Below, piece after piece: positions 1 to 41,117 of a stretch of DNA of 41,117 bases; positions within the stretch are counted from its first letter, which is position 1; each line of letters opens with the position of its first letter. This stretch comes from Candidatus Bipolaricaulota bacterium. Lineage in GTDB: Bacteria > Bipolaricaulota > Bipolaricaulia > RBG-16-55-9. The position numbers and the translations under genes were made by a program. The stretch is from NCBI GenBank assembly GCA_026982655.1, contig JALSGO010000148.1, positions 1-41,117 on the forward strand. The letters run 5' to 3'. The notes under the pieces were generated by a model. The model was given only the letters and a program-made list of their open reading frames with translations. It had not been told where the DNA came from and searched no databases.

Positions 1-54
1 GCGCAGCTTCTCGATGGGGTCGACCTTTCATCTCATCAAGAGGAGGTAGATACC

Positions 55-798
55 GTGTTGACATCGGGCGTACGGCGCGGTAGCGTAGCGGCGTTGGCGG
101 TGATGTTGCTGGCGCTGGTGGGACTTGCGGGTGGGACAGCGATGGTTCCGGCTCAAGCGCAGACTCTGGACGGCGGAACGGCGACGCTGACGCCCGGGCA
201 AGGCGCGAGCCCGCAGGAGGAGCTGCTGACCGAGGCGCTGGGGGCCCTGGTCGAAGCGGGCTACAACCCGGCGGACTTCGACTTCGAGAGGGCCGTGTTC
301 GATCCCCAAGGGCGGGCGGTCTTCCTACCAACAGACGAGATCGAACGGCGAGCGCAGGCGTTTGTGCAGAACGAGCAGCGCTTCCTCTTGATAGGGGTAC
401 TCTACGCCCGCCAGCCCTTCGAGTTCCAGGGGAAGCGCTATGGGCGGGGGGTGCATCCCGTGGTCCTAGAGAACCGCGCTGCATCCTTAGACCCTAAGGG
501 ACGGAAGAGTGCAGCTCGAGCCTTCCATGGGAACGAAGGCCCAGGGTACGATGGAGGTTCCTGTACCCATAATAGCAATAACGGAGACGTCATTTGCGTA
601 ACGGTTCTGGTCGGAGGCCCAGCACCGAATCCCGGCATAGCCGTTCCTCCTCCCCCGCCGCCGGGAGGACCGGGAGTTCTTCCTGGGGCCTGCGCTGCCT
701 TGGGGAGTGCAGCCCGATTTGCTCCTACCCTGGGAACGTTCGTCGTCATTGCTGGGGCCGTCACCGTAATCTGCATTCTGATCCCGTTAGCCTTCTAA
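55..798 (+). CDS. Secreted protein with proline-rich stretch and C-terminal membrane tail, unknown function
   Basis: I do not recognise the family. The GTG start follows a strong Shine-Dalgarno (AGGAGGT at 41-47, seven bases away). The 247-residue product begins with two arginines and a hydrophobic segment (about 11-30) ending in AQAQ near residue 36, which fits a cleavable signal peptide. The middle (about 50-180) is soluble, with a small cysteine pair (C170, C181). A proline run sits near 198-203, and the last 23 or so residues form one hydrophobic helix reaching the C-terminus without a basic tail. A cysteine (C212) precedes that helix. The next gene, 13 bases downstream, is a CPBP intramembrane protease, so this protein may be its substrate or partner. 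That is inference from adjacency and topology. Certainty is high for a real exported protein and low for its role. Confidence 0.72.
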   Translation: MLTSGVRRGSVAALAVMLLALVGLAGGTAMVPAQAQTLDGGTATLTPGQGASPQEELLTEALGALVEAGYNPADFDFERAVFDPQGRAVFLPTDEIERRAQAFVQNEQRFLLIGVLYARQPFEFQGKRYGRGVHPVVLENRAASLDPKGRKSAARAFHGNEGPGYDGGSCTHNSNNGDVICVTVLVGGPAPNPGIAVPPPPPPGGPGVLPGACAALGSAARFAPTLGTFVVIAGAVTVICILIPLAF

Positions 799-811
799 AG
801 AGGACTGCCGC

Positions 812-1753
812 GTGAGCCCGAAGCACCAGAGACGACCTACAGATACTGCAAGGGAACGGAACAACAACCGTTCCCTTGCTAACTTGCCCTCGCCTCTTCT
901 ACGCTTAGGGCTGTTCTACTTTTATTCGATCTCGCTAGCGGCCTTGGCCTCTACGATCCCAGAGGTTTCTTTGATTGATCTGCAGTTCCGCGTTGTACCT
1001 GTACCTATAAATGCAGCGTATCCTTTCTACACCTTAGGGGTGATTGTGCTCACGTGTTGGCTCATGACCTGCTGGATCGATCGGCGTCCCTTTAGCAGTC
1101 TGGGCCTTCGCCTGGGAGTACAGGTTGGAGCGTACCTCCTTCTAGGTTTCGGGACGGCGTTTGCTGCAAACGTATTGACGCGTTGGCTTATGATGGCAGC
1201 TTATTTGCAGGTCCCCGCTTGGCCGTTTTTTACACTCGTACCCGCAGAAGAACGTCCCTTCTCCCCGAGCACGCTGTTGGCCGTAGCCGTCTACGAAGAG
1301 CTTTATTTCCGCAGCTATGCTTTCCAGACCGTAATGGCCAGCCTAGGAACGGTGCCGGCCATCCTGGCCACCTCTGTGGCCTTTGGCATGATCCACGAGT
1401 CCCGACTGACGGGAGCACTGGCCGTGCTTTTGGGCATCTTCCTGAGCGCACTGTACATAAAGACACGGAGCCTCTGGATGCCTATCGGTTTTCACCTTGG
1501 TTGGAACGTCACAAGCACGTTTATAGGGATTCTCGGATTCGAAGGATCTATGGCGACAAAGTGGGAAGTCGTCTTGGCGAGTCATGCCTTTACTGTGGTC
1601 CTGCTCACCTTGCTGGTGCTAAGGCTGCCCCTCCGTCCTCACCCGCGCGACCGGGAGCTGTGGGATCGTTATGTCAAGCCCGCCCCTTGGCCCCCCTGGC
1701 GGCGGGCGAAAGAGGCCTCCTCCGTCCGAGCAGAACCCCAAAATCCTCGATAA
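812..1753 (+). CDS. CPBP-family intramembrane glutamic-type endopeptidase (CAAX/Abi-like)
   Basis: Polytopic membrane protein of 313 residues carrying the three CPBP (Rce1/Abi) signatures in order: EELYFR at 162-167 (EExxxR), FGMIH at 191-195 (FxxxH), and HLGWN at 228-232 (HxxxN). These line the active site in the family, whose members process prenylated proteins, bacteriocin or pheromone precursors, or C-terminal sorting tails. GTG start at 812 with AAAGAGGA seven bases upstream, 13 bases after the preceding gene, so the two are probably co-transcribed. Sampled stretches are near 52-53 percent GC, lower than the roughly 70 percent of the housekeeping genes, which suggests separate ancestry. 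The first 25 codons contain a strong hairpin (848-879), so a start further downstream cannot be excluded. Its specific target is unknown. Confidence 0.87.
   Translation: MSPKHQRRPTDTARERNNNRSLANLPSPLLRLGLFYFYSISLAALASTIPEVSLIDLQFRVVPVPINAAYPFYTLGVIVLTCWLMTCWIDRRPFSSLGLRLGVQVGAYLLLGFGTAFAANVLTRWLMMAAYLQVPAWPFFTLVPAEERPFSPSTLLAVAVYEELYFRSYAFQTVMASLGTVPAILATSVAFGMIHESRLTGALAVLLGIFLSALYIKTRSLWMPIGFHLGWNVTSTFIGILGFEGSMATKWEVVLASHAFTVVLLTLLVLRLPLRPHPRDRELWDRYVKPAPWPPWRRAKEASSVRAEPQNPR
848..879 (+). repeat. 12-bp perfect inverted repeat (strong hairpin) at the start of the CPBP gene
   Basis: Arms 848-859 and 868-879 are exact reverse complements with an 8-base loop (AACAACAA). The hairpin begins 36 bases into the reading frame and encodes residues of a charged, disordered N-terminus. 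No T-run follows, so it is not a classic terminator. It could slow translation, or act as a processing or mRNA-stability element between the secreted protein and the protease. Confidence 0.7.
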
Positions 1754-1775
1754 CATCTCTTTGCCTTATCGTTTT
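1748..1775 (+). terminator. Weak terminator-like hairpin after the CPBP gene
   Basis: CGATAA at 1748-1753 pairs with TTATCG at 1766-1771 across a 12-base loop, followed by TTTT. The stem is AT-rich and includes the stop codon, so this is a weak candidate. The rest of 1754-1885 shows nothing I can assign. Confidence 0.25.
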
Positions 1776-1885
1776 GCCCGTATTGACACGCAACGCGCGA
1801 CTTGACGGGATATGTAAGGGTACCCGATCCCAGCCAAGAGGGGTGAGAGAGGGAGGATCAGAGCTCAGGAACCGCTCTGGCTCAA

Positions 1886-1961
1886 TGGCTCCCCGGGGTG
1901 GACTCGAACCACCAACCTACCGGTTAACAGCCGGTCGCTCTGCCAATTGAGCTACCGGGGA
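1886..1961 (-). tRNA. tRNA-Asn (anticodon GTT)
   Basis: The reverse strand folds as a full cloverleaf of 76 nt. The acceptor stem is TCCCCGG/CCGGGGA, the D arm reads AGCTCAATTGGCAGAGC, the anticodon stem is ACCGG/CCGGT with loop CTGTTAA, and the T arm contains GGTTCGAGTCC. Anticodon GTT reads asparagine codons. The discriminator is G and the 3' CCA is encoded. It has its own consensus promoter about 25 bases upstream. Confidence 0.97.
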
Positions 1962-1985
1962 CCGTCGGGTTAAAGCTTTACGTAA

Positions 1986-2014
1986 AGTATAGCAAGCGCA
2001 CGGAACCGTGTCAA
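1986..2014 (-). promoter_or_regulatory. Sigma-70 promoter for tRNA-Asn
   Basis: On the minus strand TTGACA (2009-2014) is followed by a 17-base spacer and TATACT (1986-1991). This is nearly perfect consensus and is correctly placed for the tRNA that begins at 1961. Confidence 0.85.
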
Positions 2015-2053
2015 CAGACCGGGTACCTGCGCTAACGGAAATCCCCTAAAGGC

Positions 2054-2077
2054 GGAACGGGATCGGAAGGCCGTTCC
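2054..2077 (-). terminator. Hairpin just past sufS, possible suf operon terminator
   Basis: GGAACGG (2071-2077 read on the minus strand) pairs with CCGTTCC (2054-2060) around a 10-base loop, immediately after the sufS stop. Only a short T-run follows, so this is a weak intrinsic terminator or an mRNA 3'-end stabilising hairpin. Confidence 0.35.
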
Positions 2078-2078
2078 C

Positions 2079-3341
2079 CTACCGAAAGAGACGTTGAGCC
2101 TTTTGAATGCCCTCGAGGAGGCGATCGATCTCGTCCTCGGTGTTGTAGAGGTAGAAGCTGGCGCGGGCGGTGTTGTCCATCCCCAGGCGGGCCATGAGCG
2201 GCTGAGCGCAGTGGTGGCCGCTCCGCACCGCGATCCCCTCCTCGTCCAAGATCCCGGCCAAGTCGTGGGGATGCACGCCCTCGACGTTGAAGGAGATCAC
2301 CCCCAGGCGGTCCTCCGGGTCGTGGGGGCCGTAGACGACGAGGCCCTCCAGGGAGAGCAGCCTCTCCAGTGCGTACTCCAACAGCTTCCGCTCGTGGGCG
2401 TAGACGGCCTCCATGCCCAGATCGAGCAAGTACTCGACGGCAGCCCCCAGGGCGATCCCGTCGGCGATGCTCGGGGTCCCCGCCTCGTACTTCCACGGCA
2501 GCTCGTTCCAGGTCACCCCCTCCAGCGTGACGGTGGCGATCATGTCCCCTCCGTGGAGGAAGGGGTCCATCTGCTCGAGAAGCTCGCGCTTGGCGTACAA
2601 GAAGCCCGTGCCCGTGGGGCCGAGCATCTTGTGGCCCGATGCGGCCAAGAAGTCGCAGTCCAGCTCTTGGACGTCTATCGGAATGTGGGGCGCGGACTGG
2701 GCGGCGTCGATGACCGTAAGGGCCCCCACCCGGTGGGCCTCCTCGACGATCTCTTGCACGGGGTTGACCGTCCCGAGCACGTTCGAGGCGTGGATCGCGC
2801 CTACCAGCTTCGTCTTGGGGGTGATCGCCTCCCGCAGTTGATCGAGCCGCAGGCGCCCGCGGTCGTCTACGTCCACGAATTGGAGCACAATCCCCCGGCG
2901 CTCCCGCAGCATCAGCCAGGGCACGAGGTTGGAGTGGTGCTCCATGATCGTGAGCACCACCTCATCGCCCTCGCTCAAGTTCCAGAAGCCCCACGCGTAG
3001 GCCACGAGGTTAAGAGCCTCCGTGGCGTTGCGGGTAAAGACGATTTCCCGCCAGCTGCGGGCGTTTATAAATTTGGCGACTTTCTTGTGGGCGTTCTCAT
3101 ACGCTACGGACGCCTCGTGGCTCAGGGTGTGGACCGCGCGGTGGACGTTCGCGTTATGGCGTTCATAAAAGCGGGTGAGCGTCTCGATCACGACCTTGGG
3201 GCGCTGGGTGGTGGCGGCGTTGTCCAGGTACGCCAAGGGCTTGCCGTGGATCTCCCTTTGGAGGATGGGAAAATCCTCCCGAATCCTGTGGGGATCCAGC
3301 TCTTTCGCTTTCGCCTGTGCCGGCTTGGCTACGTACGCCAT
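2079..3341 (-). CDS. sufS: Cysteine desulfurase SufS (group II)
   Basis: PLP enzyme that takes sulfur from L-cysteine as a persulfide and hands it, here presumably through SufU, to the SufBCD scaffold. The 420-residue protein has the family landmarks: LDNAATTQRP near 39-48, IDAAQSAPH at 211-219, the PLP lysine in SGHKMLGPTG (K238), and the catalytic cysteine in RSGHHCAQP (C378). SGHHC with a short loop is typical of SufS rather than IscS/NifS. I chose the ATG at 3341. A TTG at 3377 is in frame but would overlap the preceding stop codon and adds a basic stretch atypical of the family. It is the last gene of the suf operon, 28 bases after the Rieske gene. Confidence 0.95.
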   Translation of the reverse strand: MAYVAKPAQAKAKELDPHRIREDFPILQREIHGKPLAYLDNAATTQRPKVVIETLTRFYERHNANVHRAVHTLSHEASVAYENAHKKVAKFINARSWREIVFTRNATEALNLVAYAWGFWNLSEGDEVVLTIMEHHSNLVPWLMLRERRGIVLQFVDVDDRGRLRLDQLREAITPKTKLVGAIHASNVLGTVNPVQEIVEEAHRVGALTVIDAAQSAPHIPIDVQELDCDFLAASGHKMLGPTGTGFLYAKRELLEQMDPFLHGGDMIATVTLEGVTWNELPWKYEAGTPSIADGIALGAAVEYLLDLGMEAVYAHERKLLEYALERLLSLEGLVVYGPHDPEDRLGVISFNVEGVHPHDLAGILDEEGIAVRSGHHCAQPLMARLGMDNTARASFYLYNTEDEIDRLLEGIQKAQRLFR

Positions 3342-3369
3342 GCTCTCGCCCCGTTTCCCCCTGTTTCGC

Positions 3370-3681
3370 TTATTCAAAGAGGATCTGCACCTCGTCGCCC
3401 TCGACGCGCACCTCGTAGGTGGGCAGGGGCTCGAAGGCGGGCATCCTCAGCACCTCTCCCGTGGTGATGTCGAACTGCGCCCCGTGGCGGGGGCACGTAA
3501 TGATCGAGCCCTCGACCGTGCCGCCGGTGAGCACCCCGCCGTCGTGGGTGCAGACGTCTTGAATGGCGTAGAACTTCCCGTCGATGTTGAAGACGGCGAT
3601 CGGCTCCCCGTCGACCTCCAAGGTCTTGTGCTGGCCGGGGGCCAGCTCGTCCGTCTTGGCAACCGTGATCCAGCGCGGCAT
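3370..3681 (-). CDS. Rieske-type [2Fe-2S] ferredoxin of the suf operon
   Basis: Small soluble Rieske protein of 103 residues. The cluster-binding motifs are CTH (C44, H46) and CPRH (C63, H66), so two Cys and two His ligate a [2Fe-2S] cluster. The GGxL and HGAQFD context fits the NirD/BphF-like non-membrane subgroup. It sits between sufU and sufS in the operon. The ATG at 3681 has GGGAGG about nine bases upstream. Rieske or NirD-like proteins recur in suf operons of several Gram-positive and deep-branching bacteria. A role as electron donor for persulfide reduction or cluster assembly, or as a client of the machinery, is inferred from position and not demonstrated. Confidence 0.93.
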   Translation of the reverse strand: MPRWITVAKTDELAPGQHKTLEVDGEPIAVFNIDGKFYAIQDVCTHDGGVLTGGTVEGSIITCPRHGAQFDITTGEVLRMPAFEPLPTYEVRVEGDEVQILFE

Positions 3682-3716
3682 CCGATTCGTCCTCCCTTGT
3701 TTCCCTAACTCCTAGC

Positions 3717-4130
3717 CTAGAACCCGAACTCGTCCTCGCCCTCGTCGTCCCCGTCCGGCCACTCGTGCTCGTCGAAGAGCGCGCCCTTGACGACTTTCAG
3801 GGCCAGCAGGGCGCACTTCAGCCGCATGGGGTTCACCTCCACGCCCAGGAGGTCGAGCATCTCGCGCCTGCCCATCTTCCGGATCTCTTCCAGGGGCTTG
3901 CCCTTGATCTCCTCCGTGAGCAGGGAGGCCGCGGCCTGGCTGATCGCGCACCCCTTGCCGCTGAAGCGCACGTCTTCGACCCGCCGGTCTTTGAGCTTGA
4001 GCTCCATGCGGATCTGATCGCCGCAGGAGGGGTTGCCCTCCTCGCCGACCACGTCGGGGCTCTCGAGGTGGCCGAAGTTGCGGGGGTCTTTGTAATGATC
4101 GAGCAGGATCTCCAAGCCGAGTTCGTCCAT
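3717..4130 (-). CDS. sufU: SufU sulfurtransferase/scaffold-like protein
   Basis: IscU-fold protein of 137 residues with the three conserved cysteines C36 (PSCGD), C61 (GKGCAIS) and C106 (LKCALL), plus D38. In characterised SufU these hold a zinc ion and accept persulfide sulfur from SufS. The insert between the second and third cysteine and the partnership with SufS fit SufU rather than IscU. The C-terminus is strongly acidic. Two in-frame ATGs lie six bases apart (4136 and 4130). The GGGGG Shine-Dalgarno abuts the first and is well spaced from the second, so I use 4130. A promoter candidate overlaps the end of sufD just upstream, so sufU, the Rieske gene and sufS may also be expressed apart from sufCBD. 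Confidence 0.94.
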   Translation of the reverse strand: MDELGLEILLDHYKDPRNFGHLESPDVVGEEGNPSCGDQIRMELKLKDRRVEDVRFSGKGCAISQAAASLLTEEIKGKPLEEIRKMGRREMLDLLGVEVNPMRLKCALLALKVVKGALFDEHEWPDGDDEGEDEFGF

Positions 4131-4147
4131 GGTCATCCCCCACGGCC

Positions 4148-4177
4148 ATTATCGTGCCCTCCCCAGGGGAACGTCAA
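4148..4177 (-). promoter_or_regulatory. Internal suf operon promoter before sufU
   Basis: On the minus strand TTGACG (4172-4177) is followed by an 18-base spacer and GATAAT (4148-4153). The -35 box contains the sufD stop codon. A transcript from here would have a leader of about 10 bases before the sufU Shine-Dalgarno region. Confidence 0.55.
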
Positions 4178-5514
4178 GCGGCCTTTGCGCCTGCGGTCCC
4201 CTGCCACTTGCGGTGGAGGAGCTCCCGCATCCGCTCCCGGACGGACTCTAAGGGGATCTTCTCCAGGGTGGGCTCGAAGAAGCCCTCGACGATCGTCCGC
4301 TGGGCCTCGTCCTCCGAGAGGCCGCGGCTCCTCAGATAGAAGATCTGCTCCTCGTCGAGCTGGCTGGTGGCGGCGGCGTGGGTGCAGCGGACGTCGTTGG
4401 CCTCGATCTCGAGGCTGGGGATGGCGTTCGAGCGCGGGCCGTCCTCGAGAATAAGGGAGCGCTCCGCCTGGAAGGCGTTCGCCCCCTGCGCGCCCGGCGC
4501 GATGCGAATCAACCCCCAGAAGACGGACTTCGACTTGCCCTTGAGTGCCCCCTTGACGTTCACCTCGCCGCGGGTGTGCGGCTTCTCGTGCAACAAGTTC
4601 GAGGTGAGGTCGAAGTGCTGGCGCCCGTCGGTGAAGAAGACCTGCACGTCTTCCACCTCCGCGCCGGGGCCGTCGAGCACCGTCTCGACGTGGGACATCA
4701 CCAACCGCCCCCCGAGCCACCCCAACGTCCAGGAGAGCCTCCCGTCGGCCTCCACCACCGCCCGGCGTCGGGCGAAGTGGAAGACCCTCGTCGGGAGATT
4801 TTCCACCGAGGCCACGCGCACCTCGGCCCCCCGCCCCACGCGCACATAGAGACTCCCGACGTGGAGCGCCGCTCTTTCCACCTCTCGGGAGGAGACGAGC
4901 TCCTCCAGGAGGGTTACGGAGCTGCCGGGCTCGGCGATCAGAACGCCGAGGGAAAAGGCGGCCCGGTCCGCTTGGGTGACCTCTTGGACGACCTTCAGCG
5001 GCTCCTCCAGGGAGACGTCACGGGGGATAACCGCAAAGAGCCCGTGGCGGAAGAAGGCCTGCTGCAGGGCCGTAATGCGATCTGAGGGGGCCGGAAGGGC
5101 CGCGAGGGCCTCCCGGACGAGCTCCGGGTGCTCCCGCACGGCCTCCTCGACGTCCAGAAGGAGGACGCCCTTGGGCTGCAGCCCCGAGGAGCGCTCGATC
5201 CGGGGCGCGGCTCCGTCGAGGAGCGCGTACCTCGCGGCTACGCCCTCCTCCTCGGCGGTGGCCTCCGGGCGGGGCGGCGACGCCGCCTCTCCCGGGATTG
5301 CAGCCGCGGGAGCGGGCGTCAGTTCCTCGAGAGAGAGTCCTCGGACTTGGGTGTAGCGGGAGCCGGGCATCGAGAGCCGTTGTGCGGCCTCCCAGTGCTC
5401 CAGGCGCCACGCCAAGAGCCAGTCCGGCTCCCCCCGCTCGCGGGAGAGGGTCTCGACGGCCTGACGGCTCCAGAGCTCTACGTTCGTCTGCGCACTCGTC
5501 CCGTTCGTGGTCAT
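4174..5514 (-). CDS. sufD: Fe-S cluster assembly protein SufD
   Basis: Component of the SufBC2D scaffold that builds Fe-S clusters, paired with SufB on the ATPase SufC. The 446-residue protein has a poorly conserved N-terminal helical part (ELWSRQAVETL, PDWLLAWR) and then the right-handed parallel beta-helix core. The C-terminus carries family hallmarks: HFDLTSNLLHEKPHTRGEV, CTHAAATSQLDEEQIFYLRSRG, and a closing helical segment ending in LLHRKW. The conserved H in NDVRCTHAAA is present. ATG at 5514 is preceded by GGGGAGGG. It lies 25 bases after sufB. It is paralogous to SufB but shorter in the core and lacks SufB-specific motifs. Confidence 0.94.
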   Translation of the reverse strand: MTTNGTSAQTNVELWSRQAVETLSRERGEPDWLLAWRLEHWEAAQRLSMPGSRYTQVRGLSLEELTPAPAAAIPGEAASPPRPEATAEEEGVAARYALLDGAAPRIERSSGLQPKGVLLLDVEEAVREHPELVREALAALPAPSDRITALQQAFFRHGLFAVIPRDVSLEEPLKVVQEVTQADRAAFSLGVLIAEPGSSVTLLEELVSSREVERAALHVGSLYVRVGRGAEVRVASVENLPTRVFHFARRRAVVEADGRLSWTLGWLGGRLVMSHVETVLDGPGAEVEDVQVFFTDGRQHFDLTSNLLHEKPHTRGEVNVKGALKGKSKSVFWGLIRIAPGAQGANAFQAERSLILEDGPRSNAIPSLEIEANDVRCTHAAATSQLDEEQIFYLRSRGLSEDEAQRTIVEGFFEPTLEKIPLESVRERMRELLHRKWQGTAGAKAA

Positions 5515-5539
5515 TTCCCTCCCCTGTTCTTCGTACGGA

Positions 5540-7003
5540 TTAACCGACGGAGCCTTCCATCTCTAGCTGGATGAGGCGGTTGAACTCCACGGCGTACTCC
5601 ATGGGCAGAGTCTTCGTGAAGGGCTCCATGAAGCCCAGCACGATCATGGCCAGGGCCTCCGCCTCGGGGATCCCGCGGCTCTGGAGGTAGAAGATCTGGT
5701 CCTCGCCCACCTTGCCCACGGTCGCCTCGTGGCCTACGGTGACGTGGTCCTCGTCGATCTCGACGTAGGGATAGGTGTCGGAGCGGGAGTGCTCATCGAG
5801 CAAGAGGGCGTCGCAGAGCACGGTGGCCTTGGCGTGGTGGGCGCCCTGGGCCACTTTGAGCCAGCCCCGATACGAGGTGCGCCCGCCGTCCTTGCTGACG
5901 GACTTGCTGGTGACGGTGCCGGTGGTGTAGGGCGCGGCGTGGATGAGCTTGGCCCCCGTGTCCTGGTGCTGCCCCTTGCCCGCGAACGCGACGCTCAAGA
6001 TGTCGGCCTTCGCTCCTCTTCCAATCATATACACTGAAGGATACTTCATCGTCACACGACTTCCTATATTCGCGTCCACCCACTCCACCGTGGCCTCTTC
6101 ATACGCCACGGCCCGCTTGGTCACGAGGTTGTAGACGTCGTTGGACCAGTTCTGCAGGGTGGTGTAGCGCAGATGGGCCCCGGGCTTGGCGATCAGCTCC
6201 ACCACCGCCGAGTGCAAGGATTCTCGCGAGTAGACGGGCGCGGTGCAGCCCTCGATGTAGTGGACCTTGGAGCCCTCGTCGGCGATGATCAGGGTCCGCT
6301 CGAACTGCCCCATGCTCGCCGCGTTGATTCGGAAGTACGCCTGGAGCGGGATCTCGACGTGCACGCCCTTGGGTACGTACACGAACGACCCCCCGGACCA
6401 GACGGCGCTGTTTAAGGCCGCAAACTTGTTGTCCTCCGGGGGGATGACCGTCCCGAAGTACTCCTTGACCAGATCGGGGAACTCCTTCAAGCCCTCGTCC
6501 ATGGAGAGGAAGACGACGCCCTTCTTTTCTAAGTCCTTGCGGACGTTGTGGTAGACGACCTCGGAGTCGTACTGGGCCCCCACGCCCGCCAGGAACTTCC
6601 GCTCCGCCTCGGGGATGCCCAGCTTCTCAAAGGTCCTTTTGATGTAGTCGGGCACGTCGTCCCAGGAGCGGGCCTCGCGGTCCGTAGGGCGGGCGTAGTA
6701 GATGATCTCGTCGAAGTTAATGGCCGAGAGATCCGCGCCCCAGGTGGGCATCGGTTTCTTCAAGAAGATCTCATAAGCCCGCAGGCGGAACTCGAGCATC
6801 CACTTCGGCTCGCCCTTGATGTGCGCAATCTCCTCGATCACTTCGCGGGAGAGGCCGGGCTTGCCGATGTACTCGTAGCGATCGGTGGGATCCTTGAAGT
6901 CGTACTTGCTGTAATCCCGCTCGAAGACGGCCTGCTCCTTGGCCTCCTCGACGACGGCTGCCCCCTTGTAGCGCTTCTCCCCCAGGTGGGTCACCTCGGC
7001 CAT
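5540..7003 (-). CDS. sufB: Fe-S cluster assembly protein SufB
   Basis: Main scaffold subunit of the SufBC2D complex, with 487 residues as usual for the family. Diagnostic blocks include an N-terminal [21 protein letters not shown]-like region, the beta-helix core with [17 protein letters not shown], the cysteine in [11 protein letters not shown], and near the C-terminus [22 protein letters not shown] followed by [17 protein letters not shown]. The start ATG directly follows the sufC stop (TAGATG, no intervening base), so the two are almost certainly translationally coupled. Order C-B-D matches classical sufCBD cores. Confidence 0.97.
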
Positions 7004-7816
7004 CTACGCCACCCCCTCCTTCTCCTCTTCTTTGCTTGGCCTTTGCGCTCCCTCCTCGAGCTCGATGCCCAGCTCTCGGAGCAGGGGCTCGTAGCCTTGG
7101 GCTTCCAGCTCGTGGGCCAGCTCGGGCCCGCCGCTCTTTACGATCCGCCCGTCGACCATCACGTGTACATAATCGGGCTTGAGGAAGTTGAGGATGCGCT
7201 GGTAGTGGGTGATCGCCAGGCACCCGAAATCGGGCCCGCGCAGGGCGTTGACCGCCTCGGCGACGATCTTTACCGAGTCGATGTCCAGCCCGGAGTCCGT
7301 CTCGTCGAGGATGGCGATCTCGGGCCGGAGCATGAGCATCTGAAGGATCTCCGCCCGCTTCTTCTCCCCGCCGGAGAAGCCCTCGTTGAGATACCGGGTG
7401 GCGAACGACTCGTCCAATCGTAGCTTCTTTAGGTTCTCCAAGAGCCGCTTGCGGAACTCCCCGAAGGGGAGCTTCTCGCCGTTCGCCCGGCGGGCCTTGA
7501 TCGCTTGGAGCAGAAACCGCGAGAGGGGAACCCCGTCGATCTCGTAGGGGTACTGAAACGCCAAGAAGAGCCCCAAGCGGGCCCGCTCGTCCGGCTCCAG
7601 CTCCAAGATGTTCTCCCCCTTGAAGAGCACCTCGCCCTCGGTGACCTCGTACTTGGGGTGGCCCATCAGGGCGAAGGCCAGGGTGCTCTTCCCGGAGCCG
7701 TTGGGCCCCATGATGGCGTGGATCTCGCCCTTTTGAACGATCAAGTCGAGCCCTTTGAGGATCTCCTTCTCCTCAACCCGGACGTGTAGGTTCCGAATCT
7801 CCAGCCGATCGGTCAT
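7004..7816 (-). CDS. sufC: Fe-S cluster assembly ATPase SufC
   Basis: ABC-type ATPase that drives conformational change in SufBD during cluster assembly. The 270-residue protein has Walker A GPNGSGKST (37-45), the SufC-type signature FSGGEKKRAEILQ, and Walker B IAILDETDSGLD followed by the H-loop ITHYQRIL. The ORF is open further upstream, but ATG at 7816 gives the canonical N-terminus (LEIRNLHV) and has a GGGAGAGG Shine-Dalgarno. The C-terminus has a short Lys/Glu-rich tail beyond the usual end. It is the first gene of the operon, with a consensus promoter about 80 bases upstream. Confidence 0.96.
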   Translation of the reverse strand: MTDRLEIRNLHVRVEEKEILKGLDLIVQKGEIHAIMGPNGSGKSTLAFALMGHPKYEVTEGEVLFKGENILELEPDERARLGLFLAFQYPYEIDGVPLSRFLLQAIKARRANGEKLPFGEFRKRLLENLKKLRLDESFATRYLNEGFSGGEKKRAEILQMLMLRPEIAILDETDSGLDIDSVKIVAEAVNALRGPDFGCLAITHYQRILNFLKPDYVHVMVDGRIVKSGGPELAHELEAQGYEPLLRELGIELEEGAQRPSKEEEKEGVA

Positions 7817-7892
7817 GACCTCTCCCTTCGTTTGGCTTGGCTTCGCATTCGCATTCGCTGAGTCCGGATACAGCCTTAAGGAAGTCGCAAAA

Positions 7893-7921
7893 AGTCTACT
7901 AGATTGGTCCGATTTTGTCAA
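7893..7921 (-). promoter_or_regulatory. Main suf operon promoter
   Basis: On the minus strand TTGACA (7916-7921), a 17-base spacer and TAGACT (7893-7898), leaving a leader of roughly 70 bases to sufC. The leader contains short CGAATG and GCCAA doublets. I see no clear IscR- or SufR-type operator. Confidence 0.75.
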
Positions 7922-7968
7922 GGACGCTCTTGTGATAAGGACTTGCCTTGCTCTAGGGTCCGTGCGCA

Positions 7969-7998
7969 TTGACTTCCTATGGGCACCGGGATTAGAGT
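7969..7998 (+). promoter_or_regulatory. Possible promoter for the PD-(D/E)XK-like gene
   Basis: TTGACT (7969-7974), an 18-base spacer and TAGAGT (7993-7998), about 75 bases before the start codon at 8075. It is divergent from the suf promoter. The match is moderate. Confidence 0.4.
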
Positions 7999-8074
7999 TA
8001 GATACGGTTACCGACGCATTGCCCTGCGTTGCTCATTGCAGGTCTTGCTGGGGCGTTAAAGGAGCAATCAGACA

Positions 8075-8575
8075 GTGAAACCCGATCCTCGAGACAAGAC
8101 CTTTCGAGCTAACGCGAGTCAGTTCTTTGTTGCGGGCGAACTTTGCCGAAGAGGGCTGGTAGCTGTCGTTACCCTTGGGAATTGCCCTAACACAGATATC
8201 CTCTGCAGCAATAGAGACGGCACGAAGTTCGCTCATATACAAGTTAAAACATTTGTCCCCGGGATGAAGACGTGCAGCGTGGGGAAGAAAGCAGAGATAC
8301 CCTACGGGCCCAATTTCTTTTGGGTTTTAGCGGGAATACCGAGGCCAGATATGAACGCACCTTTCGAATACTATGTGATTCCAGCGGAGATCATGGCCAA
8401 GAACGTGCGAGAGTCCCATCGACAATGGCTTCAAGAGCCTGGCAAGCAGGGACAACCTCACAAGGACTCTTCGGTGCGCACAGTGGTGCTTCCGCCGGGG
8501 AGATGCAAGAACGGTTGGAGTATCGCTGGCTACCGTGACCGATGGGATCTTATTGAGAGAGCATGTTCCCCATAA
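8075..8575 (+). CDS. Hypothetical protein with PD-(D/E)XK nuclease-like pattern
   Basis: A 166-residue protein with no assigned family. Residues 13-60 have the layout of a PD-(D/E)XK core: a helix carrying a glutamate (FVAGELCRRG, E22), a strand with an aspartate (NTDILC, D41), and a strand ending in QVKT (Q56, K58). This resembles small DUF4365-like nuclease-fold proteins, but the catalytic acid is Q rather than D/E, so activity is uncertain. GTG start at 8075 with AAAGGAG ten bases upstream. Sampled lines are about 47-55 percent GC against roughly 70 percent in neighbouring gatB, and the gene stands alone between two housekeeping units, which suggests horizontal acquisition. It could be a remnant of a defence module or a stand-alone DNA-repair accessory. 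Confidence 0.6.
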   Translation: MKPDPRDKTFRANASQFFVAGELCRRGLVAVVTLGNCPNTDILCSNRDGTKFAHIQVKTFVPGMKTCSVGKKAEIPYGPNFFWVLAGIPRPDMNAPFEYYVIPAEIMAKNVRESHRQWLQEPGKQGQPHKDSSVRTVVLPPGRCKNGWSIAGYRDRWDLIERACSP

Positions 8576-8659
8576 TGACAGCGGAATTGCGATGGCATAA
8601 ACCAATCTTGCACTAAGCGCGTGTGGAAAGACCGAAGGCGAGGTGGTGGTAAAATCCGA

Positions 8660-8665
8660 TACAAT
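8660..8665 (+). promoter_or_regulatory. -10 element for apparently leaderless gatB mRNA
   Basis: TACAAT ends six bases before the gatB ATG at 8672, and no Shine-Dalgarno is present between them. With normal initiation about seven bases after the -10, transcription would begin at or next to the A of the start codon. No good -35 is visible. Confidence 0.5.
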
Positions 8666-8671
8666 TCCTCC

Positions 8672-10099
8672 ATGTCCATGCAGACGGAGATCGTCATCGG
8701 CTTGGAGATCCACGTCCAGCTGGCGACCCGCACCAAGCTCTTCTGCGGGTGCTCCACAGACTATTTCGGCGCTCCGCCCAACCGCCACTGCTGCCCCGTC
8801 TGCCTGGGGATGCCCGGGGCGCTCCCCGTGCTCAACGAGCGGGCCGTCGAGCTCGCCCTCGTAGCCGCCCTGGCGCTGGGGTGCGAGATCCCCTCGTACT
8901 CCCGATTCGACCGCAAGCAGTACTTCTACCCCGACCTCCCCAAGGGGTACCAGATCTCGCAGTACAAGGCCCCCATCGCCTTGGGGGGACACCTCGACCT
9001 CGAGGGGGACGGCGGCGGAAAGAGGGTTCGGCTGCGAAGGCTCCACTTGGAGGAGGACGCCGGGAAGCTCGTCCACGACCCCGCCGCGGGGCGGACGCTT
9101 GTAGACCTCAACCGCTGCGGGGTGCCCCTCATCGAGATCGTCACGGAGCCCGATCTTCGCTCCCCCGAGGAGGCAGCCCGGTTTCTCAAACAACTGCGGC
9201 AGATCCTGCGCTATCTGGAGGTCTCAAACTGCGACATGGAGAAGGGGGAGCTCCGCTGCGACGCGAACCTCTCGCTGAGCGTGGACGGGCAGCTCGGCAC
9301 CAAAACGGAGATCAAGAACCTCAACTCGTTCAAGGCCGTGGAGGAGGCCCTCCGCGCGGAGGCACAGCGCCAACGCTCGCTCCTCGAGCGGGGTCAACGG
9401 GTGATGCAGCAGACCTTCGGCTGGGACCCGGAGCGGGGCCGCTTAGAGCCCCAGCGCACCAAGGAGGAGGCGGAGGATTACCGCTACTTCCCCGACCCCG
9501 ATCTCGTTCCCCTTACGATCGACGAGGCCTGGAAGCGCAGGCTGAGGGAGCAGCTCCCGGAGCTGCCTCACGAGAAGCGCAGGCGCTGGAAGCGAGAATT
9601 TGAGCTGCCCGACTACGACATCCGCGTGCTCACCGAGGAGCGCGGGATCGCGGAGTACTTCGAGCGGGTCGTGGAGCTGCATCCGAAGCCCAAGGACGTG
9701 AGCAACTGGATGATGACGGAGCTCCTGCGGCTCCTAGCGGAGGAGGAGCACCCGGTGCCCAAGCTCCCGCCGGAGCGCTTCGCGGAGCTGTTGAAGATGG
9801 TCGAGGCCGGGACGATCCACCGCAACACGGGGAAGGACGTCTTGGAGGAGGCCTACCGCACGGGGAGACCCCCCAAGGAGATCGTCGAGGAGCGGGGCTT
9901 GGCCCGGATCGCGGACGAGGCGGAGCTCGCCCGCCTCGCGGACGAGGTGATCGCCGAGCAGCCCGAGGCCGTGGCCAACTTCCGGGCGGGGAACGAGAAG
10001 GCCCTGGGGTTCCTGGTGGGGCAGCTCCGGGCCAAGACCCGGGGCCGGGCCGACCCGAAGCTCGCCGCCCGCCTGCTGCGCGAGCGGCTTTCGCGTTAG
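8672..10099 (+). CDS. gatB: Asp-tRNA(Asn)/Glu-tRNA(Gln) amidotransferase subunit B
   Basis: GatB is the kinase/amidotransferase subunit of GatCAB, which converts Glu-tRNA(Gln) and/or Asp-tRNA(Asn) to the amidated forms. The 475-residue protein opens with the canonical IGLEIHVQL and carries the zinc site CGC (C25, C27) with CPVC (C41, C44). YRYFPDPDLVP, the helical cradle and the C-terminal YqeY-like tail (NFRAGNEKALGFLVGQ) follow. I placed the start at ATG 8672; a second ATG lies six bases on, and the upstream open frame looks non-coding. gatA and gatC are not in the window. The stop overlaps the thiP stop by four bases in convergent orientation. Confidence 0.96.
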   Translation: MSMQTEIVIGLEIHVQLATRTKLFCGCSTDYFGAPPNRHCCPVCLGMPGALPVLNERAVELALVAALALGCEIPSYSRFDRKQYFYPDLPKGYQISQYKAPIALGGHLDLEGDGGGKRVRLRRLHLEEDAGKLVHDPAAGRTLVDLNRCGVPLIEIVTEPDLRSPEEAARFLKQLRQILRYLEVSNCDMEKGELRCDANLSLSVDGQLGTKTEIKNLNSFKAVEEALRAEAQRQRSLLERGQRVMQQTFGWDPERGRLEPQRTKEEAEDYRYFPDPDLVPLTIDEAWKRRLREQLPELPHEKRRRWKREFELPDYDIRVLTEERGIAEYFERVVELHPKPKDVSNWMMTELLRLLAEEEHPVPKLPPERFAELLKMVEAGTIHRNTGKDVLEEAYRTGRPPKEIVEERGLARIADEAELARLADEVIAEQPEAVANFRAGNEKALGFLVGQLRAKTRGRADPKLAARLLRERLSR

Positions 10100-11766
10100 C
10101 GCCCCCGCAGCCCCCGCTCCCCCAGGCGCTCCAACGCGAGGAAGGCGAGCGCGGAGATCGCGATCATCCCGACGCTCAGGGCGCTGGCGGCCTCCAGCCC
10201 CCGCCGCCCCGAGAGCAGCTCGTAGACGGCCACCGGCATCGTCTTGAGCCCCGGACGGGCCAGCATCAGAGTGGCGCTCGTCTCTCCCAAGCTCAGCGCG
10301 AACGCGAAGAGCGCCCCCACCACCAGCCCGGGAACAAGCCACGGACGCTCCACGTCCCAGAACGCCCTAAGGCGCGAAGCCCCCAAGCTGCGGGCCGCCT
10401 CCACCAGGGAGCGGTCCAAGCGGAGCAGCAACGGGGCCACCGCCCGCACCACAAAGGGGTAGACGATCACGGCGTGGGCGACGATCACGGCCCAGGCCGT
10501 CCCGCTAAGAGCCAGCGGAGGCTGCCGATACGCCTGCAGCAGCGCCAACCCCAGGATCACCGAGGAGGTCGCGATGGGGGCCATGAGCAGGGCATCGAGG
10601 AGCCTCCGCCCCGGCACCCGGAGGCGCGTGACCCCAAACGCGACGGCCAAGCCCACGGGGAGCGCGATCGCCACCGCTCCGAGCCCAAAGCGCAGGCTGT
10701 TGAGCACCGCCTGCAGGGGCGGATCGCCGATCCGGGGCTCGTACTGGCGCCGGAGGAGGAAGCGATACCCCTCCAACCCCAGGCGCTTCCCCTCCGGCGT
10801 GGAGACGAGGAACGAGTCCACCAACACGGCCAGGAGCGGCCCGGCCAGGAGCAAGGCGCTCACGACGAGAAACGCCCAAATCATCAGGCGATGGGGGCGC
10901 AGGGCCTCGCGCCCCGAGGGGAACAGGGGCCGCGTCCGCGCCCGGCGCTGCAGGGTAAGCTCGCGGGCGAAGACCCCGCCCAGCTTCAGGTAGGCGTACA
11001 CGAAGAGCAACGAGAACCCCAGCCCCACGAGGGCCAGCGCGGCGGCCTGCGGTCGGTTGAACAGCGCCTTGGCTTGGGTGTAGATCTCCACCTCCAGGGT
11101 GGAGAAGCGCGCCCCGCCCAGCGTCAGCACGATGGGAAAGCTCAAGAAGGTGAAGATGAACACGAGGGTCATCGCGCTCATCAGGGAGGGCAGGAGCTGA
11201 GGGAGGGTGACGGTCCAGAAGACCCTCGAGGGAGGAGCCCCCAGCGCGCGGGCGCTCTCCTCGTATTGCGGGTCGAGCCCCTCCCAAGCGGCGTTCACCA
11301 CCCGGGCGATCAAGGGCGCGTTGTAGAAGGCGTGGGCCAGCACGATGGCCCCCAGGCTGTAGAGGAGTTTGATGGGGGGCTCCTCCAGCCCGAGGAGGGC
11401 CATCAGCATCTGGTTGACGTAGCCGTTGCGGCCCCAGAGAAGAATAAACCCGAGCGCGACGGTGATCGCGGGGAGCACGAAGGGCACCATCACCAGCGAC
11501 TTCACCCAGCGCTTGCCGGGGAACTCGTAGCGGGTGAGCAGATACGCCAAGGGGAAGCCCAAGGCGACGCTGGCCAGGGTGCTCCAGAGGGCCTGCTCCA
11601 CCGTGAAGAGCAGAACCCGGCGGACGTAGGGACGGGCCAACGCGTCGGGGACGAGCGGCAGCCCCTCCCGCAGCACGCTCAGCAGAGGGTAGTAGAAGAA
11701 CAACCCCAGGAACGCGAGGGGCGCGCCCAAGAGGGCGGCGTAGAAAGCCGTTCGCCTCAGGTTCAT
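10096..11766 (-). CDS. thiP: Thiamine ABC transporter permease, fused two-domain ThiP
   Basis: Inner-membrane permease of a thiamine/TPP importer. The 556 residues form two homologous halves of about six membrane helices each. Each half has an ABC permease EAA loop: EESARALGAPPSRVFWTVTLP in the first and LVEAARSLGASRLRAFWDVE in the second. The fused architecture is typical of ThiP and iron FbpB-type permeases. Assignment to thiamine rests on the upstream TPP riboswitch and ThiB-like gene. The start is ATG 11766 after AGGTG; the frame is open 42 bases further into the terminator hairpin, which I reject as coding. A terminator lies between thiB and thiP, so this gene probably depends on read-through. 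No ThiQ ATPase gene is adjacent. Confidence 0.9.
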   Translation of the reverse strand: MNLRRTAFYAALLGAPLAFLGLFFYYPLLSVLREGLPLVPDALARPYVRRVLLFTVEQALWSTLASVALGFPLAYLLTRYEFPGKRWVKSLVMVPFVLPAITVALGFILLWGRNGYVNQMLMALLGLEEPPIKLLYSLGAIVLAHAFYNAPLIARVVNAAWEGLDPQYEESARALGAPPSRVFWTVTLPQLLPSLMSAMTLVFIFTFLSFPIVLTLGGARFSTLEVEIYTQAKALFNRPQAAALALVGLGFSLLFVYAYLKLGGVFARELTLQRRARTRPLFPSGREALRPHRLMIWAFLVVSALLLAGPLLAVLVDSFLVSTPEGKRLGLEGYRFLLRRQYEPRIGDPPLQAVLNSLRFGLGAVAIALPVGLAVAFGVTRLRVPGRRLLDALLMAPIATSSVILGLALLQAYRQPPLALSGTAWAVIVAHAVIVYPFVVRAVAPLLLRLDRSLVEAARSLGASRLRAFWDVERPWLVPGLVVGALFAFALSLGETSATLMLARPGLKTMPVAVYELLSGRRGLEAASALSVGMIAISALAFLALERLGERGLRGR

Positions 11767-11786
11767 GAACTTACACCTAAAAAAGC

Positions 11787-11817
11787 AAAAAAGGGCCCGG
11801 ACGCTCAAGCCGGGCCC
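11787..11817 (-). terminator. Intrinsic terminator between thiB and thiP
   Basis: On the minus strand GGGCCCGG (11810-11817) pairs with CCGGGCCC (11793-11800) around a nine-base loop and is followed by TTTTTTG. This is a textbook rho-independent terminator inside a two-gene operon. It would lower permease expression relative to the binding protein. Confidence 0.85.
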
Positions 11818-11832
11818 CTCTGCTTGGTTTGG

Positions 11833-12903
11833 TTAACGTCCCACCACCGTCTCCGCCCAGAGCTGGAGCCAGCGGTCGTCGTTCTCGGCGACGGCGCTCA
11901 AGGGCAGCACCGCCGGGGCGGGCGGGACCTTCGCACACCGCTGCCACTCCTCCGGCAGCTCGGCCTGGGCGTTCGCCGGGAACATGAACTCCGTGGTGGG
12001 CAGCTTCTCCTGCACCTCCAAAGAGAGCAGGAAGTCGATGAACTCGCGCGCGAGACTCGGGTTGTCCGTGCCCTTCACCACCCCGGCCCCGAACACGGTG
12101 CGGTACGCCTGCCCCTCCAAGAAGAAGGGCTGATAGCGCTCGTCGAAGCAGGCGTCGGTGGAGAAGCTCACCACGATGGGGGCCTCCCCCGCCTGGAAGG
12201 CCTCGTACGCGGCGCTCCAGCCGGGGAAGACGCTCAAGACGTTGGGCAGCAGCCGCTCCCAGTACTGCGGGAAGAGCTCGCCGAAGTTGTAGATCGTCCA
12301 GAAGAGGAAGGCGTGCCCCACGCTGCTGGTGCGCGGGTCCTGGACGAGGAGCGCCTCGCGGAAGCGCCCATCGAGCAGGTCAGGGAACGCCCGCGGGAGC
12401 TCCTCCGCGCTCAGGGCCTGGGTGTCGTAGACGAGGGTGATGAAGCCGTGCTCGTAGGGGATGAGGGTGTTCTCGGGGTCCACTTGGAGCTCTCGGGGCA
12501 CGAACTGCAGGTTGGGCACGTCTTCAACGCTCAAGGGCTCGAAGAGATCGAACTGCTTCGCCTTGGGGACGTCGTTGAGCTCCCCCATAAACACGTCGGC
12601 GGGGGTGCCGCCCGCGTCCCGCTCCGTGAGCAGGCGGGCGAGCATCTCCCGGCTCGCGCCCGTGGCCACGAATTGAACGTCCACGCCGGTGCGCCTTTCA
12701 AATTCTTGCTCGACGAAGGCCGCCGGACCCCACTCGACGAAGCTGCTGTAGACGTAGACGTAGAGCGTATCTCCCTCTTCCGCCTGGGCCTGAACCACGA
12801 TGGGAAGGGCCGCAGGCCCGCTGACGAGGACGAGGACGAGGATCCCTATCCCCAGAAGGGCGACTCCCGTTGCAGCCCGCAGGATGAGGTTTGTGTTGCG
12901 CAT
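11833..12903 (-). CDS. thiB: Thiamine ABC transporter substrate-binding protein ThiB
   Basis: Periplasmic or lipid-surface binding protein of 356 residues. A hydrophobic N-terminal segment (about 8-40, ending VVQAQA) acts as signal peptide or anchor. The mature part starts with LYVYVYSSFVEWGP and contains GTPADVFMG, the ThiB/FbpA-type fold, then a C-terminal hinge region. Local similarity is to the thiamine-binding family within periplasmic binding protein cluster D. Iron or phosphonate substrates are possible on sequence alone, but the TPP riboswitch makes thiamine the best call. ATG at 12903 follows AAGGAGGGG with good spacing. Cysteines are few (two visible in the mature part). Confidence 0.9.
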   Translation of the reverse strand: MRNTNLILRAATGVALLGIGILVLVLVSGPAALPIVVQAQAEEGDTLYVYVYSSFVEWGPAAFVEQEFERRTGVDVQFVATGASREMLARLLTERDAGGTPADVFMGELNDVPKAKQFDLFEPLSVEDVPNLQFVPRELQVDPENTLIPYEHGFITLVYDTQALSAEELPRAFPDLLDGRFREALLVQDPRTSSVGHAFLFWTIYNFGELFPQYWERLLPNVLSVFPGWSAAYEAFQAGEAPIVVSFSTDACFDERYQPFFLEGQAYRTVFGAGVVKGTDNPSLAREFIDFLLSLEVQEKLPTTEFMFPANAQAELPEEWQRCAKVPPAPAVLPLSAVAENDDRWLQLWAETVVGR

Positions 12904-13007
12904 GGAAACTCCCCTCCTTGATAGGATGAGATGATCGGGGAGCCCCGGTTAGGGGAAGTAGAGCCGAAGGGATTTCGCTTTGCGGAGTTCGAGAAGGCGT
13001 TTTGCAT

Positions 13008-13096
13008 GGTTCCCTCCGCCGGTATTACCCGGATCAGGTTCAACGGGTCGACCCCAGACTAGGGGTCCTCTCAGCCCGGTTCCCCCGAGCTCCCCA
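13008..13096 (-). promoter_or_regulatory. TPP riboswitch (THI element)
   Basis: Read on the minus strand the element contains the conserved THI-box blocks in order: a closing GGGG stem, CTGAGA followed by GG, then ACCCGTTGAACCTGATC, GGGTAATACC and GCGGAGGGAA. It begins at the predicted transcription start and ends about 105 bases before thiB. The TTCCCCT stretch in the following leader could pair with the thiB Shine-Dalgarno (AGGGGAG), so translational control is plausible. It should switch thiBP off when thiamine pyrophosphate is abundant. Confidence 0.97.
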
Positions 13097-13102
13097 TGAA
13101 TT

Positions 13103-13131
13103 ACTCTACCTCAAGGAAGGGTGGATGTCAA
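13103..13131 (-). promoter_or_regulatory. Promoter for the thiB riboswitch transcript
   Basis: On the minus strand TTGACA (13126-13131), a 17-base spacer and TAGAGT (13103-13108). Start of transcription would fall at the 5' edge of the riboswitch. Confidence 0.75.
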
Positions 13132-13176
13132 CCCTCTTCAAGGAGCACTTCCCACTATCTCCCTCTCCTTTAGTCT

Positions 13177-13220
13177 GGTCTTGACAGGTCTTGACAGTTT
13201 GTCCTTCGTTGTCCTAAGAT
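13177..13220 (+). promoter_or_regulatory. Promoter with tandem -35 boxes for the first barrel-like gene
   Basis: GGTCTTGACA occurs twice in direct tandem (13177-13196), giving two TTGACA hexamers ten bases apart. The second (13191-13196) lies 18 bases before TAAGAT (13215-13220). The leader to the ATG at 13273 carries two AAGGAGG motifs. Confidence 0.6.
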
Positions 13221-13272
13221 CGGAGCGGAGGTCGCATAGGGTTTGCAACTCATACAAGGAGGCCAAGGAGGC

Positions 13273-14997
13273 ATGGACCGCCCAAGGAGGTGCAAGGGAT
13301 TTTTTGCTGTTGGAGTTGGTCTGATCGTTTTAGGGCTTGTGACGGCCCCCGCGTCGGAGGGTCGCGCTCAGGAACTCTCCGGGCGGATCACCGGAGATCT
13401 CACGTTCGCGCCCTTTTACGAGTTGCTCCTCCCTCAGTCGCCTTCGCTTCAGCCGATTCCGAAGACGGCGGAGCAGGCCCCTCAGCTCGTGGGGCTGACC
13501 ACCCAACTCGATCTGGGGCTGGACTTCCCCGGAATCGCCTTCGACGGGACGTTCCTGTTCAGCAACCTGGGTTTGACGCTCGCCTGGCTGAGCAGCGACC
13601 TTCGCTTCCTGGCACGGGAGGATCGAGGGGTGGATCGATCCGTTCAGAAGAGAACGATCGTCCAAAACGACTTTGTCAAAGTGTTGCGGGCCTTTCCCAG
13701 CCGCGTCCCCGCCGGAGGGACGTTCGAGGTGCTCGTGATCGTCGAGGCCCTGCAAGACCTTACGGGGACATCCCTTACGGTCACCGAAGAGTATCCGGCG
13801 GGGTGGCGGGTGGAGTTCATCGATCCCCTGGGAGCGCTCGTCGCATCGAACGCCGCCCGGTGGACGGTGTCGTTAGGGCTCCCCGGCTCGCGGGCCGTGA
13901 TCCGCTACAGCGTACGCGTCCCGGAAGAGGCGCTCGACACGGCGTCCATCCGCGGCACGATCGAGTCGGCCCTCTTCCCGCCCCTGCGCTTCGACGACGC
14001 CCTGGAGGTCCTCCCACCGGCTCCCCCGACGCTGCCGGGGCGCGTGCGCATCCGTCAAGACCTCCTCTTCTCGGCCGTGATCTCCGGAGGCGTGATCGTC
14101 GATCCCTTGAGCTTTCGGTTGTTAGCGCTGCACACCCAGCTCTTCCCTCAGCCGGGCCTGAGCCTGGCTAACTTCCTACGCTTCCAAAACGTCGGGACGT
14201 CGCAGACGCCCTCCCTCCGCTGGAGCAACCTAGTCCAGATCACGGGCCGAACGACAGGAGGGATGAGCGTACGGACCACGCTTCGCTTCTCCGACGAACC
14301 GGGATCCAACCCCTTGGCCTTCGACCGCGGTACCCTTCAGATCGGCGGCTTGCCGATCGCGCCCGGGTTGAGTCTCGGGCTCTCTGCAGTCTTCGACTCC
14401 CAGGCCGTCCTGCGCCTTCGCGCGCTCCCCGGCTGGACCGCCGAGTTCCCGGGCACCGAAGTACGCCTCCAGGGGGAGCTGCTCTTTACCGATCAGCCCC
14501 TCCGGATCGAGGACTTCGGCGTCGGCCTGCGGGTGCTCGGCGAACTCGTCGAAGGGACCCTACAAATTCGCGATTCCTACGGAACGCTCCTCTATGACAG
14601 CGGCGTCCCGGGCGACGGCATCGAGGAAGAACACCCCCTCGAGCTGGTCCGGCGAACGGTGCTGCTGCGCTTTACCCTAGGTCCGCTCGACGTCCAGTCC
14701 CTCAGCCGTTTCGGCCCTGTCTTGGCCGACGTCGACCTCGACGGCGCACGGGAGAAGTTGGCCGACGCCAAGCTGCTCCAACAGGAGGTGCGCGTGCAGC
14801 GCTTCCTGGAGGCGGTGCTCGTCTCGGCCCGTCTGCTCTACACGGCTCCCACGACCACCCTAGAACCTCCGACCCTCTCGTTGGCCGATGCCGAGTTGAC
14901 CGTCGTCCGCGGCCCGTTCCGCTGGGAGGCCGAAGCGCGCCTCTCCTTCGACCCGCTGGCCTTCCGTACCCGGCTGAGCTTCTCCCTGAGCTTCTGA
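13273..14997 (+). CDS. Exported beta-rich, barrel-like protein A (paralogue of 22839-24572)
   Basis: I do not recognise a named family. The 574-residue product has a signal peptide (hydrophobic about 10-25, cleavage near GRAQ-ELSG). An N-terminal beta segment ends in LGLTLAWLSSDLRF. A DUF11-like immunoglobulin-type region follows at about 120-250 (FPSRVPAGGTFEV, EEYPAGWRVEF). The long C-terminal half is rich in alternating hydrophobic strands and ends LSFSLSF, and a terminal phenylalanine is the usual mark of outer-membrane beta-barrels. Start at ATG 13273, with a Shine-Dalgarno at 13255-13262. The protein at 22839 shares the order of all these parts and whole motifs (NDFxxVLRxFPS, LQNVGTxQTPSxRW). 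The next gene is a propeller/PKD protein, so this may be its outer-membrane partner. That role is inference. Confidence 0.75.
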   Translation: MDRPRRCKGFFAVGVGLIVLGLVTAPASEGRAQELSGRITGDLTFAPFYELLLPQSPSLQPIPKTAEQAPQLVGLTTQLDLGLDFPGIAFDGTFLFSNLGLTLAWLSSDLRFLAREDRGVDRSVQKRTIVQNDFVKVLRAFPSRVPAGGTFEVLVIVEALQDLTGTSLTVTEEYPAGWRVEFIDPLGALVASNAARWTVSLGLPGSRAVIRYSVRVPEEALDTASIRGTIESALFPPLRFDDALEVLPPAPPTLPGRVRIRQDLLFSAVISGGVIVDPLSFRLLALHTQLFPQPGLSLANFLRFQNVGTSQTPSLRWSNLVQITGRTTGGMSVRTTLRFSDEPGSNPLAFDRGTLQIGGLPIAPGLSLGLSAVFDSQAVLRLRALPGWTAEFPGTEVRLQGELLFTDQPLRIEDFGVGLRVLGELVEGTLQIRDSYGTLLYDSGVPGDGIEEEHPLELVRRTVLLRFTLGPLDVQSLSRFGPVLADVDLDGAREKLADAKLLQQEVRVQRFLEAVLVSARLLYTAPTTTLEPPTLSLADAELTVVRGPFRWEAEARLSFDPLAFRTRLSFSLSF

Positions 14998-15003
14998 CCC
15001 CTC

Positions 15004-15031
15004 CACCCGCTGGGGAAGACCCTCCCGGGTG
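15004..15031 (+). terminator. Hairpin after barrel-like gene A
   Basis: CACCCG (15004-15009) pairs with CGGGTG (15026-15031) around a GC-rich interior. No T-run follows, so terminator function is doubtful. It may be an mRNA 3' end structure. Confidence 0.25.
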
Positions 15032-15043
15032 TGATCTCCACCC

Positions 15044-15073
15044 TTGACACATCGGTTTTCCCTTAGGTAGAGT
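15044..15073 (+). promoter_or_regulatory. Promoter for the first propeller/PKD gene
   Basis: TTGACA (15044-15049), an 18-base spacer and TAGAGT (15068-15073), about 50 bases before the ATG at 15125. Confidence 0.7.
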
Positions 15074-15124
15074 AAAAACAATTAGTTGCATTTAGGAACA
15101 CTCCCGAGACGGAGGGATCGCACC

Positions 15125-18100
15125 ATGAAGCGGGAACTGCGGCGGAGAGGCGGAGCGGGGAAGTGGGTCGTGCGCAGCTTGGCGCTGACCGGGCTGGGTG
15201 CGCTGTTGCTCGGCTTGACCGGGTGGCCTCAGCCGACGCGACTGTTGTACCTCCCGACGTCGGAGTGGGAGCGCGTCCTCGACGAGAAAGAGGACGTTGC
15301 CTACGCCGTAGCCGTGGATGCCTCGGGCGCGGCAGTGGTCGTCGGAACGAGCGAGATCGTCAAGTACGCTCCGGAGGGGACGACGCTGTGGCGTCGCACG
15401 CTGGCGGCACCCGCACGGGCCGTCGCTCTGGATCCACAGCTGGGAGACGTGCTGGTAGCCGGAGAAAACGGGTTGGAGAGGTACACGAGTGACGGTCGTC
15501 TGCTCTGGCATCGAGGAGGAGCCTATCGCGACGTGGTCTGGCCGGAGGAAGGCCCGATCGTAGCCCTGACGGCCGACGGCGTCTTGAAGCTCCTAGAGCC
15601 TGACGGACGCGTCCTCCGAGAGCTGGATTGGGGAGAAGCCTTCACCCCAGAGGCGGAAGCGCGGGCGCTGGCCCTTGGACCTTTCGGGCTGCGGGGAGTG
15701 GCCGTAGTGGGTGAGGGCTTCCTCGCGCTCTGGGAGATCGATCCCGACGCCGCGAAAGGGCGCGTGCAATGGCGGATCGACTACGTGGGAACGGCACGCG
15801 ATGCGGCCTTCACCTCCGGAGGGTTGCTCCTCGTCGTGGGCGATCAGGGAGTGGAGGCCTACGAGACGTCAACGGGCAAACGACTGTGGCGGGCGCCCTT
15901 CCCCGGGGAGAGCGAACCCCAAGCCGTCGCCACCGTTTCGCCCTCGTTCGAGGAAGCCCTGGAGCGGGGACTGACCGACGACGTGGCGTTCGTGGCCGGG
16001 GCGGTAAGGCGGAAGGGAGAGGAGGATTGGGACTTCCTCACGGCTAAGTACACGGCCACGGGCGAACTGCTTTGGAGCGTGCCGCACGACGGCGGCTACG
16101 GCGACGACGTCGCCTTCGGGGTCGCCGCTCAGCCCGGTCCGCCCAGCCGCATCTACGTGACGGGGTTTACCTCCCGGCCCCAGGAGGAGTCGGCCTCCTC
16201 CTCCAGAGGGGGTCCCCTCGATCGGGACTACCTGACGGTCGTCTACCGCGAGCGGGTCCTCCGCGCGCAGGAGGGAGGTCCCTGTCCGGGGCAGCGGCCC
16301 CAGGCGGGGTTTGAGGCAGAGCCCCCCGCGCCCGCGGTAGGGGAGTTCGTGCGGTTCTCCAACACCTCCACGGACCCCGACGGCTGGGTCGTCGGCTCGA
16401 CCTGGGACTTCGGCGACGGGATCACCTCCCAGGCCCACAGCCCCACCCACGTCTACGCCCGTCCCGGGGTCTACACGGTGACCCTCACCGTGGTGGACAA
16501 CGCGGGTTGCGTCGCCCAGGTCCGGCGCACGGTAGAAGTCAGAGAAGGACTCGGTCGCTTGGAAGGGTTGCGTTGGGAGGCCGAGCCGTTCGCGTCCGAA
16601 ATCACCGCGGACTTCGCCTGGACGGTCACCCGCGAGACCCGTCCCAACGGGTACCCCCTGGGGTACACGCCGCCTCCGGAGCCGACGGACCTCGACACCG
16701 TGCACTTCGCGGACCTCTCGACGTCTCGGGTCACCCAAGTCGAAGTACGCTTCGACGTAAGCGGGCTCGACCCCGACGGCACCGCCGTGCTCTGGGAGTG
16801 GGACTTCGGCGACGGCACGACCGCCACGTTCCCCAGTCCTCAATCTCCCGTGCACGTCTATGAGGCCCCCGGCAGCTACACCGTGCGCGTCACGATCACG
16901 GACGCCGGCGGGAGGACCCGCGTCGTCGAGGAGACGCTCACCTTTGCCTCCGACCCGCTACCCCTCCTCTCCTGGGAGTGGGACCTCGACGGCGACGCTC
17001 TCGTCGACGCTTTCGGGCAAAACCCGAGCTTCGACTACCCCGACGACGGGCTCTACCCCGTGACCCTGCGGGTGGAAGACGCTTTGGGCAACACGGCCTC
17101 CGTCACCCAGTCCCTTCGCGTCGTCAACGTCCCGCCCCAGCCGGACTTCTTATCGGGGTTCTTGGGGTTTCCGGAGCTCATCAAGATCGGGGGCTTCCTC
17201 TGGAGGCGGGAAGCGAATTGCACCCCTGATGCAAGGGTGGCGGGCACGGCACGCTACACGGTGACCATGCCCCCGGACTCCGGCGGGCTATCCCTTGCGG
17301 ATCTGTCTGCGGACAGCGAGCCGTGGGGGGCCGTCACGGGCGTGAGCTGGGCCTTCTCGGCGCCTGCGCCCGTGACGGTGCAGTATCTCCAAGGCAGCGA
17401 TGCCGACCCAGAACCCATCGTGCTGCTGCTCAACGACCTGGGGCGCTTCTACCGCGGCCCGGTCGACGTGACGCTCACGACCACGGACGACGACGGGGAC
17501 AGCTGGTCCACCACCCAAACGCTCTTCGTCGACAACATCCCGCCGTGCGCCGCCTTCGTCGCCGAGGTGACCACTAAGGCGTTGTCCGCCGCTTTGAACT
17601 GCGAGGTGTGCGTCAAGCAGTACGGCCGCGGCGACGAGTACGTGGAGACCAAGGCGGATCTGGGCCTCATCAGCCGCACGATCCGCCGCCCCAAGGGGAG
17701 CGAGAGCTGCCCCAAATTCAACGCGCTCTGCGGCCCTTCGGAGGCCGTCACCTACGGCTTCGAGGTGACGCTCTCCCTAAATGTGCGGGAGAGCCTCACC
17801 GTTACGGAGGCGGCCCCGCCGGGCTGGGGCATCGATTGCGCCACGGCCAAACTGCTCCCCGGCCTCAGCTGCACCCCCACCGAGATCAGCGGGACCCTGC
17901 TCAAAGGTGGGGGTGAGGTCGTCTACACCCTGAAGGCCCTGCCCGGGGTGACGGGCGGCCCGCACACGATCCAAGGGACGTTTAGCAGCGGGAAGCTCAC
18001 CGTCACCCTCGACTCCGACGTGGTCGTCTGCGATCTGGCGCGACTGGGGAAGCTCGAGTTCAGCGTGGACGCCCTAAACGGCGTCGAGTGGCTCACCCCC

Positions 18101-18364
18101 GCCGGGGGCGACTGGAACGGCGACGCGCTCGTGGGCTTCGACTGGTTCTTCACCGACAGCCTAGGGAACGCCTGGACGGCGACGGGCGAGCGACCTACGG
18201 GCGGCTTCTGCTCGGGAGGGCTCTGCACGCTGACCGCCGTGGACGTCGTCTGCGACGATACGGGCTGGCGCTACGACGTGGACGTCGAGCTGACGGTCGC
18301 GGACGAGGGCGGCGCCGTCAACACCCGCAGCGCCTCGCTCTCGTCCTCCGGCCCTTGCAGATGA
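15125..18364 (+). CDS. Large exported protein A: beta-propeller-like repeats, PKD domains, Cys-rich C-terminal domain
   Basis: A 1079-residue surface-type protein. After an arginine-rich start comes one hydrophobic segment (about 20-35), a signal peptide or anchor. Residues about 50-370 hold SBBP-like propeller repeats (EDVAYAVAVDASG, DWDFLTAKYTATGELLW, DRDYLTVVY). PKD domains follow, marked by WDFGDG or WEWDFGDG with VTLTVxD: a full one near 400-470, a second near 510-610, a shortened one near 610-670 (WEWDLDGD), and a degenerate one at about 690-810. The last 280 or so residues are cysteine-rich with a DUF11-like strand (TEAAPPGWGID). ATG at 15125 follows GGAGGG by eight bases. PKD domains usually mediate carbohydrate or protein contacts outside the cell. 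It is paralogous to the protein at 18759. Confidence 0.85.
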   Translation: MKRELRRRGGAGKWVVRSLALTGLGALLLGLTGWPQPTRLLYLPTSEWERVLDEKEDVAYAVAVDASGAAVVVGTSEIVKYAPEGTTLWRRTLAAPARAVALDPQLGDVLVAGENGLERYTSDGRLLWHRGGAYRDVVWPEEGPIVALTADGVLKLLEPDGRVLRELDWGEAFTPEAEARALALGPFGLRGVAVVGEGFLALWEIDPDAAKGRVQWRIDYVGTARDAAFTSGGLLLVVGDQGVEAYETSTGKRLWRAPFPGESEPQAVATVSPSFEEALERGLTDDVAFVAGAVRRKGEEDWDFLTAKYTATGELLWSVPHDGGYGDDVAFGVAAQPGPPSRIYVTGFTSRPQEESASSSRGGPLDRDYLTVVYRERVLRAQEGGPCPGQRPQAGFEAEPPAPAVGEFVRFSNTSTDPDGWVVGSTWDFGDGITSQAHSPTHVYARPGVYTVTLTVVDNAGCVAQVRRTVEVREGLGRLEGLRWEAEPFASEITADFAWTVTRETRPNGYPLGYTPPPEPTDLDTVHFADLSTSRVTQVEVRFDVSGLDPDGTAVLWEWDFGDGTTATFPSPQSPVHVYEAPGSYTVRVTITDAGGRTRVVEETLTFASDPLPLLSWEWDLDGDALVDAFGQNPSFDYPDDGLYPVTLRVEDALGNTASVTQSLRVVNVPPQPDFLSGFLGFPELIKIGGFLWRREANCTPDARVAGTARYTVTMPPDSGGLSLADLSADSEPWGAVTGVSWAFSAPAPVTVQYLQGSDADPEPIVLLLNDLGRFYRGPVDVTLTTTDDDGDSWSTTQTLFVDNIPPCAAFVAEVTTKALSAALNCEVCVKQYGRGDEYVETKADLGLISRTIRRPKGSESCPKFNALCGPSEAVTYGFEVTLSLNVRESLTVTEAAPPGWGIDCATAKLLPGLSCTPTEISGTLLKGGGEVVYTLKALPGVTGGPHTIQGTFSSGKLTVTLDSDVVVCDLARLGKLEFSVDALNGVEWLTPAGGDWNGDALVGFDWFFTDSLGNAWTATGERPTGGFCSGGLCTLTAVDVVCDDTGWRYDVDVELTVADEGGAVNTRSASLSSSGPCR

Positions 18365-18635
18365 GCCCCTGTCGGACCTAAACCATCTCGCTCGACAGGA
18401 GACAGGCGACAAGGCGAAGCGGGGTCGGACGCCCCATCGATCCCCGGCCTCCCCGATCGGGCTCGGTGTCCGACCCCGCCGGCGCTGCCCAGCCGCAGCC
18501 GAAACGAAGCTCCCTGAGCACCACCGCCTCCCCATCTCAAGGTCGAGGGCTACGGATCCGACGTTGAGATCTCGTCGTGCTCCCGAAAGCGTCGGCCCAG
18601 CTCGCCTTCCCGCGTCCTCGGCAACGAGAACGAGC
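18365..18635 (+). other. Intergenic region with a 12-bp inverted repeat
   Basis: No convincing reading frame. Arms 18419-18430 and 18468-18479 are perfect reverse complements (GCGGGGTCGGAC and its complement) enclosing 37 bases that themselves contain CCGATCGG. No T-tract follows, so it may be a non-canonical terminator, a structured RNA element or a repeat relic. Nothing else in this stretch could be assigned. Confidence 0.55.
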
Positions 18636-18663
18636 ATGATGAATATCATATCATCACTATGAT
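18636..18663 (+). promoter_or_regulatory. Overlapping dyads (ATGAT/ATCAT) upstream of a promoter, possible operator
   Basis: ATGAT (18636-18640) and ATCAT (18645-18649) form one dyad. ATCATA (18645-18650) and TATGAT (18658-18663) form a second, overlapping one. The block is AT-rich in GC-rich surroundings and abuts the -35 box at 18665, so it is well placed to bind a dimeric regulator. Confidence 0.45.
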
Positions 18664-18664
18664 C

Positions 18665-18694
18665 TTGACATAAACCAACTGTAAAAGGTAGTAT
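18665..18694 (+). promoter_or_regulatory. Promoter for the second propeller/PKD gene
   Basis: TTGACA (18665-18670), an 18-base spacer and TAGTAT (18689-18694), about 65 bases before the ATG at 18759. Confidence 0.72.
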
Positions 18695-18758
18695 GCAAAA
18701 GATAAGGGTGTAAACTCACAGTCCGGCACCCAACCCGAACCGGAAGGGGGTATCGGCC

Positions 18759-21700
18759 ATGGCGGTGCGCAGCGGAAGGCAGCGCTCGGCGTGCTGTACG
18801 ATCGGGTTCCGAGGAGCTTTGCTCATCCCCCTGGTGGCGATCTTCGCCCTGTTCCCTCCCGCCTCCCCCTTAAACGCTCAGGACGGCGGATCGGCAAACG
18901 CGAGGCTTACCGTGCCCGTCTCCCGCTGGGCGGATGACTTCCACGCCCAGGAGGAGGACGTTGCCTACGACGTAGCGGTCGACTTCCGCAACGAGGCGGT
19001 CGTCGTGGGCACCTCTCCGGTGGTCAAGTACTCCGAAAGCGGTGTGGTTCTGTGGACGGCCGACTACGGGGGCGTGGCCTTCGGCGTAGCCACCGACAGC
19101 TTGGCCAACGTCCTGGTGGCGGGTACCGCGGGCTTGGTGAAGTACGCCTCGGACGGGCGTCGACTCTGGACGGTGCCGGGGGCGTTTCGAGACGTCGCCG
19201 TCGGGGCGGGGATAGGGGACCTCCTCGTCGCGTTGCGGGTCTTGGAGGAAGGCGAGGGAGAGAAGGGGGATCCATCCCCTGTGGAGGTCTACACCCCGTC
19301 CGGAGAGCTGCGGGATCGCCTGGTCTATGAAGGGGAACCGGTCGCTGTGGCCTTCGGGCCGGAGGGACGGCTGGCCGTCGTCGTCGGACCGAGCGAGATC
19401 GTCCTGTACGACGTGGAGAGCGGTCGGAGACTCTGGACCACGCCCCCTCCGGGCGAACCGCGCGACGTGGCGGTGGACTCGGAGGGAGCGATCCTGGTGG
19501 TAGGGGATTTCGGGATTGCAAAATACGGGCCCAACGGGGTGCGGGAGTGGCAGGAATTCTTCCCCGGCGAGGCCTACGCAGTCACTTCCCTGCCCCAGCG
19601 CCTCGCCTCGCCCGGAGGCGAGGCGGGGCCCTCCGGCGACTTCGTGCTCGTGACCGGGGCCCTCTACGGCGGGGGCGACTGGGACTTCCTCACCGCCAAG
19701 TACAACGCGCGAGGGGACCTCATCTGGGAGGTGCGGTACGACGGGGGCTTCGGCGACGACCGCGCCTACGGGATCGCCATCAGCCGCAAGGGCTTCCTCT
19801 ACGTTACGGGGATGACCACCCTGCCGACGGAAGCCTCCCCGCGCACCCGATCGGAGCCCGCTCCCCTCAGCCGGGATTACTACACGGTGCAGTACGTCGA
19901 GAAACCCCTACCGGAGGTCGTAGGGGCTCCTGAGCCGGCCTGCCCTGCGGGGCGGACGTCCCCGCAAGCGGAGTTCACCCCCCAACCGGATCTGGCCGTG
20001 GTAGGGGAGCCCATCCGATTTCGCAACAACTCCTGGGATCCCGATGGGTACTTGGTGGCTTGGATCTGGGACTTCGGCGACGGGACCATCAGCACAGCGT
20101 GGGAGCCCGTCCACACCTATGGACGCCCCGGCATGTATCGGGTGACGCTCACCGTGGTGGACAACGACCGCTGTGTGAGCGAGGTCTTCCGCGAGATCGA
20201 GGTCGGAGGCCGGGCGTTGGAGGTGCGCTTCCGCTGGGAAGAGGTGGTCCGCGGGGAGCTGCGGGCGGACTTCGACTGGACCGTGGTGCGCGAGGTCTAC
20301 GGCTCCTACCCTCCGGGCTTCGCCCCCACCGAGGCGACCGCCCTAGACGAGGTGCGCTTCGTCGATCGCTCCACCGCCGGTGGAGCAGGCGGCGTCGTCC
20401 GATTCCAAGCGGAAGTGGAAGACTTCGATGGGGTGATGGCGGAGTGGATCTGGGACTTCGGCGACGGGACGACCCTCTGCTGCGATGACCCGAGTCCGGA
20501 ACACGAGTACGCCGCTCCCGGGACGTACCTCGTTACCCTCACCGTCACCGATGCAGAGGGGGTGACCGCCACCTACGAGGACACGGTCGTGGTACGCGGC
20601 GGAGCCAATGAAATTGTAGAGTGGGATTGGGACTTCGGTGACGGGACCTTCGCCGCCCTCCCGGACCCCGCCCACCGATACCTCGACGACGGGATCTACC
20701 CGGTGACCCTCACCGTCTACGATGCTCTAGGAAACTCCGATTCGGTGACCAAGCCCGTCCCGGTCGTCAACGTCCCTCCCATCGCTCGTTTCTCCTACGT
20801 CGAGGAGCGGATCCCCGGCGAGATCGTGGTCGATTTCACCTGGAGCGTTGCGCGCGAGGTCTACGGCTCTTACCCTCCGGGCTTCGCCCCCACCGAGCCC
20901 ACCGACCTAGACGACATCCTCTTCGAGGATCGCTCGACGCTGTCCCCGGGTCGGGTGGAGTTCTCCTTCCTCGAGGCGGCGGAGGACGTAGACGGCAGCT
21001 TGGTCGCCTGGGAGTGGGACTTCGGTGATGGGACGATCTCCACCGATCCGAACCCCGTGCACGAGTACGCCGCTCCGGGGACGTATCGGGTCACGTTGCG
21101 GGTCCGGGACGACGATGGGGCCGAGTCCCTCTTTACCCGCGAGGTCACCGTGCCCGAGCTGGCAACGGAGATCGTCGCCTGGCGCTGGGAGTTCGGGGAC
21201 GGCAGCCCTACGGGAGGCTCTACGTTACAAAACCCGATCCATCACTACTTCGATGATGGGACCTACCCGGTCCGGCTCACCGTCTACGACAACTTGGGGA
21301 ACTCGGCCTCCCTGACCCAACCGATCACGATCCTCAACGTCCCCCCGGTCGCCGACTTCGCCGGGACGTTCCTCGGGCTGGAGGGATGGATCCGCACCTG
21401 TGCGGACTTCGGTCTGCCGTGGGAGGACCGGATCGGGGGAGTAGGCACCGCCTGCGGGGACCCGACCCTCCCGCTCGACGCCGGTCCGATCGAGCTCTCG
21501 GACCTCTCCTACGACAGCGAGCCGTGGTTCTCCATCAGCAGCTGGCAATGGACCTTGGGAGGCGTCGTCGTCATGTGCGTGTCGACGCCGAACTGCACCG
21601 CCGAGCCTTTCCCCCAGATCCTCCTCTTCTCCGACGACGCGCTCTCCCTCCTCTACCGCGGTCCGGTGGAGGTGACCCTCACCGTCGAGGACGACGACGG

Positions 21701-22679
21701 AGCTCCGGACACCCGTGTCGAGACCCTTACGGTAGCCAACATCCCGCCGTACGCGGTCTTCGATTGGGACGCGTCCGGTGGGGGGATCGGCGGCGGTCCG
21801 GCCTCCCCTCCGAGCCGGGACCCCCGTCGACCGAAGCCGACCCAGCTGGGGGGCTTCGCCAGCACCGCTTGCGATGTTTGTGCCTCCCTGTACGGGGAGG
21901 GAGACGCCTACCGCGAGGTCTCCACGGGTGGAGTGACCGTCTTCCGGCAGATCTTCACCGAGTGTGACTTCACGGGAAACCGCGCCGTCTGCGGCATCTG
22001 GAACGCTCTGAGCCTCGGGATCTACGTCGTCGTGACGATCTCCGGCCCTTCCGGGGTGGTGGAGATCGCCGAAACGGCTCCGGCCGGCTGGACCTTCAAC
22101 GACTGCTTCGATTACGACGCTTCCTTCAACCCCGTCAACGCCATCACCTGCGGGGGGACGGAATCCCAGCTCCTCGGGACCGTTGACTTGGCTGCGCTGG
22201 GAGGACAGTACACCCTCGAGTACAGCCTCTACCCTCCGGACGGCGTGACCGCAGGGCCCTATCCCGTATCGGGTGCTTTCGTCGTCGATGGGGTCCCGGT
22301 AGACCTCCTAAGCGAGGTCGTCCTCTGCGATCGGGTGGACGTCAGCCTGGACCCCCTTCTCCTATGGGCCTATGACGACATAGACGCGCAAGATCTCTTG
22401 GGGATCGCGGCGATCGACCCCAACGGGGACCCGGTAAGCTACAGCTGGAGCTTCGGACCGCTGGGAACGGCTACCGGTCAAGCCCCCGAGAGCGCGGATT
22501 GCCTCGCCGGGGATTGCGCCTTCTTCGTGGAAGGCCTTGTATGTGCTTACGATGGGATCGACTGGATCTGGAACTACGACCTTACGATTGAGCTGGTGGT
22601 GCAGGACTCGGTCGGGGCTTCGACGACGGCCTCGGCAACCCTGCCCTTCCAAGGCCTCTGCAATATCGGGGGCTTCTAG
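18759..22679 (+). CDS. Large exported protein B: beta-propeller-like repeats, five to six PKD domains, Cys-rich C-terminal domain
   Basis: A 1306-residue paralogue of the protein at 15125. A signal peptide (hydrophobic about 20-40, ending LNAQ-DGG) leads to SBBP-like propeller repeats at about 55-380 (EDVAYDVAVDFRN, DWDFLTAKYNARGDLIW, SRDYYTVQY). PKD units follow with WDFGDG near 430, 565, 625, 750 and 810 (the last WEFGDG), then a degenerate one near 860-1000. They alternate between full-length and shortened forms. A 188-residue module starting at REVYGSYPPGFAP is present twice. The last 280 or so residues form the same cysteine-rich domain as in protein A (ACDVCASLYGEGD, ETAPAGWTF, VVLCDR). 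GGAAGGGGG precedes the ATG. Likely a cell-surface or envelope protein; ligand unknown. Oxidised disulfides outside the cytoplasm are expected from the paired cysteines. Confidence 0.87.
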   Translation: MAVRSGRQRSACCTIGFRGALLIPLVAIFALFPPASPLNAQDGGSANARLTVPVSRWADDFHAQEEDVAYDVAVDFRNEAVVVGTSPVVKYSESGVVLWTADYGGVAFGVATDSLANVLVAGTAGLVKYASDGRRLWTVPGAFRDVAVGAGIGDLLVALRVLEEGEGEKGDPSPVEVYTPSGELRDRLVYEGEPVAVAFGPEGRLAVVVGPSEIVLYDVESGRRLWTTPPPGEPRDVAVDSEGAILVVGDFGIAKYGPNGVREWQEFFPGEAYAVTSLPQRLASPGGEAGPSGDFVLVTGALYGGGDWDFLTAKYNARGDLIWEVRYDGGFGDDRAYGIAISRKGFLYVTGMTTLPTEASPRTRSEPAPLSRDYYTVQYVEKPLPEVVGAPEPACPAGRTSPQAEFTPQPDLAVVGEPIRFRNNSWDPDGYLVAWIWDFGDGTISTAWEPVHTYGRPGMYRVTLTVVDNDRCVSEVFREIEVGGRALEVRFRWEEVVRGELRADFDWTVVREVYGSYPPGFAPTEATALDEVRFVDRSTAGGAGGVVRFQAEVEDFDGVMAEWIWDFGDGTTLCCDDPSPEHEYAAPGTYLVTLTVTDAEGVTATYEDTVVVRGGANEIVEWDWDFGDGTFAALPDPAHRYLDDGIYPVTLTVYDALGNSDSVTKPVPVVNVPPIARFSYVEERIPGEIVVDFTWSVAREVYGSYPPGFAPTEPTDLDDILFEDRSTLSPGRVEFSFLEAAEDVDGSLVAWEWDFGDGTISTDPNPVHEYAAPGTYRVTLRVRDDDGAESLFTREVTVPELATEIVAWRWEFGDGSPTGGSTLQNPIHHYFDDGTYPVRLTVYDNLGNSASLTQPITILNVPPVADFAGTFLGLEGWIRTCADFGLPWEDRIGGVGTACGDPTLPLDAGPIELSDLSYDSEPWFSISSWQWTLGGVVVMCVSTPNCTAEPFPQILLFSDDALSLLYRGPVEVTLTVEDDDGAPDTRVETLTVANIPPYAVFDWDASGGGIGGGPASPPSRDPRRPKPTQLGGFASTACDVCASLYGEGDAYREVSTGGVTVFRQIFTECDFTGNRAVCGIWNALSLGIYVVVTISGPSGVVEIAETAPAGWTFNDCFDYDASFNPVNAITCGGTESQLLGTVDLAALGGQYTLEYSLYPPDGVTAGPYPVSGAFVVDGVPVDLLSEVVLCDRVDVSLDPLLLWAYDDIDAQDLLGIAAIDPNGDPVSYSWSFGPLGTATGQAPESADCLAGDCAFFVEGLVCAYDGIDWIWNYDLTIELVVQDSVGASTTASATLPFQGLCNIGGF
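20288..20897 (+). repeat. Internal duplication in protein B (46-bp near-identical cores 564 bp apart)
   Basis: 20288-20333 and 20852-20897 match at 45 of 46 bases. They encode the same REVYGSYPPGFAPTE stretch, each heading a module of one full plus one shortened PKD unit. A diverged single copy of the same module lies in protein A (TRETRPNGYPLGYTPPPEPT, near 16630). Confidence 0.85.
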
Positions 22680-22744
22680 TCGATCGATGAAGACCGGAGA
22701 CAAGGAGGGAACGAAGCGGGCCGTAGAGACGGCTCCTTCAGGAC

Positions 22745-22775
22745 TTGACAACGTCGCAGGTCCTTGGGGTACAAC
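22745..22775 (+). promoter_or_regulatory. Possible promoter for the second barrel-like gene
   Basis: TTGACA (22745-22750) and TACAAC (22770-22775) with a 19-base spacer, longer than ideal. Read-through from the PKD gene, 159 bases upstream of the ATG, is the alternative. Confidence 0.4.
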
Positions 22776-22838
22776 CTAAGCAACACGAGGGGGATCCTCT
22801 CGGGACTACGCTTAAAAAAGGTGCAAGGAGGCAGGACC

Positions 22839-24572
22839 ATGACCGATGGGAGGGAGGCGTCGCGCACGACGACTCGCACGACCGCTGCTTCTGCCTGGGG
22901 GCTTCCGATCCTGGGAGCAGCCCTTCTCCTGGGAATAGCCTTCTCCGCGGGAGGACAGGAGCTATCGGGGCGCTTCGGACTCGAGGCCGACTGGGAACCG
23001 CTCTCAGGGTTCTTCCTCACGGATCCGGATGCGGGGACGGTGAACCCCTTCCCTCCGGAGTCGGAGGCAAAGCCGGGGGTGTGGGGACTGACTGCACAGC
23101 TGGACGTAAGCGTGCAGTACCCCGCCATAGGGACGGACAACACCTTTGTGTTCACGGGCTTGGGGTTGGGACTGGCTTGGCTGAGCTGGGAAGCAAACTT
23201 CCCCCGGGTAGAGGAGCCTCAAGCCACCCCGAAGCGGACCTTCCGCCGTAACGACTTCATCCAAGTGTTGCGAACCTTTCCCTCCGTGGCCCGGCCGGGA
23301 GAGACCTTTGAGATGACGATCTTGATCGAGGCCCTTCAAGACCTCCCGCCGGGGGTGGAGGTCACGGTGCAAGAGGAGCTGCCGTCGGGTTGGCTCATCG
23401 ACCCGATCGAACCGGAGGCGACCCGGCTGAGCCGTGAGGCAGCCCGCTGGCGGGTCGAGCTGGGAGCGGCGGGATCCCGGGACACGATCCGGTACCTCGC
23501 TTCGGTGCCGACGGACGCCGCCGTGGGGCGGGTCGCGATAGAGGGGAGGGTTCAATCCGATCTCTTCCCCGATCTCGACTTGAGCGATACCCTTGAGGTG
23601 ATCGAGGAGCCGCCTACGCTGCCGGGACGGATTCGCGTACGCCAGGATGTGATCTTCGCGCAGCGGGTCAGCGGCGGGATGCTCCTCGACCCTATTGCCT
23701 TCCGGACAGCCAACCTCCGCGTAGAAGCGCTTCTGCAGCCGGGTCTACGGCTCACCAACTTCCTGACCCTTCAGAACGTGGGCACGCAACAGACCCCCTC
23801 GTTTCGCTGGCGCGACACGGTCACCGTCCAAGGCCAGACCTCCGGGGGAGTCAGCACCCGTCTGTCCCTGCGCTTCCGCGGAGAAGAGGACCTCCGGATG
23901 CTCTTCGATCGCGGATCTCTACAAATCGGTGCGCTTCCCCTCCTCCCCGACGTCGCCCTCCGCCTGCGGGCGGGCTTCGACGTGTCCCGGGTCAGCGAGC
24001 TTCGCCTTAGCCTCAACCACGTCCGTCCCGTCGCGAACGCTCTGGGACGGGTGACCCTTGACGTCGCCCTGCGGGACGACCTCACGCTCGAGGTCCTCAG
24101 CCTGAGCGTCCGGCTCAGTTCCCGGATCGACGGGATCTTCCTCGTGGACGACCGCTACGGCCCCCTCCGGTTCGACGGGGACGACGACGGCGTGGAAGAG
24201 ACCCACCTCGCGCTCGTCCGCCGCCAGGTTCAACTGCGCTTTGCGATCGACAAGCTGGATGTTCGTTGGACGACCCTCTTCCGCCCCGTCCTAGACGATG
24301 TCGACTCCGATGGGGCTCGAGAGCGCATCTCCCGGGGCAAGCTCGTCCGACAGGAGATCCGCGTACGCAGGTCCCTTAAGGACGTCGTCTTTCAAGGCCA
24401 TCTCCTCCTCGCCGAGGACGACCCGACCGCACCGGTGGCCACCCTCTCCCCGGCCCGGGTCCGACTGGGAGCCACGGTCCTCCGTCCCGGCTTGCGCCTC
24501 TCGGCCCAAATGACCCTAGAGCTCCGGCCGCTCCGCTTGGAGACGACGTTCGGCTTCGCTCTGAGCTTCTGA
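22839..24572 (+). CDS. Exported beta-rich, barrel-like protein B (paralogue of 13273-14997)
   Basis: A 577-residue paralogue of protein A at 13273, with the same architecture. The signal peptide has a hydrophobic part at about 20-38 and cleavage near GGQ-ELSG. An N-terminal beta segment (GLTAQLDVSVQYP, LGLGLAWLSWEANF) is followed by a DUF11-like middle (FPSVARPGETFEM, EELPSGWLID). A strand-rich C-terminal half contains LTNFLTLQNVGTQQTPSFRW and ends FGFALSF with terminal phenylalanine. ATG at 22839 has AAGGAGG seven bases upstream. It follows propeller/PKD protein B on the same strand, so each large PKD gene is adjacent to one barrel-like gene. An outer-membrane location is inferred from the C-terminus and strand pattern. 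No known porin or autotransporter family is recognised. Confidence 0.75.
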   Translation: MTDGREASRTTTRTTAASAWGLPILGAALLLGIAFSAGGQELSGRFGLEADWEPLSGFFLTDPDAGTVNPFPPESEAKPGVWGLTAQLDVSVQYPAIGTDNTFVFTGLGLGLAWLSWEANFPRVEEPQATPKRTFRRNDFIQVLRTFPSVARPGETFEMTILIEALQDLPPGVEVTVQEELPSGWLIDPIEPEATRLSREAARWRVELGAAGSRDTIRYLASVPTDAAVGRVAIEGRVQSDLFPDLDLSDTLEVIEEPPTLPGRIRVRQDVIFAQRVSGGMLLDPIAFRTANLRVEALLQPGLRLTNFLTLQNVGTQQTPSFRWRDTVTVQGQTSGGVSTRLSLRFRGEEDLRMLFDRGSLQIGALPLLPDVALRLRAGFDVSRVSELRLSLNHVRPVANALGRVTLDVALRDDLTLEVLSLSVRLSSRIDGIFLVDDRYGPLRFDGDDDGVEETHLALVRRQVQLRFAIDKLDVRWTTLFRPVLDDVDSDGARERISRGKLVRQEIRVRRSLKDVVFQGHLLLAEDDPTAPVATLSPARVRLGATVLRPGLRLSAQMTLELRPLRLETTFGFALSF

Positions 24573-24651
24573 GCGTCTTCGCGCGTCCCTCCTCGGGGTG
24601 GCAAGCGGCGGAGGTCCCCCTTACCATACGTGCCGTACCCAGGAGGAGCAG

Positions 24652-25053
24652 ATGCGGATGAAACGGTGGATATTGATCGCCGTCATCGTCGCGGTTGCCG
24701 CAGGAATCGTCGTCCTTTGGCCCGCGCCGGACCCCTTGCAAGGCGTCGAGACCGTAGCCATCTCCACCCCCTCCGGGGAGGGAGTCAAGCTCCCCCCGGA
24801 GGTCTTCGACGGGCTGGAGATCGTTCTCAACGACCGCCAGATCCGCATCGTCTCCGACCCCGAGGAGGCCGATGCCCTCATCACCCTGATCCCGGAGGAG
24901 GTCACGGTCCGAATCAGCCGTGAGACGGGCCTAGAAGTCCGAGCGCTCCTGCAGCTCACCAAGGACGGAAAACTCTATCAGTTGAACCTCGTCGTCACCC
25001 TCAACGAGCAGGGTCTCACCGCCCGGCTCGTCTCGAAGCGCTTCTGGGAGTAG
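24652..25053 (+). CDS. Small membrane-anchored protein, unknown function
   Basis: A 133-residue protein with one N-terminal membrane segment (about 6-21, after MRMKRW) and an extracytoplasmic domain of about 110 residues with mixed alpha/beta character (LPPEVFDGLEIVL, ADALITLIPEEVTV, LYQLNLVVTLNEQG). No cysteine lipobox. AGGAGG lies five bases before the ATG at 24652; a second ATG at 24658 is possible. It is the last gene of the plus-strand envelope cluster, 79 bases after barrel-like protein B, so a role with that cluster is possible. I do not recognise a family. Confidence 0.7.
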   Translation: MRMKRWILIAVIVAVAAGIVVLWPAPDPLQGVETVAISTPSGEGVKLPPEVFDGLEIVLNDRQIRIVSDPEEADALITLIPEEVTVRISRETGLEVRALLQLTKDGKLYQLNLVVTLNEQGLTARLVSKRFWE

Positions 25054-25101
25054 AGTGGATGCCTGCCCCACGGTGACGCTCCGGGCTCAATCCTGGCCGT
25101 C

Positions 25102-25120
25102 CGGGTTGGCAGTTAACCCG
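25102..25120. terminator. Short hairpin between convergent genes
   Basis: CGGGTT (25102-25107) and AACCCG (25115-25120) form a six-base-pair stem in the 90-base gap between convergent genes. No T-run on either strand, so terminator function is only possible. Confidence 0.2.
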
Positions 25121-25144
25121 CCCGCCCGAGTCCACGAGTGCACC

Positions 25145-26986
<1,842 letters not shown>

Positions 26987-27022
26987 CTCGGCTCCCTCCC
27001 CGTTCGGTTTGCGCCGGAGCGG

Positions 27023-27051
27023 AGTATACTCCAAGCGCGCGGGCGGGCCAA
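27023..27051 (-). promoter_or_regulatory. Probable glmS promoter
   Basis: On the minus strand TTGGCC (27046-27051), a 17-base spacer and TATACT (27023-27028), within the palindrome GGAGTATACTCC. The -10 is excellent and the -35 poor. The leader to glmS is about 30 bases. Confidence 0.55.
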
Positions 27052-27101
27052 CCGCCGCCGCGGCGCGGGCGCGGGGAGCGCGGACGGTGATCCCGATCGC
27101 T

Positions 27102-27130
27102 TTGTCTTCCCCCAAGGCCCCTGCTATAAT
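27102..27130 (+). promoter_or_regulatory. Extended -10 promoter for the bifunctional nuclease gene
   Basis: TGCTATAAT (27122-27130) is a perfect extended -10. TTGTCT (27102-27107) lies 17 bases upstream of the hexamer. Divergent from glmS. Confidence 0.7.
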
Positions 27131-27178
27131 GCCGTGGGCAAGCGACCCGGAAACGCGCAGTGAGAGGAGGCCGTGCCG

Positions 27179-27670
27179 ATGCGTGAAGTGGAGATCAAGG
27201 CCCTGTTGGTCGATCCGTATCAGAACACGCCCGTGGTCCTCCTCAAGGACCAGGGCTCGGAGAAGGTCGTCCCGATCTGGATCGGAACCCCCGAGGCCAC
27301 CGCGATCGCCATCGCCCTGCAGGAGCGCGAGTTCCCCCGACCTCTCACCCACGATCTCCTTCAGAACGTGATCGACGCCATGGGCGGCGAGCTGGACATG
27401 GTGGTGATCGATCACATCGAGGACTCCACCTACTACGCGACCCTCTTCATCCGCGACCGCGAGGGGGAGATCCACGAGATCGACGCGCGGCCTTCCGACT
27501 CCATCGCGCTGGCCCTGCGCACGGGAAGCCCGATCTACATCGCCGAAGAGGTCTTCGCCGCCTCGGCCATCGACCTCCCCTACGAGGACGACGACCAGCA
27601 ACGCGAGCAGTTCCGCGTCTTCGTCGAGAAGGACATGAACCTGGCCGAGTTCAAAAAGTTCATCCAGTAG
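27179..27670 (+). CDS. Bifunctional nuclease domain (DUF151/BFN) protein
   Basis: A 163-residue DUF151/BFN protein. The family includes a plant enzyme described with DNase and RNase activity and many bacterial members of uncertain role. Characteristic blocks are VPIWIGTPEATAIAIAL, RPLTHDLLQNVIDAMG, and RPSDSIALALRTGSPIYIAEEV. The C-terminal UVR-like tail seen in some members is replaced by a short acidic or amphipathic end. ATG 27179 is eight bases after AGGAGG; an in-frame GTG at 27173 is too close. pgk follows after 77 bases and may share the transcript. Confidence 0.93.
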   Translation: MREVEIKALLVDPYQNTPVVLLKDQGSEKVVPIWIGTPEATAIAIALQEREFPRPLTHDLLQNVIDAMGGELDMVVIDHIEDSTYYATLFIRDREGEIHEIDARPSDSIALALRTGSPIYIAEEVFAASAIDLPYEDDDQQREQFRVFVEKDMNLAEFKKFIQ

Positions 27671-27747
27671 CTCCCGTAGTGGCCGTAGCGGCTCCCTAAG
27701 GAGCCAAAGGAGCATCGGCACGTATCGTTAAAAGGACAAAACGCACC

Positions 27748-28932
27748 GTGCTTCGCCTTCGCACCCTAAGGGACGTCGACGTCACCGAGAAGCGCACCCT
27801 CGTGCGGGTGGACTTCAACGTCCCCCTCCAAGACGGGACGATCGCGGACGATGGGCGCATCCGCGCTTCCCTTCCCACGATTCAACATCTCTTGGAACAA
27901 CGAGCCCCGGTCGTTCTGATGTCCCACCTCGGGCGGCCCAAGGGGAAGGTCGTCCCCGAGCTGCGCATGGACCCCGTCGCCCAAAGGCTCTCCGAGCTCC
28001 TGGGTCGGCCCGTCAAGAAGCTGGACGACTGCGTCGGCCCCGACGTCGAAGAGGCCGTACGCTCCCTGAGCCCCGGAGATGTGGTGCTGTTGGAAAATTT
28101 GCGCTTTCACGTGGAAGAGCAGGCGAACGACCCCGAGTTCGCCCAAGCGCTGGCCCGTCTGGGGGAGCTGTACGTCAACGACGCCTTCGGGACGGCCCAC
28201 CGCAAGCACGCCTCCACCTACGGGGTCGCCCGGCTCCTCCCGGCGGTGGCCGGGTTCTTGGTGCAAACGGAAGTGGAGAGGCTCTCCCGGCTTCGGGAGG
28301 GGCCTGAGAGGCCCTACTACGCCCTCGTCGGCGGGGCGAAGCTGAGCGACAAGATCCAAGTCCTGCGGGACCTCCTCCCCCGCGTGGACGGCTTCCTCCT
28401 GGGGGGCGGGATCGCGTTCACCCTCCTCAAAGCCCAGGGGTACGCGGTGGGCCGCTCCCTCGTGGACGAAGGGCTCCTCCCCGACGCCGAAGGATTCTTG
28501 AAGGAATCCGAAGCTCAGGGCAAGGTCGTGGAGCTGCCCCGCGACGTGGTGGTCGCGCCCGAGCTTAGGCCGGGCGTCCCCGCTCGGGTCGTCCGAGTAG
28601 AGGAGATCCCCGAGGGCGAGATGGGCTTGGACATCGGCCCTGCGACCGTGGAAGCGTTTCGCGCCCGCGTTGAGGGAGCGAGGTCCCTGCTGTGGGCCGG
28701 GCCCCTGGGGGCGTTCGAGACGCCGCCGTTCCACGAGGGGACCCGACGGGTTGCGGAAGCGATCGCCCGCTCAAGGGCGTTTGCCGTCATTGGTGGTGGA
28801 GACACAGCAGCAGCCCTTAAATCTTTGGGAATCGAGCTGCCCGAGAACGTCTACGTCTCCACCGGCGGCGGGGCGGCGCTGGAGTTCGTGAGCGGAAAAT
28901 CCCTCCCGGGGCTGGAGCCCCTTCTCCCATGA
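27748..28932 (+). CDS. pgk: Phosphoglycerate kinase
   Basis: Glycolytic/gluconeogenic enzyme transferring phosphate between 1,3-bisphosphoglycerate and ADP. The 394-residue protein has all standard blocks: VRVDFNVPL (19-27), SHLGRPKG, ENLRFH, GTAHRKHAST, VGGAKLSDKI, DIGPATVEAF, WAGPLGAFE, GGGDTAAAL and STGGGAALEF. Length is standard, with no fused triosephosphate isomerase. GTG start at 27748 with AAAAGGA about 11 bases upstream. The last codons and the stop lie inside a 25-bp direct repeat shared with the end of the convergent gene. Confidence 0.97.
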   Translation: MLRLRTLRDVDVTEKRTLVRVDFNVPLQDGTIADDGRIRASLPTIQHLLEQRAPVVLMSHLGRPKGKVVPELRMDPVAQRLSELLGRPVKKLDDCVGPDVEEAVRSLSPGDVVLLENLRFHVEEQANDPEFAQALARLGELYVNDAFGTAHRKHASTYGVARLLPAVAGFLVQTEVERLSRLREGPERPYYALVGGAKLSDKIQVLRDLLPRVDGFLLGGGIAFTLLKAQGYAVGRSLVDEGLLPDAEGFLKESEAQGKVVELPRDVVVAPELRPGVPARVVRVEEIPEGEMGLDIGPATVEAFRARVEGARSLLWAGPLGAFETPPFHEGTRRVAEAIARSRAFAVIGGGDTAAALKSLGIELPENVYVSTGGGAALEFVSGKSLPGLEPLLP

Positions 28933-29020
28933 GAGCTCAATACCGCCCACCTCTTGAGCGAGGTCACGATGAACGGGTTCACGGTTGGCGTCCCCTCTCC
29001 CATGAGAGCTCAATACCGCC
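28923..29020. repeat. 25-bp exact direct repeat spanning the pgk / eRF1-like gene junction
   Basis: 28923-28947 and 28996-29020 are identical, separated by 48 bases. Copy 1 contains the pgk stop codon (TGA, 28930-28932). Copy 2 contains the stop of the minus-strand gene (29010-29012). Each copy includes the palindrome GAGCTC. The spacer carries a small hairpin (ACCTC/GAGGT). No transposon features are visible. Confidence 0.9.
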
Positions 29021-30164
29021 ACAGGGCCCCGATGCCCCCGTGAGGAGCTAAGCGCTCGGCGGCCGGGGCGCGGATCACCTCCACCTCCGCGCCGTGCCGG
29101 TGAGCTAGAAGGGGGAGCATCGCCCGCAGCGTCGTCTCCCTAGGGTCAGGGGAGGAGCAGCGGGGACACGCCTCGCCGTCCGGCGGGTAGACGTGGCCGC
29201 ACCGGGCGCACTCCTTCAAGGGGGCTTCCAAACGGCGGTTCACGATGACCTTCTCCACCCGCCCCTCTTGGAGGGCTTGGAGGGTGGCGGGAAGCCCTAC
29301 GCCCGCCTTCTCGCTGGTGGAGGCGCGAAGCAGCAGGGCGTCCACCAGCTTCTCCTCTTGTGCCCGCTCGTGGGCCTGGATGGCCTTCATGCTCGCCTCC
29401 AGGACGTCGCTTAGGGAAGCCTCCCGCGGGAGGGAGATCGGGCCGATGAGCCAGCGGGCCTCGGGTCCTAGGGTCTGCAAGAAGCGATCCCGCACGGCTT
29501 TGGGGCCCGCCAGCAGGAAGCCCTCCACGCCCTGCTCCTCCCGCAGGCGGCGGAGCACGTCCTGGGCCTGCCGCCAGAAGCGCTCGACGTGGGTTTGTAC
29601 CCGCCCCTCGAACGCGTCTCGCAGGTTTCCCCCGCGCACGGCGCCCCGAATCGCGGAGCCGTGGGGCTGACCCGGCGGGGTCAGTTCCTTGCGGCGCCAG
29701 TCGTGCGTGTCCAGCTCCAGCGCCCGTTCGTCCAATTCCCGAATCTCGTTCATCGCCACCACGAAGAAGCGCAGGTGCTCCGAATCGGCCCAGATCACCG
29801 CGTAAGGCCGGTACTCCTCCAAGAGCCAGAGGAGCTGGGTGAGCTCCGGGTGCCCCCAGTGGACCTCGTTCTCCACCGGGACCCGGAGATCAAACGTCTC
29901 CTCGGTGCTCTCCCCCAGGAAGGCGACCCAGGACTTCCCCTGGGGCCGGTGGTCGCGCACGTGGGCCTGGGCCCGCTCGGCCAGCTCCTGAAACGGCTTC
30001 CTCTCGTCGGCGGGGATGTGGGCGGCCAGCCCCTTGAGGGCGTCCTTGAGCCAGATGCGGTGGGACGCTTTGGGGTCCTCCGCCGGATCGGTGTGGAGGT
30101 AGACGCTCAACACGGGGTTCTCTTCGAGGGCCAGTAAGCGTTCGAGATCGTGTCGGGTCAGCAT
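29010..30164 (-). CDS. Bacterial eRF1-like (baeRF/VLRF1-type) protein with zinc ribbon
   Basis: A 384-residue protein related to the eRF1/Vms1 superfamily found in some bacteria, where members are thought to act on stalled or terminating ribosomes. It has an N-terminal domain with the family opening (LSVYLHTDP, about 19-27). The central domain corresponds to eRF1 domain 2, and the C-terminal L7Ae-like domain ends in the hallmark GGIGALWRY. A zinc ribbon is present (C319, C322, C333, C336; CARC and CPRC). The catalytic GGQ of true eRF1 is absent. Two ATGs lie six bases apart; the second (30164) is correctly spaced from AAGGAGGG. The specific reaction is unknown. Confidence 0.78.
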   Translation of the reverse strand: MLTRHDLERLLALEENPVLSVYLHTDPAEDPKASHRIWLKDALKGLAAHIPADERKPFQELAERAQAHVRDHRPQGKSWVAFLGESTEETFDLRVPVENEVHWGHPELTQLLWLLEEYRPYAVIWADSEHLRFFVVAMNEIRELDERALELDTHDWRRKELTPPGQPHGSAIRGAVRGGNLRDAFEGRVQTHVERFWRQAQDVLRRLREEQGVEGFLLAGPKAVRDRFLQTLGPEARWLIGPISLPREASLSDVLEASMKAIQAHERAQEEKLVDALLLRASTSEKAGVGLPATLQALQEGRVEKVIVNRRLEAPLKECARCGHVYPPDGEACPRCSSPDPRETTLRAMLPLLAHRHGAEVEVIRAPAAERLAPHGGIGALWRY

Positions 30165-30193
30165 GGTCATCCCTCCTTGCGCCTGAGCTCCCC

Positions 30194-30223
30194 ATCTTAC
30201 GCCCCCTGAGGGCGCGGGTGCAA
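30194..30223 (-). promoter_or_regulatory. Promoter for the eRF1-like gene
   Basis: On the minus strand TTGCAC (30218-30223), an 18-base spacer and TAAGAT (30194-30199), about 30 bases before the start codon at 30164. Confidence 0.6.
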
Positions 30224-30247
30224 ACGAAGCTCTAGAAGAAAATCGGC

Positions 30248-30277
30248 TTGCATACGGACAAATCCCCACGATAGAAT
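30248..30277 (+). promoter_or_regulatory. thiI promoter, near-leaderless
   Basis: TTGCAT (30248-30253), an 18-base spacer and TAGAAT (30272-30277). The thiI ATG is nine bases after the -10, leaving a leader of about two bases and no Shine-Dalgarno. Confidence 0.6.
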
Positions 30278-30286
30278 GCGGTCGTC

Positions 30287-31810
30287 ATGGGCATGAGGCT
30301 GATGGTGCGCTTCTCCGGGGAGATCGGCACGAAGGCCCGTGGGACCCGGATGCGCTTCCTAAGGCAGCTGGCGCGCAACGTCGAGGACGCGCTGCGCTCC
30401 GCGGGGATCGAGTACGAGCTCCATCGGGAGTGGAGCCGCCTCTTCGTGGAGACCCGCGGCGAGAGCCCCCAGGCTCCGGAGGTGCTCGCCCGCGTCTTCG
30501 GCGTGCAGTCCCTCTCCGTGGTGGAGGCGCGCCCGGGGGAGACCCTGGAACGGGTGGTCCAAGAGGGCGAAACGCTCTTTCGGGAGCGCGTACGGGGCAA
30601 GAGTTTCGCCGTGCGCGCCCGGGTCCGGCGCGACCATGCCGTCAAGATCCCCTTTGGCGCGACCGCCGTGGAGCGGGAGCTGGGCGCGGCGCTGCTCCCC
30701 CACGCTCGCAAGGTCGACCTCACCCGTCCCGAGGTCACCGTCTACGTCGAGGTGCGCGACGGGACGGCGTACTTCTTCACAGAGCAGCTCCTCGGCCCCG
30801 GCGGGCTCCCCTTGGGGGTGGAGGGGCGGGCCGTGTCGTTGGTGTCCGGGGGCTTCGACTCGGCGGTCGCATCCTGGCGGATGCTCCGCCGCGGGGTCTC
30901 GCTCGAGTACGTCTTCTGCAACCTGGGGGGCGAGGTCCACCGACGGGACGTGCTGCGCGTCCTCAAAATCCTCTCGGACCAGTGGAGCTACGGCACCCGG
31001 CCCAAGCTGCACGCCGTGGACTTCTCCGAGGTCGTCAAGGAGCTCCAAGCCAAGACGGAGGCCCGATACTGGCAGGTGCTGCTCAAGCGCCTCATGCTCC
31101 GAGTGGGCGAGCGGATCGCCCGGGAGATCCGGGCGCAGGGGATCGTGACGGGGGAGTCCGTGGGCCAGGTCTCCTCGCAGACGATGCAGAACCTCTACGT
31201 GATCTCCGAGGCGGTCTCGCTCCCCATCTTCCGGCCTTTGGCGGGGTTCACCAAGGAGGAGATCGTCGCGGAGGCCCGTCGGATCGGGACCTACGACCTT
31301 TCCGCATCGGTGGCCGAATATTGCGCCCTCGTCCCCCGCCGCCCCGCCACGAAGGCCTCCCTGAGGGTCGTCCAAGAGGAGGAAACCAAGCTCGACCCCT
31401 CCCTGCTGGACCGGGCGCTGGAGGGGCGGGAGGTCTTCGATCTTAGGGCGGTGGATCCGGCGTCGCTCTCCGCCCCCGAGGTCGAGATCGAGGAGATCCC
31501 CGAGGGGGCCGTGGTGATCGATCTGCGGTCACCGGGGGCCTATCGGGCCTGGCACTACCCCGGGGCCGTCCACCTCGACTTCTTCCAGGCGCTGGAGGAG
31601 TATAAGCGCTTCCCTAAGGACAAGACGTACGTGCTCTACTGCGAGCTGGGGCTCAAGAGCGCCCACTTGGCGGAGCTGATGCGCAAGGCGGGTCTCCGGG
31701 CGTACAACTTCCGCGGGGGGCTCAAGAAGCTCATGGAGTACGCCTTAGAACACGAGGCGCTCCCCCCGGAGCTCGTGCCGCCGGAGTACCTGTTCGGAAA
31801 GGACTCTTAG
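30287..31810 (+). CDS. thiI: tRNA 4-thiouridine synthase ThiI with rhodanese domain
   Basis: Adenylates U8 of tRNA and inserts sulfur to give 4-thiouridine, a near-UV sensor; in some bacteria it also feeds thiazole synthesis. The 507-residue protein has an N-terminal NFLD/THUMP region (about 1-170) and a PP-loop pyrophosphatase domain with SGGFDS (187-192) and EYCALVP (C346). The C-terminal rhodanese domain has YCELGLKSA (C452 as persulfide carrier). The rhodanese domain makes it the long, E. coli-like form. A cysteine desulfurase such as SufS would supply sulfur. The methyltransferase gene follows after 16 bases, probably in the same operon. Confidence 0.95.
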   Translation: MGMRLMVRFSGEIGTKARGTRMRFLRQLARNVEDALRSAGIEYELHREWSRLFVETRGESPQAPEVLARVFGVQSLSVVEARPGETLERVVQEGETLFRERVRGKSFAVRARVRRDHAVKIPFGATAVERELGAALLPHARKVDLTRPEVTVYVEVRDGTAYFFTEQLLGPGGLPLGVEGRAVSLVSGGFDSAVASWRMLRRGVSLEYVFCNLGGEVHRRDVLRVLKILSDQWSYGTRPKLHAVDFSEVVKELQAKTEARYWQVLLKRLMLRVGERIAREIRAQGIVTGESVGQVSSQTMQNLYVISEAVSLPIFRPLAGFTKEEIVAEARRIGTYDLSASVAEYCALVPRRPATKASLRVVQEEETKLDPSLLDRALEGREVFDLRAVDPASLSAPEVEIEEIPEGAVVIDLRSPGAYRAWHYPGAVHLDFFQALEEYKRFPKDKTYVLYCELGLKSAHLAELMRKAGLRAYNFRGGLKKLMEYALEHEALPPELVPPEYLFGKDS

Positions 31811-31826
31811 GGGAGAGGGGAAGGCG

Positions 31827-32639
31827 ATGAACGCCTGGTGGGAGCGCTTCTTCGACGCGGAGATGGGCGAGGTGATGTTTCCCGAAGAGGCCTGGCGGCG
31901 GGCCGAAGAACTCTGCGATCCCCTCGTCGAGCTTTTGGGAGTCGAGCCCGGTGCGCGGATTTTGGATCTGGCCTGCGGACCCGGACGATTTGCGCTTCCC
32001 CTGGCAAGGAGAGGGTTTCGCGTCGTGGGCCTGGACCTCTCGTCCGTCTACCTGAAACAGGGGCGTGCTCAGGCGGAAGAGCAGGGGCTTTCCGTTGAGT
32101 TCATCCAGGGCGACATGCGCGCGATCCCCTTTGAGGAGGAGTTCGATGCGGTGGTAAACCTCTTCACCAGCTTCGGCTACTTCGAGCGGGAGGAGGATCA
32201 CCTCAAAGTCCTTCAAGAGGTGCGCAAAAGCTTAAAACCCGGCGGGCGGTTTTTGCTCGAGATGGCCAACCGCGACGGGACCGTCCGCCGCTTTCAGGCC
32301 CACGATTGGCACGAGTTCCCCGACTTCTTGGCCCTGGAGGAGCGTAGGTTCATCCCGGAGCGGGATCGCATCGAGACCCGCTGGGTGAAGATCTACCCCG
32401 ACGGCAGGCGGAAGGAATACCTCAGCTCGCTGCGGCTCTTCACCCTGCGCGAGCTTACGGAGCTTTGCTCGCGGGCGGGGCTGAAGGTGCTCGGCCATTA
32501 CGGCAATCTCCAGGGCGAGCCGTGGGGGTTGGACGGGAATCGCTGGGTGATTGTGGCGGAGTCAACGGGATCGCCTCGCCGGGGGGGGGTCGGGCAGCCC
32601 TCAAGCACGGACGATCCTCCCGTCACCCTCCTTCGATGA
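31827..32639 (+). CDS. Class I SAM-dependent methyltransferase
   Basis: A 270-residue Rossmann methyltransferase. Motif I is LDLACGPGRFALPLA (46-60), the acidic loop after strand 2 contains GLDLS (D70), and the later motifs FIQGDMRAIPF and LKPGGRFLLEM are intact. The substrate cannot be named; relatives include small-molecule and tRNA enzymes. ATG at 31827 follows GGGGAGAGGGG. The last 25 or so residues lie beyond the conserved fold and are encoded after a run of nine G (32581-32589), so strain-to-strain length changes there would be tolerated. Its 3' end overlaps the convergent RnfC-like gene by 17 bases. Confidence 0.88.
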   Translation: MNAWWERFFDAEMGEVMFPEEAWRRAEELCDPLVELLGVEPGARILDLACGPGRFALPLARRGFRVVGLDLSSVYLKQGRAQAEEQGLSVEFIQGDMRAIPFEEEFDAVVNLFTSFGYFEREEDHLKVLQEVRKSLKPGGRFLLEMANRDGTVRRFQAHDWHEFPDFLALEERRFIPERDRIETRWVKIYPDGRRKEYLSSLRLFTLRELTELCSRAGLKVLGHYGNLQGEPWGLDGNRWVIVAESTGSPRRGGVGQPSSTDDPPVTLLR

Positions 32640-33708
32640 GGATGTATTCCTCGGTGATCTCCCGCACCATGCCGTCGATGCTTGCGTGCTGTGCCACGCT
32701 GAGCGTAGCGATGTCCTCGATCGGTCCCTCCAGGGGTTTAGCGACGAGCTGACCGCGTCGAACTTCCTCGCCGACCTGAACGCAGGGCACCGAAGGTTTG
32801 ACAATAGGGGTAAGAGTGTGGGTGAGGTAGATGCGCACCCGTTGGATTTTGTCCCGCACATCGAGAAAATCCTCCGGATGCCAATCCAGATACTCCAAGA
32901 GGCCGAGCTTCGTCATGATCTCCGGGAGCGTGTCGTCCCAGGTGGGCACGGGCTGTCCCGGAAGCTGTCGGAACGCCATCTGATCGCCCACGTACAGGGA
33001 TTTATCCACCACAAGCAGCCCGTTCGTCTTCTTCAAGATGGCGTGCGTGCGTAAGTCGACCAGATCGCCCATCATGGGTCCCCCGTCGATGACCATTAAG
33101 TTGTGGGACCGCTGGGTGTTGATCCCTGTCCATCCCAGCATGTCTACGCTGAAGGCCCCCACGGGGGTGCAATAGACACGGGGTTCGGCTACCTCGCCGT
33201 AGACGTTCACGTACTTGTCAAGGACCGGCTCTCCCGCAAAGAGGGCCCGGTGCATGTTGAAGAGGGTTTCGACGTTGTTGACCGTCACCCCCACGGTGGC
33301 GGGGAGGGCTCGGCCCGGGACTTCGCGCCCTGTGACGGCCTGCGTGAGCCAACGCTCCTCCCCGAAGCCGTACTTCGACGGCGTGTAGGCGATCTCGAAG
33401 CCATGAGATTCCCGTAAAGGATCGAGGAGAGGGCGGTCCTTCTCTTTGGCACCGATGAGGATCTGCTCGAACCCGAAGATCTCCCGGAGGGCGTCGAAGA
33501 CCTCCCGAAACCGATCTGCGTACTTCCGCAGCAGGAGCTTGTCCGCTTCGTAGCCGGGTTCCCCCTCCTCACAGTTGACGAGGAGTATAGGGGTAGGACG
33601 GATGTATTTAAAGTACGTGGGGAACCCGGCGCCTCCGGCGCCGACCAAGCCCATCTCCCGGAAGAGGCGCACGGCTTCCTTAGGGTCCGTCGTCAGCGGT
33701 TTGCTCAC
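32623..33708 (-). CDS. RnfC/PduS-like flavoprotein-type subunit lacking Fe-S motifs
   Basis: A 361-residue protein. The N-terminal half has the NADH/FMN-binding Complex I 51-kDa fold (GLVGAGGAGFPT at 21-32, EEGEPGYEADKLLLR). An SLBB-type region follows (VNVYGEVAEPRVYCTPVGAF). The C-terminal barrel-sandwich region reads VQVGEEVRRGQLVAKP and AQHASIDGMVREI. This is the PduS/RnfC order with the sandwich domain last, but the usual CxxCxxCxxxCP ferredoxin motifs are missing; only three scattered cysteines remain. It may pass electrons by flavin alone or serve a structural role. I use GTG 33708, eight bases after the preceding stop; the longer frame runs into the upstream gene. No RnfABDEG genes are nearby. 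Confidence 0.82.
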   Translation of the reverse strand: MSKPLTTDPKEAVRLFREMGLVGAGGAGFPTYFKYIRPTPILLVNCEEGEPGYEADKLLLRKYADRFREVFDALREIFGFEQILIGAKEKDRPLLDPLRESHGFEIAYTPSKYGFGEERWLTQAVTGREVPGRALPATVGVTVNNVETLFNMHRALFAGEPVLDKYVNVYGEVAEPRVYCTPVGAFSVDMLGWTGINTQRSHNLMVIDGGPMMGDLVDLRTHAILKKTNGLLVVDKSLYVGDQMAFRQLPGQPVPTWDDTLPEIMTKLGLLEYLDWHPEDFLDVRDKIQRVRIYLTHTLTPIVKPSVPCVQVGEEVRRGQLVAKPLEGPIEDIATLSVAQHASIDGMVREITEEYILIEGG

Positions 33709-33715
33709 CCTCGCG

Positions 33716-34360
33716 TCACTCCCCTTGTCCGTTGTCCGGCGGTCCGCTTTGCCGTTGCGCGAGTACGACTTGAGCCGCAATGCGCGCTGCTTCCTGTAGG
33801 GTCGCAGGGGGGGCACCCCCTGCGGCGGTCACCACCCCGGAGACCAAGATATAGTAGACCTGTAGACCCTCCTGCCAAGCCAGCCCTGCCAGGCCGACCG
33901 GTTCGTTGACGAACGAGGTCATGGACACCCCGTTCACGGTGATCTCCTCCGTCTCCTCCCCGAGCAGGAGAAGGGTCTCCCGGATCGCTGCCCCGGACGT
34001 TGCGTCGGTGAGTTGGAAGCGCGTGATGCCCAGGCTCTCCACTACGCCTTCGTAGGGCGACCCCTCGTCCGGAGCGAAGAAGACCGTGACGGAATACTCC
34101 TCGCCGGGGAAGGCCGGGTCGGCGCGCTCAAAGTTGACGAAACGAAACCCCTCGATCTTCAAGGGCAGGGGAGGGGGCTCCTCGGCGGATCCGGGCGGGG
34201 CCGGAGCGGGAGCGGGAGCAGGGGCACCCTCTTCCGGCGCGCCGGGAGAGGCAGAGGCCGGCCCCGGAGGGGGGCCGTCCGCCTGCCACAGGACCAACCC
34301 TGCAAAGAGCGCAACAGCTGCTCCCACCAGCAACACAAAGATGAGAAAGAGATCTCTCAT
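33716..34360 (-). CDS. Membrane-anchored protein with Pro/Ala linker, unknown function
   Basis: A 214-residue protein with one N-terminal membrane helix (about 4-26), a low-complexity Pro/Ala/Gly linker (about 29-65) and an extracytoplasmic domain (66-200) of mixed beta/alpha character (FRFVNFERADPAFPGEEYSV). No cysteines in the domain. It starts from its own promoter and ends just before the RnfC-like gene, so the two probably form an operon. It might tether that protein or act in the same electron-transfer process. I do not recognise a family. Confidence 0.7.
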   Translation of the reverse strand: MRDLFLIFVLLVGAAVALFAGLVLWQADGPPPGPASASPGAPEEGAPAPAPAPAPPGSAEEPPPLPLKIEGFRFVNFERADPAFPGEEYSVTVFFAPDEGSPYEGVVESLGITRFQLTDATSGAAIRETLLLLGEETEEITVNGVSMTSFVNEPVGLAGLAWQEGLQVYYILVSGVVTAAGGAPPATLQEAARIAAQVVLAQRQSGPPDNGQGE

Positions 34361-34374
34361 GGTAGATCGCCCCT

Positions 34375-34403
34375 TTTATACGGCACGGATGCAGGGGCGT
34401 CAA
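34375..34403 (-). promoter_or_regulatory. Promoter for the membrane-anchored/RnfC-like operon
   Basis: On the minus strand TTGACG (34398-34403), a 17-base spacer and TATAAA (34375-34380), with AAGGGG following before the ATG at 34360. Confidence 0.72.
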
Positions 34404-34447
34404 CCCGACCCTCCGGAGCGGCGGCGGAACGGGGAGCGTGTCCTCGA

Positions 34448-34453
34448 TATAAT
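34448..34453 (+). promoter_or_regulatory. -10 element for leaderless mnmA mRNA
   Basis: Consensus TATAAT ends six bases before the mnmA ATG (34460), the same spacing as at gatB. No Shine-Dalgarno is possible in this gap. No convincing -35. Confidence 0.6.
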
Positions 34454-34459
34454 CACGGC

Positions 34460-35764
34460 ATGGTGAATCGGAACCGGGGACGCGTCCTGGTGGGGATGAG
34501 CGGCGGCGTGGATAGCTCAGTGGCTGCGTGGCTCCTCCTCCAAGAGGGGTACGAGGTCGTTGGGGTGACCTTGAACCTCTGGTCATACGAGGGCCGCCAA
34601 GAGCCCTATAACGAGTGCTGCTCGCTCGAGGTGCGGGTCGTCGCAGAACAACTGGGCATCGAGCATCACTTCGTCGACGCCGGGGAGGGGTTTTACCGGC
34701 AGGTAGTCCGGCCCTTCGTGCAGGAATACACGGCCGGACGGACTCCCAGCCCCTGCGGACGCTGCAATCGCTGGGTGCGCTTCCCCAAGCTGCTGGAACT
34801 GGCCGAGGAGTGGGGATGCGATGCCGTCGCCACCGGTCACCATGCCCGAATCCGCTGGGACGAGGAGGAAGGCCGCTATCGACTGCTCCGGGGCGCGGAT
34901 CCTTGGAAGGACCAGTCGTACTTCCTCTATGGGCTGAATCAGGACCAGTTGGCCCGCCTCCGCTTCCCCGTAGGAGAGCACACCAAGGAGGAGATTTGGG
35001 AAATCGCACGGGCTCAAGGGTTGGTGGCGGCCCGCAAGCGGGAGAGCCAAGACCTCTGCTTTCTGCCCCACGGCGACCCGCGGTCGTTCTTGAGAGACCG
35101 GGCGGAAGGGGAAAGAGGACTCACCCCCGGAGAGATCGTCGATTGGAAAGGCCGCGTGCTCGGACGCCACGAGGGACTGGCCTTCTACACGGTAGGGCAA
35201 CGCCGAGGATTGGGGATCGCCGCCGGGGAGCGGCTCTATGTTATAGCCCTTGACGTCGTGCACAATCGGGTCATCGTAGGTCCCGAGGAAGCCCTCTACT
35301 GCGCGGGGCTGATCGCTGAGGACGTCCACTTCATCGACCCGAAGCTGGGCGAAGCGGTATCCCGGCACGGGGCTCCCCCCGTATCGATAGAGGTCAAGGT
35401 GCGCTATCGCAGCCGGGCGGTGCCTGCCCTTCTCAGGGGGCGGCCGGCTGAGGCCACCTCGCGACTGCAGGTGGCGGTCGAGTTCACCCAAGAGCCTCAG
35501 CGCGCGGTGACGCCCGGCCAGCTGGCGGTCTTTTACCAGGGGGAGGAGGTTCTGGGGGGAGGCACCATCGTCCGTGCACTCCCCCGCATTCCCGAGGCTG
35601 CTCAAGGGCCTCAGAGCGAAGAGGAGGGGGAGGAGAACGGGGCAGACGAACGCTTGTCCCCGCTATCGGCGCTATCGGGTGATGAGGAGGGCTTCCATCC
35701 CCTTGGCGCGCCAGACGGGGTCGTAGAGTTGGTAACGGCGTCCGCCCACCAGATCGACCCATAG
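34460..35764 (+). CDS. mnmA: tRNA-specific 2-thiouridylase MnmA with C-terminal extension
   Basis: Adds sulfur to U34 of Lys, Glu and Gln tRNAs. The 434-residue protein has the P-loop SGGVDSS (14-20), the catalytic cysteine in TPSPCGRCN (C99) and the partner cysteine in SQDLCFL (C200). TVGQRRGLGI and the C-terminal beta-barrel domain follow. The family normally ends near residue 375. Here about 60 further residues, rich in Glu/Ser/Pro, run into and across the 3' end of the opposite-strand gene, a 93-base overlap. The start at ATG 34460 is set by the TATAAT six bases upstream and by homology; the frame is open for 149 codons further upstream, through the divergent gene. Confidence 0.95.
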   Translation: MVNRNRGRVLVGMSGGVDSSVAAWLLLQEGYEVVGVTLNLWSYEGRQEPYNECCSLEVRVVAEQLGIEHHFVDAGEGFYRQVVRPFVQEYTAGRTPSPCGRCNRWVRFPKLLELAEEWGCDAVATGHHARIRWDEEEGRYRLLRGADPWKDQSYFLYGLNQDQLARLRFPVGEHTKEEIWEIARAQGLVAARKRESQDLCFLPHGDPRSFLRDRAEGERGLTPGEIVDWKGRVLGRHEGLAFYTVGQRRGLGIAAGERLYVIALDVVHNRVIVGPEEALYCAGLIAEDVHFIDPKLGEAVSRHGAPPVSIEVKVRYRSRAVPALLRGRPAEATSRLQVAVEFTQEPQRAVTPGQLAVFYQGEEVLGGGTIVRALPRIPEAAQGPQSEEEGEENGADERLSPLSALSGDEEGFHPLGAPDGVVELVTASAHQIDP

Positions 35765-36064
35765 GACCTGGGTCTCCCCGGGGCGGATGAACTCCGCTTT
35801 CTCCTTTAAGACCCGCTGCTCCACGGTGTCGTAGAGCTCGATTTGATGAATGTATCTCCCCTGATTCACGAAGACGAGCTTGACCCGGCCGCCTTGGATC
35901 TCCACCCGGTTCGGGGTGATCTGGTACTCCGTGAGGGTGAACTGTGCCTCACGTTGGGCCTGGACCGCCCCTCCGAGGGGACCTCCACCCTTGGGGCCAA
36001 AGAAGGCAAAGCCGACAAGGGCCAAGATGGCCACGAAGACGATGATCGTGATCGCTCGCTCCAT
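35672..36064 (-). CDS. Membrane-anchored cupredoxin-like protein, copper site degenerate
   Basis: A 130-residue protein with one N-terminal membrane helix (about 5-21) and a beta-sandwich of cupredoxin type (EYQITPNRVEIQGG, VNQGRYIHQIEL, FIRPGETQVLWVDL). H73 matches the first copper histidine. At the C-terminus, where copper proteins have Cys-x(n)-His-x(n)-Met, the sequence reads YDPVWRAKGME without Cys or His, so a type I site is unlikely. AAGGAGG lies about ten bases before the ATG. It is convergent with mnmA and overlaps its tail. Function unknown. Confidence 0.75.
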   Translation of the reverse strand: MERAITIIVFVAILALVGFAFFGPKGGGPLGGAVQAQREAQFTLTEYQITPNRVEIQGGRVKLVFVNQGRYIHQIELYDTVEQRVLKEKAEFIRPGETQVLWVDLVGGRRYQLYDPVWRAKGMEALLITR

Positions 36065-36372
36065 AGGGTTCTATCCTCCTTGCTCGCTCGCTCTCCGAAG
36101 CTGATCTAGAGGGTCCGGACGGCTTCGGCAGGGCCGATCCACCCGGCGGCGGGATGGAGGCCAGGGGAACGGCGTGGAGCTGGTCCCCCTCCCCGCCGTA
36201 GGCTGCGCCATCATACCCTACGGAGACGCCTTGTGCCAGCGCACCCGTTCCCTTAGGGGCAGACACCCGCCTCCCGCAGCGATGGCATCGAGTCCACACG
36301 GGGATCGTCCGGCCGAAGAGAGGAGCTACAGCCGCTCCACGGGGAGGGGACGCAGGAAGGACTCGGCTCGGC
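36065..36372. other. Intergenic region, no gene found
   Basis: Contains an inverted repeat (CCGAAGC at 36095-36101 and GCTTCGG at 36122-36128) in the leader of the cupredoxin-like gene. Open frames here lack a Shine-Dalgarno and recognisable domains. I see nothing else to support. Confidence 0.5.
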
Positions 36373-36400
36373 TTGCAACCCGGCCCCCTCGCTGTACACT
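36373..36400 (+). promoter_or_regulatory. Promoter for tRNA-Pro and dnaX
   Basis: TTGCAA (36373-36378), a 16-base spacer and TACACT (36395-36400), with TG one base before the hexamer. The tRNA starts 17 bases after the -10. Confidence 0.6.
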
Positions 36401-36416
36401 ACTACATACCAGCCTT

Positions 36417-36491
36417 CGGAGAGTGGCGCAGTCTGGTGAGCGCGCCTGCTTTGGGAGCAGGAGGTCGCCGGTTCGAATCCGGCCTCTCCGA
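36417..36491 (+). tRNA. tRNA-Pro (anticodon TGG)
   Basis: A 75-nt cloverleaf: acceptor CGGAGAG/CTCTCCG, D arm with AGTCTGGTGAG, anticodon stem CCTGC/GCAGG with loop TTTGGGA (anticodon TGG), and T arm GCCGGTTCGAATCCGGC. Discriminator A. CCA is not encoded; the next bases are CCC. Confidence 0.96.
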
Positions 36492-36497
36492 CCCGCT

Positions 36498-38117
36498 ATG
36501 CCCCATCAAGCCCTCTACCGCAAGTGGCGACCTCAACGCTTCTCCGACGTTGTAGGGCAGCCGTATACGGTGCAGACCTTGAAGAACGCGATCGCCCGCG
36601 GAGAGGTGGCCCATGCGTATCTCTTCGCCGGACCTCGGGGTACAGGGAAGACCTCCGTAGCGCGCATCTTCGCCAAGGCGATGAACTGCCTACAAGTCCG
36701 AGACGGGGAGCCCTGTAACGAGTGCCCCCCCTGCCAAGCCATCGGGCAAGGGAACCACTTGGACGTCCTCGAGATCGATGGGGCCTCCAACCGAGGCATC
36801 GATCAGATCCGCCAGCTCCGCGAGGAGGTGAACTTCGCTCCGGCCCAGGGGCGCTACAAGGTCTACATCATCGACGAGGTGCACATGCTCACCCACGAGG
36901 CCTTCAACGCGTTGCTCAAGACGCTGGAGGAGCCTCCGTCCCATGCGGTCTTTATCCTGGCTACCACGGAACCCCACAAGGTCCCACCTACCGTCCTTTC
37001 CCGATGCCAAGCCTTCGAGTTCAAGGCGATCCCTGCAGAGCGGATTGCAGCCCATCTGCAACGAATCGCCCAAGCGGAGGGGATCCTCCTGAGTCCTGCA
37101 GCCCGGGATGCCCTGGCCCGCCATGCCCGCGGTGCTCTCCGGGACGCGTTGGTCCTCTTAGACCAGCTTGCCTCCCTCGCAGGGGAGGAGACGATCACCG
37201 CGGACGCCCTCTACGAGATGCTCGGACTGCCTTCGGAGGAGATCCTGGAGCGCTTCCTCAACGCACTGCTGAGACACGACCGGGCGACGGCTCTCCAACT
37301 GATCGCGAACTTGGCCGAGCGGGGTCGGGACCTCGAGCTCTTCGTAGAAGAGCTCCTCCGCCGATGCCGCGACCGCCTCCTCGCGTCCCCCGGTCAAGGC
37401 GCGCAGTCCGTTCCCCCGGAGGCCCGCCTCGTGAAGGACCTCCTCGAGTTGCGGCGAGAGCTGCGATTCGCCCTCGACCCACGCCTCTTACTGGAAGTGT
37501 TCGTGCTCGCTCGATCTCCGATTGCCGTCGAGAACGCCACCGAGCCCAAGCCCCCCTCCGCCCCTCCATCCCCGGTTCCCGCCGCTTCTGCTTCTGACTC
37601 TGCAGTCTCCCGGGAGGCAGGGCGCCGGGTGGCGGACCGCGCATCGAAGGCAGCTCCCCGGGAGGAGGAAGGGCAGAGCGAACGCCCCCCGCTGGACATC
37701 TCGCAAGCGTGGCGGGAACTCCTCGCGCGGGCCCGACGGGAGAAAGCGGCCCTACAGGCCCTCCTCGCCGAAGCCTCCCCTCGCGTCGTCGGAAGCACGC
37801 TCTATATCGAGTACCCTCCGGACTACACCTTCCACAAGGAGCGGCTGGAGCAGCCGACCCAGCGATCTTTCCTCCAGGCTCTGGTGCGAGAGATCTTCGG
37901 CGAAGTCCAAGTGGTCATCGGGTTCTCCTCCGGTTCCGGATCTGCCTCCGCTGCGTCTCCGGCCGGACGCGAGGCCCAGGAGGCAAGCCCGATCCGCTCC
38001 GGCGCAGACTTGCAAGAGGGCGTAAGGCGGGTCCGAGAAGCCTTTGCGGGCCACCTCCTCCACGGGACGGAGGGGGCCGAAGCCGAAGGGGAAGAGGGGG
38101 AACGAGAGACGAGATAG
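36498..38117 (+). CDS. dnaX: DNA polymerase III subunit gamma/tau
   Basis: AAA+ clamp-loader ATPase. The 539-residue protein starts with the canonical HQALYRKWRPQ and has Walker A GPRGTGKT (45-52), zinc cysteines C64, C73, C76 and C79, and Walker B IIDEVHM (124-130). LLKTLEEPP follows, then the SRC sensor (168-170). A lid and clamp-loader domain III run to about 360, and a Pro/Ala/Ser-rich linker leads to a tau-like C-terminal domain (about 400-539). No A-rich slippery site is evident. The ATG is only six bases after the tRNA-Pro end and has no Shine-Dalgarno. ebfC and recR follow, a common dnaX-ebfC-recR order. Confidence 0.96.
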   Translation: MPHQALYRKWRPQRFSDVVGQPYTVQTLKNAIARGEVAHAYLFAGPRGTGKTSVARIFAKAMNCLQVRDGEPCNECPPCQAIGQGNHLDVLEIDGASNRGIDQIRQLREEVNFAPAQGRYKVYIIDEVHMLTHEAFNALLKTLEEPPSHAVFILATTEPHKVPPTVLSRCQAFEFKAIPAERIAAHLQRIAQAEGILLSPAARDALARHARGALRDALVLLDQLASLAGEETITADALYEMLGLPSEEILERFLNALLRHDRATALQLIANLAERGRDLELFVEELLRRCRDRLLASPGQGAQSVPPEARLVKDLLELRRELRFALDPRLLLEVFVLARSPIAVENATEPKPPSAPPSPVPAASASDSAVSREAGRRVADRASKAAPREEEGQSERPPLDISQAWRELLARARREKAALQALLAEASPRVVGSTLYIEYPPDYTFHKERLEQPTQRSFLQALVREIFGEVQVVIGFSSGSGSASAASPAGREAQEASPIRSGADLQEGVRRVREAFAGHLLHGTEGAEAEGEEGERETR

Positions 38118-38129
38118 GAGCACGCCGCG

Positions 38130-38159
38130 TTGAACCGGCGCGTCGTCCCGGCTTATAAT
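38130..38159 (+). promoter_or_regulatory. Promoter for ebfC-recR
   Basis: TTGAAC (38130-38135), an 18-base spacer and TATAAT (38154-38159), then about 45 bases to the ebfC ATG. Confidence 0.68.
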
Positions 38160-38204
38160 GGGGTACCTTTGAAACCCGTGGTCAAGCCCACGGAGGAGGA
38201 GACG

Positions 38205-38534
38205 ATGCAGCTTCCCGGCGGGATGAGCAACATGCTCAAGCAGATCAAGAAAGTCCAAGAGACGATCCAGAAGAAGCAGGAGGAGTTACAGAACCTGCGC
38301 GTGGAGGCGTCGGCCGGTGGGGGTGTGGTTCGAGTGGTCGCCAACGGACGGGAGGAGATCGTAGACCTTCACATCGACAAGGAGGTCGTCGATCCGGAAG
38401 ACGTGGAGATGTTGGAGGACCTCCTCCTCTCCGCGATCAAGGAAGCCCAAGCCAAGGCCAAAGAGGCCTCTCAAAAGGAGATGGACGAGGTCATGAAGAG
38501 CTTGGGGCTTCCCCACATACCGGGGTTGTTCTAG
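38205..38534 (+). CDS. ebfC: YbaB/EbfC family nucleoid-associated protein
   Basis: A small dimeric DNA-binding protein of 109 residues. An N-terminal coiled-coil helix (MLKQIKKVQETIQKKQEEL, about 10-28) is followed by the EbfC core (VEASAGGGVVRVVANGREEI) and a C-terminal helical segment ending PHIPGLF. Binds DNA without strict sequence specificity in other bacteria. ATG at 38205 with GGAGGAGGA just upstream; a longer frame at 38130 would overlap the promoter. It sits between dnaX and recR, its usual place. Confidence 0.95.
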   Translation: MQLPGGMSNMLKQIKKVQETIQKKQEELQNLRVEASAGGGVVRVVANGREEIVDLHIDKEVVDPEDVEMLEDLLLSAIKEAQAKAKEASQKEMDEVMKSLGLPHIPGLF

Positions 38535-38554
38535 AGACGAGAGCGAGACGAGAG

Positions 38555-39190
38555 ATGATGCACTACCCAGCCCCTCTACAGAACGTAATCGAAGAGCTGA
38601 AAAAGCTCCCGGGCGTCGGGCAGCGCACGGCGGAACGCCTGGCCTTTCATCTCCTGAACCAGCCTGCAGCCGAGGTGGAAAGCCTGCGAGAAGCCCTCCG
38701 GGCGCTCAAGGAGCGGATCACGCTGTGCCGGGAGTGTTGCAACTTCGCAGACGTCGACGGCGACGGAGGGAGCGAAGGGCCGGGGCCGCGTTGTGCCATA
38801 TGCCGCGATCCCGGACGAGATCGCTCCGTCATCTGCGTGGTAAGCCACCCCCAAGAACTCTGGAAGATCGAGAAGAGCGGAGGATATCAAGGTCTCTATC
38901 ACGTGCTGGGTGGGCTCATCTCTCCTCTTCGGGATGTCCACCCCGAGGACCTGCAGATCGAGAGCCTGATGAGACGACTGCACCGCGGCAGCATCCGAGA
39001 GGTCATCCTAGCCCTGGATCCTACGGTCGAGGGCGAGCACACCTCACTCTACCTCGCTCGACAGATCAAGCCCTTAGGGGTCGTGATCACCCGCATCGCT
39101 CAAGGGGTCCCTATCGGGCGGGACTTGGAGTTCACGGACGAGGCCACGCTGAGTCGTGCCCTTCAAGGGCGCGTGCGCGTGGTCCTCTAG
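38555..39190 (+). CDS. recR: Recombination protein RecR
   Basis: Part of RecFOR, which loads RecA on gapped DNA. The 211-residue protein has an HhH region (LKKLPGVGQRTAERLA, 16-31), a zinc finger (C58, C61, C80, C83), a Toprim domain (VICVVSHPQELWKIEKSG; LDPTVEGEHTSLYLA) and the C-terminal Walker-like region (ITRIAQGVPIGRDLEFTDEATLSRAL). The spacing between the two cysteine pairs is 18 residues, about ten more than usual, and filled with Asp/Gly. Initiates at ATG 38555, or the adjacent ATG, with only a weak Shine-Dalgarno (GAGACGAGAG). Confidence 0.96.
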   Translation: MMHYPAPLQNVIEELKKLPGVGQRTAERLAFHLLNQPAAEVESLREALRALKERITLCRECCNFADVDGDGGSEGPGPRCAICRDPGRDRSVICVVSHPQELWKIEKSGGYQGLYHVLGGLISPLRDVHPEDLQIESLMRRLHRGSIREVILALDPTVEGEHTSLYLARQIKPLGVVITRIAQGVPIGRDLEFTDEATLSRALQGRVRVVL

Positions 39191-39215
39191 ACATGGGCAT
39201 GAGGGGGGGCGTTGC

Positions 39216-40238
39216 ATGAGATCCGTCCGCTTCCACGAGCACGGTGGACCGGAGGTCCTGCGGTATGAGGAGGACGTGCCCGTTCCCGAGCCGGGTCCCG
39301 ACGAGGTGCTCGTGCGAGTCAAGGCTTGTGCCCTCAACTACTTGGACATTTGGGTGCGTCGAGGTCTGCCCGGTATCCCTCCCAAGCTGCCGCACATTCC
39401 CGGCAGCGACGTCGCGGGCGTCGTCGAGAGAGGGGCCGAAGGCTTCTCGCCGGGCGAGCGCGTGGTGGTCAATCCCAGCCTCAGCTGTGGCCGCTGCGCG
39501 TCTTGCCGCCGGGGGGAGGATCCTCTCTGCGAGGAGTTCCACATCCTAGGGGAGCACGTGGACGGCGGATACGCGGAGTTCGTGAAGGTCCCTGCGCGCA
39601 ACCTGATGCGCATCCCTGAGGGCTTCTCGTGGGAAGAGGCCGCAGCTGCCCCCTTGGTCTATCAGACGGCCTGGCGCGCCTTGATCACCCGGGCCGGGTT
39701 GCGACCCGGTGAGACGGTGCTGATCCTAGGGGCTTCCGGGGGTGTGGGCACGGCCTGCCTCCAGATCGCCAAGCTCGTCGGCGCTCGGGTCTTCGCCGTA
39801 GCCGGCACGGAGGAGAAACTGCAAAAGCTCAAGGAGCTAGGAGCCGACGAGGTCCTCAACCATCGCACGGTGGACTTCGGAAGAGAGGCTTGGCGCCTCA
39901 CGAAGAAGCGAGGGGTCGATGTGGTGGTGGACAGCATCGGAGAAGCCACGTGGGAACGGAGCTTACGGGCCTTAGCGAAGGACGGTCGGCTCGTCACCTA
40001 CGGGGCTACCTCCGGGCCCACTCCCCTCACCGACGTACGGCTCGTGTTCTGGCGACAGCTCCGCATCATTGGAACGACCATGGGGAACCACCACGAGTTC
40101 ACCCAAGTCATGGAGCTCGTATGGGAGCGGAAGCTCCGTCCCGTGATCGACCGCGTATTCCCCCTGGAAGAGGCTGCCAAAGCGCACCGACGTATGGAGG
40201 CCCGCGAGCACCTAGGGAAGATCCTCCTCGCCGTTTAA
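39216..40238 (+). CDS. Zinc-type MDR oxidoreductase (quinone oxidoreductase/alcohol dehydrogenase-like)
   Basis: A 340-residue medium-chain dehydrogenase/reductase. A GroES-like domain contains CALNYLDIWVRRG (38-50) and HIPGSDVAGVV (60-70). A four-cysteine lobe (C91, C94, C97, C105) binds structural zinc. The NAD(P)-binding Rossmann motif is GASGGVGT, followed by VFAVAGTEEKL. The catalytic zinc ligand set of true alcohol dehydrogenases is only partly visible, so a quinone or enoyl reductase is equally possible. ATG 39216 follows a G-rich Shine-Dalgarno (GAGGGGGGG). The substrate is unknown. Its 3' end overlaps the next, convergent gene by 27 bases. Confidence 0.9.
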   Translation: MRSVRFHEHGGPEVLRYEEDVPVPEPGPDEVLVRVKACALNYLDIWVRRGLPGIPPKLPHIPGSDVAGVVERGAEGFSPGERVVVNPSLSCGRCASCRRGEDPLCEEFHILGEHVDGGYAEFVKVPARNLMRIPEGFSWEEAAAAPLVYQTAWRALITRAGLRPGETVLILGASGGVGTACLQIAKLVGARVFAVAGTEEKLQKLKELGADEVLNHRTVDFGREAWRLTKKRGVDVVVDSIGEATWERSLRALAKDGRLVTYGATSGPTPLTDVRLVFWRQLRIIGTTMGNHHEFTQVMELVWERKLRPVIDRVFPLEEAAKAHRRMEAREHLGKILLAV

Positions 40239-41117
40239 CCGGCGCTTCATTCGCTCGATGAGCGCCACGGGCGTGGGGTCCACGCCGTTCAGCAGGGCGA
40301 GGTAGTAGCTGACCCAGTCCCCCAAGTAGCTTAGGGACAGCAGACGGGAGAGCAGACCCTTGCCTTCCCCTTGGGCTTCGAGCACGACACGCCCCCGCTC
40401 CGCTAGGAGTTCGCGGGTGAGGGCAAAGCGCGTTCGGACTTGGGGATGCTCCTCCGGGTCGCGGAGGAGCACGTAGACGAAGTTCTCCGTAAGGGGGCTC
40501 TCCCAACTCATGATCTCGTTGTGGTGCAGCTCCGGGAGGACGTCCCAGTAGGCGGGCTGCTTGGCGTTCTCGTTGATCTGGCCCTTCCAGCGGCGGGCGC
40601 TCGCCTCGGTGACCTCGCTCCCGTAGATCACGGGGATCTTCTGAAAGAGGGCCCGGGCCAGCCGTTTCGCGGGGTTCTCCGTTTCGGGTTTCTCGCTGTA
40701 GGTTGCTGCAAGTCTCCGGAGCGTGCTCACGGCTTCTTGGAACTCCCGCTCGATCTCCTCGCCCTTCTCGAATGAGGACAGAAGGACGCGCAGAAGAGGG
40801 GCAAACAAATATCCCAATGCGGTGCGCGGGGGCATCCCTCCCGGGATCCTCACCGCAGTCATCCCGTGTTCTTCGGCTACCGTTGCGAGTTGGCCCCCGG
40901 AGGTGAGCGCGAAGACCGTGCAGCCCCGCTCTAGAGCCTGTTGAGTGCACGAGAGGGTTTCCTCGGTGTTGCCGCTGTAGCTTACCGCGAAGACCAGCGT
41001 TCTCTCGTCGGCAAAGGGCGGCAGCTCATAGCCCCGGACCACGTTTATGGGCTTAGAGAAGCCCTTTTGTTGCAGATAGATCCGCAGAAAATCGCCTCCG
41101 ATGGCCGAGCCCCCCAT
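40212..41117 (-). CDS. Bifunctional phosphoglucose/phosphomannose isomerase (N-terminus cut by window edge)
   Basis: Interconverts glucose-6-P or mannose-6-P with fructose-6-P. The 301 visible residues begin at the phosphate-binding MGGSAIGGDF, normally preceded by about 45 residues, so the true start lies outside the window. SIS motifs include VSYSGNTEETL and TSGGQL. The downstream ELHHNEIMSWE carries the active-site glutamate and histidine, and VALIERMKRRL is the conserved C-terminus. This is the archaeal/Bacteroides-type PGI/PMI family, unrelated in length to classical PGI. Confidence 0.92.
   Translation of the reverse strand: MGGSAIGGDFLRIYLQQKGFSKPINVVRGYELPPFADERTLVFAVSYSGNTEETLSCTQQALERGCTVFALTSGGQLATVAEEHGMTAVRIPGGMPPRTALGYLFAPLLRVLLSSFEKGEEIEREFQEAVSTLRRLAATYSEKPETENPAKRLARALFQKIPVIYGSEVTEASARRWKGQINENAKQPAYWDVLPELHHNEIMSWESPLTENFVYVLLRDPEEHPQVRTRFALTRELLAERGRVVLEAQGEGKGLLSRLLSLSYLGDWVSYYLALLNGVDPTPVALIERMKRRLNGEEDLP

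What the first reader, a model, noticed from the sequence alone, without database searches (positions are those of the whole stretch)
55..1753. Possible dedicated CPBP protease and membrane-tailed substrate
A secreted protein ending in a proline run, a cysteine and a single C-terminal hydrophobic helix sits 13 bases upstream of a CPBP protease with intact motifs. Some CPBP members act as sorting proteases on C-terminal tails (for example MYXO-CTERM processing). Here the tail lacks the usual basic end, so it may be a new target type with one enzyme per substrate.
Basis: inference. Interest (0 to 1): 0.55.

Follow-up and report, generated by a model that had tools for sequence, protein, structure and literature searches.

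The report
Variable secreted protein with membrane protease
In an uncultured group of bacteria, a fast-changing secreted protein sits just before a membrane-embedded protease, and related loci suggest the protease protects the cell from, or processes, that protein rather than recognising a special tail on it.

Summary
In detail: a 247-aa secreted protein (55-798) ends in a proline run, a cysteine and a C-terminal hydrophobic helix, 13 nt before a CPBP protease (812-1753) with intact motifs. The proposed tail-sorting pairing is not supported. I found seven uninterrupted family members with a readable neighbour (window included; six in its order of Bipolaricaulota). Five precede a CPBP gene (two separate clades), one a DUF3267 zincin, one a gluzincin-like protein. 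Only the window protein has the C-terminal helix: the pairing is conserved, the tail is not.

The secreted proteins share a domain of about 100 aa without known relatives; their C-termini mostly do not align. Two copies in one genome have 92% identical leader DNA but 30% identical domains and unrelated ends. In six cassettes the secreted gene is decayed or gone while the partner frame stays open; no accepted secreted gene lacks a partner, though one doubtful distant member does. Three loci scanned have a promoter-like site before the partner.

This resembles a polymorphic toxin with its immunity protein. Best reading (0.42): membrane-protease self-protection against a variable secreted antagonist. 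Dedicated maturation is the main rival. No function was tested.

The parts
1..54 (+). truncated 5' leader (contig begins here) with the ribosome-binding site; its last 25 or so nt match the stretch before the paralogue at G000:C95
55..798 (+). secreted protein, 247 aa: signal-peptide-like start, family domain of about 100 aa, variable C-terminus
157..489 (+). family domain (about residues 35-145, boundaries set by eye); residues 51-145 modelled with pLDDT near 80, no fold match
490..798 (+). variable C-terminal region: Cys pair, PPPPPP, Cys213, C-terminal hydrophobic helix 221-247; differs from the paralogue G000:C95 and from the other members compared
799..811 (+). 13-nt gap; no promoter-like site found in window 1-2000
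812..1753 (+). CPBP (PF02517) intramembrane protease, 313 aa, motifs EELYFR, FGMIH, HLGWN; C-terminal stretch ELWDRYVKPAPWPPW shared with the G006 partners

Best explanation
The locus is one copy of a fast-diversifying two-gene cassette. The first gene makes an exported protein with a constant domain and a variable C-terminus that probably acts on the membranes of competing or sister cells. The second gene makes a membrane-embedded protease that protects the producer, most simply by cleaving or holding its own secreted protein at the membrane. In the window, the variable end is a membrane-spanning helix and the protector is a CPBP glutamic protease. Shown: the pair, its recurrence, the variable C-termini, the different partner types, and open partner genes where the secreted gene is decayed or gone. 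Inferred: export, toxicity, immunity and cleavage.
For: (1) Seven of seven uninterrupted members with a readable neighbour (window included) are followed on the same strand by a membrane protease or protease-like gene: five CPBP, one DUF3267, one gluzincin-like. PF02517 has 48 matches in 18 of 19 genomes of the order, about 2.5 a genome, so chance adjacency should be rare (estimate). (2) CPBP partners fall in at least two clades: 3 label changes, 2 forced by well-supported branches, shuffled mean 8.5. Unrelated partners under one secreted family are usual for immunity genes (general knowledge). (3) Divergence rises towards the C-terminus: G014:C1 against C2 gives leader DNA 92% with gaps counted (91% by BLAST), signal peptide 70%, domain 30%, C-terminus Z=0.0. 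Window against C95: domain dN 0.06, dS 0.29; C-terminus (29 codons) dN 0.54, dS not computable. (4) Secreted gene decayed or missing but partner frame open: G001:C18 copy 1, G011:C42 (two cassettes), G007:C6, G007:C10, G012:C2. Among accepted members the reverse was not seen. (5) Promoter-like sites before the partner in three of three loci that I chose to scan: 12 of 12 in L081, 11 of 12 in G007:C6 and G006:C22, shuffles giving 0.1-0.3. (6) CPBP cores diverge more than their C-terminal 28-residue tails in five of six paired comparisons (closest two: 40% against 75%, 44% against 76%); two unpaired control pairs go the other way. (7) The three motifs are present in 9 of 9 paired CPBPs examined, with R to H in G001 and N to D in G006:C15. 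(8) CAAX/CPBP proteases are reported to confer bacteriocin immunity (PMC9298176, passages).
Against: No toxicity, export or immunity was tested. The secreted proteins have no convincing family match and no fold match. G036:C11 holds an uninterrupted 188-aa ORF that may be a distant member (E=0.038 in its genome; 13.9 bits) and is followed by a methyltransferase-like gene (named by eye); if it is a true member, a secreted gene can stand without a protease. Decay events are few and not independent: the CPBP cassettes of G011:C42 and G007:C10 are sisters and the gluzincin-like cassettes may share one history, so the asymmetry rests on perhaps three lineages. In G001:C18 copy 2 both genes are damaged. 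In G014:C2 against L081 the CPBP tail is not better conserved than the core (37% against 40%). Signal peptides are alike only in close pairs (Z below 1 in two of eight). In the window and in G001 copy 2 the protease follows after 13 nt, which also fits maturation by co-expression. The same paper reports CPBP proteases that process or regulate bacteriocins and found no immunity role for the one it studied. The gluzincin-like partner had one chance-level Pfam hit among three proteins scanned at E=10 and carries HExxE, not HExxH. The secreted proteins (145-250 aa) are larger than the bacteriocins that I recall as partners of CPBP genes.
Confidence: 0.42

Rival explanations
1. Dedicated maturation: the membrane protease cuts its neighbour's signal peptide or C-terminal region to release, anchor or activate it. 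In the window the cut would be at the C-terminal helix.
For: Close linkage, catalytic motifs present in 9 of 9 paired CPBPs examined and different protease classes all fit a need for proteolysis. CPBP enzymes do sort MYXO-CTERM proteins (PMC11980579, passages) and are reported to process bacteriocins (PMC9298176, passages). An end like the window tail survives in the G001 copy-2 remnant at the same 13-nt spacing (13 residues in a register set by eye: 169 of 100000 shuffles as good).
Against: The C-terminal helix is absent in six of seven uninterrupted members. Partners persist where the secreted gene is gone. Separate promoter-like sites in three loci. Different enzymes would each have to learn the same kind of substrate.
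Confidence: 0.28
2. Regulatory pair: the secreted protein is an extracytoplasmic regulator or inhibitor of the membrane protease, whose real substrates lie elsewhere (a signalling or stress system).
For: One shared secreted domain faces several protease types; the partner outlives the secreted gene, so it may have other work.
Against: Variable C-termini, and leader DNA far better conserved than the coding sequence behind it, are unusual for a regulator. No regulatory gene was seen to recur beside the cassettes in the listings read (by eye).
Confidence: 0.14
3. Neighbours without functional link: a drifting mobile or repeat-borne cassette kept together by its leader.
For: Duplicate, decayed and contig-edge copies are common, and transposase-like ORFs lie beside two of them, recognised by eye. 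G+C is 0.65 at the window's start, 0.61 over 401-800 and 0.54-0.58 over the CPBP. G036:C11, if a member, lacks the pairing.
Against: Pairing in seven of seven accepted uninterrupted members; purifying selection on the domain (dN/dS near 0.2 between the window and the decayed C95 copy); catalytic motifs kept.
Confidence: 0.11

Closest known systems
CPBP (Abi/CAAX) proteases linked to bacteriocins in lactic acid bacteria and streptococci
   Same: CPBP gene beside a gene for a secreted, variable product; the family is reported to give immunity, to process, or to act as receptor or regulator (PMC9298176, passages; PMC8692603, passages).
   Different: There the products are small peptides under 10 kDa (PMC8692603), in clusters with export genes (recalled). 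Here it is a 145-250-aa protein with its own signal-peptide-like start, in Bipolaricaulota, and the protease type varies.
Polymorphic toxin and immunity systems
   Same: Constant part followed by a variable C-terminus, adjacent partner gene, partners left without a toxin (general features recalled).
   Different: No recognised toxin or trafficking domain; the partner is a protease rather than a typical immunity fold. Of PMC3482391 I saw the search listing and one passage.
MYXO-CTERM and myxosortase (MrtX), with Synerg-CTERM MrtS and JDVT-CTERM MrtJ
   Same: CPBP enzyme; in the window protein a Cys is followed by a C-terminal hydrophobic helix.
   Different: No basic end, no recurring tail across family members, NCBIfam models far below cut-off.
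Daptide intramembrane metalloprotease (NF041824)
   Same: Weak match of the G003 DUF3267 partner (18 bits).
   Different: Cut-off is 300 bits; no daptide genes were looked for.

Membership tests
CPBP / PF02517 (Rce1-like) | Profile match above the curated cut-off | tested here: met
   64.2 bits against 22.4
CPBP / PF02517 (Rce1-like) | EExxxR, FxxxH and HxxxN/D motifs | tested here: met
   EELYFR, FGMIH, HLGWN
CPBP / PF02517 (Rce1-like) | Proteolytic activity | not testable with these tools
   needs an assay
Myxosortase and other CPBP sorting systems (MrtX, MrtS, MrtJ) | Enzyme reaches the family model cut-off | tested here: not met
   MrtS 27.7 against 130, MrtJ 24.2 against 75, Mrt_core 15.9 against 100
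Myxosortase and other CPBP sorting systems (MrtX, MrtS, MrtJ) | Tripartite tail: Cys signature, helix, basic end | tested here: not met
   Cys213 and helix 221-247 present, no basic residue at the end; definition from PMC11980579, passages
Myxosortase and other CPBP sorting systems (MrtX, MrtS, MrtJ) | Tail recurs among substrates | tested here: not met
   1 of 7 uninterrupted members has a C-terminal helix
Toxin and immunity pair | Adjacent partner gene with every uninterrupted secreted gene | tested here: met
   7 of 7 accepted members with a readable neighbour; the doubtful G036:C11 would be an exception
Toxin and immunity pair | Constant part with variable C-terminus | tested here: met
   eight chosen pairs, 30 shuffles each: domain Z above 4 in 8 of 8, C-terminus Z at or below 2.1 in 7 of 8 (7.6 for window against C95)
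Toxin and immunity pair | Partner kept after loss of the secreted gene, not the reverse | tested here: inconclusive
   six cassettes against none, but about three lineages, and G036:C11 is doubtful
Toxin and immunity pair | Toxicity and specific protection | not testable with these tools
   needs expression tests

The most novel reading that the evidence does not exclude
A polymorphic secreted toxin family in an uncultured phylum whose self-immunity is delivered by interchangeable membrane-embedded proteases: two distant CPBP clades, a DUF3267 zincin and a gluzincin-like protein serve the same constant secreted domain, each matched to a different C-terminal end. Immunity would work by proteolysis in or at the membrane rather than by binding.
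Probability: 0.33. Interest if true: 0.75.

Novelty: new variant of a known kind. Interest (0 to 1): 0.55.

Why it matters
CPBP proteases are very common and mostly without a known substrate (general knowledge). A family in which each enzyme sits beside its own candidate substrate, and in which different protease classes take the same place, makes the question of what these enzymes cut, and whether they protect or process, directly testable. It would also be evidence of antagonism in Bipolaricaulota. Four literature searches named this phylum or Acetothermia together with CPBP, CAAX, bacteriocin or immunity terms. One search, which required both Bipolaricaulota and bacteriocin, returned three papers with few mentions of each (4 and 1, 1 and 2, 1 and 1); none was opened. 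The others returned long lists of which only the top rows were shown, and none of the shown rows held the phylum name.

Tried and rejected
Tail-sorting reading: tested by finding relatives; it failed on the tail, not on the pairing. A single-protein scan of genome contigs with the CPBP confirmed nothing; an alignment found nine loci. Both models are shallow (five sequences; mean pLDDT 55.8 and 47.9); the second was not searched. Solved-structure sequence search: none. PADLOC, six proteins: only a 14.9-bit hit to 2TM-TIR for the window CPBP, judged chance. Rfam on five loci: only sub-threshold hits.

Rows dropped. At E up to 1 the last profile had hits in 13 of 100 genomes; I accept six (G000, G001, G003, G006, G011, G014). 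The weak-only genomes are G007, G012, G036, G059, G069, G076 and G090; weak extra hits in G001 and G006 were also left out. Five weak hits were opened (G001:C304, G007:C30, G006:C37, G069:C169, G036:C11), G012:C15 was fetched but not read, the rest not followed. G036:C11 stays undecided. G033 and G067 hits and the many weak hits were not followed, apart from G014:C1 and G000:C1. G003:C88 lies inside a 985-residue open frame and was judged unrelated. The G006:C15a fragment was assigned by eye (a GLYPVRV stretch), not by a search. Of the 48 PF02517 matches, 47 were examined (G001:C259, a 41-residue fragment, left out); G003:C249 gave no ORF with my finder; three more start at a contig edge and have no upstream gene. 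The truncated CPBP of G001:C18 copy 2 (stop after 146 codons, before the motifs) is in neither the tree nor the motif count. Leader copies at G016:C66 and a second one at G011:C11 have no partner behind them; the hit at G001:C15 (38 bits) was not followed. The second leader in L081 runs off the contig before its partner can be judged. The G003:C166 secreted ORF (145 aa) may be truncated; it is counted among the seven. The G006:C15a copy precedes a CPBP but is not counted. The leader identities leave gaps out and are too high; those replace them. The G001 row was read in a wrong frame and not used. A terminator scan found a T-run terminator in G007:C6 only, none in L081 or G006:C22.

Full report
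Observation. The two ORFs are real and placed as described. The first gives 247 aa with a signal-peptide-like start, a six-proline run, four cysteines and a C-terminal hydrophobic segment at 221-247. The second, 13 nt on, is a PF02517 protease (E=1.4e-17) with EELYFR, FGMIH and HLGWN. The secreted protein has no Pfam or NCBIfam match. The window's genome has four PF02517 genes.

Relatives. A search of 60 genomes found matches in 3, its own included. Profiles built step by step (A2, A6, A8) over the 100 genomes held for the class and phylum gave the members I accept: G000 (C148, C95, C1), G001:C18 (two remnants), G003:C166, G006:C22 and C15b, G014:C1 and C2, G011:C11 and C42. G006:C15a, a 3' fragment at a contig edge, was assigned by eye. 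A CPBP-led scan of named genomes added L081, a contig filed under an archaeal bin but carrying the same leader and gene pair. The accepted members other than L081 lie in the window's order; the kinship of L081 is not told. G036:C11, elsewhere in the class, is a doubtful distant member (E=0.038; 13.9 bits).

What follows each secreted gene. For the seven uninterrupted genes with a readable neighbour: window, CPBP after 13 nt; G006:C22, CPBP after 140; G014:C2, CPBP after 92; L081, CPBP after 75; G011:C11, a CPBP of another clade after 121; G003:C166, a DUF3267 zincin overlapping by 4 nt (E=2.1e-21) and a second DUF3267 gene behind it; G014:C1, a 328-aa single-helix protein with HEAIE and WVGDGLAEY. 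Two proteins of that last family gave no Pfam hit at E=10 and a third only a chance-level one, so its protease nature is inferred from the motif, which I recall as gluzincin-like. The G006:C15a fragment also precedes a CPBP. The copy at G000:C95 has an in-frame TAG, a different end and about 110 nt before the contig stops. G006:C15b lacks its 5' part and has no protease directly behind it, though a CPBP gene lies upstream of it. G000:C1 is cut after 41 codons. G001:C18 copy 2 is a remnant followed by a CPBP frame that stops after 146 codons. G036:C11 is followed by a methyltransferase-like gene.

The tail. Only the window protein has a C-terminal helix. G011:C11 has a hydrophobic stretch at 175-208 followed by a Cys/Pro-rich end; the other five end without one. 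The second G001 remnant keeps the signal-peptide region and about 15 residues resembling the window's end, at the same 13-nt spacing, so the tail may be older than the window but is limited to its genus in what I saw.

How the family changes. In eight chosen pairs the domain aligns above shuffled sequence (Z 4.1 to 77.4). The C-termini do not in seven of eight (Z 0.0 to 2.1); the exception, window against C95, has Z 7.6. Signal peptides are alike in close pairs (Z up to 23) and not in two distant ones. In G014 the two copies share 92% of 154 leader columns, gaps counted, but 30% of the aligned domain. Between the window and C95 the domain has dN 0.06 and dS 0.29; the C-terminus, 29 codons, has dN 0.54 with dS not computable. 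Partner CPBPs partly mirror this: their 28-residue tails are better conserved than their cores in five of six comparisons (75 against 40, 76 against 44, 62 against 36, 59 against 34, 46 against 33) and not in G014:C2 against L081 (37 against 40); two unpaired control pairs show the reverse (54 against 66, 71 against 87). G+C is 0.65 at the start of the window, 0.61 over 401-800 and 0.54-0.58 over the CPBP.

Leader. In the G007, G011, G014 and L081 copies a leader of roughly 150 nt precedes the secreted gene: a G+C-rich hairpin, a strong ribosome site and a two-codon ORF (ATG, ACN or AGC, then stop). The hairpin has no two-sided covariation in five sequences, so structure is suggested, not shown. 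A strict pattern search found it in 3 of 19 genomes and a DNA search in 6 of 19, ten places, the weakest two doubtful. Following the leader and the profile exposed cassettes whose secreted gene is decayed or gone while the partner is open: G007:C6 (gluzincin-like), G007:C10 (CPBP), G011:C42 (CPBP and, after a second leader remnant, gluzincin-like) and G012:C2 (gluzincin-like). G001:C18 copy 1 is a sixth case. Among accepted members I saw no uninterrupted secreted gene without a partner.

Expression. Between the two genes lie folded hairpins in L081, G006:C22 and G014:C2. I scanned three loci in which I had noticed TTGACA, and the window. Promoter-like sites stand before the partner in L081 (12 of 12), G007:C6 and G006:C22 (11 of 12 each). 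In L081 and G007:C6 the -35 box lies inside the hairpin. The scan calls a T-run terminator in G007:C6 only. In the window no promoter-like site was found, so the two genes there are probably co-transcribed. These are consensus matches only.

Interpretation. A constant exported domain, a variable end, an adjacent partner of several families, partners that outlive the secreted gene, and separate expression of the partner in some loci together fit a secreted antagonist with an immunity protein better than a sorting substrate with its enzyme. CPBP proteases are reported to confer immunity, to process and to regulate bacteriocins (PMC9298176, passages), so maturation stays a live rival. That the partners look like proteases suggests that proteolysis matters in either case. 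Membership in the myxosortase group fails on tested features.

Limits. Most genomes are fragmented metagenome assemblies, so missing neighbours may be contig ends. The seven uninterrupted cases come from six genomes, and decay events are partly shared by descent. G003's secreted ORF may be truncated. G036:C11 would weaken the rule if it is a member; for it I lowered the main reading from 0.45 to 0.42. The fold of the domain is unknown: two shallow models agree on a helix followed by strands, and the one searched matches nothing. Nothing here tests toxicity, export or cleavage.

Noticed in passing
L066 860-1032, L080 3819-3993, L081 565-749 and 2839-2976, L098 4535-4705 (-), L123 3788-3954 (-), L193 1270-1440 (-), L173 2592-2714 (-): Conserved leader with a G+C-rich hairpin and a two-codon ORF (Met-Thr or Met-Ser, stop) behind a strong ribosome site; no Rfam match above threshold in the five loci searched.
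   Followed up: partly
L081 1371-1421; L138 1155-1104 (-): Promoter-like site whose -35 box lies inside the hairpin that separates the secreted gene from its partner, so a hairpin that could end one transcript overlaps the start of the next.
   Followed up: partly
L066 1818-2804, L138 147-1094 (-), L123 971-1933 (-), L198 137-1087 (-): Single-helix protein family with HEAxE and W(V/I)GDxLAEY and a nearly invariant C-terminal 50 residues; of three members scanned, none has a Pfam match above chance.
   Followed up: partly
L039 5978-6523: Second copy in the window's genome, 87% identical over residues 1-171, with an in-frame TAG and a different, shorter C-terminus.
   Followed up: yes
L126 1800-2366 (-) (G036:C11): 188-aa ORF with a signal-peptide-like start and a weak match to the secreted-family profile, followed by a methyltransferase-like gene; possible distant member without a protease partner.
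   Followed up: partly
L081 (CALIBN010000033.1): Contig filed under an archaeal bin but carrying the same leader, secreted gene and CPBP as Bipolaricaulota genomes; probably mis-binned.
   Followed up: no
L170, L172, L177, L180, L182, L183, L184, L188: Eight of the ten rows of a separate CPBP clade follow a UbiA/MenA-like prenyltransferase gene, the two ORFs overlapping in seven (gene named by eye).
   Followed up: no
window 1886-1961 (-): tRNA-Asn gene between the CPBP and SUF-type iron-sulfur cluster genes (SUF genes named by eye).
   Followed up: no

Follow-up and report, generated by a model that had tools for sequence, protein, structure and literature searches.

A1, A2, B2 and B1 are four open genes on the + strand at positions 13273-24572 of the window, which is the whole 41,117-nucleotide stretch of contig C148 from a Bipolaricaulota genome bin of 2.08 Mb (Table 1). 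Close homologues in public genomes are found in Candidatus Bipolaricaulota MAGs. An earlier sequence-only reading had described four consecutive + strand genes in this order, and both the frames and their coordinates stand. The same reading called the cluster mirrored, which is true of the gene order (barrel-large, large-barrel) but not of the DNA, where nothing is inverted. The mirror is limited to gene order because all four genes lie on one strand, and this also rules out an inverted duplication. Upstream of the cluster are SUF, GatB and ABC importer genes, and downstream are GlmS and PGK. These flanking genes are mostly housekeeping and different in each genome, which rules them out as parts of the system.

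Table 1. Genes, protein domains and promoter-like boxes of the cluster (positions in the window)
Feature	Position	Strand	Description
Promoter-like box 5' of A1	13191..13220	+	TTGACA-18-TAAGAT
A1, barrel-like protein	13273..14997	+	574 aa, signal peptide, C-terminal ...SFSLSF
Ig-like (NEW3/DUF11-like) domain in A1	13645..14013	+	aa about 125-247, AF2 pLDDT about 88
Promoter-like box 5' of A2	15044..15073	+	TTGACA-18-TAGAGT
A2, large exported protein	15125..18364	+	1079 aa; propeller, three PKD, Cys-rich C-terminal module
Cys-rich C-terminal module of A2	17120..18361	+	conserved Cys; only beside these barrels
Promoter-like box 5' of B2	18665..18694	+	TTGACA-18-TAGTAT
B2, large exported protein	18759..22679	+	1306 aa; propeller, about six PKD, Cys-rich C-terminal module
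Cys-rich C-terminal module of B2	21333..22676	+	conserved Cys; only beside these barrels
Box 5' of B1	22745..22775	+	TTGACA-19-TACAAC, weaker
B1, barrel-like protein	22839..24572	+	577 aa, signal peptide, C-terminal ...GFALSF
Ig-like (NEW3/DUF11-like) domain in B1	23238..23606	+	aa about 134-256, AF2 pLDDT about 88

The cluster holds two pairs of like proteins, as had been proposed. A1 and B1 align over their full length with 42% identity (E=1e-128), and A2 and B2 align with 35-44% identity across almost their entire length (E=7e-119). A TTGACA box lies upstream of 8/8 cluster genes in three genomes, compared with 4/57 control genes. Since every cluster gene has its own box, the genes may be transcribed separately.

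A1 and B1 have the features of outer-membrane barrels. Both end in phenylalanine, and their final residues alternate between hydrophobic and polar. The predicted strands alternate in the same way, to a degree that 0/5000 shuffles reach, so the earlier description of barrel-like proteins with a C-terminal phenylalanine is borne out. AlphaFold models of A1 and B1, of moderate confidence (AF2 mean pLDDT 63-64), have about 20 strands, mostly of 9-14 residues, outside an inserted Ig-like domain. The sequence-only reading had said that a soluble or inner-membrane prediction with no barrel would speak against it. That reading is rejected here on the alternating strands, the terminal phenylalanine and the lack of a hydrophobic helix past the signal peptide. 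The Ig-like domain of B1 matches CLIPPER domain 9ifr in Foldseek (TMt 0.76), and the domain is missing from the wider-family relatives of A1 and B1 described below. Two conserved acidic loops in A1/B1, DDDGVEETH and DVDSDGARE (window 24174-24323; B1 aa 446-495), resemble calcium-binding loops. A further exported protein of about 750 aa, found phylum-wide, combines one PKD domain with two NEW3-like ones that are related to the A1/B1 insert (L056 3442-5694; L057 6193-10789).

Searches with A1 and B1 against Pfam and NCBIfam return no family above chance, with no match to Omp85, POTRA, the usher family or a TonB-dependent receptor, and none to PorP/SprF in NCBIfam. The top Foldseek matches of A1/B1 are mainly outer-membrane barrels, with a whole-protein query TM of 0.31 or less. 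For A1, the leading matches are ushers, barrels into which an Ig-like plug is inserted. This would suit a role in which the barrel itself exports its partner, working like two-partner secretion. The dedicated and exclusive adjacency of the two genes would also suit such a role, as would the failure to find a T9SS translocon, though the control for that search was silent. Export by the barrel is nevertheless very unlikely, given the low TM-scores and the lack of an Omp85, POTRA or usher family match, and the modelled resemblance to ushers may reflect just a barrel plus a beta-sandwich.

A2 and B2 each have a signal peptide, followed by a propeller of PQQ/SBBP type (aa 41-385 in A2, 48-395 in B2) and PKD matches in three stretches in A2 and six in B2. 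The C-terminal third is a module of about 415-450 aa, with about 10 Cys positions common to all or nearly all six homologues. Domain searches and the conserved Cys agree with the earlier account of exported proteins with propeller, PKD and Cys-rich parts. Most of the extra length of B2 over A2 comes from the duplication of a PKD unit of about 565 bp. Searched against the PDB, the Cys-rich module had chance hits only. There is no recognised surface-sorting domain in A2/B2 and no lipobox in their signal peptides, and Pfam and NCBIfam searches found no type B or CHU_C C-terminal domain, no TPS domain and no peptidoglycan-binding domain in either protein.

The propeller of A2 matches PQQ_2/BamB (E=1.6e-8), and both barrel models have four strands before the inserted Ig-like domain, which would place the insert on the periplasmic side. 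It is conceivable from these features that A2/B2 are periplasmic scaffolds with a BamB-like propeller, lying between barrel and wall. This is quite unlikely, as a wall-binding domain is what the searches failed to find in A2/B2, and the B2 propeller best matches SBBP. Cys-rich modules and PKD arrays are also typical of surface proteins.

The barrel and the large gene are co-inherited. Among 100 genomes of the phylum, the full-length A1/B1 family occurs only in G000, G062, G064 and G059, and the A2/B2 C-terminal module in exactly the same four. G060 has a large homologue at a contig edge. In total, 4 genomes have both, 1 has the large gene only and 95 have neither (Fisher p=1e-6). All barrels (5/5) and all large genes (6/6) are adjacent to a partner. 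This narrow family is known from four genomes of a single order; frameshifts interrupt its genes in G064 and G059, and contig ends truncate the copies in G062 and G060. The exclusive pairing suggests a mode of anchoring proteins at the cell surface that is specific to the lineage. The sequence-only reading had proposed a survey of related genomes, with independent occurrence in most of them as the outcome that would count against a system. The survey instead finds the A1/B1 and A2/B2 families together, with their genes side by side wherever both ends can be seen.

The gene order is A1-A2-B2-B1 in the window, B2-A1-A2 in G064, B2-B1 in G062 and large-barrel in G059. The internal order is constant where it can be seen, with barrel-large in the A lineage and large-barrel in the B lineage. 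G064 has A1, A2 and B2 split by frameshift (L052 11827-11857), and no B1 was found there; sequencing error or decay may account for this. Trees of the barrel family and of the large family both split A from B, with few taxa and G059 on a long branch. They uphold the earlier claim that the pair was duplicated, and the A and B lineages co-diverged after the duplication. A narrow sample of four genomes from one order, and a promoter-like box for each gene, would fit functionally unrelated neighbours brought together by chance or hitch-hiking. This is highly improbable, since the pair stays together despite different flanking genes in each genome and a change of order from A1-A2-B2-B1 to B2-A1-A2.

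The phylum has a widespread, undescribed family of outer-membrane barrels, in which A1 and B1 are divergent members with an extra Ig-like domain. This wide family was reached from a weak match in G050 and consists of proteins of about 365-570 aa. When A1/B1 and their orthologues are left out of the profile, it still recovers them at E of about 3e-7 to 5e-6 (3e-7 for A1 and 8e-7 for B1), and 0/1004 shuffled or reversed controls match. With the A1/B1 group included in the profile, the family is found in 84/100 Bipolaricaulota genomes, with at most 16 matches per genome. A C-terminal phenylalanine is present in 95/107 wide-family genes vs 15/463 others. For 27 family members, Pfam gave no match to PorP/SprF at E<=1. 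Sequence searches of Pfam, NCBIfam and the PDB name no barrel family for A1/B1 or the wide family, and the wide-family profile matches no chain among solved structures by sequence.

Some of the wide-family barrels also have large neighbours. Among 80 barrels with both neighbours visible, in genes from our own gene caller, 12 have a large co-directional exported neighbour (>=600 aa, within 200 bp), compared with 18/357 control genes (p 0.003, which is optimistic because the genomes are related). Tight pairings are found in G054 (2 bp, 1859 aa), G059 (1 bp, 1730 aa), G063 (14 bp, 1832 aa) and G047 (48 bp, 1724 aa). The G054 partner (L116 7883-13462) carries DUF11 repeats as well as a type IX-like C-terminal domain, CHU_C. 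This domain is ruled out as proof of a T9SS, as SprA was not found (with a silent control) and A2/B2 do not have the domain. In family f3, a recurring operon combines an exported protein of about 1340 aa, a protein of about 170 aa and a barrel, and in several genomes the genes overlap by 4 bp. Operons of this type lie at L168 7002-12798 and also in L162, L166, L169 and L172, and their large protein ends in KLVILR or similar. The genome that contains the window has a further wide-family barrel with a DUF2062/DUF748 (AsmA-like) protein 25 bp after it (L175 7662-11190). Because most wide-family barrels are unpaired, the basic role of the family is probably porin-like, and pairing is probably a specialisation. 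The earlier proposal of a two-component system therefore holds in the co-occurrence and adjacency of the A1/B1 and A2/B2 families, but not for the wider family, where most barrels have no large partner.

An Omp85 gene is present in 29/30 genomes, and the single Omp85 of the window's genome lies elsewhere. One SLH protein per genome, of the SLH-coiled-coil-TM type, is found in 22/30 relatives. In seven genomes among those examined, the SLH-coiled-coil-TM gene directly adjoins wide-family barrels, often in tandem; such loci include L055 5051-10705, L121-L124, L107 and L157. A 2018 genome study of a Bipolaricaulota relative left one vs two membranes undecided (PMC6092417). Most genomes have one Omp85 and one SLH tether, and together with the barrel family this argues for an outer membrane like that of Thermotoga. 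The barrel family also supplies candidate proteins for the outer membrane of Bipolaricaulota.

Glycan binding is frequent for propeller and PKD modules, and A1 is divergent from the ABC importer. Both points could suggest an uptake complex that works like SusC-SusD, with A1/B1 as nutrient channels and A2/B2 as surface capture subunits. The SLH tether beside wide-family barrels is also consistent with uptake, as it recalls the Thermotoga OmpB porin (PMC3387000). Uptake by the pair is unlikely, since the A2/B2 signal peptides show no lipobox and, in both G062 and G059, the ABC importer is not a neighbour of the pair. Unlike SusC/SusD, the pair has no match to a TonB-dependent receptor, SusC or SusD domain.

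With a probability slightly better than even, A1/A2 and B1/B2 are diverged cognate pairs, and each barrel is devoted to anchoring its own large surface protein in the outer membrane. BamA would insert A1 and B1 into this membrane, where each would form a barrel of about 20 strands that bears the Ig-like domain in a single turn. A2 and B2 would pass the inner membrane via Sec and then be displayed outside. Each would be held there by its own barrel, probably via the C-terminal module with its conserved Cys, and would extend its propeller and PKD array outward to bind polymers or neighbouring cells. The binding of partner to barrel, the surface location, the role of the C-terminal module and the adhesive function are inferred. 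It is possible, though rather unlikely, that the pairs belong to a display system specific to Bipolaricaulota. In such a system, some members of a private barrel family would carry an Ig-like domain, and each of these would both export and retain a single cognate large protein, independently of Omp85-type two-partner secretion, ushers and a T9SS.

The anchor reading can be compared with several known systems. The C-terminal phenylalanine with alternating hydrophobic residues and the porin-like barrels resemble OmpA1-OmpB of Thermotoga (PMC3387000), as do the wide-family relatives beside an SLH-coiled-coil-TM gene. A1/B1 differ in having a large propeller/PKD protein in place of an SLH neighbour. 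The wide family is also like OmpM of diderm Firmicutes, a Terrabacterial outer-membrane barrel tied to SLH tethering, whereas A1/B1 have no SLH domain (PMC10628300). Two-partner secretion (type Vb) similarly pairs a dedicated barrel with a single large exported protein, but A1/B1 have no Omp85/POTRA match, and A2/B2 are propeller/PKD proteins with no TPS domain match. The Ig-like domain inserted in a barrel turn recalls the chaperone-usher proteins FimD/PapC, from which A1/B1 differ by the lack of a usher family match, the low TM-score and the lack of chaperone or pilin genes nearby.

The sequence-only reading knew of no named system with this layout, but the SprB-SprF pairs of Bacteroidota are a named analogue (PMC9143113, PMC12618676). 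The SprF barrel binds SprB and is its proposed anchor, and in F. johnsoniae 9/12 type B proteins adjoin an SprF-like gene (PMC9143113, PMC12618676). CHU_C matches are found in 42/100 Bipolaricaulota genomes with no detected SprA, a search that found SprA in 0/100 of these genomes and was also silent in the positive control genomes. A1/B1 and A2/B2 are set outside the SprB-SprF system because A1/B1 have no PorP/SprF match and carry an inserted Ig-like domain, and A2/B2 lack the type B C-terminal domain. Like the SprB-SprF pairs of the Bacteroidota T9SS, they combine a barrel gene with an adjacent large modular exported protein, in several diverged pairs per genome. By analogy, A1/A2 and B1/B2 may work like SprB-SprF pairs, and the paired genes offer a testable case for the view that barrels dedicated to anchoring one large surface protein also evolved outside Bacteroidota.
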